Notes under the pieces: generated by a model
What the model was told of the DNA's origin: nothing
Seen by the model: the letters and a program-made list of their open reading frames with translations, nothing else
The model's database searches: none
DNA from: Natronobacterium texcoconense
GTDB taxonomy: Archaea; Halobacteriota; Halobacteria; Halobacteriales; Natrialbaceae
Direction of reading: 5' to 3'
Assembly: GCF_900104065.1 (NCBI RefSeq)
Contig: NZ_FNLC01000003.1
Span: forward strand, 124,001-188,000
DNA length: 64,000 bases
Program-made: the position numbers and the translations under genes
Shown: positions 1 to 64,000 of the stretch, piece after piece
How positions within the stretch are numbered: the stretch's first letter is position 1
Layout of the letters: each line of letters starts with the position of its first letter

Positions 1-1666
1 CCTCGCCGCTCTGGGCGAGGTCAGCGAACTCCCGGACGGTCGACTCGAACGCGCCGGCGTCCAGCGTCCCCTGGGTTTTGGCGTGATAGTGGAGGTCGTC
101 GAACCGCCGCAGGCGGGCGTCGTCAGCCGGCACCGGTAGCCCCATGTGTGCCAGCACGACGACGCTCGCGACGAGATCCAGCAGCGAGGTCTTCCCACCG
201 CTGTTGACCCCCGACAGTAGAGTGACGCCCGAAACTCCGTAGTCGACGGGGTCGATCTCCTCGAGTGGTTCCTCCAGTACTGGGGACTGTCCGTTCTCGA
301 TCTCAAATCCGGTGTCGGCGTCCCACTCGAACTCGGGCATCGTACACGCGAAGTCCGCGGCGAACCGGGCGATCGCGAGTTCGACGTCGAGTTCGAGTGC
401 TTCCCGGACGAGCGTGCGAGCGGTCTCGCGCTGATCGGCGAGGTCGGCCGCGAGGTCACGTTTGAGCCGGCCGGCGCGTCGTTCCTTCGCTGCAGTGAGT
501 TCCTCCCGCAGTCTACTCACGACGTTCTCGTCGCGCTCGACCGGGAACGTCGGCTCGTCGACGAACGCGCGGCGAGCGATCTCGGCCTCGCCAGGGCCGA
601 GGTCGAGCGCCTCGACCAGGTGATCGCGGGCGTCCTCGACTGCTGCAGCGTACTCGTCGGCGAGTTCCCGCGAGAGCAGGGAGTCGACGCCCGCGCCGCG
701 TTCGACCAGCGAGAGCAGGTCCGCGCCCTCGATAGTGACGTCCTCCTCGCGAATCGCCTCGCGGAGCCGATCGTTGGCGATGCTCTCTGCCGTGCTCGCG
801 GCCGTCTCGAGGTCGTCGATCGCGATCGTCAGGCGGTCGAGTTCCTCGTCGCCCGCGACGGCGCCGTCCTCGCCGAGTTGCTCGAGTCCCTCCTCGAGCG
901 CATCGAGATCGGCGTCAGCGTCGGCGTCGATCTCGAGGTCGGCGGCGCGGTGGACCTCGATCGCCGCCCGGATGCGATCCCGGTTGCGCGCGAAGAAGGC
1001 GAGCGGGCGCTCGGGGACGATCTCCGCGGGGTTTTCGAGGGCGTCGGGCCTGACCTGGACGTCGCCTTCGATCGTGACGCCCGAGAACGACTCGTCGATC
1101 GCGACCACCGTCGAGTAGCCACGGGCGAGTTCCGCGAGTCCCTGGGCGTCGTCGACGATTTCGACGGAGAGTTCCGGGATCGCCTCTCGAGCCTCGCTGT
1201 AGCGTTCGGCGTCGGCCGTCGCCAGACACCGCTCGCGGACCCGGACGTCGCCGGGCTGGACGAGCGGGGAGACGCCGTCCAGAGCCTCGAGAAGGGCAGG
1301 GTCGGGATCACGTTCGACGGCGTCGCTCGTGAACTCCCGGACCTCCTCGATGCGCGAGCGGCGCGGACTCGGGTAGAACGTCTCGACGCGCTGGGCGGCG
1401 TAGTCGGTGACCGTTCGTTCCTTGAGTAGTCCGAGGACCTCCCGGTAGATCTCGCGCGCGCGGTCGGTCGCGAGAAAGCCACCCGGATCGTCGTGTTTGG
1501 CTCGAATCGCTCCGCGGGCGACGCGGACGGCCCGCCCCTGGTTGATACCGGGCGCAGTCGCGATCGTCGCGACGTCCCCCTCCCGGAGCGCGCGCTCGGG
1601 TTCGTCGAGTTCCGACAGTGCCCTGGCGGTCTTCTCGCCGACGCCCGGGATCGACTCGAGATCCAT
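1..1666 (-). CDS. MutS-related DNA-binding ATPase with N-terminal helix-hairpin-helix (partial)
   Basis: The gene reads off the left edge, so about 555 N-terminal residues are visible and the C-terminus is missing. It starts MDLESIPGVGEKTARAL, a helix-hairpin-helix motif, and continues as a long, charged, largely helical region like the lever and clamp part of MutS. Close to the window edge it has the Walker A loop GVNSGGKTSLLD, which marks the MutS ATPase domain. Haloarchaea carry several such MutS5/MutS2-like proteins. They probably act on recombination or branched DNA intermediates, and a role in mismatch repair is not established. The ATG at 1666 is chosen because the HhH motif begins there. 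The gene is divergent from the small ORF at 1805. Confidence 0.85.
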   Translation of the reverse strand, partial: MDLESIPGVGEKTARALSELDEPERALREGDVATIATAPGINQGRAVRVARGAIRAKHDDPGGFLATDRAREIYREVLGLLKERTVTDYAAQRVETFYPSPRRSRIEEVREFTSDAVERDPDPALLEALDGVSPLVQPGDVRVRERCLATADAERYSEAREAIPELSVEIVDDAQGLAELARGYSTVVAIDESFSGVTIEGDVQVRPDALENPAEIVPERPLAFFARNRDRIRAAIEVHRAADLEIDADADADLDALEEGLEQLGEDGAVAGDEELDRLTIAIDDLETAASTAESIANDRLREAIREEDVTIEGADLLSLVERGAGVDSLLSRELADEYAAAVEDARDHLVEALDLGPGEAEIARRAFVDEPTFPVERDENVVSRLREELTAAKERRAGRLKRDLAADLADQRETARTLVREALELDVELAIARFAADFACTMPEFEWDADTGFEIENGQSPVLEEPLEEIDPVDYGVSGVTLLSGVNSGGKTSLLDLVASVVVLAHMGLPVPADDARLRRFDDLHYHAKTQGTLDAGAFESTVREFADLAQSGE

Positions 1667-1804
1667 AGTTCTCGAGGATCGTATCAAACCGAAGCGAGAA
1701 AAAGTTCCCGCCCTGCTCCCGTATTCGTGACACTTATCCCCACACTTCGGCCCCCTTGCGCGATCCGGGTCCGTCGTTATCCCGTCGCCGCGATAAGGAC
1801 GAAT

Positions 1805-2035
1805 ATGCCACTCAAACGACTCCTCGGCTCGAGAGCGACCCGGTCGCTGACGGTCGTCTCGGTACTCAAGGAAGCCAAACGAGCGTTCGATCGGAACAAG
1901 CGGACCCGCGCACTCCTGTTGCTCGGCGTCGCCGTCCTCGCCTGGAAGTGGACGGTCGTCGGACTCGCCGCGCAGGGCGTCGTCAAACTGCTCCGCAGCG
2001 GGCGTTCGTCGACTTCGGGATCACAGCCCGCGTAA
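1805..2035 (+). CDS. Small one-TM protein, uncharacterised
   Basis: This encodes 76 residues starting MPLKRLLGSRATRS. An amphipathic, basic N-terminal part is followed by one hydrophobic segment (about residues 37-60, LLLLGVAVLAWKWTVVGLAA) and a short polar tail. It looks like a small membrane protein of a type common in haloarchaea. No function can be assigned. It is divergent from the MutS-related gene, and about 140 bp between the two starts can hold both promoters. The first in-frame ATG before the conserved-looking basic stretch was chosen, and longer starts would run into the promoter region. Confidence 0.55.
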   Translation: MPLKRLLGSRATRSLTVVSVLKEAKRAFDRNKRTRALLLLGVAVLAWKWTVVGLAAQGVVKLLRSGRSSTSGSQPA

Positions 2036-2104
2036 CGAGACGATTCGGCGACCGCTAACCGTCGTGTCAACAAAGTATTTATTCTGACAGTCTGATGGTC
2101 GGGT

Positions 2105-2833
2105 ATGCTCGACGCCGCCCGCCAGTCCCTCCCCGACTTGCTGGTCCGCCCCTCGGCGTTCTTCGAGGAGAACCGCCCCGCCGAGACGCTCCCGATAGCG
2201 ATCGGACTCGTGGTCGTCCTGGCGATCGTCCTCGTCGTCGCCGTCTTTCTGCTCGGATCGATGCTCGCTGGTGCCGTCGAAGGGACGGTAACGGTCGACA
2301 ACCCCGACCGTCCGCCGGAACCGTTCTGTAACGGAGTCGGAGCGGCAATGGAGACCGTCGACGGCTGTGACGAACCCGAAACGATCGAACGCGACGCCGG
2401 CGAACTCGTCCAGGACGCGGTGACGGATTACGTCGGATACGCGCTCCTCTCGCCGTTTTTCATGTGGGTGCTCGGCGGAATCGTCCTCTTCGGCGTGTCC
2501 CGACTGGCGAACGGAGACCCGTCGCTCTCGGGCACGTTCGCGCTCGCTGGCTGGGCGGCCCTGCCGGAACTCGTCAGGGTCCTCGTCGGTCTTGCGACCC
2601 TGCAGTACGTTCTCTCCGACCTGACGATCACCGACCACGAGAACGCGCCCGCCGTCCTCGAGTCGGCACTCGCGCCGGCCGAACCGATTCTCGTAGGCGC
2701 GACGCTTCTCGTCACCCTCTGGCAGTGGCACCTGCTCACCGGCGGCCTCGAGGTCGATGCCGATCTCTCGAGAGCCGCGGCAGCGGTCGCGACGGGCGTT
2801 CCGCTGGGGCTACTGCTCGTCTTCTCGCTGTAG
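2105..2833 (+). CDS. YIP1-family multi-pass membrane protein
   Basis: This 242-residue protein has a short soluble N-terminus (MLDAARQSLPDLLVRPSAFF) followed by about five hydrophobic segments, near residues 31-58, 110-128, 140-165, 190-208 and 225-241. The opening, in which a membrane-proximal helix leads to xPxxFF and then membrane helices, is typical of archaeal YIP1 domain proteins. Their function is unknown. Between the first two membrane segments lies an exposed loop of about 50 residues with two cysteines, probably extracytoplasmic. The stop codon is 3 bp from the convergent amidase stop, so the two transcripts meet head-on. Confidence 0.75.
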   Translation: MLDAARQSLPDLLVRPSAFFEENRPAETLPIAIGLVVVLAIVLVVAVFLLGSMLAGAVEGTVTVDNPDRPPEPFCNGVGAAMETVDGCDEPETIERDAGELVQDAVTDYVGYALLSPFFMWVLGGIVLFGVSRLANGDPSLSGTFALAGWAALPELVRVLVGLATLQYVLSDLTITDHENAPAVLESALAPAEPILVGATLLVTLWQWHLLTGGLEVDADLSRAAAAVATGVPLGLLLVFSL

Positions 2834-2836
2834 AGA

Positions 2837-4345
2837 TCACTTCGCCACGGCCGCCTCGAGCGCGGACGCCGCGTCGAGCACGGTCGCGTCGTCGAACCGC
2901 GAGCCCACCAGCATGAGACCGACCGGGAGGCCGTCGACCTCACCGACCGGGACGCTGATCGCGGGGTGGCCGGTTCGGTTGAACGGTGCGGTGTTAGCCG
3001 CGACCAGATCCTGCCGCATCCGGTCGTACTGGTCACGGTCGGAATCGTGCTCCGGCGCGGTCCGCAACGTCGTCGGCATCGCAAGCAAGTCGTGCTCCTC
3101 GAGCAGCGCGTCGTACCGCTCCGTGAGTTCGACCGCGAGGTTCATGCCCGCGGCGTAGTACCGCGAGTGGTAGGCGTCGTTGGCGTAGGCACCTACGAGC
3201 AAGGAGAGTTTCAACTGTGGCGGGAAGTCGTCGGCCTGCGCTCGGCGGAACTTTCCGAACGCGTCGACCCAGGAGGTGTTGTACCAGGCCTTCCAGCCGT
3301 GGCCCAGCCCTTCGCCGATCATCGCATCGAGGAGCCCTTCGGCCGTACAGACGGTGTGAATGGCGTCCGCGTCCAGGTGCATCGGCTCCGAGACCGTCTC
3401 GAGGACAGCACCCTCGTCCTCGAGTTCCTCGAGTCCGCTCCGGACCCGTTCGAGCACGCCCTCGTCCGCTCCGGGTCGGTCGAATCCCTCCTCGAGAACG
3501 CCGATAGAGAGGTCGTCGACGTCGCCTGCGAGAGTCTCGTGGTACTGTTCGACTGGGACCGGTGACGGCTTGCGGAGATCTCGCTCGTTGCTCCCCGCGA
3601 TAGCCGAGAGGACGCGGGCGACGGTCTCGACGTCCGGTCCCATCGGTCCCGGGTGGTCGATCGCGTGCTCGAGGCCGATACACCCTGTGTACGGGACGAG
3701 TCCGTACGTCGGTTTGTGGCCGACGATCCCACAGAGTGCAGCGGGGATGCGGACGCTTCCACCCTGATCTGAGCCGATCGCGGCGTCGGCTTCACCGGTC
3801 GCGACGACGACCGCGCTGCCGCCGCTGGACCCGCCCGCGAGGTAGTCGTCGTCGCGGGGGTTGGTGATCACGCCGAAGGTGCTGTGGCCCGTGCGGGTGA
3901 TAGCCATGTCGTCCATGTTCGTCTTCCCGACAACCGTCGCGCCGGCCTCGAGCAGCCGCGTGACGACCGTCGCGTCGACGTCGGGGACGTACCCCTCGAC
4001 GACCTGGGAACCACAGGTGAGTTCGACGCCTGCAACGCAGACGTTGTCCTTGATCGCGACGTCCAGATCGGCGAGAAGACCGTCGTCGTCGCCAGCGACG
4101 TGACAGCGGGTCACCCAGGCGTTGTGAGGGTCCTCCTCGTCCGGCGGCCGCCTGCCTGCCGTCCGTTCGCGACGCTCGCGGCCGGCGAGTCGCGGCTCCG
4201 GGTCGTACGAACGGACCGTCTCGTAGGCCGCGAGTCGCTGCTCGGCCATCTCCCGAAAGAACTCGAGTTCCTCGTCGGTCAACTCGAGGTATAGATCGCT
4301 CCCGAGTTCGCGAAGGTCGTTCTTCGTCGGCGGTCGAATCGGCAT
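2837..4345 (-). CDS. Amidase (amidase signature family)
   Basis: This 502-residue enzyme belongs to the amidase signature family, which hydrolyses carboxamides by a Ser-cisSer-Lys triad. The triad is visible: Lys99 in VAIKDNV, cis-Ser173 in GGSSGGSA and nucleophile Ser197 in GSDQGGSVR. Sequence continues normally to the C-terminal region with PVGEVDGLPVGLMLVG. The start MPIRPPTKNDLREL is preferred over an upstream extension because it matches the usual N-terminal helix of haloarchaeal amidases and the extension looks non-coding. There is no gatB or gatC beside it, so I do not call it GatA. The substrate is unknown. Confidence 0.88.
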   Translation of the reverse strand: MPIRPPTKNDLRELGSDLYLELTDEELEFFREMAEQRLAAYETVRSYDPEPRLAGRERRERTAGRRPPDEEDPHNAWVTRCHVAGDDDGLLADLDVAIKDNVCVAGVELTCGSQVVEGYVPDVDATVVTRLLEAGATVVGKTNMDDMAITRTGHSTFGVITNPRDDDYLAGGSSGGSAVVVATGEADAAIGSDQGGSVRIPAALCGIVGHKPTYGLVPYTGCIGLEHAIDHPGPMGPDVETVARVLSAIAGSNERDLRKPSPVPVEQYHETLAGDVDDLSIGVLEEGFDRPGADEGVLERVRSGLEELEDEGAVLETVSEPMHLDADAIHTVCTAEGLLDAMIGEGLGHGWKAWYNTSWVDAFGKFRRAQADDFPPQLKLSLLVGAYANDAYHSRYYAAGMNLAVELTERYDALLEEHDLLAMPTTLRTAPEHDSDRDQYDRMRQDLVAANTAPFNRTGHPAISVPVGEVDGLPVGLMLVGSRFDDATVLDAASALEAAVAK

Positions 4346-4496
4346 GTCCGGACAGTCACGACGGCGGGAAAAGTCGCTATTCGACGGGATCGTGACTGTT
4401 CCTCGCAGACGAATGTCGCTCGTGGAGACGAGGTCGGCAGTCAGAGCAGGTCGTCGATCCCGACGCAATCCCTGGACTCGAACGAGGAACGGACGA

Positions 4497-5408
4497 TCAG
4501 ACGAGTCCCACGATGAAGGCGAGTCCCATCGCAATCAGGACGACAGCCGTGATCGTCGGCAGGTACGGCGTGAGTTTCTCGACCCGCTCGCGGTGGTGTT
4601 CGTAGCCCGCGATCAAAAGCAGCGTCGGGAGCACGATCGCGACGATCACCGCCAGCGAGTAGATCAACATCAACTCGAGACAGGCCTCCGTTCCGACACA
4701 GATCGCCAGGATCTGGATCGGTTCCTCGTGGGCAAAGCCGAGCAGGAGTGCCGTCGTTCCGAGTGCGGCCAGTCCGCGTTCGGCGTGTTCCTCGCTCAGG
4801 TGCTGGTGCCCACCGCCGCCGGGGAGGAAAGCGCGGATCCGCTCGAGGAGACCGTCTTCGCCGTCGTCGGAGTGGTCGTGTCCGTGGTGGACGTCGGCAT
4901 CATTGGGGTGGCCGTGTTCGTGGCTGTGATCGGTGTGTTCGTGACCGGAGTGTCCGTGACTGTCGTGGCCGTGTTCGTGACCGGCGTGTCCGTGACCGTC
5001 GTGGCCGTGTTCGTGACCGGCGTGTCCGTGACCGTCGTGGCCGTGTTCGTGACCGGCGTGTCCGTGACCGTCGTGGCCGTGTTCGTGATCGTCGTGCTCG
5101 TGAACGTGTCCGTGACCCCCGTTCCGGTACTCGTGAATGCCGAGCAAAATCAACAGCGCACCCGCGACGTACCGCATCCACGGCCCCTCCGCGAACTCGG
5201 CGAACGCGCTGAACCAGAAGTACGCGAGCACGAGGACGACGCTGCTTATCAGATGCCCGACACCGAGGATCAGCGCCGCAAGCAGGCCGTACAGCAGCCG
5301 CCGATTCCGGTTCAGCGCGTACATCGCCGCGATCGGCCAGCCATGATCCGGCAACACGCCGTGGACAAACCCGATGACGATCACACCGACGACGACGCCG
5401 AGTTCCAT
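4497..5408 (-). CDS. NicO/RcnA-like metal transporter with histidine-rich loop
   Basis: This 303-residue membrane protein has about six hydrophobic segments. The first carries GFVHGVLPDH, resembling the H-x(4)-DH motif of nickel/cobalt transporters, and a second segment has GVGHLISS, like the GHT motif of that family. Between the third and fourth segments is a loop of about 90 residues made almost entirely of His, Gly, Asp and Glu, including four near-perfect 12-residue repeats of the HDGHGHAGHEHG type. Such loops bind Ni, Co or Zn in exporters and importers. Direction of transport cannot be read from the sequence. Family placement is by motif only. Confidence 0.7.
   Translation of the reverse strand: MELGVVVGVIVIGFVHGVLPDHGWPIAAMYALNRNRRLLYGLLAALILGVGHLISSVVLVLAYFWFSAFAEFAEGPWMRYVAGALLILLGIHEYRNGGHGHVHEHDDHEHGHDGHGHAGHEHGHDGHGHAGHEHGHDGHGHAGHEHGHDSHGHSGHEHTDHSHEHGHPNDADVHHGHDHSDDGEDGLLERIRAFLPGGGGHQHLSEEHAERGLAALGTTALLLGFAHEEPIQILAICVGTEACLELMLIYSLAVIVAIVLPTLLLIAGYEHHRERVEKLTPYLPTITAVVLIAMGLAFIVGLV
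4935..5090 (-). repeat. 36-bp tandem repeat encoding the His-rich loop
   Basis: A 36-bp unit recurs in perfect phase; the string GTGTTCGTGA begins at 4935, 4971, 5007, 5043 and 5079 on the plus strand. Copies are nearly identical in DNA, and each encodes 12 residues of the metal-binding loop. There are no spacers, so this is an in-frame coding minisatellite and not a CRISPR array. The DNA identity suggests recent expansion by slippage or unequal recombination. Confidence 0.9.
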
Positions 5409-5536
5409 ACGTGCTCGAGACCGCTGGCGCAGTAAACAGGTTGTTATGTTCGAGGCGGGGGATCCGTAATACCGCTGTTAAGCGCTAGTAACAGGAACGG
5501 CTCTCGTACTAGAGCGAGTCGAACACTGACGGTCAG

Positions 5537-6124
5537 TCAGTTCCCGTCACTGTACTCGTACTCCGTCTCTGGATCTTCGACGCCTTCCGTCCGCGAGCCG
5601 ACCCAGGCCCCGAGTGCGATCCCGTAGACGAGATGACCGGCGTGAAACAGCGCCAGTTCGTCGTTCTCGAGTCGAATGTCGAGCAATTCGCGGAGCATGA
5701 TCTGCGAGCCGAACGCCGACAGCGCCATCCCGTACACCGATCCCCAGACGAGCCCACGCTGTTCGGGTTCGATGGATCGCTCGGCGTCTTGCAACGCGAA
5801 CAGCCCACCGAAGACGGCTCCGGCCTGCATCCCGTAGACGAAGTGCAAGACGAGGCCGGCGACCGGATGCTCCTCGGGATCGTCACCGGAGACGTACTGC
5901 GCCCAGAAGTTTGCCGACGGCGGCAGCGACCGCAGGATCGGGAGCCGAAACGCCGTCATAATCAGCGTCGCGACGAACCCCGCCTGGAGCCCGCGAGCCG
6001 AAGCGTAGGCCGCGTGCTCGAGTCGGGATCGTTCGTCGGTCTCTTCGGTTCGATCGTCGGGGTCGCCGGCGGGTCGAAGCTGTCGTAACCGGTCAGGAAC
6101 GGACACAGAAAGCGATGTGGACAT
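5537..6124 (-). CDS. Uncharacterised haloarchaeal membrane protein
   Basis: This encodes 195 residues with a polar N-terminal tail of about 45 residues. Four hydrophobic stretches follow, around residues 47-66, 87-110, 125-142 and 160-175, with small residues and glycines (GLQAGFVATLIMTAF, GMQAGAVFGGLFA). The repeated pattern of a helix preceded by G-x-x-x-G suggests an internally duplicated two-helix unit. I recognise no enzyme motif. It stands alone, with AT-richer sequence at 5409-5536 on its 3' side and a divergent spacer before the gene at 6325. Function unknown. Confidence 0.65.
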   Translation of the reverse strand: MSTSLSVSVPDRLRQLRPAGDPDDRTEETDERSRLEHAAYASARGLQAGFVATLIMTAFRLPILRSLPPSANFWAQYVSGDDPEEHPVAGLVLHFVYGMQAGAVFGGLFALQDAERSIEPEQRGLVWGSVYGMALSAFGSQIMLRELLDIRLENDELALFHAGHLVYGIALGAWVGSRTEGVEDPETEYEYSDGN

Positions 6125-6324
6125 GGATTCTCGAGGTCGTGGATACCACGGCGTCGGCCTTAACGGACGGGCACGCTGGTGACTGCAGTTCGAGTGTTAC
6201 GAAAGTGCGATCGTTCGTCGACTCGAAACGGGGTTGCTCGAGCGGCCTTCGAAAGCAAAAATAATACTGCATTTATCGGACTATATCCAGTATGGGAGCC
6301 CATACAACCCCGTGAAACCAAATA

Positions 6325-6762
6325 ATGTGGAAGAACGACCGCCCCACCACGGAGATATTGCACAATCCGATACGGACGTACTGGTGGTGGGAGTACCAGT
6401 GGCCGATGGACGCCGCCCTGCCGACGGACTGGACCGAAAAAACCCGCCGGAGCTACACGCCAGCCGACAGCGACCGGGAGATGGAGTACTGTACCTACCG
6501 CCACGAGTCGGGCGATCTCCGGGTGAAAGTCGCTCCGGCGTCGCTCGACGGCGACGATCACCCCGGCTACGCACTGACCACGACGAGCTATCCCGGCCTC
6601 GAGTTCGCGGAGACGACACAGGTCAGGACGGTCCTGACCTTCGATCGCTGCGAACGGATCGCCCGCAGGTTCATGGACCTCTTTTCGGCACGCTACGACG
6701 GACCGGGATCGCTCGAGGACGCACTCGAGTACGCAAGCGAGCGGACGCGGGATCACCAGTAA
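6325..6762 (+). CDS. Conserved-looking hypothetical protein, acidic and soluble
   Basis: This 145-residue protein begins MWKNDRPTTEILHNPIRTYWWWEYQW and continues as a mixed alpha/beta soluble domain with many Asp and Glu residues, as expected for a haloarchaeal cytosolic protein. There are no cysteine pairs, signal peptide or membrane segments. Upstream at about 6256-6300 is AT-rich sequence (ATAATACTGCATTTAT) that could hold the promoter. I do not recognise the family. It lies between two membrane-protein genes on the other strand. Confidence 0.6.
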   Translation: MWKNDRPTTEILHNPIRTYWWWEYQWPMDAALPTDWTEKTRRSYTPADSDREMEYCTYRHESGDLRVKVAPASLDGDDHPGYALTTTSYPGLEFAETTQVRTVLTFDRCERIARRFMDLFSARYDGPGSLEDALEYASERTRDHQ

Positions 6763-6800
6763 CGCCGCATCCAGTTCGAAGAACGGTCGTGCCGATCAGG

Positions 6801-7247
6801 TCAGGACAGCCACGTCGATGGCGAGGATCGGCCGATCAGGAACAGTACCAGAAAGAGCACGATACCGGCGAGGTTCGAGTCGATCCTGCGCCTGAACTGT
6901 GGGGTGAGACAGACGGCAGAACCGACGACTACGACACCGCCGAGCCAGTAGCTCGCACCGATTCCGGCGAGACCGTAGCCGACGACCGCCAGGACGACGC
7001 CGTACGAGAGCAGGTCCAAGAGACTCGGAGACGAGAGCAGTCCGAGACCGCCCGCCACCGAAAACAGGAATATCGATCCATCGTCGGACTGGTCGACCGA
7101 TTTCGGTTCGTCTCGAGCCTGCTCTCGAAGCTGAAGATAGGTGCGATAGGAGTCGATCTCACTGAAGGAGGTCAGTCGGGTGTTACAGTCGGGACACTGC
7201 GTTTGGTCGCCGTCGAACTCCGTTCCACAGGACTCACACAGTTTCAT
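6801..7247 (-). CDS. Zinc-ribbon membrane protein
   Basis: This 148-residue protein starts with a CxxC-x(9)-CxxC zinc ribbon (CESCGTEFDGDQTQCPDC, residues 4-21). A polar linker follows, then three or four hydrophobic segments between about residues 60 and 140. Proteins with an N-terminal zinc ribbon and C-terminal membrane helices are frequent in haloarchaea and have no assigned role. It lies just downstream of the tatC1 stop side but on the same strand, separated by 60 bp, so co-transcription after tatC1 is not possible (it is upstream of tatC1 in the reading direction only by its own 3' neighbour). Confidence 0.65.
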   Translation of the reverse strand: MKLCESCGTEFDGDQTQCPDCNTRLTSFSEIDSYRTYLQLREQARDEPKSVDQSDDGSIFLFSVAGGLGLLSSPSLLDLLSYGVVLAVVGYGLAGIGASYWLGGVVVVGSAVCLTPQFRRRIDSNLAGIVLFLVLFLIGRSSPSTWLS

Positions 7248-7307
7248 AGAAACCAGTGGTCGCTCGTTCGAGCCACTGTTTCGTCGCCGCTTAAATTACC
7301 TGGCCGC

Positions 7308-8333
7308 TCACTCCCGCCCGACCCACTTCAGGATCGCCAGCGTTCCCTCGAACAGCAGGATCATCGTGATAGCCACGAGGACGGGTGCCATCATCGTCGG
7401 GTCCATGGTGAACATGAAGGCAAGCCCGGCGAAGGCGGCCCAGAAGTAGAGTCGCTTCTGGGCGAGCCAGCGTCTGGTCGTCACGCCCATCATGATCGCG
7501 AGCATAATAAAGAGCGGAATCTGGAAGACGATCGCGAGGAAGCCGATCAACGTGATGATCAGGTCGAACGTATCGCCGAGAGCGTAGGCGATGTCCGCAC
7601 TTCCCTCCGCGTAGAAGGTGAAGTACTCGAAGAGGATCGGGAGCACGAGCACGTAGGAAAACAGCATTCCCACGGCCGCGAGCACGACGCTCGTCGGAAC
7701 CGCCGCGAGGTAGTACTTGCGTTCGTTGGGGTACAGCCCCGGTTTCATGAACAGGTAACACTCGTAGACGAACGCCGGCAACGCGACCATGATCCCAAGC
7801 AGTGCCGAGACCTTGATCCGGGTCAACCACAGCTCGAGCGGGTGGTAGACGTGCGGCGGCGGCACCTGCTCGATGTCGTAGGGGAAGATGTTGAACCAGA
7901 TGTGCTCGATCGCCTGTGACGCCCAGAGCAGGCCGATCGCGGTCCCGGCCGCGCCGAACAGGAGGACGACCGCGAGCCGGAGCACCATCTCTTCGATGTG
8001 ATCGGCCAGCGGCATCTCCTCGTCGTCCGGCGGCGTCGAGATACCGCCGACGTCGTCGTCGGGATCGGGATAGTCCGGATACTCCTCCGGACCGGCCCCC
8101 GGTTCGTGTCGGTCGCCGACGGCTCCCTCTCCGTCGGTTTCGACTGGAGGATCGTCCGCCGTATCGACGGACTCGTCGTCGGTCGTAGTGTCCGATTCGG
8201 GCGCTGACTCCGGTTCGGACTCGAGGTCGTCGTCGGCGTTCGAGTCCGCGTCGGCGTCTGACTCGTCGGACGGGCGAAGTCGCGACTCCTCGGACTCCCG
8301 AACCGCTTCGTCGTCTCCCGGCTCGTCCGCCAT
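7308..8333 (-). CDS. tatC1: Twin-arginine translocase subunit TatC1 (TatCo)
   Basis: This 341-residue protein is the single-copy TatC of haloarchaea, part of the membrane receptor that recognises RR signal peptides of folded substrates. An acidic, disordered N-terminal extension of about 105 residues (rich in Asp, Glu, Ser) precedes a standard TatC core that begins MPLADHIEEMVLRL and has six hydrophobic segments. The core includes ALPAFVYECYLFMKPGLYPNE, shown here only by its key features: the conserved F..E..F-x-P-G-L pattern of the first periplasmic cap. The gene is divergent from tatC2, with a shared 142-bp promoter spacer. Confidence 0.93.
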   Translation of the reverse strand: MADEPGDDEAVRESEESRLRPSDESDADADSNADDDLESEPESAPESDTTTDDESVDTADDPPVETDGEGAVGDRHEPGAGPEEYPDYPDPDDDVGGISTPPDDEEMPLADHIEEMVLRLAVVLLFGAAGTAIGLLWASQAIEHIWFNIFPYDIEQVPPPHVYHPLELWLTRIKVSALLGIMVALPAFVYECYLFMKPGLYPNERKYYLAAVPTSVVLAAVGMLFSYVLVLPILFEYFTFYAEGSADIAYALGDTFDLIITLIGFLAIVFQIPLFIMLAIMMGVTTRRWLAQKRLYFWAAFAGLAFMFTMDPTMMAPVLVAITMILLFEGTLAILKWVGRE

Positions 8334-8475
8334 CTATCGAGATATAGATAGGCCGCCAGTTATAGGCCTTTTTCTTACGTCCACCGACCGAAACCGAGCC
8401 GCCGGAAATCCCGGCCAGAAATCGACACCCACTCGAAAGGTTGATAACCGGATGTAAGTTAGCCAAACCCAGCAA
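8334..8475. promoter_or_regulatory. Divergent tatC1/tatC2 promoter spacer
   Basis: This 142-bp spacer separates two divergent starts. For tatC2, CGAAAGGTTGATAA at about 8434-8447 resembles a BRE plus TATA-like box about 30 bp before the ATG. For tatC1, the minus-strand sequence GAAAAAGGCCTATAACTGG, centred about 30 bp upstream of its ATG, is a similar element. Both transcripts would be nearly leaderless, as is usual in haloarchaea. These assignments come from position and motif only. Confidence 0.5.
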
Positions 8476-10812
8476 ATGAGTTCTGCCGTCGACGAGGACA
8501 CCGTCCAGGCAATCAACTCCGGACGCGAAACCCTCGGTGCGATGCTCTCGAGCGCTCAGACGCATCTTCAGAAGGTATTTATTGTCTTCGTCGTCGGCTT
8601 CATGGGCGCGTTCTGGGCCCTGCGGGTCTACATCTGGGACTTCCTGGAGGAGACCGCTAAAGCCGAGATGAGTCAGTTCGTCGCCGGTTCGACGGACATC
8701 ATTACCCGGACGCCGTTCGAGGTGATCCTGTTACAGGCGAAGATCGGGATGCTGGTCGGGGTCCTCGTCGCGATTCCCGCCTTGCTCTACTTCGCCCGGG
8801 AGAAGCTCAAGGAACGCGGCTACGACAGCGTCGTTCCGATCTCGCGGCTCTACATCGCCGGTTTCGTCGTGAGTTCGTTCGCCCTGTTCTGGGGCGGCGT
8901 CGTCTACGCCTACGGCATCTTCTTCCCGTACGCGTTCGACTTCCTCGCGAGCAACGCCGTCCACACCGGCGTCAAACCCAGTTTCGGGATCACCGAGTTC
9001 ACCGAGTTCATGGCGCTGCTGACGCTATCGTTCGGGCTCGCCGCCCAGCTCCCGCTCTTTATGGGCGTCCTCTCGTACACCGAGATCGTCCCCTACGAGA
9101 CGTTCCGGGACAAGTGGCGCCACGCAATCGTCGGCGTCACCGTCTTCGGTGCCCTGTTCTCCCCGCCGGACCCCTTCACCCTGATCATGTGGGCGATGCC
9201 GATGGTCGTCCTCTACGTCTTCAGTCTCGGTCTCGCGAAGGTCGTCTCGAACACGCGTCGCCGCGGTGCGGCCGAAGCACCCGGCTCCGGGACCGAACAC
9301 ATCAAGCGACTCGTCCTGAAATTCCTCGGGGCGCTGGCGATCGTCGCCACCGCCACCGCCGCCGCCGTCAACCAGGGCGCATTCGACTACCTCCGGGAGC
9401 ACGTCTACCCGGCACTTCCGGATTACCTCCAGCCCTCTGGTGACGACCCCGCCGGTCTCGAGTCGCTCGCCCTCGAGTACGGCCTGCTGGGTGAGGTCGC
9501 AGTCGGCCTGACCGCCGCCGTCCTCGTCGGCTTCCTCGTTCTCCTGGCGTACACGCTGAAAGTACTCCAGGGGCCGATCTACCCGCGCGAAGGCGACATC
9601 CGAAACGCCGACGACCCCGAAGACGTCGACTTCGAGACCCTCGCAGCCGAGGACATCGAGGACGTCCCGGCACAGGTCTTCCTCGCGATGTCCGAAGACG
9701 ACGCCCTCGAGTACTCCCGGAAAGCGATGTACGACGACAACCGGGAGAAAGCCGAGGCGATCCTGAACCGGTTCGACTCGCTCGAGAAGGCAGAAAAGGA
9801 AGCCGCCGAGGGAGACGCGTCGGGTACCGAAAGCACCAGCAAGAGCGCCGTGAGTGCCGCCGACGAAGCGGAAGAGAGTGGCGGTGTCTTCTCGAGTACT
9901 GCCGCCGGCATGCTCGATCCGTTTACCGAGGAGGAGACGACCGAAGACGACATCGGTGGCTACGCCTACGACATCGCGTTCGTCTTCAACAGCCTCACGT
10001 CGAAGATGTTCCGGATCGTCGGCCTCCTGATGGTGGTCATGGGCGGGACTTTCTTCTGGCTCTACCAGGGCGGACTCCGGCAGGTCCTGACGACATTCCT
10101 CGGTCAAGTTCCGGAAGCGATCCTCCAGGAGGTCGCCGTCCGCAACGGCGTCGATCCGAGCGGGATGCCACTGGACGAACTCATCATGCAGATGGACATC
10201 GTCATCGCCCTACATCCCGTCGAGGTGCTGATCTTCAACGTGAAGGTGAGCGTGATCGCCTCGGTCATCGCGGTCCTTCCGCTGATCCTGTACTACGCCT
10301 GGCCCGCACTGAAAGAGCGCGGCATGGTGTACGGCGACCGACGCATCTTCATCGTCTGGGGTGGCTCGCTGCTGGGTGGGTTCGCCGCCGGTACCTACCT
10401 CGGGTTCTTCTGGATCGCACCCGCGGTCATCTCCTATCTGGTCTCGGACGCGATCACCAACCAGATGGTCGTCTCCTACCGGATCAGCAGCTTCTTCTGG
10501 CTGGTGATCTTCACGACCGTCGGCATCGGCTTCCTCTTCAACATCATCGTTACGATGGCGCTGTTCCACGTCGGCGGCATCGTCAGCTACCGGACGATGC
10601 TTCGCGGCTGGCGGCCTGTCGTCGTCGGTATCTTCGCGATCGCTGCGATCGCCAGCCCGAAGGGAATCCTCACGATGTTGCTCTTTGCGATCCCGATCGC
10701 CCTGACCTACGTGCTCGGACTCGGCGTCCTCTACCTGCTGACCGGCGGCGGACGACTGTTCGGCGGCGAAGGTGGCGGACCCGACCTCGAGACTGGACTG
10801 CTCGGTCGATAA
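8476..10812 (+). CDS. tatC2: Double-length twin-arginine translocase TatC2 (TatCt)
   Basis: This 778-residue protein is the tandem TatC characteristic of haloarchaea: two complete TatC domains joined by a long acidic linker. Domain one (about residues 20-260) begins ETLGAMLSSAQTHLQKVF. Domain two (about 495-765) begins FNSLTSKMFRIVGLLMVV. The linker (about 360-490) holds an extra hydrophobic helix pair and a charged stretch with EDALEYSRKAMYDDN. In haloarchaea most secreted proteins use Tat, and both TatC forms are reported as essential in Haloferax. Nearby likely Tat substrates are the lipoprotein at 10879 and the subtilase at 14723. Confidence 0.93.
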   Translation: MSSAVDEDTVQAINSGRETLGAMLSSAQTHLQKVFIVFVVGFMGAFWALRVYIWDFLEETAKAEMSQFVAGSTDIITRTPFEVILLQAKIGMLVGVLVAIPALLYFAREKLKERGYDSVVPISRLYIAGFVVSSFALFWGGVVYAYGIFFPYAFDFLASNAVHTGVKPSFGITEFTEFMALLTLSFGLAAQLPLFMGVLSYTEIVPYETFRDKWRHAIVGVTVFGALFSPPDPFTLIMWAMPMVVLYVFSLGLAKVVSNTRRRGAAEAPGSGTEHIKRLVLKFLGALAIVATATAAAVNQGAFDYLREHVYPALPDYLQPSGDDPAGLESLALEYGLLGEVAVGLTAAVLVGFLVLLAYTLKVLQGPIYPREGDIRNADDPEDVDFETLAAEDIEDVPAQVFLAMSEDDALEYSRKAMYDDNREKAEAILNRFDSLEKAEKEAAEGDASGTESTSKSAVSAADEAEESGGVFSSTAAGMLDPFTEEETTEDDIGGYAYDIAFVFNSLTSKMFRIVGLLMVVMGGTFFWLYQGGLRQVLTTFLGQVPEAILQEVAVRNGVDPSGMPLDELIMQMDIVIALHPVEVLIFNVKVSVIASVIAVLPLILYYAWPALKERGMVYGDRRIFIVWGGSLLGGFAAGTYLGFFWIAPAVISYLVSDAITNQMVVSYRISSFFWLVIFTTVGIGFLFNIIVTMALFHVGGIVSYRTMLRGWRPVVVGIFAIAAIASPKGILTMLLFAIPIALTYVLGLGVLYLLTGGGRLFGGEGGGPDLETGLLGR

Positions 10813-10878
10813 CGACCGTGGTGCCCGCGGCGTCAGTTGGCCAGTAGCGTTTTTCCGGTGTTGTCTAAACGCTCACAT

Positions 10879-11307
10879 ATGCGGAGACGAACGCTCATCG
10901 CCACTGGTGCCGTAGCGCTCGCAACACCGCTCGCTGGCTGTGAGGAGCCACCGGACGAGGACGTCCCCGATCCGGACACGTCCACCAGCGAACTCCTGAC
11001 GAACAGCGAGGACTGGCCGCTCGACGAAGAGATCACACAGGACGAAGCGAGTATCGGGGCGAACGACGGCATCATGGGCCGATGGGACGGTCCCGACGGC
11101 GAGCATCGCTACACGATGGTGATCATGCGATTCGACGACGAGGAGGTCGCAGGGCGAATCGCCGACGACGAGTACGGTAACTGGGACCTCAGCCTCCAGC
11201 ACGGCGTGTTCACGTTCGCCGTCAACGGCGAGAACGAAGAGCACGCTCGGGACCTGCTCTCGGACTCACCGGCTCTCGACGAAGATATCGTCGACGAGAA
11301 GTCCTGA
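10879..11307 (+). CDS. Predicted Tat-exported lipoprotein
   Basis: This 142-residue protein starts MRRRTLIATGAVALATPLAGC. The twin arginines, hydrophobic core and the LAGC lipobox (Cys21) indicate a Tat lipoprotein signal. The mature part is very acidic and contains no recognised domain. Its GRWDGPDGEHRYTMVIMRFD stretch suggests a small beta-rich domain. The start at 10879 was chosen because it puts the arginines at the N-terminus. It follows tatC2 with only 66 bp between, and the possible TATA-like sequence TTGTCTAA lies about 15-20 bp upstream. Function unknown. Confidence 0.75.
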   Translation: MRRRTLIATGAVALATPLAGCEEPPDEDVPDPDTSTSELLTNSEDWPLDEEITQDEASIGANDGIMGRWDGPDGEHRYTMVIMRFDDEEVAGRIADDEYGNWDLSLQHGVFTFAVNGENEEHARDLLSDSPALDEDIVDEKS

Positions 11308-11377
11308 GCCAAATCCCGGCGAATCGATCGGCGGCCAGTGCCAGAGTTAAGGGGAACCCGACGAAACAGCAAGCCAG

Positions 11378-11554
11378 ATGCCAAAGATCAGCGTCGAAAT
11401 TCCGGAAGAACTGCTCGAGGACCTCGACGATCACGTCGGCGACGACGGGAAGTTCGTCAACCGCAGCGACGCGATCCGCGCGTCGATCCGGAAAACACTC
11501 GACATTTTAGACGAGATCGACGAGCGACACGACCGACTCGAGACCGAAGAGTAG
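11378..11554 (+). CDS. Ribbon-helix-helix (CopG-like) DNA-binding protein
   Basis: This encodes 58 residues, MPKISVEIPEELLEDLDDHV and onward. It has the RHH pattern: a short beta strand (ISVEIPEE), helix one, then SDAIRASIRKTL as helix two, with NRSDAIR as the usual turn. Proteins of this size in haloarchaea are small dimeric regulators or antitoxins. No toxin lies next to it: the following gene, rlmE, is on the opposite strand. It begins 70 bp after the lipoprotein stop and could be co-transcribed with it. Confidence 0.8.
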   Translation: MPKISVEIPEELLEDLDDHVGDDGKFVNRSDAIRASIRKTLDILDEIDERHDRLETEE

Positions 11555-11614
11555 GGAGACGGATATCGAACGTCGTCGTCCGGTCGATGGCGGCCTCACT
11601 GTGGGTGATCCGTA

Positions 11615-12391
11615 TCAGTCGCGCTCGAGCGGCTGTGCGAACCCGAAGTTCGGCTTCACGTCGTCGACTCGGACGGTGAGGACGTCGCCTTCCTCCGTCG
11701 ACGGGACGAAGAGGCGATAGCCCTCGACGGAGGCGATACCGTCACCTTCGTTGCCGACGTCTTCGATCTCGACCTCGAGTTCGTCGCCCGGCCGGACTGG
11801 TGCAGTGAGCCGTCCCTTTCCGATGAAGTAGATCTCGGAGGACTCGTCGCGGGAGGCCTTCGGACTCGTCGCGCGGACGTACTGGAACTCCTCCTCGACG
11901 TCGGCACGGAAGTCGTCGACGTCGGGCCCCTCGAAGATCTTCACGACGAAGTCGCCGTCGGTATCGAGCAACTCGAGGGCCGTTTCGAACGCCTGTCGAG
12001 CGAGGTGCAGCGATCGGGCCTGATCGAGCGAGTACTCGCCGGACATGTTGGGAGCCATGTCCGAGACGACTGCATCGACTTTGCCGCCGGCGGCGTCGAC
12101 GACTCGCTCTCGCGTTCGCTCTTCGGTCATGTCGCCACGGACCGTCTCGACGTTGTCGTGATCCTCGAGCGATTTGATCCGCTGGAGGTCGACGCCGATG
12201 ACCTGCCCGTCGGGACCGACCCTCTCGGCGGCGACCTGCAGCCATCCGCCCGGTGCTGCGCCGAGGTCGACGACCGTATCGCCACGGTCGATCACGTTCT
12301 CGAGTTCGTCGAGCTGTTTGAGTTTGTACGCGGCTCTGCTGCGGTAGCCTTCCTGTTTCGCCTTGTTGTAGTAGTGGTCTTTTCGGGCCAT
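11615..12391 (-). CDS. rlmE: 23S rRNA 2'-O-methyltransferase RlmE/FtsJ with C-terminal TRAM domain
   Basis: This 258-residue enzyme contains an FtsJ-type SAM-dependent methyltransferase (residues 1-195). The N-terminus RSRAAYKLKQLDE carries the first catalytic Lys, the SAM loop reads VVDLGAAPGGWLQVA, the catalytic Asp is in VVSDMAPN and the second Lys in DFVVKIF. The C-terminal 60 residues (ELEVEIEDVGNEGDGIA) form a TRAM RNA-binding domain, a fusion common in haloarchaeal RlmE. It methylates the 2'-O of the uridine equivalent to E. coli U2552 in the A-loop. It is divergent from the toxin-antitoxin operon. Confidence 0.93.
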   Translation of the reverse strand: MARKDHYYNKAKQEGYRSRAAYKLKQLDELENVIDRGDTVVDLGAAPGGWLQVAAERVGPDGQVIGVDLQRIKSLEDHDNVETVRGDMTEERTRERVVDAAGGKVDAVVSDMAPNMSGEYSLDQARSLHLARQAFETALELLDTDGDFVVKIFEGPDVDDFRADVEEEFQYVRATSPKASRDESSEIYFIGKGRLTAPVRPGDELEVEIEDVGNEGDGIASVEGYRLFVPSTEEGDVLTVRVDDVKPNFGFAQPLERD

Positions 12392-12513
12392 CGAATTCGT
12401 CAGTTAACTGTCGTAGGGGATCGAGACGGTTAGGTGTCGCGACTCGTACGAGACGATATCGAACTAGCCTTCGGTTATTGGCGGAGGACCACTCCCCGTT
12501 ACATCTATTGCGT

Positions 12514-12537
12514 ATCGTAACGTAATGAATCGTAACG
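12514..12537 (+). promoter_or_regulatory. Direct-repeat operator candidate of the toxin-antitoxin operon
   Basis: The nonamer ATCGTAACG occurs at 12514-12522 and again at 12529-12537, in direct orientation with 15-bp spacing, ending right before the antitoxin ATG. It would overlap the transcription start of a leaderless mRNA. Ribbon-helix-helix antitoxins typically repress their own operon through repeated short sites, so this is a plausible autoregulatory operator. Binding is inferred only. Confidence 0.45.
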
Positions 12538-12831
12538 ATGAAAACGGTCACCACACGCATCCCGGAGGACGACGAGGAGGCCCTCGCCGAACTCGAGGAA
12601 GCGATGAGCGCCGATCGGTCGGAGGTGCTTCGACGCCTGATCCGACAGGGTCTCTCCGACTGGCGGACGGAGCAGGCACTCGACCAGCTTCGTGATGACC
12701 GCATCACGCTACGGAAGGCAGCAGAGCTGGCGGACGTCCCGTACGTCGAGATGTTGACTCTCGCCTCCGAAGAAGGGATCGACGTCGGGTACACGACGGA
12801 CGACCTCGAACGCGATCTCGATCGCATCTAA
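12538..12831 (+). CDS. Antitoxin with RHH N-terminus and UPF0175 C-terminus
   Basis: This 97-residue protein begins MKTVTTRIPEDDEEALAELE, a ribbon-helix-helix strand and helix, with DRSEVLRRLIRQGL as helix two. The C-terminal half (ITLRKAAELADVPYVEML and GIDVGYTTDDLERDL) matches the UPF0175 family of archaeal antitoxins, which are partners of PIN-domain toxins. Its stop overlaps the start of the next gene (TAATG), showing translational coupling. The likely role is binding and silencing the PIN toxin and repressing the operon through the repeats just upstream. Confidence 0.85.
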   Translation: MKTVTTRIPEDDEEALAELEEAMSADRSEVLRRLIRQGLSDWRTEQALDQLRDDRITLRKAAELADVPYVEMLTLASEEGIDVGYTTDDLERDLDRI

Positions 12832-13319
12832 TGGTCGTCGTCGATTCTTCCGCGCTGATTCCGCTCGCGTGGGTCGGACGACTCGACCTCGTCTCGGTCG
12901 TCTTCGACGATATTCGGACGACAGAAGACGTTCGGGAGGAAGTTCTCACCGAGGGGAAGCGTGGGACCGCGACGCTCGAGGAGTTTCTGGCGGACGTAGC
13001 CGTTCACGAAACGCCGGACGCAGCCGACGAAGTGGCGTCGATGGAAGGGATTGCGGTGGCCGACGCGTCGGTGATTCTGCTGGCAGACGCTGACGAGGAG
13101 ATTCTTCTCGCTAACGACAAAGGGTTGATCGAGGTTGCCCGGAGTCACGCCGTCGAGTGCTGGTGGGTGACGACGCTGTTGCTCAGTTGTACGAAAGAAG
13201 GAGACGTGACGGCCGATGAAGCAACCGACGTCCTGTACGACCTCGTGAACGAGGGAATGAACCTGCACCCGAAAGTCTACACGCAGGTGCAAAAGAAGCT
13301 CCGAGAATTGGGAGATTGA
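12831..13319 (+). CDS. PIN-domain toxin (DUF3368-like)
   Basis: This 162-residue protein starts MVVVDSSALIPLAWVGRLDL, with the first PIN acidic residue at Asp5. Further conserved acids appear in TTEDVREEVLTEG, in VADASVILLADA and in LLANDKGL, giving the usual four-acid Mg-dependent ribonuclease site. The layout matches DUF3368-type PIN toxins. The last 55 residues (CTKEGDVTADEATDVLYDLV) form a helical tail. The ATG overlaps the antitoxin stop by two bases, so the two genes form one operon. RNA target unknown. Confidence 0.85.
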   Translation: MVVVDSSALIPLAWVGRLDLVSVVFDDIRTTEDVREEVLTEGKRGTATLEEFLADVAVHETPDAADEVASMEGIAVADASVILLADADEEILLANDKGLIEVARSHAVECWWVTTLLLSCTKEGDVTADEATDVLYDLVNEGMNLHPKVYTQVQKKLRELGD

Positions 13320-13339
13320 TACGTACTGCTGTAACTGAA

Positions 13340-13359
13340 GTGGTGGACCCATCCACCAC
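13340..13359 (+). terminator. Perfect 8-bp hairpin after the toxin gene
   Basis: GTGGTGGA and TCCACCAC form a perfect 8-bp inverted repeat around a 4-nt loop, 20 bp after the toxin stop. No T-tract follows, so it may be a transcript-stabilising hairpin, not an intrinsic terminator. Confidence 0.4.
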
Positions 13360-13458
13360 GATAGCGTCCCTACCGAAATCGGGCCAGCGATCGGACGAAC
13401 TCGACGGGCGGCAATTTCGTGCACACCCCTTACGGACAGTGCCCGCGACCAACCAAGC

Positions 13459-13710
13459 ATGGAAACGCCACCCGAACTCGAGGACGCGGCCGGCGATCGA
13501 ACGGACATAACGGTCACGAACCGCGAGTACGACGAAGAACAGGTCATCGCCGTCGACTTCGGCCGGGACGTCGGAGAGATATCGCTCGACGTGGTCGACG
13601 AGACGGCGATCGTCGTCGCCGGCGACGACCAGTTCGAGTTCGATATCCCTGGAGACGCGACCGACGTCACGGCCAACGACGGGATTCTGACGATTCGAAA
13701 AGAGCAGTAG
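13459..13710 (+). CDS. Hsp20-like small beta-sandwich protein (DUF7127-like)
   Basis: This 83-residue protein consists mainly of alternating beta strands (VIAVDFGRDVGEISLDVVDETAIVVA) and ends GILTIRKEQ, which resembles the last strand of an alpha-crystallin fold. The N-terminus METPPELEDAAGDRTDI is acidic. It resembles a short haloarchaeal family related to Hsp20/GvpH, but lacks a full alpha-crystallin domain and the C-terminal IxI motif. It could be a chaperone fragment or a structural regulator. It stands alone between the TA operon and a convergent gene. Confidence 0.6.
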   Translation: METPPELEDAAGDRTDITVTNREYDEEQVIAVDFGRDVGEISLDVVDETAIVVAGDDQFEFDIPGDATDVTANDGILTIRKEQ

Positions 13711-13732
13711 ACGGGTCGCCGTCTCGAGGCCG

Positions 13733-14533
13733 TTATCGACCTTCGTCGAGTTCGTGATCCTCGCTGCCCTCGGTCTCCGACGCCTCGTCGAGTTCCTGTT
13801 CGCGTTCGGACGCTGCCGGCATCTCGGAATCAATACTTCCCGCGTCCTCCGTCGTCTCTCCCGTCTCTTCGTCCGCCTTCTCGTCGGCTCGAGTGCTGCT
13901 CGCGTCCGACGTCGTTCGATTACCGACGTCCTCCGCGGGTGTGATCTCGGATTCGGGCTCCTGTTCGGTCAGTTCCGTCGGATCGACCTCGAGTTCCTGG
14001 CTCGCCTCGCTCTCGATCTCTTCTCGGTCCACGTCGATGGGTTCGTCCCGTTCCTCTATCCGGTCCGACGGGTCCACGCGAGCGCCCTCGGCCGGGTCGT
14101 CGTAAAATTCGTCGTCCGCCATCATCGGTTCCGACTCGTCGAATCCGCCCGTTCCGACGTCGCTTTCCGAGGGATCGACGCCGGTCTCAGTCTCCGTGAC
14201 GGTCGTCTCTACCGGTTCGCCCGGTGAGTGGCTGGCTGGCTCGCCGTCGCGTTCCTCGCTTCTCTCGCCTTCGTCTCCCGTATCGAGACTCTCCTCGGGG
14301 AACTCGGCCTCGAGTCGGATCGCGTCGTCGGTGATCTTCCGGACGGCGTCGTCGGCCAGCGGGATGGCCTCTCCGCTGCCCTCCCAGTCGAGGGTGGCCT
14401 TGAGCGAGTCGGTGACGCCCGGATCGGGTTCGACGTACGCGGTTTCGTCATCGACGTCGACGACGGCGCCGAGGGGGTCGCCGGCCGCGCTCTCGACGGT
14501 CTTGTCCACGTCGTCGGGGGAGAAAGTCGTCAT
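13733..14533 (-). CDS. Acidic protein with PRC-barrel-like N-terminus
   Basis: This 266-residue protein has a folded N-terminal domain of about 90 residues (MTTFSPDDVDKTVESAAGDP, GAVVDVDDETAYVEPD, DDAVRKITDDAIRLEAEF). It resembles haloarchaeal PRC-barrel-like proteins. The remaining 170 residues are low-complexity, dominated by Glu, Asp, Ser and Thr, and probably disordered. A short sequence at 16116-16172 matches the end of the N-terminal domain (see that entry). No enzyme motif is visible. Function unknown. It is divergent from the subtilase gene at 14723. Confidence 0.65.
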   Translation of the reverse strand: MTTFSPDDVDKTVESAAGDPLGAVVDVDDETAYVEPDPGVTDSLKATLDWEGSGEAIPLADDAVRKITDDAIRLEAEFPEESLDTGDEGERSEERDGEPASHSPGEPVETTVTETETGVDPSESDVGTGGFDESEPMMADDEFYDDPAEGARVDPSDRIEERDEPIDVDREEIESEASQELEVDPTELTEQEPESEITPAEDVGNRTTSDASSTRADEKADEETGETTEDAGSIDSEMPAASEREQELDEASETEGSEDHELDEGR

Positions 14534-14722
14534 ATCCCGGCGTAGCGTCGTCGCCGGGAAGCGCTCCGTGCCTGCAAAGCCCGGGTTTCCGTTCCCGTTC
14601 GAAACCGTCCGGAGCCGCCACCTTCCGGCCGATCGATTCGCTCGAAATGTAAACAGATATTGTTTTTCCAGTGACTTTCAGGCGAAGATTAATATTGTGG
14701 TATGTGATTTCATCCCGTTGTA

Positions 14723-16015
14723 ATGCGCCACGATACCACTTCTCGACGGAGCGTGCTGAAGACGATCGGTGCTGCAGGCGTCGGAATCGCCTGCGTCGGA
14801 ACGGTAAGCGGTGCCGACAGGGACCGATATCTGGTGACTGGGGACAACGACCGGAACCGACTCGAGACGTCGGAGTTTACCGTCCATACGGAGTTTTCGG
14901 ACGCGAACGTCTATCTCGTCGAGGGACCGGAAGGGAGCAGCGAGGAGCTTCGATCAATCGACGGCGTACAGGGCGTGACACCGGACCTCTCGTACTCGGT
15001 CGACGTGCCGGATCTCGGCCCGGCCGACGACGAGTCCGGATCCGAGGCCGACCAGTGGGACAACGAACTCGTCGATTCGTTCGCGGCCAACGAGTACGCG
15101 ACCGGCGAGGGAACGCAGGTCGGAATTATCGACACTGGGGTCGCGTACGGCCATCCCGATCTCGGGAACCTGAACACCGATCTCAGCCGTGCGTTCGTCG
15201 ACGGCGAGGAACTGGACGACGCCGACGACGTCCACTACCACGGCACCCACGTCGCCGGCATCGCCGGTGCGACCGGCGAGGAGTACGTCGCCGGCATCGC
15301 ACCCGAAACCGAACTCGTCTCACTTCGCGTGTTCCCCTCGGAAGGACCGCTGCTCGCGAGCGTCAGCGACACCTTCCTCGCACTCGAGTACGCCGCCGAG
15401 AACGGACTCGATGTCGTCAACATGAGCATCGGGAGCCCACCGTACCCGGCCTGGGAAAACGCCGACGCTGCCCGCGACGGGTTCCGCGTCGCCCGCGAAC
15501 AGATGCTGCGAAGCGTCGTCCAGCGCGGGACGACTGTCGTCGTCGCCGCGGGCAACGAGGCGACGAACATCCAGCGAGGCAACGAGTGTCGGACCGTCGA
15601 GAACGAGGACGGCGAAGAAGAGGAGGTCTGTGCGCGTTGGTTCCAGCTATGGGGCAGCCTGCAACACTCGATCAGCGTGAGCGCGACGACCGCCGAAGAC
15701 GAACTGGCATCGTTCTCGAACTACGGCGTCCCGCACGTCGACGTCGGTGCGCCGGGCGCGAACGTCCTGTCGACGCTCGATCCGGACAACGAGGCGCTTC
15801 CCGGCGCGGAGTACGCGAACCTGTCCGGAACCTCGATGGCGTCGCCGCAGGTCGCCGGCCTCACGGCGCTCGTCGCCGAACTCGCTCCGGACCAGCACCC
15901 GAACCAGGACGAGCGGGCGATCAAACACGGTGCCGATCTCGTCGAGGGGGAGAGCGACCCCGAGTTCGGTGCCGGTCGGATCAACGCACTCGAGACGGTC
16001 GAACGGCTCCGATAG
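14723..16015 (+). CDS. Tat-exported subtilisin-like serine protease (halolysin type)
   Basis: This 430-residue S8 protease begins with a Tat signal, TSRRSVLKTIGAAGVGIACV, cleaved near residue 30. A propeptide of about 75 residues follows (FTVHTEFSDANVYLVEG), and then the catalytic domain from about residue 125. The triad is Asp137 (GIIDTGV), His173 (HGTHVAG) and Ser371 (GTSMAS), with oxyanion Asn278 (AAGNEAT). The two cysteines around 289 and 303 may form a disulfide. Unlike the classical halolysins there is no C-terminal extension. TATA-like GATTAATATT lies about 35 bp upstream. It should fold in the cytoplasm and be secreted by the Tat system encoded nearby. Confidence 0.92.
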   Translation: MRHDTTSRRSVLKTIGAAGVGIACVGTVSGADRDRYLVTGDNDRNRLETSEFTVHTEFSDANVYLVEGPEGSSEELRSIDGVQGVTPDLSYSVDVPDLGPADDESGSEADQWDNELVDSFAANEYATGEGTQVGIIDTGVAYGHPDLGNLNTDLSRAFVDGEELDDADDVHYHGTHVAGIAGATGEEYVAGIAPETELVSLRVFPSEGPLLASVSDTFLALEYAAENGLDVVNMSIGSPPYPAWENADAARDGFRVAREQMLRSVVQRGTTVVVAAGNEATNIQRGNECRTVENEDGEEEEVCARWFQLWGSLQHSISVSATTAEDELASFSNYGVPHVDVGAPGANVLSTLDPDNEALPGAEYANLSGTSMASPQVAGLTALVAELAPDQHPNQDERAIKHGADLVEGESDPEFGAGRINALETVERLR

Positions 16016-16115
16016 CAGTCGCCGGACGCAGGTCGCGGTCCGAACGCAAACTCGCGTTTTTTGGGTTCCGTCGTCAGGTCCGCCTGAGACGCCCAGAGCA
16101 AATACCCACCTTCGC

Positions 16116-16172
16116 AACGACGCGATCGGAGAGATCACCGACGAGGAGATCCGACTTCGCGAGGAGTACTGA
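16116..16172 (+). pseudogene. Remnant of a PRC-barrel-like domain
   Basis: In-frame codons here read NDAIGEITDEEIRLREEY and then a stop. The same pattern occurs inside the protein at 13733-14533 as DDAVRKITDDAIRLEAEF. Upstream of this stretch the frame loses any resemblance and no start codon or promoter is evident. I read it as the truncated end of a duplicated paralogue of that gene. The match is short (about 18 residues), so chance cannot be excluded. Confidence 0.4.
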
Positions 16173-16239
16173 TTCGACGCGGCCGAAACCGACCTGCTAC
16201 CCTCTCCCTACCCCTCACCGCCCGCGCGTAAAGGGTGGC

Positions 16240-16246
16240 TTTTTAT
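16240..16246 (+). promoter_or_regulatory. TATA box of pcn
   Basis: TTTTTAT is centred about 29 bp upstream of the PCNA ATG at 16272. This spacing places transcription initiation at or next to the start codon, giving a leaderless mRNA. It also excludes the in-frame ATG at 16245, which lies inside the box. Confidence 0.6.
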
Positions 16247-16271
16247 GTCGACCGTCCGTACCACGGCGTAT

Positions 16272-17015
16272 ATGTTCAAGGCCATCGTGAGCGCGGAAAC
16301 GCTCACCAGCGCGCTCGACTCGGTGAGTGTGCTGGTCGACGAGTGCAAAATCCACCTCGAGGAAGACGGGCTCGAAATTCGGGCCGTCGACCCCGCTAAC
16401 GTCGGGATGGTCGACCTCTCGCTCGACGCAGCCGCGTTCGAATCCTACGAGGCCGACGGCGGGCTGATCGGCGTCGACCTCACCCGCCTCGAGGACATCG
16501 CTGGCATGGCCGAATCCGGCCAGCTCATCCAGTTCGAACTCGACGAAGAGACCCGCAAACTCCAGATCCAGATCGACGGACTCGAGTACACACTCGCGCT
16601 GATCGACCCCGACAGCATCCGACAGGAGCCGGACATTCCGGACCTGGACCTGCCCGCCGAGGTCATTCTCGAGGGCAAGGACGTCAACCGCTCGGTGACC
16701 GCTGCCGACATGGTCTCCGACCACATCGCACTCGGCGTCGAGGAAGGCGACGAGTACTTCTACGTCGACGCGGAGGGCGACACCGACGACGTCCACCTCG
16801 AACTCACCGAGGAAGACCTCATCGACCTGCAGGTCGGTCCGGCCCACTCGCTGTTCTCGCTGGACTACCTCAAAGACATGAACAAGGCGATTCCCTCCGA
16901 CACCGAGGTCACGCTGCACCTCGGCGAGGAGTTCCCCGTCAAGATGTACTTCGGCTTCGCCGAGGGACAGGGACAGGTCACCTACATGCTCGCGCCGCGG
17001 ATCCAGAGCGAGTAG
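16272..17015 (+). CDS. pcn: DNA polymerase sliding clamp PCNA
   Basis: This 247-residue protein has the two-domain PCNA fold. It begins [20 protein letters not shown]. Landmarks are the DxxxVxMVDLSL strand ([17 protein letters not shown]), the interdomain connector around residues 115-130 ([20 protein letters not shown]) and the C-terminal strand ending MLAPRIQSE. It forms a homotrimeric ring that tethers replicative polymerases and repair enzymes. The acidic surface is typical for halophiles. The ATG at 16272 fits the TATA box 29 bp upstream. Confidence 0.97.
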
Positions 17016-17318
17016 CCCGGTTCTCTTTCCTACCCTATCGAAAACAGGATAGTTGCTGCTCGAGCAGTAGAGGTAGGTTTTAGGTTCATCACGTAGAGCC
17101 GAACGTTTCACCAGTGGTTCGGAGCCCTATTCATAGCCATATCTGCTCCGAACACGTGGTAAATTACTCATTCTCCGTCTGTAATACCTAGTTGACTTTC
17201 GAAATGCATTCTTGTAGATTAGACATACTTTTTTGTTAGATCTTCCTTCAGTACGAAATATTCTAGTTAGAATAATTATAAGTAGGGGGCGCATCTGCCG
17301 ATGGATGGAGTTGCATCA
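17016..17318. other. AT-rich spacer with a 9-bp inverted repeat and the subtilase promoter
   Basis: This 303-bp spacer is clearly richer in A and T than the surrounding coding DNA. It contains the inverted repeat GTTCGGAGC (17117-17125) and GCTCCGAAC (17145-17153), 19 nt apart, flanked by further matching CCA and TGG. A TATA-like AATTATAAG at 17274-17282 precedes the giant subtilase. Transcription from it would begin near 17300-17305, which favours translation from the ATG at 17319 and not from 17301. No gene is seen. Confidence 0.6.
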
Positions 17319-20300
17319 ATGATAGACTCGCGCAGTCTTGTCGCTGTACTCGCGGTGTTCATGGCACTGATGATGGTGACATCACCAGTCGCGATGGCCG
17401 CGGGACCAGCGGTAAGTAATGGGACAGCACAATCCGTCGACGATATCGATATCGATGTCGACGAAATAGAAGCGCAATCAGGCGAGGACGTCGAGGTAGT
17501 GTCCGAGCTTGAAAAACAAGCAGCTGAGGGGGATACTGTTGAAGTATTTGTCAGGTTAGATGCCGCGAAGTCAGAGACCTTCGCGCAAGCAACTGGCAGT
17601 GTCCAACCGACGAGTAACTCCGAGGCTGCACTGAAACAGGAGGCTGAACTCTCACAGTATCATCTGACGGAGTTTGCCGAAACGAGCGAGGGACTCGAAG
17701 TACTCAACGACTTCTGGATTACGAACGCCGTACTTCTAGAGGTCGACACTCAACAGGTCGATGTGGATGACTTGACCCGGTTCGATGGCGTAACCGAACT
17801 TCACCCGAACTACGAGGTGGAACACGTCAACCCGGAGCCTGACTCGCTCGAGGACGAATACGGTGAGAGCACGTACGGCCTCGAACAGGTTAATGCGCCG
17901 AACGTGTGGGAAGACTTCGACACGAAGGGTGGCGGAGCGTCCGTCGCCGTTCTGGACACTGGTCTCGATGCTGATCATCCGGAGTTCGATGACTTCGATG
18001 CCGACGAGAACTGGAAACAGTTCGATGAAGACGGGAACGTAATGGATGTCGCTCCCAACGACCCCAACGGGCACGGAACGCACGTAGCCGGAACGGTCGT
18101 TGGAAGCGATGAATCCGGAACGAACATCGGTGTTGCGCCAGAAGCGGAACTCTACGCAGGAAAGGTGCTCGACAACGGGGGGACGTTAGCTCAAATCGTG
18201 GCCGGCGTCGAATGGGCTGTTGAGGAAGACGTCGACGTTGTCAACATGAGCCTCGGTGGTGGCGGATACGCTGCTGTCTACGCCGAGGTAATCGATAACG
18301 CGATGGACGAAGGGACACTCGTAGTCTCTTCGTCCGGTAACGACGGACCTGGAGCGGAAGGCACACCCGCGAACGTCTACAGCGCACTTGCAGTCGGGGC
18401 AAGTGATGTGAATGAAGACATCGCTGATTTCTCGACCGGGACCGAAATTGACACGGAAGAGGAATGGGGCTACATTGGCACCCAATACGACTGGCCGGAA
18501 GAGTTCACGACGCCCGACGTCGCTGCGCCAGGCGTGGGTATTTACAGTTCGGTTCCCGGTGACGGGTATAGTGACACCTACAGTGGAACCAGTATGGCCG
18601 CGCCGCATGCGAGCGGGGTTGCTGCCCTCCTGTACGCCCAGGGCGCTGACGACGCATGGGACGTGAAAGACTACATGCAGGATTCAGCTGAGAAACCAGA
18701 CGAGCCTGGTTTCCAGGCATCCCACGATGCGAATGTGTACGATCAGGAGTACGACTCCAACCAAACCGCTCTCCTGACCGACGACGAAGAGCGAGACATC
18801 CGGTATGGATACGGGCTCGTCGATGCATACGCCGCTTCGCTCGAAATGAAAGAGTCGGGTACGGTCGAAGGGACCGTTACTGACGCAGATGGAGAACCCG
18901 CCGGGGTCGACGTCTGGGTTGGTGCAGCAGAGGCGGTAACCGACGGAGATGGCGAGTTCTCCATTGAGGTCGAAGCAGGCGTAGAACACGATATCGTCGC
19001 CAGCGAGTTCGGTGAACGCGCCGAAGAGACCGTTGAAGTCGATGACGGAGAAAAGGAAACTGTCGATCTCACGCTCGAGCCGGCGCTGGACGCCGATCTG
19101 ATCGACGACCAGGCCGAAGAGATCGTAAAAGGCGATGAAACCGATATCAGTGTAAACGTTTCCGAGCTTGAAACTCTAACAGTCGAACTCGGGAGTGTCG
19201 CTGAAAACGCTGACGTTGAAGAAGACAATATCGCCGTCGAATACGAGGGTGAAGAGCTATCTCTCGGTGAAGAAACAGATATCACCGAAGGTGGCGAGCC
19301 GATCTCGAATGAGATCGATCTTACGGTCGAAATCGATGCAGCCGTCGGTGCAGCTGTCGATCTCGACCTCACGTTCGACAACGAAGGCGACGACCCGATT
19401 ACGGTAACGACCGGTCCGACGGCAGTTTTGGAAGAGGATGCTGAATCCGAGGACATCCAGGTCACCGAGTTCGATCCGCCGGAGGAAGCCGAATACGGTG
19501 ACACCGACGAAGTAGTTGCGACGTTCGAAAACCCCGGTGACTTCACCGAAACGGAAGAGGTGTATCTGTTCGTTGACGACGAACACGATACACTGCTCCC
19601 GACAGGGGTCGAAATCGATTCAGGTGAAGAAGAGACCGTCCCACTCGGACTGATGGGATGGTGGTCCGACCTGCGTGGGGATGCAGTCCCTGGTGATCTC
19701 GACATGCAGGTGTCGGTCCAAGAACCACCGACACTCCAGGACGAATCGAACGATCCCGTCGACGAAAGTGACGTAGAAACGATTACTGTCAAAGAAACTG
19801 AGGAAGCCGAGGAAGAAAGCATTATTACCGGTCAAGTCACCGACAGCGAAAGCGACGACCCAGTGTCCGGAGCCCAGGTAACGGTTACTGGCCCTGACGA
19901 GGCTGAGACGAGAACCGATATCGACGGTGAGTTCACCGCCTCCATCGCTGGAGAGGGTAATTACACCGTTGCGGTTCATGCGCCACAGTACGGCGTCACG
20001 CAGGAACACATCAGCGTTGATGCAGGTGGGGAAACCGAAGTCGACGTTGCGATCACCCAGAATCCGAACTACCACTTCGCGATGCAGGAGGATAGAGTGT
20101 ACTCGTTCGGGTTCCCCGGTCCAGTCGAAGGTGAGACGCTCGGAGACGTACTGAGTGGCACTAACGAAGAAGAACCGATAGGTACGGTCTGGACGTTCGA
20201 CAACGAGGAGAACGAGTGGAGTACTGGATCGCTTGACACCGAAATCGGTGCCCTCGACGCAGTAGTAGTCGTTCCCGAAGAAGAGATAGTGGGAGAAGTG

Positions 20301-23300
20301 ACGTTCGAAGGTGATCCGACAGCAGGCACACCTGGAAGCCCCGTCAGCAGTGACGTTGACGAGGGTTGGAACTTCGTCGCACCGGCACAGTTCAACGATC
20401 CGGAAGAGGCCTTCACGACGACCAGCGAAGAACTCCAGGTTCAGGAAGCAGGTGACGAGCCACACTCGAACGTGCTTCCAGACGGTGGCTTCGGTGGCGT
20501 TGGCGTCCTCGACGAGGGCGATAACGACCTCAACCCGTTCGCTGGATACTTCCTCGCTGTCGACGATGACGGCGAACAGCTCGGTACCACGACGGACGGT
20601 CTCAACCTCGAAGAGGCAAACGACCGGCTGAACGTCGACGCAGACGACCTCGAGCTGACGGTCGTGAAGGCGGGAAGTGACGGTGAACCGATCGAAGGTG
20701 CAGATGTAACTATCGAAGCGGACGGAACTGGCTGGGACCTCGTGACCGCAGAAGATGGCTCGGTCTCGGTTCCGCAACTTCCGGCTGAAGTCGAACAGGA
20801 CGTCGTAGTCGAAGCGAACGGCTTCGAGACGAAGGAAACCCAACTCACGCCCGGTGACAAGACGCTCGAACTCACAGCCGATGAGACGATGTTCCTCGTC
20901 GATGACCTCGAAGTCGACGGTGACGAAGGAAACATCGGTGACGCGGATCAGAACGAATTCGCTCCGGGTGACGAGATCCAGATCGACTACGAAGTGACCA
21001 ATATCGGTCCGGAAGCGGACGAACTGCAGGTGCAGACCGAAATCGGTCCGAACCCAGGCGAAGCGCGTATGGATTCGGACACTAACGTCGTCCATACGGA
21101 AAGCCTGACAATTGAGAACGGGACAACTGAACGGATCTCGGTGACCGAGGACATCCTCGATTCACAGGTCGCTGGTGATCAGTACGCAGCCGGTCTCTCC
21201 ATGGATATGGCGACGGTCCCCATGGACATAGAGACCGAAGAGATCACCGTCCTTGCTGACGAGGAATACCAGCTCTCGAACCTCAACCCCGAAACTACGA
21301 CGGTCCATCAAGAGGATGATCCGTTCGACGTTTCAGTTGACGTCGAAAACGTCGGCGATATCGCCGAAGAACCACAGAATATCGAACTTGAAATCCTCGA
21401 TTCGAACGAAGAGATCGCATACAATGAGACCGCAGAAGCGGTCGAAGTCGACGCCGGTGAGAGCACCACGGTCGAGTTCGAAGCTATCGATCCATCCGAA
21501 TTCGATGGTGGAGAGTACACGCTCGTCGTGTCCTCTGGAGACGACGAAATCACCGGCGAGCTAACGGTCGAGACGCCGGCGATGTCGGAACTCGATACCC
21601 TCGATATCGCTGACGAAGATGAGAACGCAACGATCGTCGAAGGAGATGACGAAAACATCTCGGTCGCAGTCGAAAACGTTGGTGACGAAGCCGGCGAGTT
21701 CGACGTCGACCTCGAAATCAACGAGAGCGACGTCGAAGAGGAAACCACGACCGGAGAACTCGAGCCCGGTGAGACCGAAACCGTCACGTTCGAGGCAGTC
21801 ACTGGTAATCTCAGTAATGGCTCCTACGACATCGATGTCTCGACGGAAGACGACAGCGTCGAAGGTGACCTTACTGTTCAGGAACTCACTGACGATTTCC
21901 AGGTCGAGATCAACGACACCCACGATCCGATAACCGAAGGTGAGAACCTCGACGTAAACGTCACCGTCGAGAACCTCGGTACTGACGACGGCGAACAGAC
22001 CATCGAACTCGAAGACTTCGGTGGAGAAAACGTCGATGAGGAAAACGTCAGCCTCAGTGCTAGCGATGAAACGGATATCTCCCTAACCTGGGAAACTGAA
22101 GAGGGTGACGCTGGTGTCGACAACATTACTGTCACCAGTGATAATGACTCCGTCAGCACGGAAGTCGAGATCGAACAAGTTGCTACGGGTACTCTCTCCG
22201 AACTCGACATCGCCGAAGAGGGCACTGACGCGATGATCGTCGAAGGCGATAACGAAAACATCTCGGTCGCAGTCGAAAACGTGGGTGACGAAGCCGGCGA
22301 GTTCGACGTCAACCTCGAAATCAACGAGAGCGATGTCGAAGAAGAAACCACGACCGACGAACTCGAGCCCGATGAGAACGAAACCGTCACGTTCGAAGCA
22401 GTCACTGGTAACCTCAGTGATGGCTCCTACGACGTCGACGTCTCGACGGAAGACGACAGCGTCGAAGGTGACCTTACTGTCCAGGAACTCACTGACGACT
22501 TCCAGGTCGAGATCAGCGACACCTCCGACCCGGTAACCGAAGGTGAGAACCTCGACGTAAACGTCACCGTCGAGAACCTCGGTACTGACGACGGCGAACA
22601 GACCATCGAACTCGAAGACTTCGGTGGCGAAAAGGTCGATGAGGAAAACGTCAGCCTCGATACTGGCGACGAAACGAATATTACCCTAACTTGGGAGACC
22701 GAGGAGGGTGACGCTGGTGTCGACGACATTACTGTCACCAGTGATAATGACTCCGTCAGCGCGGGAGTCGAGATCGAACAAGTTGCTACGGGTACTCTCT
22801 CCGACCTCAACATCGCCGAAAAGAGCGATAACGCAACGATCGTCGAGGGAGATGACGAAAACATCTCGGTCGTAGTCGAAAACGTTGGTGACGAAGCCGG
22901 CGAGTTCGACGTCACCCTCGAAATCAACGAGAGTGACATTGAAGAAGAGAGTTCGATCGACGAACTCGAGCCCGATGAGAACGAAACCATCACGTTCGAA
23001 GCAGTCACTGGTAACCTCAGTGATGGCTCCTACGACGTCGACGTCTCGACGGAAGATGACACCGTCGAAGGTTACCTTACTGTCCAGGAACTCACTGACG
23101 ACTTCCAGATCGAGATCAGCGACACCCACGATCCGGTAACCGAAGGTGAGAACCTCGACGTAGATGCCACCGTCGAGAACGTCGGTACTGACGACGGCGA
23201 ACAGACCATCGAACTCGAAGACTTCGGTGGAGAAAACGTCGATGAGGAAACCGTCAGCCTCGATACTGGCGACGAAACGAATATTACCCTAACCTGGGAG

Positions 23301-24686
23301 ACCGAAGAAGGTGACGCTGGTGCCGACGATATTACGGTCACCAGTGATGATGACTCCGTCAGCACGGAAATCGAGATCGAACAAGTTGCTACGGCTGCGC
23401 TCTCCAACCTCGACATCGCCGGAGAGGGCGCTGATGCAACGATCGTTGAGGACGATAACGAAAATGTCTCGGTCGTAGTCGAAAACGTGGGTGACGAAGC
23501 CGGCGAGTTCGATGTAGACCTCGAGATCGGTAACGCTGACGTCGAAGAGGACGCTAAAACTGACGAACTCGAGCCCGGTGAGACAGAAACTGTCACATTC
23601 GAGGCTGTCACTGGGAACCTCAGTAATGGCTCCTACGACGTCGATGTCTCGACGGAAGACGACAGCATCGAAGGCACCCTCATTGTCGAACAGCCAGCAG
23701 TCGAGTCGGTCGAAATTGAACCAGCCGAAGATCAGATCGTCGAAGCTGGTGAAACCGTTGACTTCGACGCTACTGCCTTCGATGAAGATGGAGACGAACT
23801 CGAAACCGACGACAGTGAATTCGACTGGAACAATGCTGACGATAGCGGCGTATTCGACGAAACCGACGCCGGTAACTACGAGGTCACCGCCGAACTCGGT
23901 GGTGTGATCTCTGAAACGACGACGGTCACCGTCGAATCCAATGATATCAGTTCAGTCGAAATCGACCCAGCTGAAAACCAGACAGTCGCTCCTGACGAAG
24001 AACTCGAGTTCGACGCTACCGCTCTCGACGAATTCGATAACGTCGTCGAAGACAACGACACCGAGTTCACCTGGACTAACGCTGACGAGAGTGGTACGTT
24101 CCAGGAGTCTGACAAAGACGACTACACGGTCACCGCCGAACTCGGCGGCGTGACCTCTGAAGTGACGACGGTCACCGTCGAAGAGCCAGCAGTCGAGTCG
24201 GTCGAAATTGAACCAGCCGAAGAACGGACCGTCGAAGCCGGTGAAACCATTGACTTCGACGCCACTGCCTTCGACGAAGATGGAGACGAACTCGAAACTG
24301 ACGACAGCGAATTCGACTGGAACAATGCTGACGAGAGCGGTGTATTCGACGAAACCGACGCCGGTAGCTACGATGTCACCGCCGAATTCGGTGGTGTGAC
24401 CTCTGAGTCGACGACGGTCACTGTCGAAGCCAGTGATGTCGATTCAGTCGAAATCGACCCCGCTAATGACCGGACTGTCGCTCCTGACGAAGAACTCGAG
24501 TTCGGCGCTACCGCCCTCGACGAATTCGATAACGTCGTCGAAGACGACGACAGCGCGTTCACCTGGACCAACGCTGACGAGAGTGGTACGTTCCAGGAAT
24601 CTGATGAAGGTGACTACGCGGTCAGTGCCGAACTCGGTGGTGTGGCCTCTGAGTCAACGACGGTCACCGTCGACTCTGGTGAATAA
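17319..24686 (+). CDS. Giant secreted subtilase with CARDB-like and Big-like repeats
   Basis: This 2455-residue protein opens with a Sec signal, MIDSRSLVAVLAVFMALMMV, cleaved near residue 31. A propeptide (about 60-170) precedes the S8 domain with Asp213 (AVLDTGL), His252 (GHGTHVAG) and Ser425 (SGTSMAAPH). Three carboxypeptidase-regulatory-like beta domains follow, near residues 511-590, 835-900 and 1110-1190. Next come CARDB-like domains arranged in 201-residue repeats (about 1420-2125), and then four Big-like Ig domains as two 164-residue units up to the end. No transmembrane anchor, dockerin or PGF-CTERM is present. A Shine-Dalgarno-preceded PGF-CTERM gene follows, so surface retention may depend on that partner. 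Substrates unknown. Confidence 0.9.
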   Translation: MIDSRSLVAVLAVFMALMMVTSPVAMAAGPAVSNGTAQSVDDIDIDVDEIEAQSGEDVEVVSELEKQAAEGDTVEVFVRLDAAKSETFAQATGSVQPTSNSEAALKQEAELSQYHLTEFAETSEGLEVLNDFWITNAVLLEVDTQQVDVDDLTRFDGVTELHPNYEVEHVNPEPDSLEDEYGESTYGLEQVNAPNVWEDFDTKGGGASVAVLDTGLDADHPEFDDFDADENWKQFDEDGNVMDVAPNDPNGHGTHVAGTVVGSDESGTNIGVAPEAELYAGKVLDNGGTLAQIVAGVEWAVEEDVDVVNMSLGGGGYAAVYAEVIDNAMDEGTLVVSSSGNDGPGAEGTPANVYSALAVGASDVNEDIADFSTGTEIDTEEEWGYIGTQYDWPEEFTTPDVAAPGVGIYSSVPGDGYSDTYSGTSMAAPHASGVAALLYAQGADDAWDVKDYMQDSAEKPDEPGFQASHDANVYDQEYDSNQTALLTDDEERDIRYGYGLVDAYAASLEMKESGTVEGTVTDADGEPAGVDVWVGAAEAVTDGDGEFSIEVEAGVEHDIVASEFGERAEETVEVDDGEKETVDLTLEPALDADLIDDQAEEIVKGDETDISVNVSELETLTVELGSVAENADVEEDNIAVEYEGEELSLGEETDITEGGEPISNEIDLTVEIDAAVGAAVDLDLTFDNEGDDPITVTTGPTAVLEEDAESEDIQVTEFDPPEEAEYGDTDEVVATFENPGDFTETEEVYLFVDDEHDTLLPTGVEIDSGEEETVPLGLMGWWSDLRGDAVPGDLDMQVSVQEPPTLQDESNDPVDESDVETITVKETEEAEEESIITGQVTDSESDDPVSGAQVTVTGPDEAETRTDIDGEFTASIAGEGNYTVAVHAPQYGVTQEHISVDAGGETEVDVAITQNPNYHFAMQEDRVYSFGFPGPVEGETLGDVLSGTNEEEPIGTVWTFDNEENEWSTGSLDTEIGALDAVVVVPEEEIVGEVTFEGDPTAGTPGSPVSSDVDEGWNFVAPAQFNDPEEAFTTTSEELQVQEAGDEPHSNVLPDGGFGGVGVLDEGDNDLNPFAGYFLAVDDDGEQLGTTTDGLNLEEANDRLNVDADDLELTVVKAGSDGEPIEGADVTIEADGTGWDLVTAEDGSVSVPQLPAEVEQDVVVEANGFETKETQLTPGDKTLELTADETMFLVDDLEVDGDEGNIGDADQNEFAPGDEIQIDYEVTNIGPEADELQVQTEIGPNPGEARMDSDTNVVHTESLTIENGTTERISVTEDILDSQVAGDQYAAGLSMDMATVPMDIETEEITVLADEEYQLSNLNPETTTVHQEDDPFDVSVDVENVGDIAEEPQNIELEILDSNEEIAYNETAEAVEVDAGESTTVEFEAIDPSEFDGGEYTLVVSSGDDEITGELTVETPAMSELDTLDIADEDENATIVEGDDENISVAVENVGDEAGEFDVDLEINESDVEEETTTGELEPGETETVTFEAVTGNLSNGSYDIDVSTEDDSVEGDLTVQELTDDFQVEINDTHDPITEGENLDVNVTVENLGTDDGEQTIELEDFGGENVDEENVSLSASDETDISLTWETEEGDAGVDNITVTSDNDSVSTEVEIEQVATGTLSELDIAEEGTDAMIVEGDNENISVAVENVGDEAGEFDVNLEINESDVEEETTTDELEPDENETVTFEAVTGNLSDGSYDVDVSTEDDSVEGDLTVQELTDDFQVEISDTSDPVTEGENLDVNVTVENLGTDDGEQTIELEDFGGEKVDEENVSLDTGDETNITLTWETEEGDAGVDDITVTSDNDSVSAGVEIEQVATGTLSDLNIAEKSDNATIVEGDDENISVVVENVGDEAGEFDVTLEINESDIEEESSIDELEPDENETITFEAVTGNLSDGSYDVDVSTEDDTVEGYLTVQELTDDFQIEISDTHDPVTEGENLDVDATVENVGTDDGEQTIELEDFGGENVDEETVSLDTGDETNITLTWETEEGDAGADDITVTSDDDSVSTEIEIEQVATAALSNLDIAGEGADATIVEDDNENVSVVVENVGDEAGEFDVDLEIGNADVEEDAKTDELEPGETETVTFEAVTGNLSNGSYDVDVSTEDDSIEGTLIVEQPAVESVEIEPAEDQIVEAGETVDFDATAFDEDGDELETDDSEFDWNNADDSGVFDETDAGNYEVTAELGGVISETTTVTVESNDISSVEIDPAENQTVAPDEELEFDATALDEFDNVVEDNDTEFTWTNADESGTFQESDKDDYTVTAELGGVTSEVTTVTVEEPAVESVEIEPAEERTVEAGETIDFDATAFDEDGDELETDDSEFDWNNADESGVFDETDAGSYDVTAEFGGVTSESTTVTVEASDVDSVEIDPANDRTVAPDEELEFGATALDEFDNVVEDDDSAFTWTNADESGTFQESDEGDYAVSAELGGVASESTTVTVDSGE
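21585..23690 (+). repeat. 603-bp tandem repeat, three full copies plus half
   Basis: The string GATCGT in the motif encoding ATIVEGD begins at 21632, 22235, 22838 and 23441, exactly 603 bp apart each time. Each unit encodes 201 residues, two CARDB-like beta domains (one starting about VENVGDEAGEF, the other about VENLGTDDGEQ). The fourth copy covers only the first half. DNA identity is very high along the units, including synonymous positions, which suggests homogenisation by recombination or recent expansion. Confidence 0.9.
23697..24683 (+). repeat. 492-bp tandem repeat, two copies (Big-like Ig domains)
   Basis: TCGAGTCGGTCGAAATTGAA occurs at 23701 and again at 24193, a 492-bp period (164 residues). 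Each unit has two related 82-residue Ig-like domains, A (VESVEIEPAE) and B (VEIDPA then TVAPDEELEF), giving the order A-B-A-B. The units end the protein directly before its stop codon. Confidence 0.85.
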
Positions 24687-24742
24687 TTACTGAATAAATA
24701 ATCTCCCAATATTATCTTACAACCAATGAAGCAGAATACAAC

Positions 24743-24748
24743 GGAGGT
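24743..24748 (+). promoter_or_regulatory. Strong Shine-Dalgarno site before the PGF-CTERM gene
   Basis: GGAGGT lies 9 nt upstream of the ATG at 24758. Most haloarchaeal first genes are leaderless, so a good SD site 60 bp after the giant subtilase stop suggests that this gene is translated from a shared mRNA. Confidence 0.65.
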
Positions 24749-24757
24749 AACTGCGAG

Positions 24758-26173
24758 ATGACCGGGGCACGTAGTCGCCTCGTTGCGCTCGCGCTCGCAG
24801 CGGTCATGCTGCTGTCGGCCGTCGCACTCGGTGTCGGGGCGGCTCCCGTCCTCGCGGACGACGATCCACCCGAGATCCCGGCAGGCTACTACGGCGACGT
24901 CGAAATCGACGGCGAGCCAGCACCCGAAGGAACAGTTATCGCAGCCGAAATCGACGGTGAGAAACGCGGGCTGATCACAGTCGAAAACGAAGGTGAATTC
25001 GGTGGCCCGTCGGTTGACGACGAGAAACTTGAGGTCCGCGGTAGTTCGACCGATACCGGGAAGGACGTCACCTTCCTCGTCAACGGGGAGGAAGTCGACG
25101 CCGAACCCGACGTCGAATGGGAGTCCGGTGACATCGAAGAAGTCTCCCTCGAGGGCGAAGACGTCGGCGATCCGCCGTACTTCGCCGTCGACATCATCGA
25201 CGAATCGACGACGACGGTCGACGTCGGTGACGAGGCAACCGTCGTTGCCGACATCGAAAACACCGGCGACGTCTCGGGTCAGTCAGATATCGAGTTCGCG
25301 GTCGACGGTACCCTCGAAGAGAAGATCGAAGACCTCGAACTCGACGTCGGTGAAAGCAAAGCGCTCGAGTTCGACTACGAACTCGACGAAGAAGGCGAAG
25401 TCGACGCGACGGTCAGTACCGTCAACGACGAGGATACGGTGACGCTAGTTGCCGAAGACGACGATGATCCATCACCAGGCCCGTCGCCGTCACCAGGCCC
25501 GTCTCCGGACCCGGACCCAGACCCTGACCCCGACCCAATCGAGTTCGAAGTCACCGACGGCGAACTCGAGGTCAGCGTGATCGGTGTCGGCGAAACGGTG
25601 ACCGTTACGGCCACGATCGAGCATATCGGTAGCGAGACTGGCGAAGCGTCCGTCAAGTTCGTCGTCGACGGAGACGTCGTCGACGAGAAGACGGTCGGTC
25701 TCGATCCCGACGAAGCCACCGACGTGACGTTCACAGAGGCGTTCGACGAACCGGGAGACTACGACGTTGCGGTCGGCGAATTCGACGTCGGAACGGTCGA
25801 AGTGACCGAACCCGAACCCGCCGCGTTCGACGTCTTCGACGTCGAGGTGTCCGACGATAAGATCGAGGCCGGCGACGAGATCGACGTCTCCGCCACGGTC
25901 GAGAACATCGGCGATGAAACCGGCACGTTTACTGCCGAGTTGCTCGTCGACGGCGAGGTCGTCGACGGACAGGATGTCACCGCCGACGGCGGCGATGCCG
26001 CGACCGTGACGTTCACAGAGGCGTTCGACGAACCGGGAGACTACGACGTTACCGTCAGCGATGCCGACGGCGTGACGATCACCGTCACGGAAGACGACGG
26101 CATCCCCGGCTTCGGCGCCACGGCAGCAGTCATCACGCTACTGGCGGTCGCGCTTCTCGCGCGTCGCCTGTAA
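24758..26173 (+). CDS. PGF-CTERM surface protein with CARDB-like domains
   Basis: This 471-residue secreted protein has a Sec signal (MTGARSRLVALALAAVMLLS, cleaved near residue 33) and an N-terminal domain starting PAGYYGDVEIDGEPAPEG. Three CARDB-like domains follow (about 150-230, 260-350 and 360-440), the first separated from the others by a proline-rich linker of PSPGPSP and DPDPDP type. It ends with the PGF-CTERM signal DDGIPGFGATAAV, a hydrophobic helix and ARRL. An archaeosortase would process this tail and attach the protein to a membrane lipid. It probably acts with the upstream giant subtilase, whose repeats are of the same domain type. Confidence 0.85.
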   Translation: MTGARSRLVALALAAVMLLSAVALGVGAAPVLADDDPPEIPAGYYGDVEIDGEPAPEGTVIAAEIDGEKRGLITVENEGEFGGPSVDDEKLEVRGSSTDTGKDVTFLVNGEEVDAEPDVEWESGDIEEVSLEGEDVGDPPYFAVDIIDESTTTVDVGDEATVVADIENTGDVSGQSDIEFAVDGTLEEKIEDLELDVGESKALEFDYELDEEGEVDATVSTVNDEDTVTLVAEDDDDPSPGPSPSPGPSPDPDPDPDPDPIEFEVTDGELEVSVIGVGETVTVTATIEHIGSETGEASVKFVVDGDVVDEKTVGLDPDEATDVTFTEAFDEPGDYDVAVGEFDVGTVEVTEPEPAAFDVFDVEVSDDKIEAGDEIDVSATVENIGDETGTFTAELLVDGEVVDGQDVTADGGDAATVTFTEAFDEPGDYDVTVSDADGVTITVTEDDGIPGFGATAAVITLLAVALLARRL

Positions 26174-26690
26174 TACGAGGACAAATACCGGTCGGAGCGG
26201 GACGATACCCGTTCCCCTGATCCCGAATTTTGCCTTTTTTCATCCAACACCAGCCAGCGGAGCCGACACGCTCGTCTTGTGATCGATCACAACTATGACT
26301 ACCATCGAGACGAACCTGTGCCGGCATCGACACCGTTCAGGATTCGGTTACGTTCCCACCGAATCGACGTTCGAACCATATTCAACTGGCCCGCACACGG
26401 TGGAGGGGGACGTATCAGTAAACTCTGCCTGCTTCGGACGGATCCCATCGCTCGTGTATCCACACTTCGGAAACCGCCGACTCGTGTTATTTCACACAGA
26501 AACCTTCCGCGTTGGCCTTGTACGCTACGAGGTCAACCTCACGGATTGCCGTGACTCCCGGCCGCTTATCTGCTGGATAGTGCGGTAAGTGGACTGCGAA
26601 CCTGTAGTATACCGTCGTTATCGTCGAACGTTCGCCTGCAATGACGCGTACCCTCGAATTTATGCGACCGGCTCTCGTCACCGCGTGTCG
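26174..26690. other. Spacer with T-rich terminator and one doubtful ORF
   Basis: The first 70 bp contain T-runs at 26228-26231 and 26235-26240, a likely archaeal terminator for the preceding operon. Downstream, an open frame at 26295-26588 (97 codons) is not acidic, is rich in Arg and Cys and has no recognisable domain. It may be a degraded gene or chance. The remainder appears to be the upstream region of the regulator at 26691. No other signal is seen. Confidence 0.5.
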
Positions 26691-27383
26691 ATGGCAACGC
26701 TCGTCGAGTTTTCCGTCGAGGGGAACGCATTTCCGCTGGGAGAGCTGTTCGCGACGCTGCCGGGAGTCTCGGTCGAACTCGAGCGAATCGTGCCGACCAG
26801 CGACTCGCTGTTTCCCTACGTCTGGATCCAGGGAGCGAGTCGAGCGGCGGTAACGAACGCCCTCGAGACTGCGTGTGAACGAAGCGAGTTCACGCTGGTC
26901 GACGAACTGGAGAGTCGCGGGTTGCTCTATCGGGTAAACTGGGATCCCAATATCGATGGCATCGTCAGTGCTATCGTCGACTCCGACGTCACGCTGCTCT
27001 CTGCGACCGGAAAACGAAACGAGTGGACGTTTCGACTCCGCGTCGCGGACCACGACGAACTCGGGGCGTTCCAGGATCGGTGTCGAAACGTCGGCGTCAG
27101 AATCGACCTCTCCCGGCTACTGCCACTCGAGTACGACGACGGGAACGGTGACGAACGAATCACGCCGCCACAGCTCGAGGCACTCGAACTGGCCTTCCAG
27201 CGAGGATACTTCGACGATCCGCGGCGGGCGACCCTCGACGACCTCGCGACGGAGCTCGAGATTACGCGCCAGTCACTCGCCGGGCGACTCCGTCGCGGGC
27301 ACCGAAATCTGCTGGCAGGGCTGTTCGGCTCCAGCGGGGGGCAGATCGAACGCGAGCGAGCGACGTCGCTCAGCGATCGGTGA
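26691..27383 (+). CDS. HTH-10 (bacterio-opsin activator-type) transcription regulator
   Basis: This 230-residue protein has an N-terminal sensor-like region of about 150 residues (MATLVEFSVEGNAFPLGEL), typical of haloarchaeal Bat-related regulators. The C-terminal HTH_10 domain includes LTPPQ-like ITPPQLEALELAFQRGYF, followed by DDPRRATLDDLATELEITRQSL and the recognition helix. The start at 26691 is chosen because MATLVEF fits the family start, whereas the upstream extension is Arg- and Cys-rich. Effector and targets are unknown. A HalOD1 protein follows in the same direction after 81 bp. Confidence 0.85.
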   Translation: MATLVEFSVEGNAFPLGELFATLPGVSVELERIVPTSDSLFPYVWIQGASRAAVTNALETACERSEFTLVDELESRGLLYRVNWDPNIDGIVSAIVDSDVTLLSATGKRNEWTFRLRVADHDELGAFQDRCRNVGVRIDLSRLLPLEYDDGNGDERITPPQLEALELAFQRGYFDDPRRATLDDLATELEITRQSLAGRLRRGHRNLLAGLFGSSGGQIERERATSLSDR

Positions 27384-27464
27384 TGACCGACGTACGTAAA
27401 CGCTCACTTAAAAGTACTACATAGTAAGGATAGTGCCTACTAGCGAGACGAGCGTAGGGGAGGT

Positions 27465-27785
27465 ATGCCCTCCACAGACGATTCCGAACGGTCCTCGGAC
27501 TCAGACGACGCTAAATTCGTGGCGACGTTCGACCCGAACGGCGGCGACAAACCGAGCGAGACGGTCGTCGACGCCGTCTCCTCGGTCACCGACGAGGATC
27601 CGCTCGAGATCACGCCGCTGTACGAGGCCATCGATCCGGACGCACTCGACGCGCTATTCGACGACTCACGGTCCGGCGACGAGAACCACGAACTGTGGTT
27701 TACCTACGAGGGGTTCGACGTCGGCGTCCGCAGCGATGGCGAGGTCCGGATCCGGACGGCGACGGACGCAGCCTCGAGCGCCTGA
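27465..27785 (+). CDS. HalOD1 output-domain protein
   Basis: This 106-residue protein has a charged N-terminal tail and a HalOD1 domain: PSETVVDAVSSVTDEDPLEI, then TPLYEAIDPDALDALFDDS, and ends with WFTYEGFDVGVRSDGEVRI. HalOD1 domains occur in haloarchaeal signalling and regulatory proteins, usually as stand-alone small proteins or after receiver domains. The biochemical role is unknown. GGGGAGGT lies just before the ATG. It stands next to the HTH-10 gene and convergent to the hydrolase gene. Confidence 0.85.
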   Translation: MPSTDDSERSSDSDDAKFVATFDPNGGDKPSETVVDAVSSVTDEDPLEITPLYEAIDPDALDALFDDSRSGDENHELWFTYEGFDVGVRSDGEVRIRTATDAASSA

Positions 27786-27792
27786 CCGAGCC

Positions 27793-28650
27793 CTAGTCTC
27801 GGTCCGCGAGAAAGGACAGCAACGCCTCGTTTACCTGTGTCGCGTTCTCGACGAACGCGAAGTGTGATCCTCCGTCGACGAGTTCGAGTCGGCTATCGGC
27901 GATCTTCTCGGCCAGCAGTCGCCCGTTCTGGACCGGCACCACGCGGTCGTCGGTCCCGTGGACGACCAGCGTCGGGACGCGAATCTCGTCCAGTCGGTCG
28001 CCGACGTCGAACGCGAGGAAGGCCGCGGCCTGTGCTTCGCGGGCAGGATCGTTCGCATCCTGTTCGCGTCGCCACTCGACGATACGGTCCATCAGGTGTG
28101 GGTTGCGGTTCGTGAACCGTTCGGTGAAGAGGGGACGCATCCGCTTTCGAATCCGTTCGCGGTCGGTTCCGGCGCTCGCAACGAGGTGTTCTCTCCCCTC
28201 GTCGGGGATCGGAACCGCGTCGCCGCCGCCGTGAGTCGTCCCACACAGCGTCAGCGTTTTCGCCCGCGAGAAGTCGATCGCGTACTGCTGGGCGACCATC
28301 CCGCCGAGGCCCGCGCCGACCAGATGCACCCTCGAGAGTCCGGCGTCCTCGAGGACGGCCTCGAGGTCGGCGGCCAGTCCCGCAACCGAGTAGCCAGCGG
28401 CGTTCAGAACGAGGGGTGTGCGCAGTTTTCCCGGGAGCCGGGACACGAGCGGCGGTAACCCGGCGTCGGACCGGCCGGTGCCGCGGCTGTCGGGGGCGAG
28501 CACCTCGTACTCGTCGGCGACGGCTTCGCGTTGCCAGCGCCACGTCCAGCGGCCGGCCCCCACGTCCTGGAGGAAAACTACTGGATCGCTGTCGTCGTTC
28601 TCGTCGCGTTCGTAGTAGATCGACACGCCGTCCCGCATCGCCCGTGGCAT
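27793..28650 (-). CDS. Alpha/beta hydrolase fold protein lacking the nucleophile serine
   Basis: This 285-residue protein shows the hydrolase fold: DPVVFLQDVGAGRWTW carries the oxyanion region, APDSRGTGRSD the usual loop, TLVVHGTDDRVVP the acid residue and GGSHFAFVENA the catalytic His. The nucleophile elbow reads VGAGLGGMVAQ, so the usual G-x-S-x-G is G-x-G-x-G. The codon is GGC and is unambiguous. It may be non-hydrolytic, act by another residue, or be a binding protein. The start MPRAMRDGVSIYY is preferred over an upstream Arg-rich extension. It is divergent from priL. Confidence 0.85.
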   Translation of the reverse strand: MPRAMRDGVSIYYERDENDDSDPVVFLQDVGAGRWTWRWQREAVADEYEVLAPDSRGTGRSDAGLPPLVSRLPGKLRTPLVLNAAGYSVAGLAADLEAVLEDAGLSRVHLVGAGLGGMVAQQYAIDFSRAKTLTLCGTTHGGGDAVPIPDEGREHLVASAGTDRERIRKRMRPLFTERFTNRNPHLMDRIVEWRREQDANDPAREAQAAAFLAFDVGDRLDEIRVPTLVVHGTDDRVVPVQNGRLLAEKIADSRLELVDGGSHFAFVENATQVNEALLSFLADRD

Positions 28651-28787
28651 ACCCGGAGTGACGTGTCGGATCCTCTTGAAATCGATCCTCTCGTTCGAGT
28701 AACGAAACCGACGACGACGGTAATACGGTGTTACCCTCGAGTCGTGGATCACGACGTTTATGCCGCCGCAGTAATATCCTCTTACCG

Positions 28788-29870
28788 ATGCAGACGCTCC
28801 ACGCCCGGTATCCGTTTCTCGAGGCCGCTCGCGAGACGGTCGCGACGGAGGCGGTCGATCTCGCCACCGTCGTCGAGCAGGACCGGGCGGTCGTCGAGCG
28901 CGCCGCCCAACGCGTGATTACTGCGATCGAGGACGGCGAAGTCGGCGACTCGCACCGCGATACCCGCACCGAATTGCTCTCCTACCCGGTCGCACGCGTC
29001 CTGGTCTCGATGGTCGAAGAACGCGTCCTCGTGCGCAAGTACGCCCGCGCCGAGGCCGCGACCGCCTACGAACGGTTCACCGAGGACATGGCCGACACGA
29101 CCGAACTGAAAAGCGTCGAGTCGACCGGCCTCGACCTCGAGGAACTGCTGGCCGAGTTCGACCTCGCGGACGACGTCCGGGAGACGCCGGGCGGCTACCG
29201 GATGGACGTCGGGAGCTACGTCCCCCTGGCCGAGGACCTCTGGACCGACGAGTGGCGACTGGTCAACCGGCCCCTCTCGGCCGGCGAGGTCCCGCTTTCG
29301 GAGGAAGAACTGCTCACGCTCGTCCGCGAGGCGATCCGCACCCGTATCGACGAGGGACTCCCCTTCGACGTGCCGGACGCGATCGCGGGCGAACTCGAGG
29401 CGGAAGCCGCCGAGATCCGGGACGTGCTCGCGGACCTCGATCTCACGCGCGAGATCGACACCGTCGTGCCGGACCTGTTCCCGCCGTGTATGAAGGCCTT
29501 GCTCGACGACGTCCAGAAGGGCGAACACCTACCACATCACTCTCGGTTCGCGATCACTGCCTTCCTGACGAGCATCGGGATGAAAACCGACGAGATCGTC
29601 GATCTCTACCGCGTGAACTCCTCCTTTGGCGAGGAGATGACTCGCTACCAGACCGACCACATCCGCGGGGACACCTCGCCGACGGAGTACTCGCCACCCT
29701 CGTGTGCGACGATGCAGTCCTACGGCGACTGCGTGAACAAGGACGACCTCTGCGAGCGGATTCCACACCCGATGGCCTACTACGAAGAGCGGATCGACGA
29801 CGCCGACGACGACGAAATCGAGGACTGGCGGGAAGCGCAGGGTGAAGAAGAAGCGGCGAGTGCCGAGTGA
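28788..29870 (+). CDS. priL: DNA primase large subunit PriL
   Basis: This 360-residue protein is the regulatory subunit that, with PriS, makes RNA-DNA primers. The N-terminal helical domain starts MQTLHARYPFLEAARETV. The C-terminal part holds the Fe-S cluster region with FPPCMKAL, and later cysteines in SPPSCATMQSYGDCVN and DLCERIPHP, giving four Cys. HHSRFAITAFLTSIGM is the conserved helix between them. The ATG at 28788 is chosen by the family start. The next gene on the other strand is a small membrane protein. Confidence 0.95.
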   Translation: MQTLHARYPFLEAARETVATEAVDLATVVEQDRAVVERAAQRVITAIEDGEVGDSHRDTRTELLSYPVARVLVSMVEERVLVRKYARAEAATAYERFTEDMADTTELKSVESTGLDLEELLAEFDLADDVRETPGGYRMDVGSYVPLAEDLWTDEWRLVNRPLSAGEVPLSEEELLTLVREAIRTRIDEGLPFDVPDAIAGELEAEAAEIRDVLADLDLTREIDTVVPDLFPPCMKALLDDVQKGEHLPHHSRFAITAFLTSIGMKTDEIVDLYRVNSSFGEEMTRYQTDHIRGDTSPTEYSPPSCATMQSYGDCVNKDDLCERIPHPMAYYEERIDDADDDEIEDWREAQGEEEAASAE

Positions 29871-29873
29871 CGA

Positions 29874-30101
29874 TCACTCGTTTTCGGATTGCTTCGATAG
29901 CTCGTCTGCCTGTTCCTGGATGTCCGCGAGCGCTCGTTCCTGTTCGCCGCGTGCGAGCCCGCCGGACTCGACGTGACGACCGTCGTACTGGCGGGATGGA
30001 ATGGCGTTCCAGACGCTCGAGTCCGAGTCGTCGTCACCGCTGTCGGATCGTCGCCACAGGAGGGCGATCGCGAGCACAGCGAGAACGGCTATAGTAGCCA
30101 C
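29874..30101 (-). CDS. Small membrane-anchored protein whose start lies in a palindromic element
   Basis: This encodes 75 residues: one hydrophobic segment at the N-terminus (VLAVLAIALLW), then a charged tail with SVWNAIPSRQYDGRHVES and a coiled region ending LSKQSENE. The only available start is a GTG at 30101, and the first four codons (GTG GCT ACT ATA) lie inside the 86-bp element at 30089-30174. The native N-terminus may therefore have been replaced by the insertion. It is convergent with priL. Function unknown. Confidence 0.6.
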   Translation of the reverse strand: MATIAVLAVLAIALLWRRSDSGDDDSDSSVWNAIPSRQYDGRHVESGGLARGEQERALADIQEQADELSKQSENE

Positions 30102-30174
30102 TGCAAGTCAGTGCACACCTGATCGCACGACAGCTGTGCGATCAGTGTGTAAATAGTTGCAGTTGTTACTATAG
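30089..30174 (+). repeat. 86-bp palindromic element, copy A
   Basis: The element begins CTATAGTA and ends TACTATAG, a perfect 8-bp terminal inversion. Inside are the paired arms ACTGCAA/TTGCAGT and the central stem GATCGCAC/GTGCGATC around a 7-nt loop. The reverse complement of 44283-44368 matches it at 78 of 86 positions with no gap (hand alignment). It probably belongs to a small non-autonomous mobile or REP-like family. No clear target-site duplication is seen. Confidence 0.85.
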
Positions 30175-30321
30175 TACGGCGACGGCGCTGGTCGACTCGA
30201 GGATCGACGACCGGACGAACAGCGACGAACCGAGCAGTACGAGCCCGATAGCCACGGCGACGAGCCACAGGGAGGACGATCGAGAGGAATCCTCGTCGGA
30301 AGGGGAGCGGGAACCGACCAT
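30169..30321 (-). CDS. Short one-TM protein ending in the palindromic element
   Basis: This encodes 50 residues, starting MVGSRSPSDEDSSRSSSLWL, with one hydrophobic helix (about 19-36, WLVAVAIGLVLLGSSLFV) and a short tail ending STSAVAVL. The stop TAG is supplied by the terminal CTATAG of the 86-bp element, so the original C-terminus could have been longer. It may be a genuine small protein or a gene cut by the insertion. Function unknown. Confidence 0.45.
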   Translation of the reverse strand: MVGSRSPSDEDSSRSSSLWLVAVAIGLVLLGSSLFVRSSILESTSAVAVL

Positions 30322-30369
30322 GCGTCGTGTAAGTCGGCCAACTACAAAGAACTGATGACGAAACGGACG

Positions 30370-30630
30370 TCAGACCGCACTCTGTGCGTCCGTGTTCTCG
30401 TCCTCGAGTCCCTCGCCCGGCTCGTTCAGGAGGAATGCCAGTCCGATGCCGACGATGGTAAGCAGGAGGACGAAGCCGACGATGGCCCAGACGAGCAGTT
30501 CCGCACCCTCTGGGGTGAGGATGCTGTCGTCTCCGCCGTGCATCATCCCGATGCCGATCATGGCGCCGATCATCAGCAGGACCGAGGAGACGGCGACGGC
30601 GATTTCGATTATTTGCTTGCGCTCGAGCAT
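30370..30630 (-). CDS. Two-TM membrane protein, haloarchaeal family
   Basis: This 86-residue protein starts MLERKQIIEIAVAVSSVLLM. It has two hydrophobic helices (about 10-30 and 45-67) separated by a short loop with HGGDDSILTPEGAE, and a charged tail. No enzymatic motif is present. It lies 47 bp from the 5' end of htpX's downstream side on the same strand, so it may follow htpX in one transcript. Function unknown. Confidence 0.65.
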   Translation of the reverse strand: MLERKQIIEIAVAVSSVLLMIGAMIGIGMMHGGDDSILTPEGAELLVWAIVGFVLLLTIVGIGLAFLLNEPGEGLEDENTDAQSAV

Positions 30631-30677
30631 TATACGACGGGTTTCGTCGGACGGATGAAAAGCGCTTCGAAGCCCTC

Positions 30678-31571
30678 TTAGACGGTCATCTCGCGCTCGA
30701 GTTCCCGGAGCTGTTCGATCCGGTCGTCGGTCGGTGGGTGGGTGCTGAACAGACGGCCGACGACGCCGGACTTGATCGGGATAATGAAGAAGGCGTTCAT
30801 CTCGGCCTCCTCGCGCATGTCGTCTTTGGGCACCTTGTCCATCCGTCCCGAGATCTTCATCAGCGCGGAGGCGAGCGCCGAGGGGTTTCCGGTGATGGCC
30901 GCCGCACCGCGGTCGGCGGCGTACTCGCGGTATCGCGAGAGCGCCCGGATCAGCAGGTAGCTAATGATCCAGACGAGCAGCGAGACGAGGATGGCGACCA
31001 TGACCCCACCGCCGCCGCGACCGCCACCACGACCGCGACCGCCCCCGAAGAACGCGCCCCAGCGGACGATCATGAACGCGATCGTCGAGAGGAACGAGGC
31101 GATCGTCATCACCATCATGTCCCGGTTCTTGACGTGGGCGAGTTCGTGAGCGAGAACGCCGTCGAGTTCCTCGCGGTCGAGCGTGCTCATGAGGCCCGTC
31201 GTCACCGCGACGGCCGCGTTCTTCTGGTTGCGGCCGGTCGCGAAAGCATTGGGTACCTGCGAGTCGATCACTGCGACTTTCGGTTTGGGGAGGTCGGCCT
31301 GCTGGGAGAGCCGTTCGATAGAGCTGTGGAGCTGTGGGTACTCGTCGGCCGAGACCGTCTTCGCACCCATGCTCTTGAGCGTGAGCGTATCGCTGTAGTA
31401 GTATTGGACGAGGGACATCCCGCCGAACAGCATCCCGAAGATGAAGAGGCTCCCCGCCCCGTCTGTAAGATACAATGTGAGCACGCCCGCGAAGACGATG
31501 TACAGCGCAAACAGCAGGAACATCGTCAGGAACATTCGGAATCGAAGACCCCAGTCCGCCTGCCAGTTCAT
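30678..31571 (-). CDS. htpX: M48-family membrane zinc metalloprotease HtpX
   Basis: This 297-residue protein has two N-terminal membrane helices (about 10-33 and 38-55), the zinc-binding motif HELAHVKNRD (HExxH, about residue 142), two further hydrophobic segments around 155-205 and the third ligand in the YAADRGAAAITG region (E-x-x-AD variant). It ends RIEQLRELEREMTV. HtpX degrades misfolded membrane proteins in the stress response. A glycine-rich loop (GGGRGRGGGRGGGG) lies between the third and fourth helices. The usual third-ligand Glu position (EYAADRGA) is intact. Confidence 0.93.
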   Translation of the reverse strand: MNWQADWGLRFRMFLTMFLLFALYIVFAGVLTLYLTDGAGSLFIFGMLFGGMSLVQYYYSDTLTLKSMGAKTVSADEYPQLHSSIERLSQQADLPKPKVAVIDSQVPNAFATGRNQKNAAVAVTTGLMSTLDREELDGVLAHELAHVKNRDMMVMTIASFLSTIAFMIVRWGAFFGGGRGRGGGRGGGGVMVAILVSLLVWIISYLLIRALSRYREYAADRGAAAITGNPSALASALMKISGRMDKVPKDDMREEAEMNAFFIIPIKSGVVGRLFSTHPPTDDRIEQLRELEREMTV

Positions 31572-31932
31572 ACTCGTATGTAGGGCTCAGGACGAATAAG
31601 TGTCACCGCCCGGACGTGCCGCCAAGTCCAGTAATTTTACACACATCAGACAGGTAGCAACCCCTTCGTTTCGCATGGAGATAGCACACCATGACGACGT
31701 CTGACGTGTCAGTTGCCAGCAGTGTCTGACGTGCGGCCGACATTGTTTGTTGGGAATTTAACTCGACCCATAGTAACGATAGAACGGCTGTATCGATACC
31801 CGACGATCCCGAACCCCCTCGTTTCGGGTGGAATTGTCAACTTCTGAAATTGGAACCGCACGACTCGAGGGTTGGACTCGAGACCACATCCGGAGCGCGT
31901 TCCTTAACATCGTCAGTACGCAAGTACGAGTA
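31572..31932. other. Spacer between htpX and nmd3
   Basis: This 361-bp region is divergent between htpX and nmd3 and should hold both promoters. It contains AATTTTACACAC near 31633 and GGGAATTTAACTCG near 31753, which are TATA-like. The decamer TGTCTGACGTG recurs in part (GTCTGACGTG at about 31699 and about 31723). No convincing gene was found; a short frame after ATGACGACGTC at 31691 stops after a few codons. Confidence 0.4.
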
Positions 31933-33111
31933 ATGAGTAAGTCACGTGCGTTCTGTCCTCGCTGTGGGGATCCGGTACCCGATCGATCCGATCGTGAGGG
32001 GGAGGCGGCCGATCCCCTTCGACCGGGCACAGAGGTCGACCTCTGCGATTCGTGTTACTTCGACGACTTCGACTTCGTCGACGCCCCCGACCGGATCGAC
32101 GTCATGGTCTGTTCGCAGTGTGGGGCGGTCCATCGTGGCAACCGGTGGGTCGACGTCGGCGCGAGGGACTACACCGACATCGCGATCGAGGAGGTAAGCG
32201 AGGCGCTGGCCGTCCACGTCGACGTCGAAGACGTCGCCTGGCAGGTCGAACCCGAACAGGTCGACCAGAACACGATCCGGATGCACGCCTACTTCACGGG
32301 CGTGGTCCGGGGAACGCCGGTCGACGAAGAGGTGATGGTGCCGGTCAAGATCTCCCGACAGACCTGTGAACGGTGCGGACGGATCGCCGGCGACTACTAC
32401 GCTAGCATCGTCCAAATCCGTGCCGAGCGACGAACTCCGACGAGCGAGGAGACCGACCGCGCAGAGGAGATCGCCCATCAGGTCGTCGCCGACATGGAGG
32501 CGACTGGCGACCGCAACGCCTTCGTCACCGAGATCGGCGAGGTCGACGACGGACTGAACATGAAAGTCTCGACCAACAAGATCGGCAAGAAGATCGCGAA
32601 CAAGATGGTCGAGGAGTTCGGCGGCACGGTCAACGATGCCGAGACGCTCGTCACGGAGGACGAAGATGGTAACGAGGTCTACCGGGTCACCTTCGCAGTC
32701 CGCCTGCCACCCTACACCCCCGGCGACGTTATCGACCTGAAAGACGACGACGAGGGACCGGTGCTGGTCCGCAGCGCCCACGGCAATCTCAAGGGCACGC
32801 GCCTGACGACCGGCGAACGGTACGAAGCCAGCCACGAAGAAGGTGCCTCCCCCGAGGCGCGCAAACTCGGCGAAGCGGAGGACGCCGAACGGACGACGGT
32901 TGTCGCCGTCGAGGACGAGAACGCCGTCCAGGTTCTCGATCCCGAGACCTACCAGGCCAAGACCGTCGCGCGGCCGGACTACTTCGATCCCGACGCCGAG
33001 ACGGTGCCGGTGCTGAAGAGCCGTGCCGGACTGCACGTCCTCCCCGATCCGGATCCGGACGCCGACGAGGACGACGAGGGGTACTACGATCCCTACGAGG
33101 ACGATGGCTGA
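31933..33111 (+). CDS. nmd3: NMD3-family ribosome-associated protein
   Basis: This 392-residue protein is the archaeal homologue of the 60S export adaptor NMD3. The N-terminal zinc region has CPRCGD, CDSCYF, CSQCG and CERCGR pairs (residues 7-155). It continues with the eIF5A-like and SH3-like parts, including VSTNKIGKKIANKMVEEFGG and RVTFAVRLPPYTPGDVI. In archaea it probably acts in 50S assembly or release factors, because there is no nuclear export. Its last codons overlap the next gene, showing an operon. Confidence 0.93.
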   Translation: MSKSRAFCPRCGDPVPDRSDREGEAADPLRPGTEVDLCDSCYFDDFDFVDAPDRIDVMVCSQCGAVHRGNRWVDVGARDYTDIAIEEVSEALAVHVDVEDVAWQVEPEQVDQNTIRMHAYFTGVVRGTPVDEEVMVPVKISRQTCERCGRIAGDYYASIVQIRAERRTPTSEETDRAEEIAHQVVADMEATGDRNAFVTEIGEVDDGLNMKVSTNKIGKKIANKMVEEFGGTVNDAETLVTEDEDGNEVYRVTFAVRLPPYTPGDVIDLKDDDEGPVLVRSAHGNLKGTRLTTGERYEASHEEGASPEARKLGEAEDAERTTVVAVEDENAVQVLDPETYQAKTVARPDYFDPDAETVPVLKSRAGLHVLPDPDPDADEDDEGYYDPYEDDG

Positions 33112-34222
33112 GGAGCCCGACGCCGAGGGAGAACGGAGCGCCGCCGACGCCATCGCCCGCGCGGACGCGCCGCTGGCCGCAATCGTCGAGAAACCGCGAA
33201 CCGAAACCGCGATCGAATCCCTGCGAGCGGAAGGCGTCTACGACGACTCCCGACAGGTACTCGAGGACGGCCCCGACAGAGTCGCACTTCCCGTCACCGA
33301 AGCGCCGACCGAAACGCGCGTCCTCGAGGTCGTCCGCCAGCTCGAGCCCGAGTTCCGGACGACGGATCTCGCCGGCTTGCTCGCCGAACGCGGCTGGAGC
33401 GACGCGGACCTCGAGTCGGCACCGGGGTCGTGGGCCGTGATCGGCTCGATCGTCCTCGTCTCCATCCCCGACGACTGTCCCGACGAGAAAGCGGTTGCCG
33501 ACGCCCTGCTCGAGTTACACGGCGAAGCCGACAGCGTGCTGGCGGACGAAGGGATCGAAAACGACGGCGAGGCGGGCACCTACAGGGAGCCGAAGACGCG
33601 ACTGCTCGCGGGCGAGTCGGACACGGAGACGATCCACACCGAGCACGGCACCCGGTACGGACTCGACCCTGCGAGCGTGATGTTCTCGCCCGGCAATCAG
33701 GCCGAACGCGCACGCATGGGCGATGTCTGTTCTGAGGGCGAGCGCGTCTTCGACATGTTCGCCGGAATCGGCTACTTCACGCTCCCAATGGCCAGAAGCG
33801 GCGCGCAGGTGACCGCGACCGAGATCAACCCGACCGCGTTTCGCTATCTGCTCGAGAACGCCGTTCTCAACGACGTCTCGGACCGCGTCGACGCCTACAT
33901 GACCGACTGTCGGGACCTCGCAGACGGCCTCGAGGCCGATCGCGTAGTGATGGGCTACTACGGTACCAGCGAGGACGACTCGAGCCAGCGCAGCGACGAA
34001 GCCCACGAGTTTCTCCCCGACGCACTCGAGGCGCTCGTCCCCGGCGGCGTCGTCCACTACCACGAGGCGACGCCGGAGTCGCGGCTCTGGGAGCGACCGG
34101 AACGCCGACTCGAGGACGCAGTCGACGAGGCCGGTCGCTCGCTCGAGTATCTCGACCGTCGTCGAGTGAAAAGTCACAGTGCGGGCGTCGAACACATCGT
34201 CGTAGACGTTCGAGTCGACTGA
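33104..34222 (+). CDS. Trm5/Taw2-like class I SAM methyltransferase
   Basis: This 372-residue enzyme has an N-terminal RNA-binding part with EGVYDDSRQV and WAVIGSIVLVSIP, like Trm5 and Taw2. The SAM domain contains MFSPGNQAERARMG, VFDMFAGIGYFTLP and ATEINPTAFRYL. The catalytic region reads VVMGYYGT, where Trm5 would have NLP-type, so a Taw2-like aminocarboxypropyl transferase (wyosine pathway, tRNA-Phe position 37) is more likely. The ATG overlaps nmd3 by 8 bp. It may be Taw2 or a paralogue; the N-terminal 25 residues are low complexity. Confidence 0.8.
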   Translation: MAEEPDAEGERSAADAIARADAPLAAIVEKPRTETAIESLRAEGVYDDSRQVLEDGPDRVALPVTEAPTETRVLEVVRQLEPEFRTTDLAGLLAERGWSDADLESAPGSWAVIGSIVLVSIPDDCPDEKAVADALLELHGEADSVLADEGIENDGEAGTYREPKTRLLAGESDTETIHTEHGTRYGLDPASVMFSPGNQAERARMGDVCSEGERVFDMFAGIGYFTLPMARSGAQVTATEINPTAFRYLLENAVLNDVSDRVDAYMTDCRDLADGLEADRVVMGYYGTSEDDSSQRSDEAHEFLPDALEALVPGGVVHYHEATPESRLWERPERRLEDAVDEAGRSLEYLDRRRVKSHSAGVEHIVVDVRVD

Positions 34223-34358
34223 TCGCGGGCGGTATTCTGGAAGAGTTCGATACTGAAATCGCCCTTTCAATATCCATGATTGTTAAACGTTGTGGCCAAT
34301 TTCTTCCGTGAATAACGCTCGTAGTAACTAATCAATATAAGCATTGGATCAAGCTCCG

Positions 34359-34384
34359 GGTGCAATAGACGAATCCGTTGCACC
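34359..34384 (+). promoter_or_regulatory. 7-bp inverted repeat in the dockerin-subtilase promoter region
   Basis: GGTGCAA (34359-34365) and TTGCACC (34378-34384) form a perfect inverted repeat with a 12-nt spacer, ending 11 bp before the ATG. A TATA-like CAATATAAG lies at about 34333-34341, so transcription would start near 34362, within the repeat. It could be an operator or a 5' hairpin in the mRNA leader. Confidence 0.45.
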
Positions 34385-34395
34385 TGAGTTGAGAC

Positions 34396-43216: not shown

Positions 43217-44224
43217 GTGGCACAGCCGTTGCGCTTTCGCTACTCGCCCGAGAGTTGGAGCGAGCAGCGAGTCAGACGAGAGATTTTACAGCCGCTCCGG
43301 TCGAACATCGGAGCCCGTGCAGTTTCGCCGGAGTACGAAATCGGTGCCGACTGGACGACCCATCGTTTCGAGATGAAAAACGGCGACGTCGCCCTGTTCG
43401 CCCACAGCGGCGACGACGCCTACTGGATGGGGAACACCGAAACACCCTCCTCGCTGTGGCGAACCGACAAGTTCGGCTGGGACGAAGTCCCCTATCACGT
43501 CTCGCGGTGGGCCCAGCGGGAACTGCTCGCGACCCTCTACGAGAACGACCCGTGGCTCGCCGACTACCCGTACATCTCGTGGTTCTTCCTCCCCGTATTC
43601 ATGTCCAAGGACGGCCGCGAGTCGACGCGTGCGTTCTTCCGGGAACACGCCGCCGGCTTCCCCGACGCCGGTCGACGCGAGACGACCCGCTTCTTCGAGG
43701 AGTTTCTCCAGACCGGCGTCTTAGACGAGTACCGACACGTCATGTCCGGCAAACTCGGGACCAGCGACCACGTCGATCGGGTCCGGATGAGCGCCGCCAT
43801 GGGCGAGTTTATCGCGGCGAAGATCCTGACCGACGCCGACTACGAGATCGTTCCCGAAATCGAGGTGACGACCGGCCACTCGCTGGACTTCCGGGCCAAA
43901 GACGGGGAGACGAACAGGTTAGTCGAGGTGACCCGACCTCAGCCGCCGCAAAACCGCAGCGCGGCAGGCCCCGTCGCCGCTGTCCGGGACACCGCCGAGA
44001 CGAAGACGAACGGACAACTCGCCAAACACGGCGGCGGTGCGACGCTGTTCGTCGACTGCTCGAGTTTCCGTGACGATAACTGGGCGGCGGTCAGGGGCGA
44101 ACAGCCCGACGTCCGTCACCGGCCGGCCGTCGTCTACCGTGCCCGACCGAACGGCCACGTCGAAGGCTACCGGAAGGGATCGGTGCCGATCGAACTCGAT
44201 GACGCGATCGACTTTTTCGACTGA
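43217..44224 (+). CDS. DUF5784-family protein with nuclease-like core
   Basis: This 335-residue protein starts at a GTG and reads VAQPLRFRYSPESWSEQRVR, the usual DUF5784 opening. The second half carries MGEFIAAKILTDADYEIVPE, HSLDFRAKDGETNRLVEVTRP and a glycine-rich loop, an order resembling PD-(D/E)XK nucleases, with D in SLDF and E in VEVT where Lys is replaced by Thr. Nuclease activity is only a hypothesis. The GTG start is preferred because the 27 upstream residues are unlike any family member. A palindromic element follows at 44283. Confidence 0.8.
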   Translation: MAQPLRFRYSPESWSEQRVRREILQPLRSNIGARAVSPEYEIGADWTTHRFEMKNGDVALFAHSGDDAYWMGNTETPSSLWRTDKFGWDEVPYHVSRWAQRELLATLYENDPWLADYPYISWFFLPVFMSKDGRESTRAFFREHAAGFPDAGRRETTRFFEEFLQTGVLDEYRHVMSGKLGTSDHVDRVRMSAAMGEFIAAKILTDADYEIVPEIEVTTGHSLDFRAKDGETNRLVEVTRPQPPQNRSAAGPVAAVRDTAETKTNGQLAKHGGGATLFVDCSSFRDDNWAAVRGEQPDVRHRPAVVYRARPNGHVEGYRKGSVPIELDDAIDFFD

Positions 44225-44282
44225 GACCGTCGCCACCCCTCGATGAAGCGCATTCGCCGAAGGGGAGCGGTGAGTTCTCACG

Positions 44283-44368
44283 CTATAGTAACAACTGAAA
44301 CTGTTTGCACACCGATCGCACCGCTGTCGTGCGATCGGGTGCGCACTGACTTTCAGTGGCTACTATAG
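44283..44368 (-). repeat. 86-bp palindromic element, copy B (inverted relative to copy A)
   Basis: This is the second copy of the element at 30089-30174, on the opposite strand and also 86 bp long, between the DUF5784 gene and cheC. It starts CTATAGTA and ends TACTATAG. Of its eight differences from copy A, C16/G71 to A/T and T32/A56 to C/G are paired changes that keep both stems intact (numbering in copy A). Confidence 0.85.
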
Positions 44369-44477
44369 TTCTGTCCGGTAGTACGAATCGCCGCGTTGGC
44401 GGGAGTGGCATCCGCCCGAAAGATAGATGAGCCAATTACTCTAGATACGGAACGTGTCTCGAGCAACCGGCGTGTCC

Positions 44478-44483
44478 GGAGGA
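44478..44483 (+). promoter_or_regulatory. Shine-Dalgarno site of cheC
   Basis: GGAGGA lies 7 nt upstream of the ATG at 44491. It indicates a leadered transcript, unlike most first genes in this window. Confidence 0.55.
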
Positions 44484-44490
44484 TAGGACA

Positions 44491-45687
44491 ATGGAAATCG
44501 ACATCCACTCCCTGAAGACGTACAACGAACTCGCGAAAGAGGGCGCGGAATCAGCCGCGAGCGCACTCTCGGAACTGACGGACATCGAAACCCGCGTCGA
44601 AGTGACTGACGTGTCGTTGCTGTCGGCGGCCGACCTCCAGTACGAGTTCGACGGACGGGAGTTCGCTGGCGTCAAAGTCGGCTCGGGCGAGCCGCTCTCC
44701 GGGGAGACCGTACTGGTCTTCGATGGCGAAGGTCGAGAGACGATCACGAACAATCTCGTCCCCAGCGCCGACCGAGAGATGACCGAAAGCGCGATCCTCG
44801 AGGTCGGCAACATCATGGTCAACGGCTTCGTCAGCGGGTGGGCCAACCACCTCGACGCGAGTGTCGACATCTCGCCGCCCGACTACGTCGAGGGGACGGG
44901 GATCGGCGTCCTCCCCGAGACTCGGCCCGAATCGAACGAGTACGCCTTCGTCTTCCGGAATCGCGTCGAAGCCGTCGACGACAGCGTCGGCTTCTACATG
45001 CTCCTGTTTCCCGAAATCGCTTCGCTCGAGCGGATCCTCGAGAACCGGACGAACGGCGGCATCCCACGCGAGAAACTCGAGGTGTTCACCGAGATGACCG
45101 AGCGAGGTGCGACGAAAGCCGCCAACAACGTCACGGCCATGACGGACCTCTCGACGGGCGTCGAGGTAAACCGGCTGAGTTTCGTCCCGATCGCGGATAT
45201 TCCCGCCCACGTCAGCGACGACCGGCGGGTCGGTACCGCCGTCGAGTACACCGGGACGCCCAGCGGCTATCTCGGAATTCTGTTCGATCCGGCGGCCGCC
45301 CGGACCGCCGTCGACGCGTTGCTGTCGGTCGAAAGCGAAGGCGAGTGGACCGACAAGGAACGAAGCGCACTCGAGGAACTCTGTAACGTGATCGCCAGCG
45401 GCTTCATCGACGGCTGGGCGAACGTCCTCGAGACGTCGATCAGACACTCGCCGCCGGAGTTCATCGCGGACATGGGCTCGTCGATCATGAGTCCGATCAT
45501 CGCCGATATCGCACGGACCGAGGAGTACGCGTTCATGCTCGACTCGACGATTCGAACCGGCGAGAGCGAGACGCTGCAGTGTCAACTGTTCGCGCTCCCC
45601 CAGAGCGGTGAACTCGAGACGGCACTCGAGGAACTGCTCGTCAAGCGTGCCGGCGAGACTGACGCGGATCCGGACGCCGTTTTCTAG
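44491..45687 (+). CDS. cheC: CheC-like chemotaxis phosphatase, tandem domains
   Basis: This 398-residue protein holds two CheC/FliY-type domains in tandem (about 1-200 and 205-398), each with the phosphatase signature helix: SAILEVGNIMVNGFVSGWAN (residues about 98-117) and SALEELCNVIASGFIDGWAN (about 295-314). CheC removes the phosphate from CheY-P and binds CheD. Tandem CheC proteins are frequent in haloarchaea. It is convergent with cheD, an unusual arrangement because these partners are usually together in a che operon. The SD site upstream suggests strong translation. Confidence 0.92.
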   Translation: MEIDIHSLKTYNELAKEGAESAASALSELTDIETRVEVTDVSLLSAADLQYEFDGREFAGVKVGSGEPLSGETVLVFDGEGRETITNNLVPSADREMTESAILEVGNIMVNGFVSGWANHLDASVDISPPDYVEGTGIGVLPETRPESNEYAFVFRNRVEAVDDSVGFYMLLFPEIASLERILENRTNGGIPREKLEVFTEMTERGATKAANNVTAMTDLSTGVEVNRLSFVPIADIPAHVSDDRRVGTAVEYTGTPSGYLGILFDPAAARTAVDALLSVESEGEWTDKERSALEELCNVIASGFIDGWANVLETSIRHSPPEFIADMGSSIMSPIIADIARTEEYAFMLDSTIRTGESETLQCQLFALPQSGELETALEELLVKRAGETDADPDAVF

Positions 45688-45705
45688 AAAGTCGGGTCGA
45701 AAACG

Positions 45706-46197
45706 TCAGAGTCGACGGGTTCCCCCGTCTGCGGTCCTGACTACCAGCTCTCCCGTCGCCGGTTCGAACGTGACCTGTCGCCCCTCGTTGCCGCCGAGGT
45801 CGGAACCGCGAACGGGAATGTTTCGCGACTCGAGGCCGTCGCGTGCCGCCTCGATGTTTTGTTCGCCGATCGGGACGTCGAAGCCGTCGAACTCGAACAT
45901 GCTGGCACCGCCGGCGAGTTTGGCCCACGCTCGCGTCGGCCGACCGCCGTGTGCTTCGAAGGCAGCGAGCATCGCGTCGAGTCCGGTATCGGCGAACTTC
46001 GCGTCGGTATCGGAGTCGCCGTTCGGCGTTACCCGCGCCTTGGGTAGCATGAAGTGCAACATTCCGCTTACCGACCCCGCGTCGTCGACGAGGACGATGA
46101 CCACACACGATCCTACCCCATTCGTCACTAACGGACGGTCGTCCGTCGAGAAGTCGTACTCCGAGATACCGACCTGGATGGGCGTAGTTCCGGCCAT
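45706..46197 (-). CDS. cheD: CheD receptor glutamine deamidase
   Basis: This 163-residue protein is CheD, which deamidates glutamines on chemoreceptors and exchanges with CheC. Motifs are VGSCVVIVLVDD (catalytic Cys) and GMLHFMLP (catalytic His), with the G-G-A loop KLAGGASMFEF and the glycine-rich end GELVVRTADGG. The ATG at 46197 (MAGTTPIQVG) is chosen, because the upstream extension is Arg-rich. It is convergent with cheC, 18 bp apart. Confidence 0.92.
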   Translation of the reverse strand: MAGTTPIQVGISEYDFSTDDRPLVTNGVGSCVVIVLVDDAGSVSGMLHFMLPKARVTPNGDSDTDAKFADTGLDAMLAAFEAHGGRPTRAWAKLAGGASMFEFDGFDVPIGEQNIEAARDGLESRNIPVRGSDLGGNEGRQVTFEPATGELVVRTADGGTRRL

Positions 46198-46509
46198 TCG
46201 TGTCCTGTTTGTCCGCGGCTGAATCCGGCAGCGCAACCGCAGGTCGTCGCTTCTCGATAGTAGTGTTTCTGGCCGCAACGATTGTCAATTATAGTGAACT
46301 ATCGATGTCAGGGACAGGACGAGCGGTCGTACCAGCCTCGAAGAGCGGCTTGTCGTCCCAGGTCGGCGTTCGTTCGTGGTTCGCCGACCGAGTTGGCCGA
46401 GTGTCAGAATACCGTTATTATAGAATCAGTACACGCAGCCGTAACGAACTCGAGATTCAACAGACTCGTCGGTGAAGAAAGTGGCCGAAAAGCGCCTCAC
46501 GGGTCGTCG
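46198..46509. other. Spacer between cheD and the DUF5789 gene
   Basis: This 312-bp region carries no supported gene. It holds an imperfect hairpin between about 46312 and 46360 (GGGACAGGACGAGC and GCTTGTCGTCCC) beside AT-rich TCAATTATAGTGAACTATC, and the TATA-like GTTATTATAG near 46411. These could be promoter or repeat sequence; a genome-wide search would be required to tell. Confidence 0.35.
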
Positions 46510-46797
46510 CTAGAACGACACTGCGTCGGGTTTGTACGGGCTGCCGACCGGCGTCGGGTCGCGGTCGCTGTATCCGACGCGGCCGACTGCCTTGTCGCTC
46601 ACTGCGGCGTAGATTGCGAACCGAGCGTCTTCGGGGGTTTCGAACGTCTCGGATTCGAGGCGAGCGAGTACGTCACCGACCTGTTCGGAGCCGTTCGGGA
46701 GTTCGAGAACGCGGTCGCCGTGCGTCTCGATCAGTTCGTCGGTGGTCGCGGGGTACTCGTAGTCGTCGATGACCTCGCCGGTGCCGTTGAGGAGCAT
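46510..46797 (-). CDS. DUF5789-family small protein
   Basis: This 95-residue protein has the conserved order EYPATTDELIETHGDRVLEL, SEQVGDVLARL, SETFETPEDARFAIYAAVSD and KAVGRVGYSDRDPTPVG, which match the haloarchaeal DUF5789 family. No enzyme motif is present and the function is unknown. The start at 46797 gives a natural N-terminus (MLLNGTGEVIDDYEYP), and upstream sequence is AT-rich. Confidence 0.85.
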   Translation of the reverse strand: MLLNGTGEVIDDYEYPATTDELIETHGDRVLELPNGSEQVGDVLARLESETFETPEDARFAIYAAVSDKAVGRVGYSDRDPTPVGSPYKPDAVSF

Positions 46798-46952
46798 TAC
46801 ATCAGATCTTGCGTGAACAATGATTATAAACATTGTCCATAAACGATCTCTAGGCTGACCCCACACCTAATACTACTAGAGGGACCTTCAAGACTCCGAT
46901 CCGAAGGCCACTACTGAAAACGCCTTTAGGTACAGGACGGCTCGAGTAAACC

Positions 46953-47792
46953 ATGCCATACGCCGATCTGCACGTCCACACGACCCGCTCGGACGGCAGC
47001 CTGCAGCGTTCGGAAGTGCCGGCCGCGGCGCGTCGCTGCGGCGTGGACGTCGTCGCACTCACCGACCACGACCGGTTGCAACCGATCGAGGAACCGATCG
47101 TCGAAGACGACGGGGTGACGATCGTCAACGGGATCGAACTCCGCGTCGAACTCGACGGCGACGACGAGCCCCTCCCACCGGGTGAGCGGCCGGAACCGGG
47201 AGAGCGCGTCGATCTGCTGGCCTACGGCGTCGAACCCACGCCCGAACTCGAGGCCCTGGTCGAGCGGATCCAGCAGGACCGAATCGAGCGCGGGCAGGCC
47301 ATCGTCGACCGCGTCGAGGATCGACTCGGAATCGACCTCGGCGTCACCGTCGACGACGGCTTCGGCCGCCCGCACGTCGCTCGAGCGATCGACGACCACT
47401 CCGAAACGGCCTACGACTACGAAGGCGCGTTCGACGAACTCATCGGGAGCGATGGGGCCTGTTTCGTCCCCCGAAACGTCCCCTCGTTCGACCGCGGTCG
47501 GGAGGTTCTCGCAGATGCGTCGCGGCTGGTCGCGCTCGCACACCCCCTGCGATACCCCGATCCCGAGGTCGCACTCGAGCGTGCCGGCGATCTGGACGCC
47601 GTCGAACTGTGGTACCCGTACGGCGGCGACGTCGACCTGGAGCCAGTCGAGCGAACGATCGAGCGGTACGACCTGCTCCCGACCGGTGGTACCGACGCCC
47701 ACGGCGAGGAACTCGGCGTCGAGGGCCTCTCAGAGGAAGCATACAGCCGGCTAGGGTTGTCGACACCACGGGATAGCGGAACGATCGACTGA
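46953..47792 (+). CDS. PHP-domain phosphoesterase
   Basis: This 279-residue protein begins MPYADLHVHTTRSDGSL, with the first metal-binding HxH of the PHP domain. VVALTDHDRLQ and NGIELRVELDGDDE add further ligands, and ALAHPLRYPD and GTDAHGEEL complete the trinuclear metal site. Such proteins act as phosphoesterases on nucleotides or other phosphate esters. It lies at the start of a short run of same-strand genes ending with the DUF6757 protein. Substrate unknown. Confidence 0.88.
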   Translation: MPYADLHVHTTRSDGSLQRSEVPAAARRCGVDVVALTDHDRLQPIEEPIVEDDGVTIVNGIELRVELDGDDEPLPPGERPEPGERVDLLAYGVEPTPELEALVERIQQDRIERGQAIVDRVEDRLGIDLGVTVDDGFGRPHVARAIDDHSETAYDYEGAFDELIGSDGACFVPRNVPSFDRGREVLADASRLVALAHPLRYPDPEVALERAGDLDAVELWYPYGGDVDLEPVERTIERYDLLPTGGTDAHGEELGVEGLSEEAYSRLGLSTPRDSGTID

Positions 47793-47832
47793 GAGCGGAG
47801 GGTTCAATGCCCCCCAGGTCCTACCCGCGTCT

Positions 47833-47997
47833 ATGAACTGCCACTACTGCGACCGTGAAGCCGCCTTCGCAGCGGAATCCGACGGTCTGAAAGTCGGATT
47901 GTGCGAAGAACACTTCAGGGAACGGTTGCAGGAACTCGCAGAGGCAGACGGTCTCGAGAAACTCAAAGAGGAAGTCGACGTCGATCGAGCCGAGTAA
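47833..47997 (+). CDS. DUF6757-family small zinc-binding protein
   Basis: This 54-residue protein begins MNCHYCDREAAFAAESDGLK. Its CHYC pair and the later CEEH make a plausible zinc site. The remainder is a short charged helix. The layout fits the haloarchaeal DUF6757 family. It follows the PHP gene by 40 bp on the same strand and is convergent to the ferredoxin. Function unknown. Confidence 0.8.
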   Translation: MNCHYCDREAAFAAESDGLKVGLCEEHFRERLQELAEADGLEKLKEEVDVDRAE

Positions 47998-48020
47998 GAA
48001 CGGTTTCTACGCTGGCCAGT

Positions 48021-49278
<1,258 letters not shown>

Positions 49279-49339
49279 AGTAGAGGTGGAATCCCTGGGT
49301 CCTAAAAGTCGGAGCTTTCTACTGAATCTCGTAGCTGTA

Positions 49340-49495
49340 TTACTCGCCGAGCATCCGAAACTCGGTGCCGCCACAGGGACAGCCGTCGGTGCTTCCGATC
49401 GGCAGAAGCGTCTCCTCACTGGTGATTCGGACCGCCATAGCGCGCCCACAGTCGACACACTGGGCTGCGCCTCGCGTCCGTTGTTGCACGGTCAT
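49340..49495 (-). CDS. Small zinc-ribbon protein
   Basis: This 51-residue protein has CVDCGRAM and CPCGG, a CxxC pair and a second short Cys pair, expected to bind one zinc. The start MTVQQRTRGAAQ at 49495 is chosen; a longer frame is Arg- and Cys-rich. No other domain is seen. It lies between the TrmB regulator and an MFS transporter on the same strand. Function unknown. Confidence 0.65.
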   Translation of the reverse strand: MTVQQRTRGAAQCVDCGRAMAVRITSEETLLPIGSTDGCPCGGTEFRMLGE

Positions 49496-49603
49496 TGGCC
49501 GACGTATGACGGGATAGCTTATAACGCAATTGCGAGTACGGTGGCGACAGCAGTCCGTGTGCTTCGATCGTAACAACACCCTGTACGATCGGTCTCGAGT
49601 CGG

Positions 49604-50779
49604 TCAGTACCCAAGCGAAAGCGCCCAGTTGACGGCCAGGGCACCGAAGACGACCACGAGCAACGCGCCCAGCACCGCAAAGGAAACGCCCCAGCCGAAG
49701 AGGTCAGCAAGGATGCCGGTACAGACCGATCCCAGGGCCCCGACGAAGCCGTAGGCGGTCCGGACGAGCCCGAACCCGGCACCGCGTTCCTCGTCGCTCA
49801 ACACGTCCATGAATCGGGGCAACAGTGCGGCTCCCCAGCCGAGTCCGGTGCCGACAAGCACCACTGCAACCGCGAGCGCGAGCGGGCCGGAGACGCCGAC
49901 AAGCAGGGCGAAACCGGTCGACGCGAGGACCATACAGCCCGCCGTCGCCAGGTCGCGACCGTACCGATCCGAGACCGCGCCGACGCCGACCTGCGTGATC
50001 GCCTGGACGACGAAGTAGCCGGCGAAGACGACGCCGGCGAGTTCTGGCGACTGTTCACGGTGTTCGATGAGAAAGGTTGGCAGGAACGACGACGTCGCCT
50101 GCCAGACGAACGCCGCGAGAATCGCAAGGACGACCGGGAACGCGATCTTCGGCCGCGAGAGCAACTCGACGAGCGGCGCCAGCTCGAGTCGGTCGGCGAC
50201 CGGTTCGTCGGGCCGTTGTGGTTCCGTGGGGCGAACCCGCCAGGCGAACAGGAAAAAGACCGGAATCGCAATCGCGGCCCCGATAGCGATGGCCGGTCGC
50301 CAGCCGTATCGAACGGCGATCCAGGCGACGATTGGCGGCGCGATCAGTCCCGCGAGCGGGCCGCCGCTGTTGTGGACGCCGATCGCAGTCCCGATTTCGT
50401 CGTAGGTCCGCGCAAGCAGTGTGGTCGCGACGCTGTAGTGGAGTCCGGCGACGGCACCCAGGAGGATGGTCCCGAGCAGAAAGACGGTGAAGAGAGGTGC
50501 AACGGCCAGGAAGACGCTCGTCGCGGCGGTTCCGCCAACGGCCACGAGAATCACGATTCGTTCCCCGTGACGATCCGCGAGCAGGCCACTGGGGAACTGT
50601 GAGAGGAAGTAGGCCATCCACATTCCCGTCAACGCGATTCCGATCACCGAGTTCGAGACGCCGAACTCGTCGGTGACCATCGGCACGACGGGACTGATCG
50701 CCAGTCGACCGACCATCGTCGCGAAGAACGCGAGCGTACACAGCGCGAGTACGGTCTCGCTGTATCGCCAGCGCATCAT
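49604..50779 (-). CDS. MFS-family transporter
   Basis: This 391-residue protein has twelve hydrophobic segments in the pattern of a major facilitator superfamily permease. The first cytoplasmic loop carries GLLADRHGERIVI, the MFS motif A, and DRYGRDLATA is its counterpart in the second half. No marker for a specific substrate was found. It is transcribed away from the asparaginase gene, with a 190-bp spacer in between. Direction of transport unknown. Confidence 0.85.
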   Translation of the reverse strand: MMRWRYSETVLALCTLAFFATMVGRLAISPVVPMVTDEFGVSNSVIGIALTGMWMAYFLSQFPSGLLADRHGERIVILVAVGGTAATSVFLAVAPLFTVFLLGTILLGAVAGLHYSVATTLLARTYDEIGTAIGVHNSGGPLAGLIAPPIVAWIAVRYGWRPAIAIGAAIAIPVFFLFAWRVRPTEPQRPDEPVADRLELAPLVELLSRPKIAFPVVLAILAAFVWQATSSFLPTFLIEHREQSPELAGVVFAGYFVVQAITQVGVGAVSDRYGRDLATAGCMVLASTGFALLVGVSGPLALAVAVVLVGTGLGWGAALLPRFMDVLSDEERGAGFGLVRTAYGFVGALGSVCTGILADLFGWGVSFAVLGALLVVVFGALAVNWALSLGY

Positions 50780-50969
50780 CGCTGCTTCTCACCACGTCCG
50801 CGACCGTCGACGCCGTCGTCCTGAAGTCGTACTACAGTCATGGTCTCTCGTTCCGTCGAATACGACAGTTCACTTGGCCGTCGACAGTCCCCGCCAATGA
50901 GGGTATTGATCTCGGCAGCAGCGGCCGCGAGTCACGAGGTCTTTGGTGACACGACACGAGTCGAATCGT

Positions 50970-51995
50970 ATGCCGACCGTCCGCATCCTGAGCACCGGTG
51001 GAACGATCGCGAGTACGGGAGACGACTCGAGCGACGGCGAATCGGGAAAAACCCCCTCGGTCGCGGGAGACGAACTCGTCGAGGCCGTTCCCGAACTCGC
51101 CGACTACGCGGACGTCGAGGCCGAAGAGATCTGTCAGCTCTCCGGGTTCCAGATGGACGAGCCGAACGCGACGGCGGTCGTCGATGCAATCGAGGACGCC
51201 GAGGACATCGACGGAATCGTCGTCACCCACGGGACCGACACGATGGCCGAGGCAGCCTACTACCGCGACGTCGTCGGCGAACGCGACCTGCCGGTCGTCT
51301 ACACCGGCGCGCAGCGACCGTTCGACCAGCTCGGCACCGATGGCCCAGCCAATCTCGTCACTGCAGTCCGAGCCGTTACACACGAGCAGTTCCGTGATGC
51401 CGGCGGCACCTACCTCGCGTTCAACGATCACGTCCATGCCGCCCGCTGGGTCGTCAAGAGTCACACGAGCAAACTCGAGACGTTCGAGTCCCCGACCGCA
51501 GGCCCGATCGCCGAACTGACCCCGAACGGCCTTCGATTCCTTCGAGAACCGGGCAGCTACACGGAACCGATCCCCGGCGCTCGTCTCGACCCCGACGTCC
51601 GCGTCGAAATCGTCACGAACGCCCTGGGCGTCGACGGTCGGCAGGTCGACCGCGCACTCGAGGACGATGTCGACGGCTTCGTTCTCGCTGGAACCGGGCT
51701 GGGGAACGCGACTTCCGATCTCGGCGCAGCGCTCGAACGAGCGGTCGAGGACGGGGTTCCGGTGGTCCAGACCTCGCGGTGTCACGACGGGGCGACCGCT
51801 GGACTCTACGGCGGCCCCGGCGGTGGAGCGACGCTACTCGAGGCTGGTGCGGTCTCCGGCGGCGACCTCCCGCCCTGGAAAGCACGGCTGCGAACCGCGC
51901 TCGCACTCTCCCTCACAGACGAGGGAGAGTCGGGAACGGCCCTCGAGCGAGTCGAGGCCGCGTTCGAAGACGTCGCCCCCTTCGGACGGTCGTAG
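50970..51995 (+). CDS. ansA: L-asparaginase
   Basis: This 341-residue enzyme has both active-site threonine motifs: ILSTGGTIASTGDD near residue 10 and VVTHGTDTMAEAAYY near residue 88. Other family blocks are VYTGAQRPFDQLGTDGPANL and the C-terminal domain with GFVLAGTGLGNATSDL. It hydrolyses asparagine to aspartate and ammonia. There is no signal peptide, so it should be cytosolic (type I). A related small protein follows after 53 bp. Confidence 0.9.
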   Translation: MPTVRILSTGGTIASTGDDSSDGESGKTPSVAGDELVEAVPELADYADVEAEEICQLSGFQMDEPNATAVVDAIEDAEDIDGIVVTHGTDTMAEAAYYRDVVGERDLPVVYTGAQRPFDQLGTDGPANLVTAVRAVTHEQFRDAGGTYLAFNDHVHAARWVVKSHTSKLETFESPTAGPIAELTPNGLRFLREPGSYTEPIPGARLDPDVRVEIVTNALGVDGRQVDRALEDDVDGFVLAGTGLGNATSDLGAALERAVEDGVPVVQTSRCHDGATAGLYGGPGGGATLLEAGAVSGGDLPPWKARLRTALALSLTDEGESGTALERVEAAFEDVAPFGRS

Positions 51996-52048
51996 GGGGC
52001 CTTCGGAGGACCGGAAGCTACAGGGCGGCTCTCTCCGTTCGCGATTGT

Positions 52049-52330
52049 GTGACACGAACCGTCGACGACCTCCGGAACGAGATTCGCGTCGCCGTCGGTC
52101 GATACGAGCGTATCGAATCGACCGGTTTCACGAAAGAATCCCTCGCTGCGATCTGTGACGCCCTGGACCACGACGTCGAAACGAATCCCTTCCCACCGAA
52201 AGCAGAGATGCGCGCAGGCATCCGCTCGAAGGTCGACGATCTGGACGACGATCCGGACAGCGCCGACCGCCCGTTTCGGAAAGCCGAACTCGAGACGCTC
52301 GAGGCGACGCTTCGCGACGAGTCGCAGTAA
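52049..52330 (+). CDS. Small hypothetical protein
   Basis: This 93-residue protein starts at GTG 52049 (VTRTVDDLRNEIRVAVGRYE). It contains FTKESLAAICDALDHDVETN and a charged tail. The first half is helical, and the C-terminal half is acidic. Composition suits a haloarchaeal protein. No motif was recognised. It sits between the asparaginase and hemB on the same strand, with 89 bp before hemB. Confidence 0.6.
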   Translation: MTRTVDDLRNEIRVAVGRYERIESTGFTKESLAAICDALDHDVETNPFPPKAEMRAGIRSKVDDLDDDPDSADRPFRKAELETLEATLRDESQ

Positions 52331-52419
52331 CGGTCGTCGAGATGCCGTGGGAGGACTGCCGCTCGGCCCCCGCTCCCGCGAACGCACCGTTTTTGGCCCT
52401 GTCCTCAGTAGAGCCCAGT

Positions 52420-53409
52420 ATGGATCTCACACATCGTCCGCGACGGCTCCGACAGGACGGCGTTCGCGGGCTCGTCAGCGAGACGAGCCTCGAGCCGACG
52501 GATCTCATCGCCCCGGTGTTCGTCGACGCGACGGCCGACGAGCGAGTCGCGATCGAGTCGATGCCCGGCCACGAGCGCGTGCCACTCGAGGAAGCTGTTT
52601 CCCGCGTCGAGGAAGTCCTCGAGACCGGAGTCGAGGCCGTGATGCTGTTCGGGATTCCGGAATCGAAAGACGCCGACGGAAGCCGTGCCTGGGCCGAGGA
52701 CGGCGTGATCCAGGAGGCGACCCGTCGTATCACCGCCGAGACCGACGCCTACGTCGTCACCGACGTCTGTCTCTGCGAGTACACCGAACACGGTCACTGT
52801 GGGACGCTCGAGGACGGACTTGACTCCCACGACGCAGAGCCAACGACGACCGTCGACAACGACGCCACCCTCGAGAGCCTCGAGCGGATCGCCATCTCTC
52901 ACGCCGAGGCGGGCGCGGACATGGTCGCGCCGAGCGGGATGATGGACGGGATGGTCGGAGCGATCCGATCGGCACTCGACCGCGAGGGGTACGAGCACGT
53001 CCCGATCATGAGCTACGCCGCCAAGTACGAGAGCGCGTTCTACGGCCCGTTCCGGGACGCCGCCGACGGCGCGCCCGCCTTCGGAAATCGGCGTCACTAC
53101 CAGATGGATCCCGCGAACGCACGCGAGGCGATGCGCGAGGTCCGACTCGACGCCGAACAGGGCGCGGACGTGCTGATGGTCAAACCCGCGCTGCCGTATC
53201 TGGATATCGTGCGCGACCTCCGCCGAGAGTTCGACCACCCCGTCGCCGCCTACAACGTCTCCGGCGAGTACGCCATGCTCCACGCCGCCGCCGAGAAGGG
53301 CTGGCTCGACCTCGAGGCAGTCGCACTCGAGTCCCTTTTGTCGATCAAACGTGCGGGCGCGGACCTGATCCTCACGTACTTCGCCGAGGACGTGGCGACG
53401 CGGCTGTAG
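52420..53409 (+). CDS. hemB: Porphobilinogen synthase (delta-aminolevulinate dehydratase)
   Basis: This 329-residue enzyme condenses two 5-aminolevulinate molecules to porphobilinogen. DVCLCEYTEHGHCG is the metal-binding cysteine region, SYAAKYESAFYGPF and LMVKPALPYLD contain the two active-site lysines, and the strongly conserved DMVAPSGMMDG motif is present. The start at 52420 (MDLTHRPRRLRQDG) is preferred, because the upstream codons look non-coding. It is the first member of the split hem cluster. A T-rich terminator follows at 53418. Confidence 0.95.
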   Translation: MDLTHRPRRLRQDGVRGLVSETSLEPTDLIAPVFVDATADERVAIESMPGHERVPLEEAVSRVEEVLETGVEAVMLFGIPESKDADGSRAWAEDGVIQEATRRITAETDAYVVTDVCLCEYTEHGHCGTLEDGLDSHDAEPTTTVDNDATLESLERIAISHAEAGADMVAPSGMMDGMVGAIRSALDREGYEHVPIMSYAAKYESAFYGPFRDAADGAPAFGNRRHYQMDPANAREAMREVRLDAEQGADVLMVKPALPYLDIVRDLRREFDHPVAAYNVSGEYAMLHAAAEKGWLDLEAVALESLLSIKRAGADLILTYFAEDVATRL

Positions 53410-53820
53410 CGTCTCTCTTTTTTTACGAACGTCCATCGACGCCGATAGCCAACGAGCGTGTGGCAATATCTGCCGCGCGCGAGGCATTCACTCGATTTTC
53501 CGGGGGAGAAACGACGAAAATCGGAATAGAACGCGCTCGAGAACCGGGGAAGACGGTAGACGAACGAACAATAGCGACGTGTTTTCGGGAAAGATCATCG
53601 AACCCAATCACCTTATACAAATTAAATCGCCTCTAGACTTTGACGAAGTAACCTATTACAGAAGGAATTTGGACGAACACCAACGCTAATCCTTATATTG
53701 GGTAAGTCCATGGCAGTCAAACGTGATTCGGAACACGAACACCACTGATGACGCACAGATAATGGACGTACGCCCACCTGAATTGGGGCGTTTGGCGAAC
53801 GACGACACGGAGGTGGGTGA
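53410..53820. other. hemB-amt spacer with terminator, hairpin and promoter
   Basis: Seven T residues at 53418-53424, 9 bp after the hemB stop, look like a terminator. An 8-bp inverted repeat, CGATTTTC (53493-53500) and GAAAATCG (53516-53523), follows. AT-rich sequence at 53605-53700, including CCTTATATTG near 53691, is a likely promoter of amt and leaves a leader of about 100 nt. GGAGGT (53809-53814) is 6 nt before the amt ATG. No gene is seen in this stretch. Confidence 0.5.
53809..53814 (+). promoter_or_regulatory. Shine-Dalgarno site of amt
   Basis: GGAGGT precedes the ATG at 53821 by 6 nt. With the putative TATA box about 130 bp upstream, it implies a leadered transcript that could hold a regulatory 5' region, in line with nitrogen control. 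This is inferred. Confidence 0.5.
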
Positions 53821-55572
53821 ATGATCGAACCCGCCGCTCTCCAGGCCAGTTCCGGCGAACTCGAGTCGCTCGCGACGGGGATGAACCTGCTGTGGGCACT
53901 CGTGGTCACCTTCCTGATCTTCTTCATGCACGCTGGGTTCGCGATGCTCGAGGCGGGCCAGGTCCGCTCGAAGAACGTTGCGAACCAGTTGACGAAGAAC
54001 ATGCTGACCTGGGCGGTCGGCATCGGCGTCTTCTTCGTGATCGGGATGGGGATCTCGAACAACGTCGGATCGTTACTCGTCGGCGGCGAAACGACGCCGC
54101 TGACGATGTTCGGCGAAGGATCGTACGACTGGGCGATGTGGCTGTTCAGCGCGGTGTTCGCGATGACGGCCGCGACGATCGTCTCCGGTGCAGTTGCTGG
54201 CCGGGCGAAGCTCCGTGCGTACGTCGCCTACACCTTCCTGCTGGCAGCGGTTATCTACCCCGTCGTCGCCGCAATGGTCTGGTACGCTCCGGGAGCGCCC
54301 GAAGGCGTCGCCCCGATACTCACCGGCTTCGGCTTCGATGACTTCGCCGGCGGCATGGTCGTCCACGGCGTCGGCGGCGTCGCCGGCCTCACGGCCGCCT
54401 GGATCCTCGGCGCTCGCATCGACAAGTACGGCGACGACGGCAGTGTCAACGTCATCCCCGGCCACTCGCTGACCTTCGCCGTGCTGGGAACGTTGATCCT
54501 CTGTTTCGGCTGGTTCGGCTTCAACGTCGGAACCGCCGCGACCGTCATCAACCCAGAGACGCTCGAGCTCGCCGACTTCGACTACGTCGGTAGCGTCGCG
54601 ATGGTCACCGCACTCGGGATGGGTCTGGGCGCAATCGGCGCGTCGGTCGTCTCCCTCGTCACGACCCAGAAAGTCGACACGCTGTTCGTGGCCAACGGCA
54701 TGCTCGCCGGTCTCGTCGGTGTCACCGGTCCGACCGACCTCATCACGCCGATGGGTGCGATCGCCATCGGCTTCATCGCCGGCGCACAGCTCCCGCTCGT
54801 GTTCCGGTTCGTCGAACAGCGACTCAAGATCGACGACGTCTGTGCAGTCTTCCCCGTCCACGGCAGCGCAGGGATGCTCGGTCTGATCCTCTACCCACTG
54901 TGGTCGATCGAGGGCACCGCCATCGGCGGCGGCCTCGTCGCCGGCGGCATCCTCTCGATCGAAGCGAGCGCGTTCGTCCCACAGATCGTCGGCGTCGCCG
55001 TCATCACGGTCTGGACCGTCCTCGCGACCGCAGCCGTCTGGGGCGCGTTCAAAGCGATGGGGCAGGCTCGAGTCACGCCCGACCACGAACGTGACGGCCT
55101 CGACGTCGCCGAACACGGCGTCGACACCTACCCCGAGTTCGGCAAGCCGGACGTCGCGACCGACGGCGGCACCGTCGACGACGATGGACCAACGGTCATC
55201 CGTGCTGATGGAGGAGAACCAAACGATGGCGAGATCAAGATGGTCACCGCAATCGTCCGTCCCGACCGCCTCGGTGCAGTCAAGACGGCGCTCGCCGAAA
55301 CCGGCGCACCGTCGCTGACCGTCACCAACGTCTCCGGTCGCGGCTCCCAGCCCGCGAAGAAAGGCCAGTGGCGCGGCGAAGAGTACACCGTCGACCTCCA
55401 CCAGAAGGCCAAGATCGAGTGCGTCGTCGCCGACGTTCCCGCAGGCGAGGTCGTCGACGCAATCCGCGAGGCCGCGAACACGGGCGAACCCGGTGACGGA
55501 AAGATCTTCGTCCAGACGCTCGAGGACGCACACCAGATCCGGACCGGAAACTCCGGACGGGAGGCCGTCTAA
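53821..55572 (+). CDS. Ammonium transporter fused to a P-II regulatory domain
   Basis: This 583-residue protein has an Amt core of about 430 residues with eleven hydrophobic segments. Key Amt signatures are [16 protein letters not shown] near residue 42, [11 protein letters not shown] and [12 protein letters not shown]. After a linker of about 45 acidic residues, a P-II (GlnK-like) domain begins near residue 475 ([20 protein letters not shown]). Its T-loop reads [15 protein letters not shown], retaining the tyrosine used for modification or effector sensing. Normally GlnK is a separate gene. The fusion should place the gate regulator at the pore. Nitrogen status probably controls it. Confidence 0.93.
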
Positions 55573-55700
55573 GCCGCAGGTATCGGCGACCGCTTCACTC
55601 TCGTTTTCGCCACCGCCGAGTCTCGCGACGAACACGTTCGATCGAACTCGAGCGATCGAACCTCGGTACTACTTTGCCGTCCGCTGTGCAACCGCCGGGT

Positions 55701-56975
55701 ATGAACGACGACAACTCGCGGGAACTGTACGACAGAGCGCTGTCGGTCATGCCCGGCGGCGTCAACTCGGCCGTTCGTGCGGCGATCGAACCGTATCCGT
55801 TCTTCGTACAGAAAGGCGACGGCGGTCACGTCATCGACGCCGACGGTAACCGGTACGTCGACTGGGTCATGGGGCTCGGACCGCTGTTGCTGGGTCACGA
55901 TTTACCCGAACCGGTCCAGGCGGCGATCCAGCAGAAAGCAAGCGAGGGACCGATGTACGGCACGCCGACCGAGATCGAAGTCGACCTCGCGGAGTTCGTC
56001 GTCCGTCACGTCCCGAGCGTCGAGAAGATCCGGTTCGTGAACTCGGGAACGGAGGCGACCACTTCGGCAGTACGCCTCGCTCGCGGCTACACCGGCCGAA
56101 ACAAGATCGTCGTCAACCAGGGCGGCTACCACGGTGCTCAGGAGTCGACGCTCGTTGAGGGCGACCACGAGAACCCCGCACCCTCTTCGGCCGGCGTGCC
56201 ACAGTCCTTCGCCGAGCACACCCTCCCCGTGCCGTTCAACGACGAGGAAGCCGTTCGCGAAGTCTTCGAGGAACACGGCGACGACATCGCAGCCGTGATG
56301 ACCGAACCCATCCTGGGGAACTACGGCATCGTCCACCCCGAGGACGGCTACCACGAGTTCCTCCGGGAGATCACCGAGGAACACGGCTCGCTCCTCATTT
56401 TCGACGAGGTCATCACTGGCTTCCGCGTCGGCGGCCTCGGCTGTGCACAGAGCGAGTTCGGCGTCACACCCGACCTGACTACGTTCGGCAAGATCGTCGG
56501 CGGCGGCTTCCCCGTCGGCGCGATCGGCGGCCGCGCCGAAATCATCGAACAGTTCGCGCCTTCCGGCCCGGTCTTCCAGGCCGGCACCTTCTCCGGCCAC
56601 CCCGTCACGATGGCCGCCGGCCTCGAGACCCTGAAATTCGCCGCCGCGAACGACGTCTACGACCACGTCGACGGACTCGGCGACCGACTGCGAGAGGGCC
56701 TCTCGGAGATCGTCGCGGACCAGGCCCCCGAGTACACCGTCGCCGGCACGAACAGCATGTTCAAGGTGATCTTCACTCGAGACGGCGAGGCACCGAAAAA
56801 CGCCGCCGACGTGAAAAACGCCGAGACCGATCGCTGGCGACGCGTCTTCTGGGGGCAGATGAAAGACCAGGGGATCTTCCTCTCGCAAAACCAGTTCGAG
56901 TGCCAGTTCGTCAGCTACAGCCACACCGAGGAAGACGTCGAACAGACCCTCGAGGCGTACAAGGACGCACTGTAG
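55701..56975 (+). CDS. hemL: Glutamate-1-semialdehyde 2,1-aminomutase
   Basis: This 424-residue PLP enzyme converts glutamate-1-semialdehyde to 5-aminolevulinate. [12 protein letters not shown] is the conserved N-terminus, [20 protein letters not shown] the phosphate-binding block, [11 protein letters not shown] the Asp/Glu that pairs with PLP, and [15 protein letters not shown] carries the Schiff-base lysine. It ends [20 protein letters not shown]. The start at 55701 is chosen for [14 protein letters not shown]. It lies between amt and a membrane protein on the same strand, within the hem cluster. Confidence 0.95.
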
Positions 56976-57016
56976 CGCTCGAGCAATCTACCGACCTTCC
57001 CAGGAGTCGCCGATCG

Positions 57017-57700
57017 ATGCCACAGCTGTCGACGTACGTCGACGACCTCGACTGGGCCCGCCTCGCAGAGCGACTCCTCTATCTCTTCCCGCCCGTAATC
57101 GGCGTCGGCATCGTCGGCGTCCTCCGGGAAGCCGATCCCGGCGTCCCCCTCCTCGAGTCGGGGCTCGTGCTGGTCGGCACCTTCGGGTACACGATCCTGA
57201 CGCTCGGGCTCGTGATAACCATCTTTTTCGACGCACGGCGGATTCGCAGCCAGCCTCGAGCGAGCGCGAACTGGAGCCCTCGGCCCTGGCTCAACGCCGT
57301 TTTCGCGTTGCTGTGGGCGCCCGCTGCGGGCGTCGTCTACCTGGCGCGTCGCCACCGGCGGTTCGGGACGCCGCCGGGATGGTCGGGCTGGTGGCTCGTC
57401 GTCGCAGCCTCGTTCGTGACGACGCTGGTCGGGTTCACGGCGGCGACGATCGCGATCCTCCTCTCGATTCCCGGCCTGCTCACGACAGCGATCGGGGTCG
57501 CCGGAGCGATCGCTTTCGGTGTGTTCCCGGTCGCGATCCACCAGGACGCCGCCTACGTCTGTACGCACGGTCGTTCGTGGCGACCCAATCCCGGACTCTA
57601 TCTCGCCTTTGCTTTCCTCTCGCTATTCGTTCCGCCGCTCCAGCCGCTGCTTGCGGGATACTACCTGTATCGGCGGTGGGAGACGCTCGGGACACCGTGA
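57017..57700 (+). CDS. Uncharacterised multi-pass membrane protein
   Basis: This 227-residue protein has a short N-terminal soluble part (MPQLSTYVDDLDWARLAERL) and about six hydrophobic segments. A WSPRPWLNAVFALLWAPA stretch precedes a helix pair, and the C-terminus has LAGYYLYRRWETLG. No recognised transport or enzyme motif is present. It begins 42 bp after hemL and may be co-transcribed. Function unknown. Confidence 0.7.
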   Translation: MPQLSTYVDDLDWARLAERLLYLFPPVIGVGIVGVLREADPGVPLLESGLVLVGTFGYTILTLGLVITIFFDARRIRSQPRASANWSPRPWLNAVFALLWAPAAGVVYLARRHRRFGTPPGWSGWWLVVAASFVTTLVGFTAATIAILLSIPGLLTTAIGVAGAIAFGVFPVAIHQDAAYVCTHGRSWRPNPGLYLAFAFLSLFVPPLQPLLAGYYLYRRWETLGTP

Positions 57701-57765
57701 CTGACTTCTCCCACGACTGAACTCGTAAGTACCCGACTGTAGACGAAGATCGAAACGAACGGCTC

Positions 57766-58134
57766 TCAGTCGGCAGCCGCCGACACGATAGCCGACTCGT
57801 AACTGGCGAACTCCGAAAGGACGGCTTCGCGGTCTGTCTCGGCGACGTCGAACGACTCGAGAGTCGCCTCGAGGTGGCTTGCGATCGTCTCGAACTCACT
57901 GCGGCTGATATTGAGGTGGGCGTGGGCAGACTCCATGTCTTGTCCGGAGTAGTCGACGGGACCACCGGCAACCGCACTCAGGAACTGGGTCTGATGCGCA
58001 CGCTGTTTCTGCATATCGACGTCCTCGAAGAAGTGTGCAACCTGTTCGTCAACGAGCACGCGGTCGTAGAACTGATCGACGACCGCCTCGATTTCGTCTC
58101 GACCACCGAGTCTGTCGTAGAGCGTTTCGCTCAT
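57766..58134 (-). CDS. Truncated hemoglobin (group I)
   Basis: This 122-residue globin starts MSETLYDRLGGRDEIEAVVD. FYDRVLVDEQVAHFF contains the B-helix tyrosine, and SAHAHLNISRSEF has the proximal histidine (F8) with the usual glycine-rich segment (AVAGGPVDYSG). Length and layout match 2-on-2 group I truncated hemoglobins, which bind O2 or NO. Its location inside the hem cluster makes sense, since it needs heme. It is transcribed in the opposite direction to hemC. Confidence 0.9.
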   Translation of the reverse strand: MSETLYDRLGGRDEIEAVVDQFYDRVLVDEQVAHFFEDVDMQKQRAHQTQFLSAVAGGPVDYSGQDMESAHAHLNISRSEFETIASHLEATLESFDVAETDREAVLSEFASYESAIVSAAAD

Positions 58135-58289
58135 ACACTCATATGTCCCGCATTGAAATAAGTGGTTTCGTTGCCGAATATATTCGTGTGGAGAGGTAAC
58201 TCACGGAGCGGGTAGTGAACCACATCGACCGGATCTACTGCCGTCGAACAAGCGTGCGCTTTTCATACTCGAGGCGACGATGATCGACT

Positions 58290-59420
58290 ATGAGAACGCG
58301 TGGGACGTTGCGACTGGCGACGCGGGGATCGACGCTGGCCCGGCGACAGGCCGGGCTGGTCAAGGAGGCCCTGGAGGACCGCCGATACGAGGTCGAACTC
58401 GTAACCGTCGAGACGACGGGTGACCAGATCCAGGACGAACTCATCCACCGACTCGGAAAGACGGGTGCGTTCGTCCGCGAACTCGACGAACACGTCTTGG
58501 AGGGCGACCTCGACGGCGCGATCCACTCGATGAAGGACATGCCGACCGAACAGCCCGACGAACTCGTCACGGCCGCCGTCCCCGAACGCGGCCCACCGGG
58601 TGACGCCCTCGTGACGCCCGACGGATCGAGCGTCGAGGACCTCCCGCAGGGGGCGACCGTCGGCACCTCGAGTCTGCGCCGTCGCGCACAACTGCTCTCG
58701 GAACGGCCCGACCTCGAGGTCGAACCGCTACGAGGGAACGTCGATACGCGCGTCGAGAAGCTACTCGCGCCCACGCTACAGGCGGAACACCAGAAGCGGT
58801 CGGAAGCGGACAAAGAGCGCAAGGGCAACACCGGGAACGAGGATTTCGAACCCGAGTACGACCGCACCGTCGACGAGTGGTTCGACGACCTCTCGGAACT
58901 CGAACGGCAGGCGCTGGGCCGCGAGGTCGAGACCGAGTACGACGCCATCGTGCTCGCGGAAGCCGGCCTCGAGCGCAGCGGACTCTCCCACCACGTCGAC
59001 TATCAGCAGCTACCGACGGGAACGTTCGTCCCCGCCCCCGGACAGGGTGCGCTCGCGGTGACTGCAACCGACGGCGAGACGGGCCGCGAGATCCAGGAAG
59101 CGATCGATCACCCGCGAAGTCGCGTCGAAACGACCGTCGAGCGAACGCTGCTCGCGGAACTGGGCGGCGGCTGTATCGCCCCGATCGGTATCTACGCGAT
59201 CATTCAGGGCGAGTACGTCCACGCGTCGGTCACCGTCTTCGACCGCGACGGCGAGGAGTCGGTGGTCGCAAACCGTGACCTGCCGGTCGAACACCACGCC
59301 GAGGCCGCCCGCGAGTTCGCGAGCGACCTGGCCGACCGCGGCGCGGCGGACCTGATCGAGCAGGCACGGAAAGAAGCCGACGAGGAGGAAGACGATCCCG
59401 AACCGCCGGAGGGGAAATAA
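58290..59420 (+). CDS. hemC: Hydroxymethylbilane synthase (porphobilinogen deaminase)
   Basis: This 376-residue enzyme polymerises four porphobilinogens into hydroxymethylbilane. RLATRGSTLARRQAG is the N-terminal signature, DGAIHSMKDMPTEQ carries the conserved Lys-Asp pair, TSSLRRRAQL is the substrate-binding arginine block and LAELGGGCIAPIG holds the cofactor-binding cysteine. A charged insertion of about 60 residues (near 170-230, rich in Glu and Lys) distinguishes it from bacterial forms and is common in haloarchaea. The stop is 4 bp before hemD. Confidence 0.94.
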   Translation: MRTRGTLRLATRGSTLARRQAGLVKEALEDRRYEVELVTVETTGDQIQDELIHRLGKTGAFVRELDEHVLEGDLDGAIHSMKDMPTEQPDELVTAAVPERGPPGDALVTPDGSSVEDLPQGATVGTSSLRRRAQLLSERPDLEVEPLRGNVDTRVEKLLAPTLQAEHQKRSEADKERKGNTGNEDFEPEYDRTVDEWFDDLSELERQALGREVETEYDAIVLAEAGLERSGLSHHVDYQQLPTGTFVPAPGQGALAVTATDGETGREIQEAIDHPRSRVETTVERTLLAELGGGCIAPIGIYAIIQGEYVHASVTVFDRDGEESVVANRDLPVEHHAEAAREFASDLADRGAADLIEQARKEADEEEDDPEPPEGK

Positions 59421-59424
59421 GAGG

Positions 59425-60171
59425 ATGAGTAACGCAGATGCGCCCACGATAGCCGTCTTCCGTCCCGACGACGACCGAATCGAGGACGCGACCGCCCTCC
59501 TCGAGTCGCTCGGCGCAGAACCGGTCCCGGACCCGATGCTCGCCGTCGAACCCACCGACGACACGCCACGGACGGACGCCGACTACGTCGTCCTGACGAG
59601 CAAGACGGGCGTGGAACTCGTCGCCGACGCCGGCTGGAAGCCCGGCGACGCGACGGTCTGTGCGATCGGCCCCGCGACCGCCGACGCGCTCCGCGAGGCC
59701 GGCTACGAGGTCGACGTCGTCCCCGAGGAGTACACCTCGAGCGGCCTCGTCGCCACCCTGCAAGAAGAGGTCGACGGCACACGAATCGAAGTCGCCCGCA
59801 GCGACCACGGCAGCGACGTCCTCCTCGAGGGTTTCGAGGACGCTGGCGCGTACGTTCACGAGACCGTCCTCTACCGACTCGTTCGACCCGAGGGGAGCGG
59901 GCGATCCGCGAAACTGGCAGCCGACGGCGACCTCGACGCCCTCTGTTTTACGTCCTCGCTAACCGTCGAACACTTCCTCGAGGCGGCCGACGCTCGCGGC
60001 GTCCGCGAGGACGCCCTGGCCACCCTCGAGGACGCGACCGTCGGCGTCATCGGCGCGCCGACGGAGGAGACGGCGCTCGAGCAGGGGCTCGAGGTCGATC
60101 TCGTCGCGAGCGAGGCGACCTTCGAGACGCTGGCTCGCGAGACGCTCGAGGCGGCAAACGGCGGGAACTGA
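59425..60171 (+). CDS. hemD: Uroporphyrinogen-III synthase
   Basis: This 248-residue protein has the HemD two-domain layout, with weak overall conservation as expected. IAVFRPDDDRIEDATALLES opens the first domain, YVVLTSKTGVELVADAG and CAIGPATADALREAGYEVDV are the connecting blocks, and DALCFTSSLTVEHFLEAA is the family signature. It inverts ring D while closing the tetrapyrrole. The gene directly follows hemC by 4 bp, so the two form one operon. GAGG lies next to its ATG. Confidence 0.9.
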   Translation: MSNADAPTIAVFRPDDDRIEDATALLESLGAEPVPDPMLAVEPTDDTPRTDADYVVLTSKTGVELVADAGWKPGDATVCAIGPATADALREAGYEVDVVPEEYTSSGLVATLQEEVDGTRIEVARSDHGSDVLLEGFEDAGAYVHETVLYRLVRPEGSGRSAKLAADGDLDALCFTSSLTVEHFLEAADARGVREDALATLEDATVGVIGAPTEETALEQGLEVDLVASEATFETLARETLEAANGGN

Positions 60172-60178
60172 TTTGGCG

Positions 60179-60481
60179 TCAGCCGAGCCGCCGGGCTAGC
60201 CGGGCCCGTCCCTCGGGGACGACCCGTAACGTGGCCCGCGCGGACCTGTACGCGACGCGTTCACCGGGCGACCGGGCCGCCTTCAGCGTTCGAAAGCCCG
60301 GCGTGTGAAACGTAATTCGACACAGCCCGCGCTCGTCCGTCCGGGCGTGTACCGACTCGCTCGTGACGACCGCGTTTTCGACGGGGCGTCCGAGATTGTC
60401 CGTCACGCGTACGGTGACCGACTCGCCGACCGTCGCCTCCGTGGTCGCTGCCTCGAGTCTGAGCGATCGTGTCACCCTCAT
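60179..60481 (-). CDS. Small Ig/regulatory-like beta domain protein
   Basis: This 100-residue protein has a beta-sandwich pattern: LRLEAATTEATVGESVTVRVTDNLGRPVENAVVTS, then DERGLCRITFHTPGFRTLKA (shown in short pieces; key features are VGES-V-V and G-RPVENA-V). It resembles a carboxypeptidase-regulatory or bacterial Ig-like domain without a signal peptide or anchor. Its low acidity is unusual for the window. It is convergent with hemD, 7 bp apart. A solo role is unknown. Confidence 0.6.
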   Translation of the reverse strand: MRVTRSLRLEAATTEATVGESVTVRVTDNLGRPVENAVVTSESVHARTDERGLCRITFHTPGFRTLKAARSPGERVAYRSARATLRVVPEGRARLARRLG

Positions 60482-60589
60482 AGGCGGCCGTACGACGAGC
60501 GGCGGGAAAAAGCGGTATCCGACAGTTCGGCTACGTGACCCGTCTCGAGGTCCGCACGTTTATCCCGGAAGCCGACCCACACTCGAGCG

Positions 60590-62074
60590 ATGGCAGGGCC
60601 GATTCCCGAACTCGAGGAGCGGGCGACCCGCTGTGCGCGACGACTGTGCGAGGCCGACCGCGTGCTACTGGCGTCTCACATCGACGCGGACGGACTGACC
60701 AGCGCCGCGATCGCAGCGCAGGCACTCGAGCGCGCGGGGATCCCGTTCGAGACGGTCTTCGAGAAACAGCTCGACGAGGAGGCGATCGCCGCGATTGCGG
60801 CGACCGACTACGACACCGTCTGCTTCACGGACTTCGGGAGCGGCCAGCTCGATATCATCGGCGAACACGAGGACGCGGGCGACTTCACGCCCGTCATCGC
60901 GGACCACCACCAGCCTGCCGACCGCGAGACGGAGTACCACCTCAATCCGTTGCTGTTCGGGATCGACGGCGCTTCCGAACTCTCGGGAGCCGGGGCGAGT
61001 TACGTCCTCGCGCGGGCGCTCTCGGAGGTGGCCGGGGAGGAACTCGCGACCGACGGCGGCACTGCGAACACGGCCGCTCGCGCCGACAACCGCGACCTCG
61101 CCGCGCTCGCCGTCGTCGGTGCCGTCGGTGACATGCAGGCCTCCGGCGGCGAACTGCACGGCGCGAACGAGAAGATCGTCGAAGAGGGTGCCGACGCTGG
61201 CGTCGTAGAGACCGGCAAGGACCTCGCGCTCTACGGGAAACAGACCCGTCCGCTCCCGAAACTGCTCGAGTACGCCACCGACGTCCACATCCCCGGCATC
61301 TCGAACGACGAATCCGGCGCGCTCCGATTCCTCGAGGATCTGGACCTCGAGTTGCGACGCGAGGACGGCGAGTGGCGACGGTGGTCCGGGCTGACGAACG
61401 AGGAGAAACAGACCGTCGCCAGCGCGCTCGTCCGACGGGCCGTCTCGCGGGGTGTGCCCGCGAAAAAGATCGACCAGCTGGTCGGGACGAGTTACGTCCT
61501 GAGCGAGGAGCCGATCGGGACGGAACTCCGGGACGCGAGCGAGTTCTCGACGCTACTGAACGCGACGGCCCGCTACGAGCGAGCGGACGTCGGACTAGGC
61601 GTCTGTCTCGGGAACCGCGAGGGCGCACTCGAGCGCGCCCGAACACTCCTCCGGAACCACCGCCGGAACCTCTCGGAGGGGATCGACCTGGTCACGCGGG
61701 AAGGGGTCACCCACGAGGAGCACCTCCAGTGGTTCCACGCGGACGACCGTATCCGCGAGACCATCGTCGGCATCGTCGCGGGGATGGCGATGGGGAACGA
61801 CGGGGTCAGCCGGTCGAAGCCGATCGTCGCGTTCGCGGAAAAATCGAGCGACGGAGACGACGCGGATACCACCGAAGTCAAGATCTCAGCCCGCGGCACC
61901 CACAGCCTCGTTCGAAATGGGCTCGACCTCTCGGTCGTGATGGGCGAAGCCTCGCGAGCCGTCGGCGGCGACGGTGGCGGCCACGACGTCGCGGCCGGCG
62001 CGACCGTCCCGAAAGGCCGCGAGACGGAGTTTCTCGAGCACGCCGACGAAATCGTCGGCGAACAGCTTTCCTGA
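60590..62074 (+). CDS. RecJ-like DHH single-strand exonuclease
   Basis: This 494-residue protein belongs to the archaeal DHH family. HIDADGLTSAAIAAQAL and CFTDFGSGQ are motifs I and II, ADHHQPADRE the DHH motif, and the C-terminal DHHA1-type GGDGGGHDVAAGAT region completes the site. Archaeal RecJ-like proteins (GAN) associate with the replicative helicase complex or act in repair. Several copies are usual in haloarchaea, and I cannot tell which one this is. The ATG follows the small Ig-like gene by 108 bp. Confidence 0.9.
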   Translation: MAGPIPELEERATRCARRLCEADRVLLASHIDADGLTSAAIAAQALERAGIPFETVFEKQLDEEAIAAIAATDYDTVCFTDFGSGQLDIIGEHEDAGDFTPVIADHHQPADRETEYHLNPLLFGIDGASELSGAGASYVLARALSEVAGEELATDGGTANTAARADNRDLAALAVVGAVGDMQASGGELHGANEKIVEEGADAGVVETGKDLALYGKQTRPLPKLLEYATDVHIPGISNDESGALRFLEDLDLELRREDGEWRRWSGLTNEEKQTVASALVRRAVSRGVPAKKIDQLVGTSYVLSEEPIGTELRDASEFSTLLNATARYERADVGLGVCLGNREGALERARTLLRNHRRNLSEGIDLVTREGVTHEEHLQWFHADDRIRETIVGIVAGMAMGNDGVSRSKPIVAFAEKSSDGDDADTTEVKISARGTHSLVRNGLDLSVVMGEASRAVGGDGGGHDVAAGATVPKGRETEFLEHADEIVGEQLS

Positions 62075-62083
62075 CGACCTTAC

Positions 62084-63541
62084 CTACCAGTCGGCCGCTC
62101 GTTTCGGATCGATAGGGACGTGACCGCTCGATTCCGCGGCGGCCTCGAGGTACTCCCGGAGGTCGTCACGGTAGGATGGGTCCGCACACTGTTCGATGAT
62201 CAGTTCGGCGCGCTCGAGCGGCGAGCACCCGCGGATGTCGGCGACGCCGTGTTCGGTGACGAAGATGTCGACGTCGTGTTCCGTGTGGTCGACGTGGAAC
62301 GTCTTCGGGACGATCCGGGAGATATCACCGTCGGAGAGCGTCGACGGGAGCGCACAGATCGAGAGCACGGCGTTGCGGTTGAAGTCGCCGGAGCCACCGA
62401 TCCCGTTGATGAGTCTCGATCCCTTCACGTGTGTCGAGTTGACGTTTCCGTAGAGATCGATCTCGACCGCGCTGTTGACCGCGATCACGCCGAACCGGTC
62501 GACGAGCGCGGGGCTGTTCGAGACGTCGCCAGGCCGGAGGACCATATCCTCGGCGTACCGCTCGATGCCGTCGAACAGTTGCTGCTGGCCCTCCTCGGAC
62601 AGCGCGAGCGACGTCGCACTCGCGGACGACAGCAGATCGTCGTCGAGCATGTCCAGAAGGCCGTCCTGAACGACCTCGCCGTAATAGACGAGGTCGCGGT
62701 CGCTCGAGGAGAGTTCGGTGAGTTCGCCCATCAGCGCGTTCCCGAGGCTCCCGACGCCGAACTGGAGGGTGATCCGCTCGTCGAAGACCGGAGAGCGTTC
62801 GACCTCCTCGCGGAGGAAGTCGACGAAGTTGCTCGCGATCGTTCGATCGGCCGCGGTCGGATCGCGGAAGGAGTAAGGCGTGTCCCGCCGGTCCGACTCG
62901 ACGACGGCCTCGAGTTTGTCCGGATCGAACTCGATCCGCGGACTCCCGATGCGTTCGTCCGGATCGGTGAGCGGGATCGGTTCGCGTTCCGGTGGTTTTC
63001 CGAGACGGTAGACGTCGTGGAGGTCGCGCAGTTCCAGCGGCTGGGCGTGGTTGACCTCGACGATCAGTCGGTCGGCCGCCTCGACGAACGCGGCCGTCTG
63101 GCCGATAGAGGTCGAGGGGACGAACCAGTCCTCCCCCACGGCGACGGCCTCGACGACGGCGACGTCGGGATCTGCCAGCCGTCCGTACTGTACTTCGTCC
63201 CCCACCGAGGAGACGTTGCGGTCGCTGAACGCGACGTCGCCCTCGTTGATCGCCGTCCGAATCGCGTTCCGACTCACGAACGAGTATCGGCGCTCGATCG
63301 CGTCCGCCTCGACGAGTTCGGTATCGATCTCGTCACCGGCGCTGCCGGCGCTGACGATGGTCAACTCGAGGTCGCGACCCGACGCTGCAAGCGCGAGCGG
63401 GACGGCCTTCGGGTAGCCAACGCTTCCGAAGCCGCTGACACACAGCGTCGCGTCGTCCGGGATGGCTTCGCTGGCGGTTTCCGCGTCCGTCCGTGGGAGA
63501 GTACCGGTGAATCGGTCGTTCGTTCTCGTGTTCAGTGCCAT
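62084..63541 (-). CDS. Acetyl-CoA hydrolase/CoA-transferase family protein
   Basis: This 485-residue protein has the two domains of the acetyl-CoA hydrolase/transferase family. VSAGSAGDEIDTELVEADAI and QFGVGSLGNALMGEL mark the N-terminal half, INGIGGSGDFNRNAVLS the CoA-binding loop and IFVTEHGVADIRGCSPLERA the C-terminal signature. Members include acetate:succinate CoA-transferase and 4-hydroxybutyrate CoA-transferase; substrate choice is not clear from motifs. It is convergent with the RecJ-like gene, 9 bp apart. Confidence 0.88.
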   Translation of the reverse strand: MALNTRTNDRFTGTLPRTDAETASEAIPDDATLCVSGFGSVGYPKAVPLALAASGRDLELTIVSAGSAGDEIDTELVEADAIERRYSFVSRNAIRTAINEGDVAFSDRNVSSVGDEVQYGRLADPDVAVVEAVAVGEDWFVPSTSIGQTAAFVEAADRLIVEVNHAQPLELRDLHDVYRLGKPPEREPIPLTDPDERIGSPRIEFDPDKLEAVVESDRRDTPYSFRDPTAADRTIASNFVDFLREEVERSPVFDERITLQFGVGSLGNALMGELTELSSSDRDLVYYGEVVQDGLLDMLDDDLLSSASATSLALSEEGQQQLFDGIERYAEDMVLRPGDVSNSPALVDRFGVIAVNSAVEIDLYGNVNSTHVKGSRLINGIGGSGDFNRNAVLSICALPSTLSDGDISRIVPKTFHVDHTEHDVDIFVTEHGVADIRGCSPLERAELIIEQCADPSYRDDLREYLEAAAESSGHVPIDPKRAADW

Positions 63542-63827
63542 AATTTCGAGTAGAGATGTCAGCAGGTCGAGTTCCAGAGTGACGTATCGCAGTTTGCGTA
63601 CAGAACTCGAGAGTTTCCCTGCACGTACGTCGAATGAGAACGCAAGACAAAGAAGCTATTTAGATAAGATTCGATCATTATGATTGTTGTTCAACGTCTG
63701 CTTGTCCACCAGACATGATAGTATTTGGATATTGTAGTGGCGAAGAAAGACGAGTCACGGTTCGCCGGAGGGAATAGAAACAGCGTCGAGAGGTGTCGCG
63801 AGGCGGGGGAATACTCGTACCGGAAGA

Positions 63828-64000
63828 TCACGACCTGTCCATCGACGCCGGCATCGTCGGCACGAGCGGCGCACGGGAGGTGACGAGATAGGCCGACTTC
63901 CGGACGGCACCCTTGGAGTACTGGACGGTGCTCTTGTGGATCGGCGTCCGCTTGCCACGGATCTGGGTTCGTCCCTCGAGGATGGCATCGACGAGGTCGT
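63828..64000 (-). CDS. C-terminal end of an unidentified protein (partial)
   Basis: The frame enters from the right edge. It ends with DLVDAILEGRTQIRGKRTPI, then HKSTVQYSKGAVRKSAYLV and TSRAPLVPTMPASMDRS before a TGA. It is basic in part (RGKRTPIHKSTVQ). I do not recognise the family. It is transcribed in the same direction as the CoA-transferase, with a 286-bp spacer that holds AT-rich sequence at 63650-63750 and no other gene. Confidence 0.55.
   Translation of the reverse strand, partial: DLVDAILEGRTQIRGKRTPIHKSTVQYSKGAVRKSAYLVTSRAPLVPTMPASMDRS

Follow-up and report, generated by a model that had tools for sequence, protein, structure and literature searches.

The subtilase gene and its anchored neighbour

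The window analysed here is a stretch of 64,000 nucleotides, taken from a haloarchaeal genome of 4.0 Mb. On its + strand, positions 17319-24686 encode a secreted S8 subtilase of 2455 amino acids (2461 amino acids if the alternative in-frame ATG at 17301 is used). The protein starts with a Sec-type signal peptide and contains a Peptidase_S8 catalytic domain (residues 204-470, + strand 17928-18728; E 3.9e-48); the DTG, HGTH and GTSMA motifs of the S8 Asp, His and Ser residues were all found. Furthermore, three CarboxypepD_reg and seven CARDB stretches were detected. The C-terminal part, from approximately 21000 to 24676 on the + strand, is a stalk built from CARDB repeats and from Ig-like repeats in tandem, the latter at 23685-24673 with a period of 246/492 bp. 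As claimed in the original prediction, the subtilase lacks an anchor: a signal peptide is present, whereas the C-terminus (...TTVTVDSGE) has no hydrophobic tail. Halolysins are small, released proteases. The window protease shares the S8 catalytic domain and its export with these haloarchaeal subtilases of the halolysin/Nep type, but differs from them by using Sec instead of Tat, by its length of 2455 amino acids, and by a long Ig-like stalk and the module A described below.

The downstream gene (24758-26173, + strand) is separated from the protease gene by 71 nt and encodes a protein of 471 amino acids with a signal peptide and three CARDB domains (E 2.9e-21). It ends in a PGF-CTERM sorting signal consisting of IPGFG, a transmembrane (TM) segment and a basic tail (26102-26167, + strand), and scores above the curated cut-offs of both TIGR04126 (31.8 bits; cut-off 24.5) and PF18204 (22.6; cut-off 18.8). 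The predicted PGF-CTERM gene just downstream was thereby confirmed. Anchoring by the archaeosortase ArtA has been described in archaea (PMC9263693). The partner bears the same tripartite signal as the ArtA substrates; however, PGF-CTERM normally anchors its own bearer, and in the present pair a second, non-covalently bound protein would be retained as well. In addition, other partners of the B family defined below end in plain TM tails or a dockerin.

A strong Shine-Dalgarno site (GGAGGT, 24743-24748, + strand) is located 9 nt ahead of the ATG at 24758. This site, to which the original prediction had drawn attention, is real and is also found in near relatives, but it is not conserved in the B family: strong sites precede 6 of 39 B genes and 58 of all 532 called genes, a lower bound because some called gene starts fall late. 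On these numbers we rejected the strong Shine-Dalgarno site as a feature of the system.

A dockerin/cohesin pair in the same window

As a comparison case outside the A/B system, the window contains a second anchorless S8 protease (34396-37797, + strand), with a C-terminal Dockerin_1 domain (37618-37773; E 1.1e-8). Its partner is a cohesin-like PGF-CTERM protein (37887-38684, + strand), the cohesin-like domain of which was not recognised by the Pfam scan. The protein is 35% identical to that of locus L112, which matches PF00963 with an E of 5.6e-5, just under the curated cut-off, and a five-sequence profile reached a cohesin scaffoldin structure (E 0.006). Given the Dockerin_1 match and the cohesin-like partner, the 34396-38684 pair appears to work by dockerin and cohesin, a known kind of coupling. 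Dockerin-cohesin attachment in archaea has been described (PMC9012536).

The scan that detected this dockerin gave no dockerin (PF00404) match in the 17319-24686 protease. Cohesin (PF00963) was not matched in the 24758-26173 protein or in the alignment of module B, although Pfam can miss remote cohesins and also missed the cohesin-like protein at 37887-38684. A hidden dockerin/cohesin couple in the 17319-26173 pair was rejected on this lack of Pfam matches. The two pairs had been thought to follow one logic. This is supported for the tethering strategy, but the couplings differ, being dockerin/cohesin in one pair and, as we propose, A/B in the other.

Definition of modules A and B

A search with the partner protein over 61 genomes returned mostly CARDB cross-matches. 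Its full-length relatives have a common N-terminal domain of ~97 amino acids with the pattern P-A-A-Y-Y-G-x-V-x-I-D-G-x-P-A-P-x-G-T..., which we named B (24863-25153, + strand, in the window). In seven of the nine neighbourhoods fetched, a large S8 protease was encoded immediately upstream on the same strand. All those upstream proteases have an unassigned region of ~186 amino acids in common, which was named A; it shows two pseudo-repeats as well as a GWNFVAP and a PFxGYFVF motif. In the window protease, A is located at 20067-20636 (+ strand), with GWNFVAP and PFAGYF. We propose A as a docking module and B as its receptor. The original prediction that both proteins are made of the same CARDB-like domain type is correct in that CARDB occurs in both, but it overlooked the N-terminal B, which is the conserved part of the partner.

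Module A had no significant sequence match in Pfam, NCBIfam or the PDB. For B, no match above cut-off was obtained in the same three databases, the weak contacts with NF058592 and NF033510 reaching an E of about 1e-3 only. With these searches empty or far below cut-off, membership of a known family was rejected for both modules. A description of A or B was also absent from the literature searched, a search beyond which most subscription papers lie.

Next to the sequence searches, predicted structures were compared. With VIA-align, B gave many transthyretin/CNA_B-type rows at Z 6-7.6, among them SlaB (8qox), C-terminal domains of ushers and the TTR domain of CPD. A transthyretin (prealbumin)/CNA_B-type sandwich is suggested for B, but only tentatively, because the best Z was 7.6 over 80 residues and all rows stayed below 8, a range that may reflect just a common arrangement. 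B may resemble transthyretin, CNA_B and CarboxypepD_reg-like domains in its predicted fold class, but lies outside every Pfam family. The window's A, modelled alone with AlphaFold2, reached a pLDDT of 78. In the fold search with this model, in which residues 1-86 were well tested, the best Foldseek E was 0.078 and the best VIA rows (Z 4.7) were cupin-like half barrels. As no clear structural match was obtained, we do not claim a new fold for A.

B accompanies A in haloarchaea

In the family census, 121 genomes were surveyed using fetched stretches and gene calls from a simple codon model, in which start codons may be off. Among 28 strong B genes, 26 are preceded within 6 kb by an A gene of the same orientation (expected: 0.03), and B was found downstream of 26 of the 39 A matches. 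The two exceptions are a B gene behind an apparent remnant of an S8-A type protease, that is, an S8 protease with A (G106:2059997, L065), and a B-like domain that forms part of an S8 protein whose tail is dockerin-like (G028, L052). A and B genes are separated by a median of about 60 nt, and in 13 of 38 cases the gap is at most 30 nt, overlaps included. This suggests co-expression in general, and the genes of the window may be co-expressed as well.

Furthermore, none of 24 S8 proteins of more than 600 amino acids without A, from ten genomes, had B as the next gene. Some of these are self-anchored by PGF-CTERM, others possess a dockerin and are encoded next to a cohesin-like gene, and for others again no partner is visible. 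On the other hand, B was found next door to twelve A proteins without an S8 domain; those scanned are right-handed beta-helix/NosD-like proteins, in which A usually sits at the very C-terminus. B accompanies A, not the protease domain.

Across the class (292 genomes), 36 genomes encode both modules, 13 only A, 21 only B and 222 neither; the corresponding Fisher p-value (1e-20) is too optimistic because these genomes are related to one another. Four genomes from a single genus (G040, G165, G263 and G282) have their strong S8-A and strong B genes at least 100 kb apart or on separate contigs, which indicates that adjacency alone is insufficient to explain the co-occurrence. In addition, in a mirror-tree comparison of 25 S8 pairs, the partial correlation of A and B given S8 was 0.36 (p 0.0003), and that of S8 and B given A was 0.10 (p 0.05). 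The statistic is modest, but such co-variation of sequences fits A as the contacting module.

The association is not complete. S8-A proteins without adjacent B were found at L041, L042, L043 and L080, all from one genus, and a search of G012 and G119 did not find B. The S8 proteins at L047-L051 and L099, with a weaker A, also have no adjacent B. Within the window's own genus, A and B are both missing from G001-G003, and the S8-A of G004 (L044) is broken. Moreover, some S8 proteins that anchor themselves and lack A contain a B-like domain (L053, L055).

Among the S8-A and B pairs, that of G019 (L039) occupies the site between a trm5-like and a helicase gene. In the window, the same site holds the dockerin/cohesin pair. 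This swap at one locus shows that both couplings occupy the same genomic niche.

A and B beyond haloarchaea

A profile search revealed the core of A in numerous further genomes of the phylum. In 22 genomes of methanogen type, 39 of 65 A matches have B at most 400 nt downstream (expected: 0.02), mostly with a spacing of 77-120 nt, which leaves room just for a stop codon and a signal peptide. In these genomes, large secreted proteins have A as their final domain, unlike the window protease, in which A lies 1350 residues before the C-terminus, and anchored proteins of typically about 350-400 amino acids begin with B. No CARDB match was obtained in the methanogen partner scanned. The survey of neighbourhood and co-occurrence proposed with the original prediction thus showed a pairing conserved across the family and well beyond it. 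The idea of a general strategy for proteases stands as far as the free protease with an anchored neighbour is concerned, but the arrangement is not specific for proteases, since proteins of the beta-helix/NosD-like, PKD and propeller types show the same A/B arrangement, and it is not universal for S8 proteins.

We also scanned a large genome collection with B alone, using a five-row B alignment as query. This yielded 31 loci, 24 of which have A immediately upstream or elsewhere in their cluster. Among them are haloarchaeal records of Halovivax, Natronosalvus, Natronorubrum, Halopiger, Haloarcula, Natrinema, Halobacterium and Halorubrum, as well as records of Methanolobus, Methanophagales and ANME-2. 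Two laboratory strains, Haloarcula argentinensis (L147) and Natrinema salsiterrestre (L150), possess a pair. Related arrangements were found in MAGs labelled Anaerolineae and Caldilineales (Chloroflexota; L161 and L165). Two loci labelled Mollicutes and Bacteroidales (L143 and L157) look like misbinned haloarchaeal contigs.

Several loci combine the modules in other ways. A MAG of the Methanosarcinales encodes a natural A-B-dockerin fusion (L154), in which the dockerin and the N-terminal propeller-like repeats were identified by eye. At L121, two consecutive proteins have the order propeller-B-B-B-PKD-A, and at L123 one protein carries B-B and a terminal A-like region. Clusters with at least two A genes per B gene were found at L078, L126, L128 and L129, and B proteins in which a dockerin-like tail replaces the anchor at L137 and L156. 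This repertoire of fusions and scaffold-like proteins resembles that of cohesin-dockerin systems.

Predicted contact between A and B

At L071, the A and B genes lie in one frame across a single stop codon, so that both can be modelled as one chain. The linker of this model, the locus's own intergenic reading plus the signal peptide, is a modelling device and read-through is not claimed. With an alignment of 12 paired and 46 single-module rows, AlphaFold2 gave a pLDDT of 88.7 and a pTM of 0.86, and the linker alone was disordered. Compared with a pTM of about 0.61 calculated for a freely floating B, this value places B relative to A to within roughly 1.5-2 Å expected error. For the one pair modelled, A is confidently predicted to pack against B in the artificially joined chain.

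This prediction bears on the alternative that survives best, in which A and B would be co-inherited parts of one surface structure (S-layer, glycan or a third protein) and their pairing would be a matter of the operon and not of physical contact. B relatives fused in S8 proteins without A and the S8-A proteins without any B would fit such a reading, and a shared role without contact could yield co-conservation. On the other hand, the confident packing, the natural A-B fusion, the unlinked co-occurrence and an A-B correlation exceeding that explained by the cis-linked S8 domain all speak for contact, and we regard co-inheritance without contact as unlikely.

Discussion

We propose that the two genes at 17319-26173 represent one case of a docking system with two components, in which the A of a cargo protein binds to the B of an anchor protein, a reading to which we give a probability of roughly 70%. 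The large protein carrying A would be exported by Sec without an anchor. Its small neighbour would be exported separately, presumably processed by an archaeosortase at the PGF-CTERM and lipid-anchored, and would display its N-terminal B at the tip of a stalk, formed by CARDB repeats here and by a low-complexity linker in others. Docking of A on B would then keep the protease on the cell surface, and further A proteins, with beta-helix, PKD or propeller domains, would be held likewise. Proteins with several B modules and a terminal A would serve as scaffolds. For the window's genome, we infer co-expression of both genes as well as a substrate for the protease. Several of the observations above weigh against this model: the S8-A genes left without B in one genus and in some divergent lineages, the lack of A and B in most members of the window's genus, the non-terminal A of this protease, and the B-like domains of certain self-anchored proteases.

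A regulator encoded next door could equally have a protein-binding domain, and the downstream protein might mainly serve the protease as chaperone, activator or inhibitor instead of being a tether. We consider this improbable, as the same type of B occurs beside beta-helix, PKD and propeller proteins where a protease is absent, A lies outside the catalytic domain and the B partners bear PGF-CTERM or TM anchors. Even less credit can be given to an association through the CARDB-like domains common to both proteins, which the original prediction had implied and for which the detection of CARDB in both speaks. CARDB is variable and gave no match in the methanogen partner scanned while A and B persist, and by eye the orthologous partners of L036, L037 and L039 show a low-complexity stalk in place of CARDB. 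Because CARDB is not conserved among the partners, we rejected a CARDB-CARDB link. Haloarchaea encode many CARDB and PGF-CTERM proteins, but the notion that genes of two abundant surface-protein classes ended up side by side by chance is already refuted by the counts in haloarchaea and methanogens (26 against 0.03 and 39 against 0.02 expected).

The docking of A on B would have its closest counterpart in cohesin-dockerin (PF00963/PF00404), of both the cellulosomal and the non-cellulosomal type. In both, complementary modules reside on separate secreted polypeptides, one the cargo and the other the anchored partner, the genes are adjacent, and scaffold-like proteins combine several receptor modules with a terminal module of the cargo type. 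The two systems swap at one locus and are fused in places. They differ in that neither A/B protein of the window matches dockerin or cohesin, that the dockerin calcium-loop motif is not evident in the ~186 amino acids of A, and that B is suggestively transthyretin-like (Z 7.6); binding of A to B is predicted from the model only. Modular docking of secreted proteins is known as such, and A/B would build it from unrelated domains. With somewhat less confidence than for the window pair, we also favour the broader view that A/B is a second, evolutionarily independent cohesin-dockerin-like code of haloarchaea, methanogens, ANME and some Chloroflexota. Such a code would have anchors of its own and scaffolds with several B modules, would be exchangeable with true cohesin-dockerin, and would display on the cell surface part of the secretome of these archaea that appears to be free.

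If true, archaea would have a route to display large secreted proteins without an anchor of their own, and proteins whose current annotation is that of a released protein may be retained at the surface. Two unassigned domains would gain testable boundaries, and the anchor of many secreted archaeal proteins would become predictable from sequence. A salt-tolerant docking pair might also be of use in enzyme display. Finally, the replacement by dockerin-cohesin at one locus would suggest selection for display itself and not for one chemistry.

Divergent and partnerless A/B loci

At loci L038 and L056-L059 from other genomes, we found a divergent A′/B′ subfamily, in which the end of the upstream protein reads ...DTYWVYVDDPERTDRG... 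The profile of module A, the proposed docking module of secreted cargo proteins, did not detect A′ in these upstream proteins, and module B, its proposed receptor, scored more weakly in the partner (50-69 bits).

S8 protease genes with module A were also found at the PCNA locus of L041, L042, L043 and L080, where the B partner is missing, whereas it is retained in the sister genomes L077 and L079. This absence is possibly a recent loss that freed the protease. In L044, whose source genome belongs to the same genus as the window, the S8 gene with module A is apparently broken, by a frameshift or a masked stretch, and no B lies downstream of it. In the window itself, PCNA lies directly downstream of a third S8 protease (14723-16015), which is small and halolysin-like with a Tat-like (RR) N-terminus. 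The window also encodes a TatC protein of 778 aa (8476-10812); two of its stretches match TatC, and it appears to be a duplicated form.

Haloarchaeal-type A/B genes were present on contigs labelled as Mollicutes (L143) and Bacteroidales (L157) MAGs, which are probably misbinned.

Other domain arrangements

In L122 (6209-12753), one protein combines a papain-type C1 protease domain with four B modules, and adjoins a second one that contains DUF3821 and has B at its N-terminus and A at its C-terminus. A B-like domain was found inside the S8 proteases of L052 (560-4252) and L054 (3842-6721), which carry a dockerin-like tail at the C-terminus and are followed downstream by a PGF-CTERM or TM-anchored protein. 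In L105 (1600-12141), three dockerin-bearing S8 proteases in tandem precede one cohesin-like PGF-CTERM protein, an arrangement of several cargos per single anchor.
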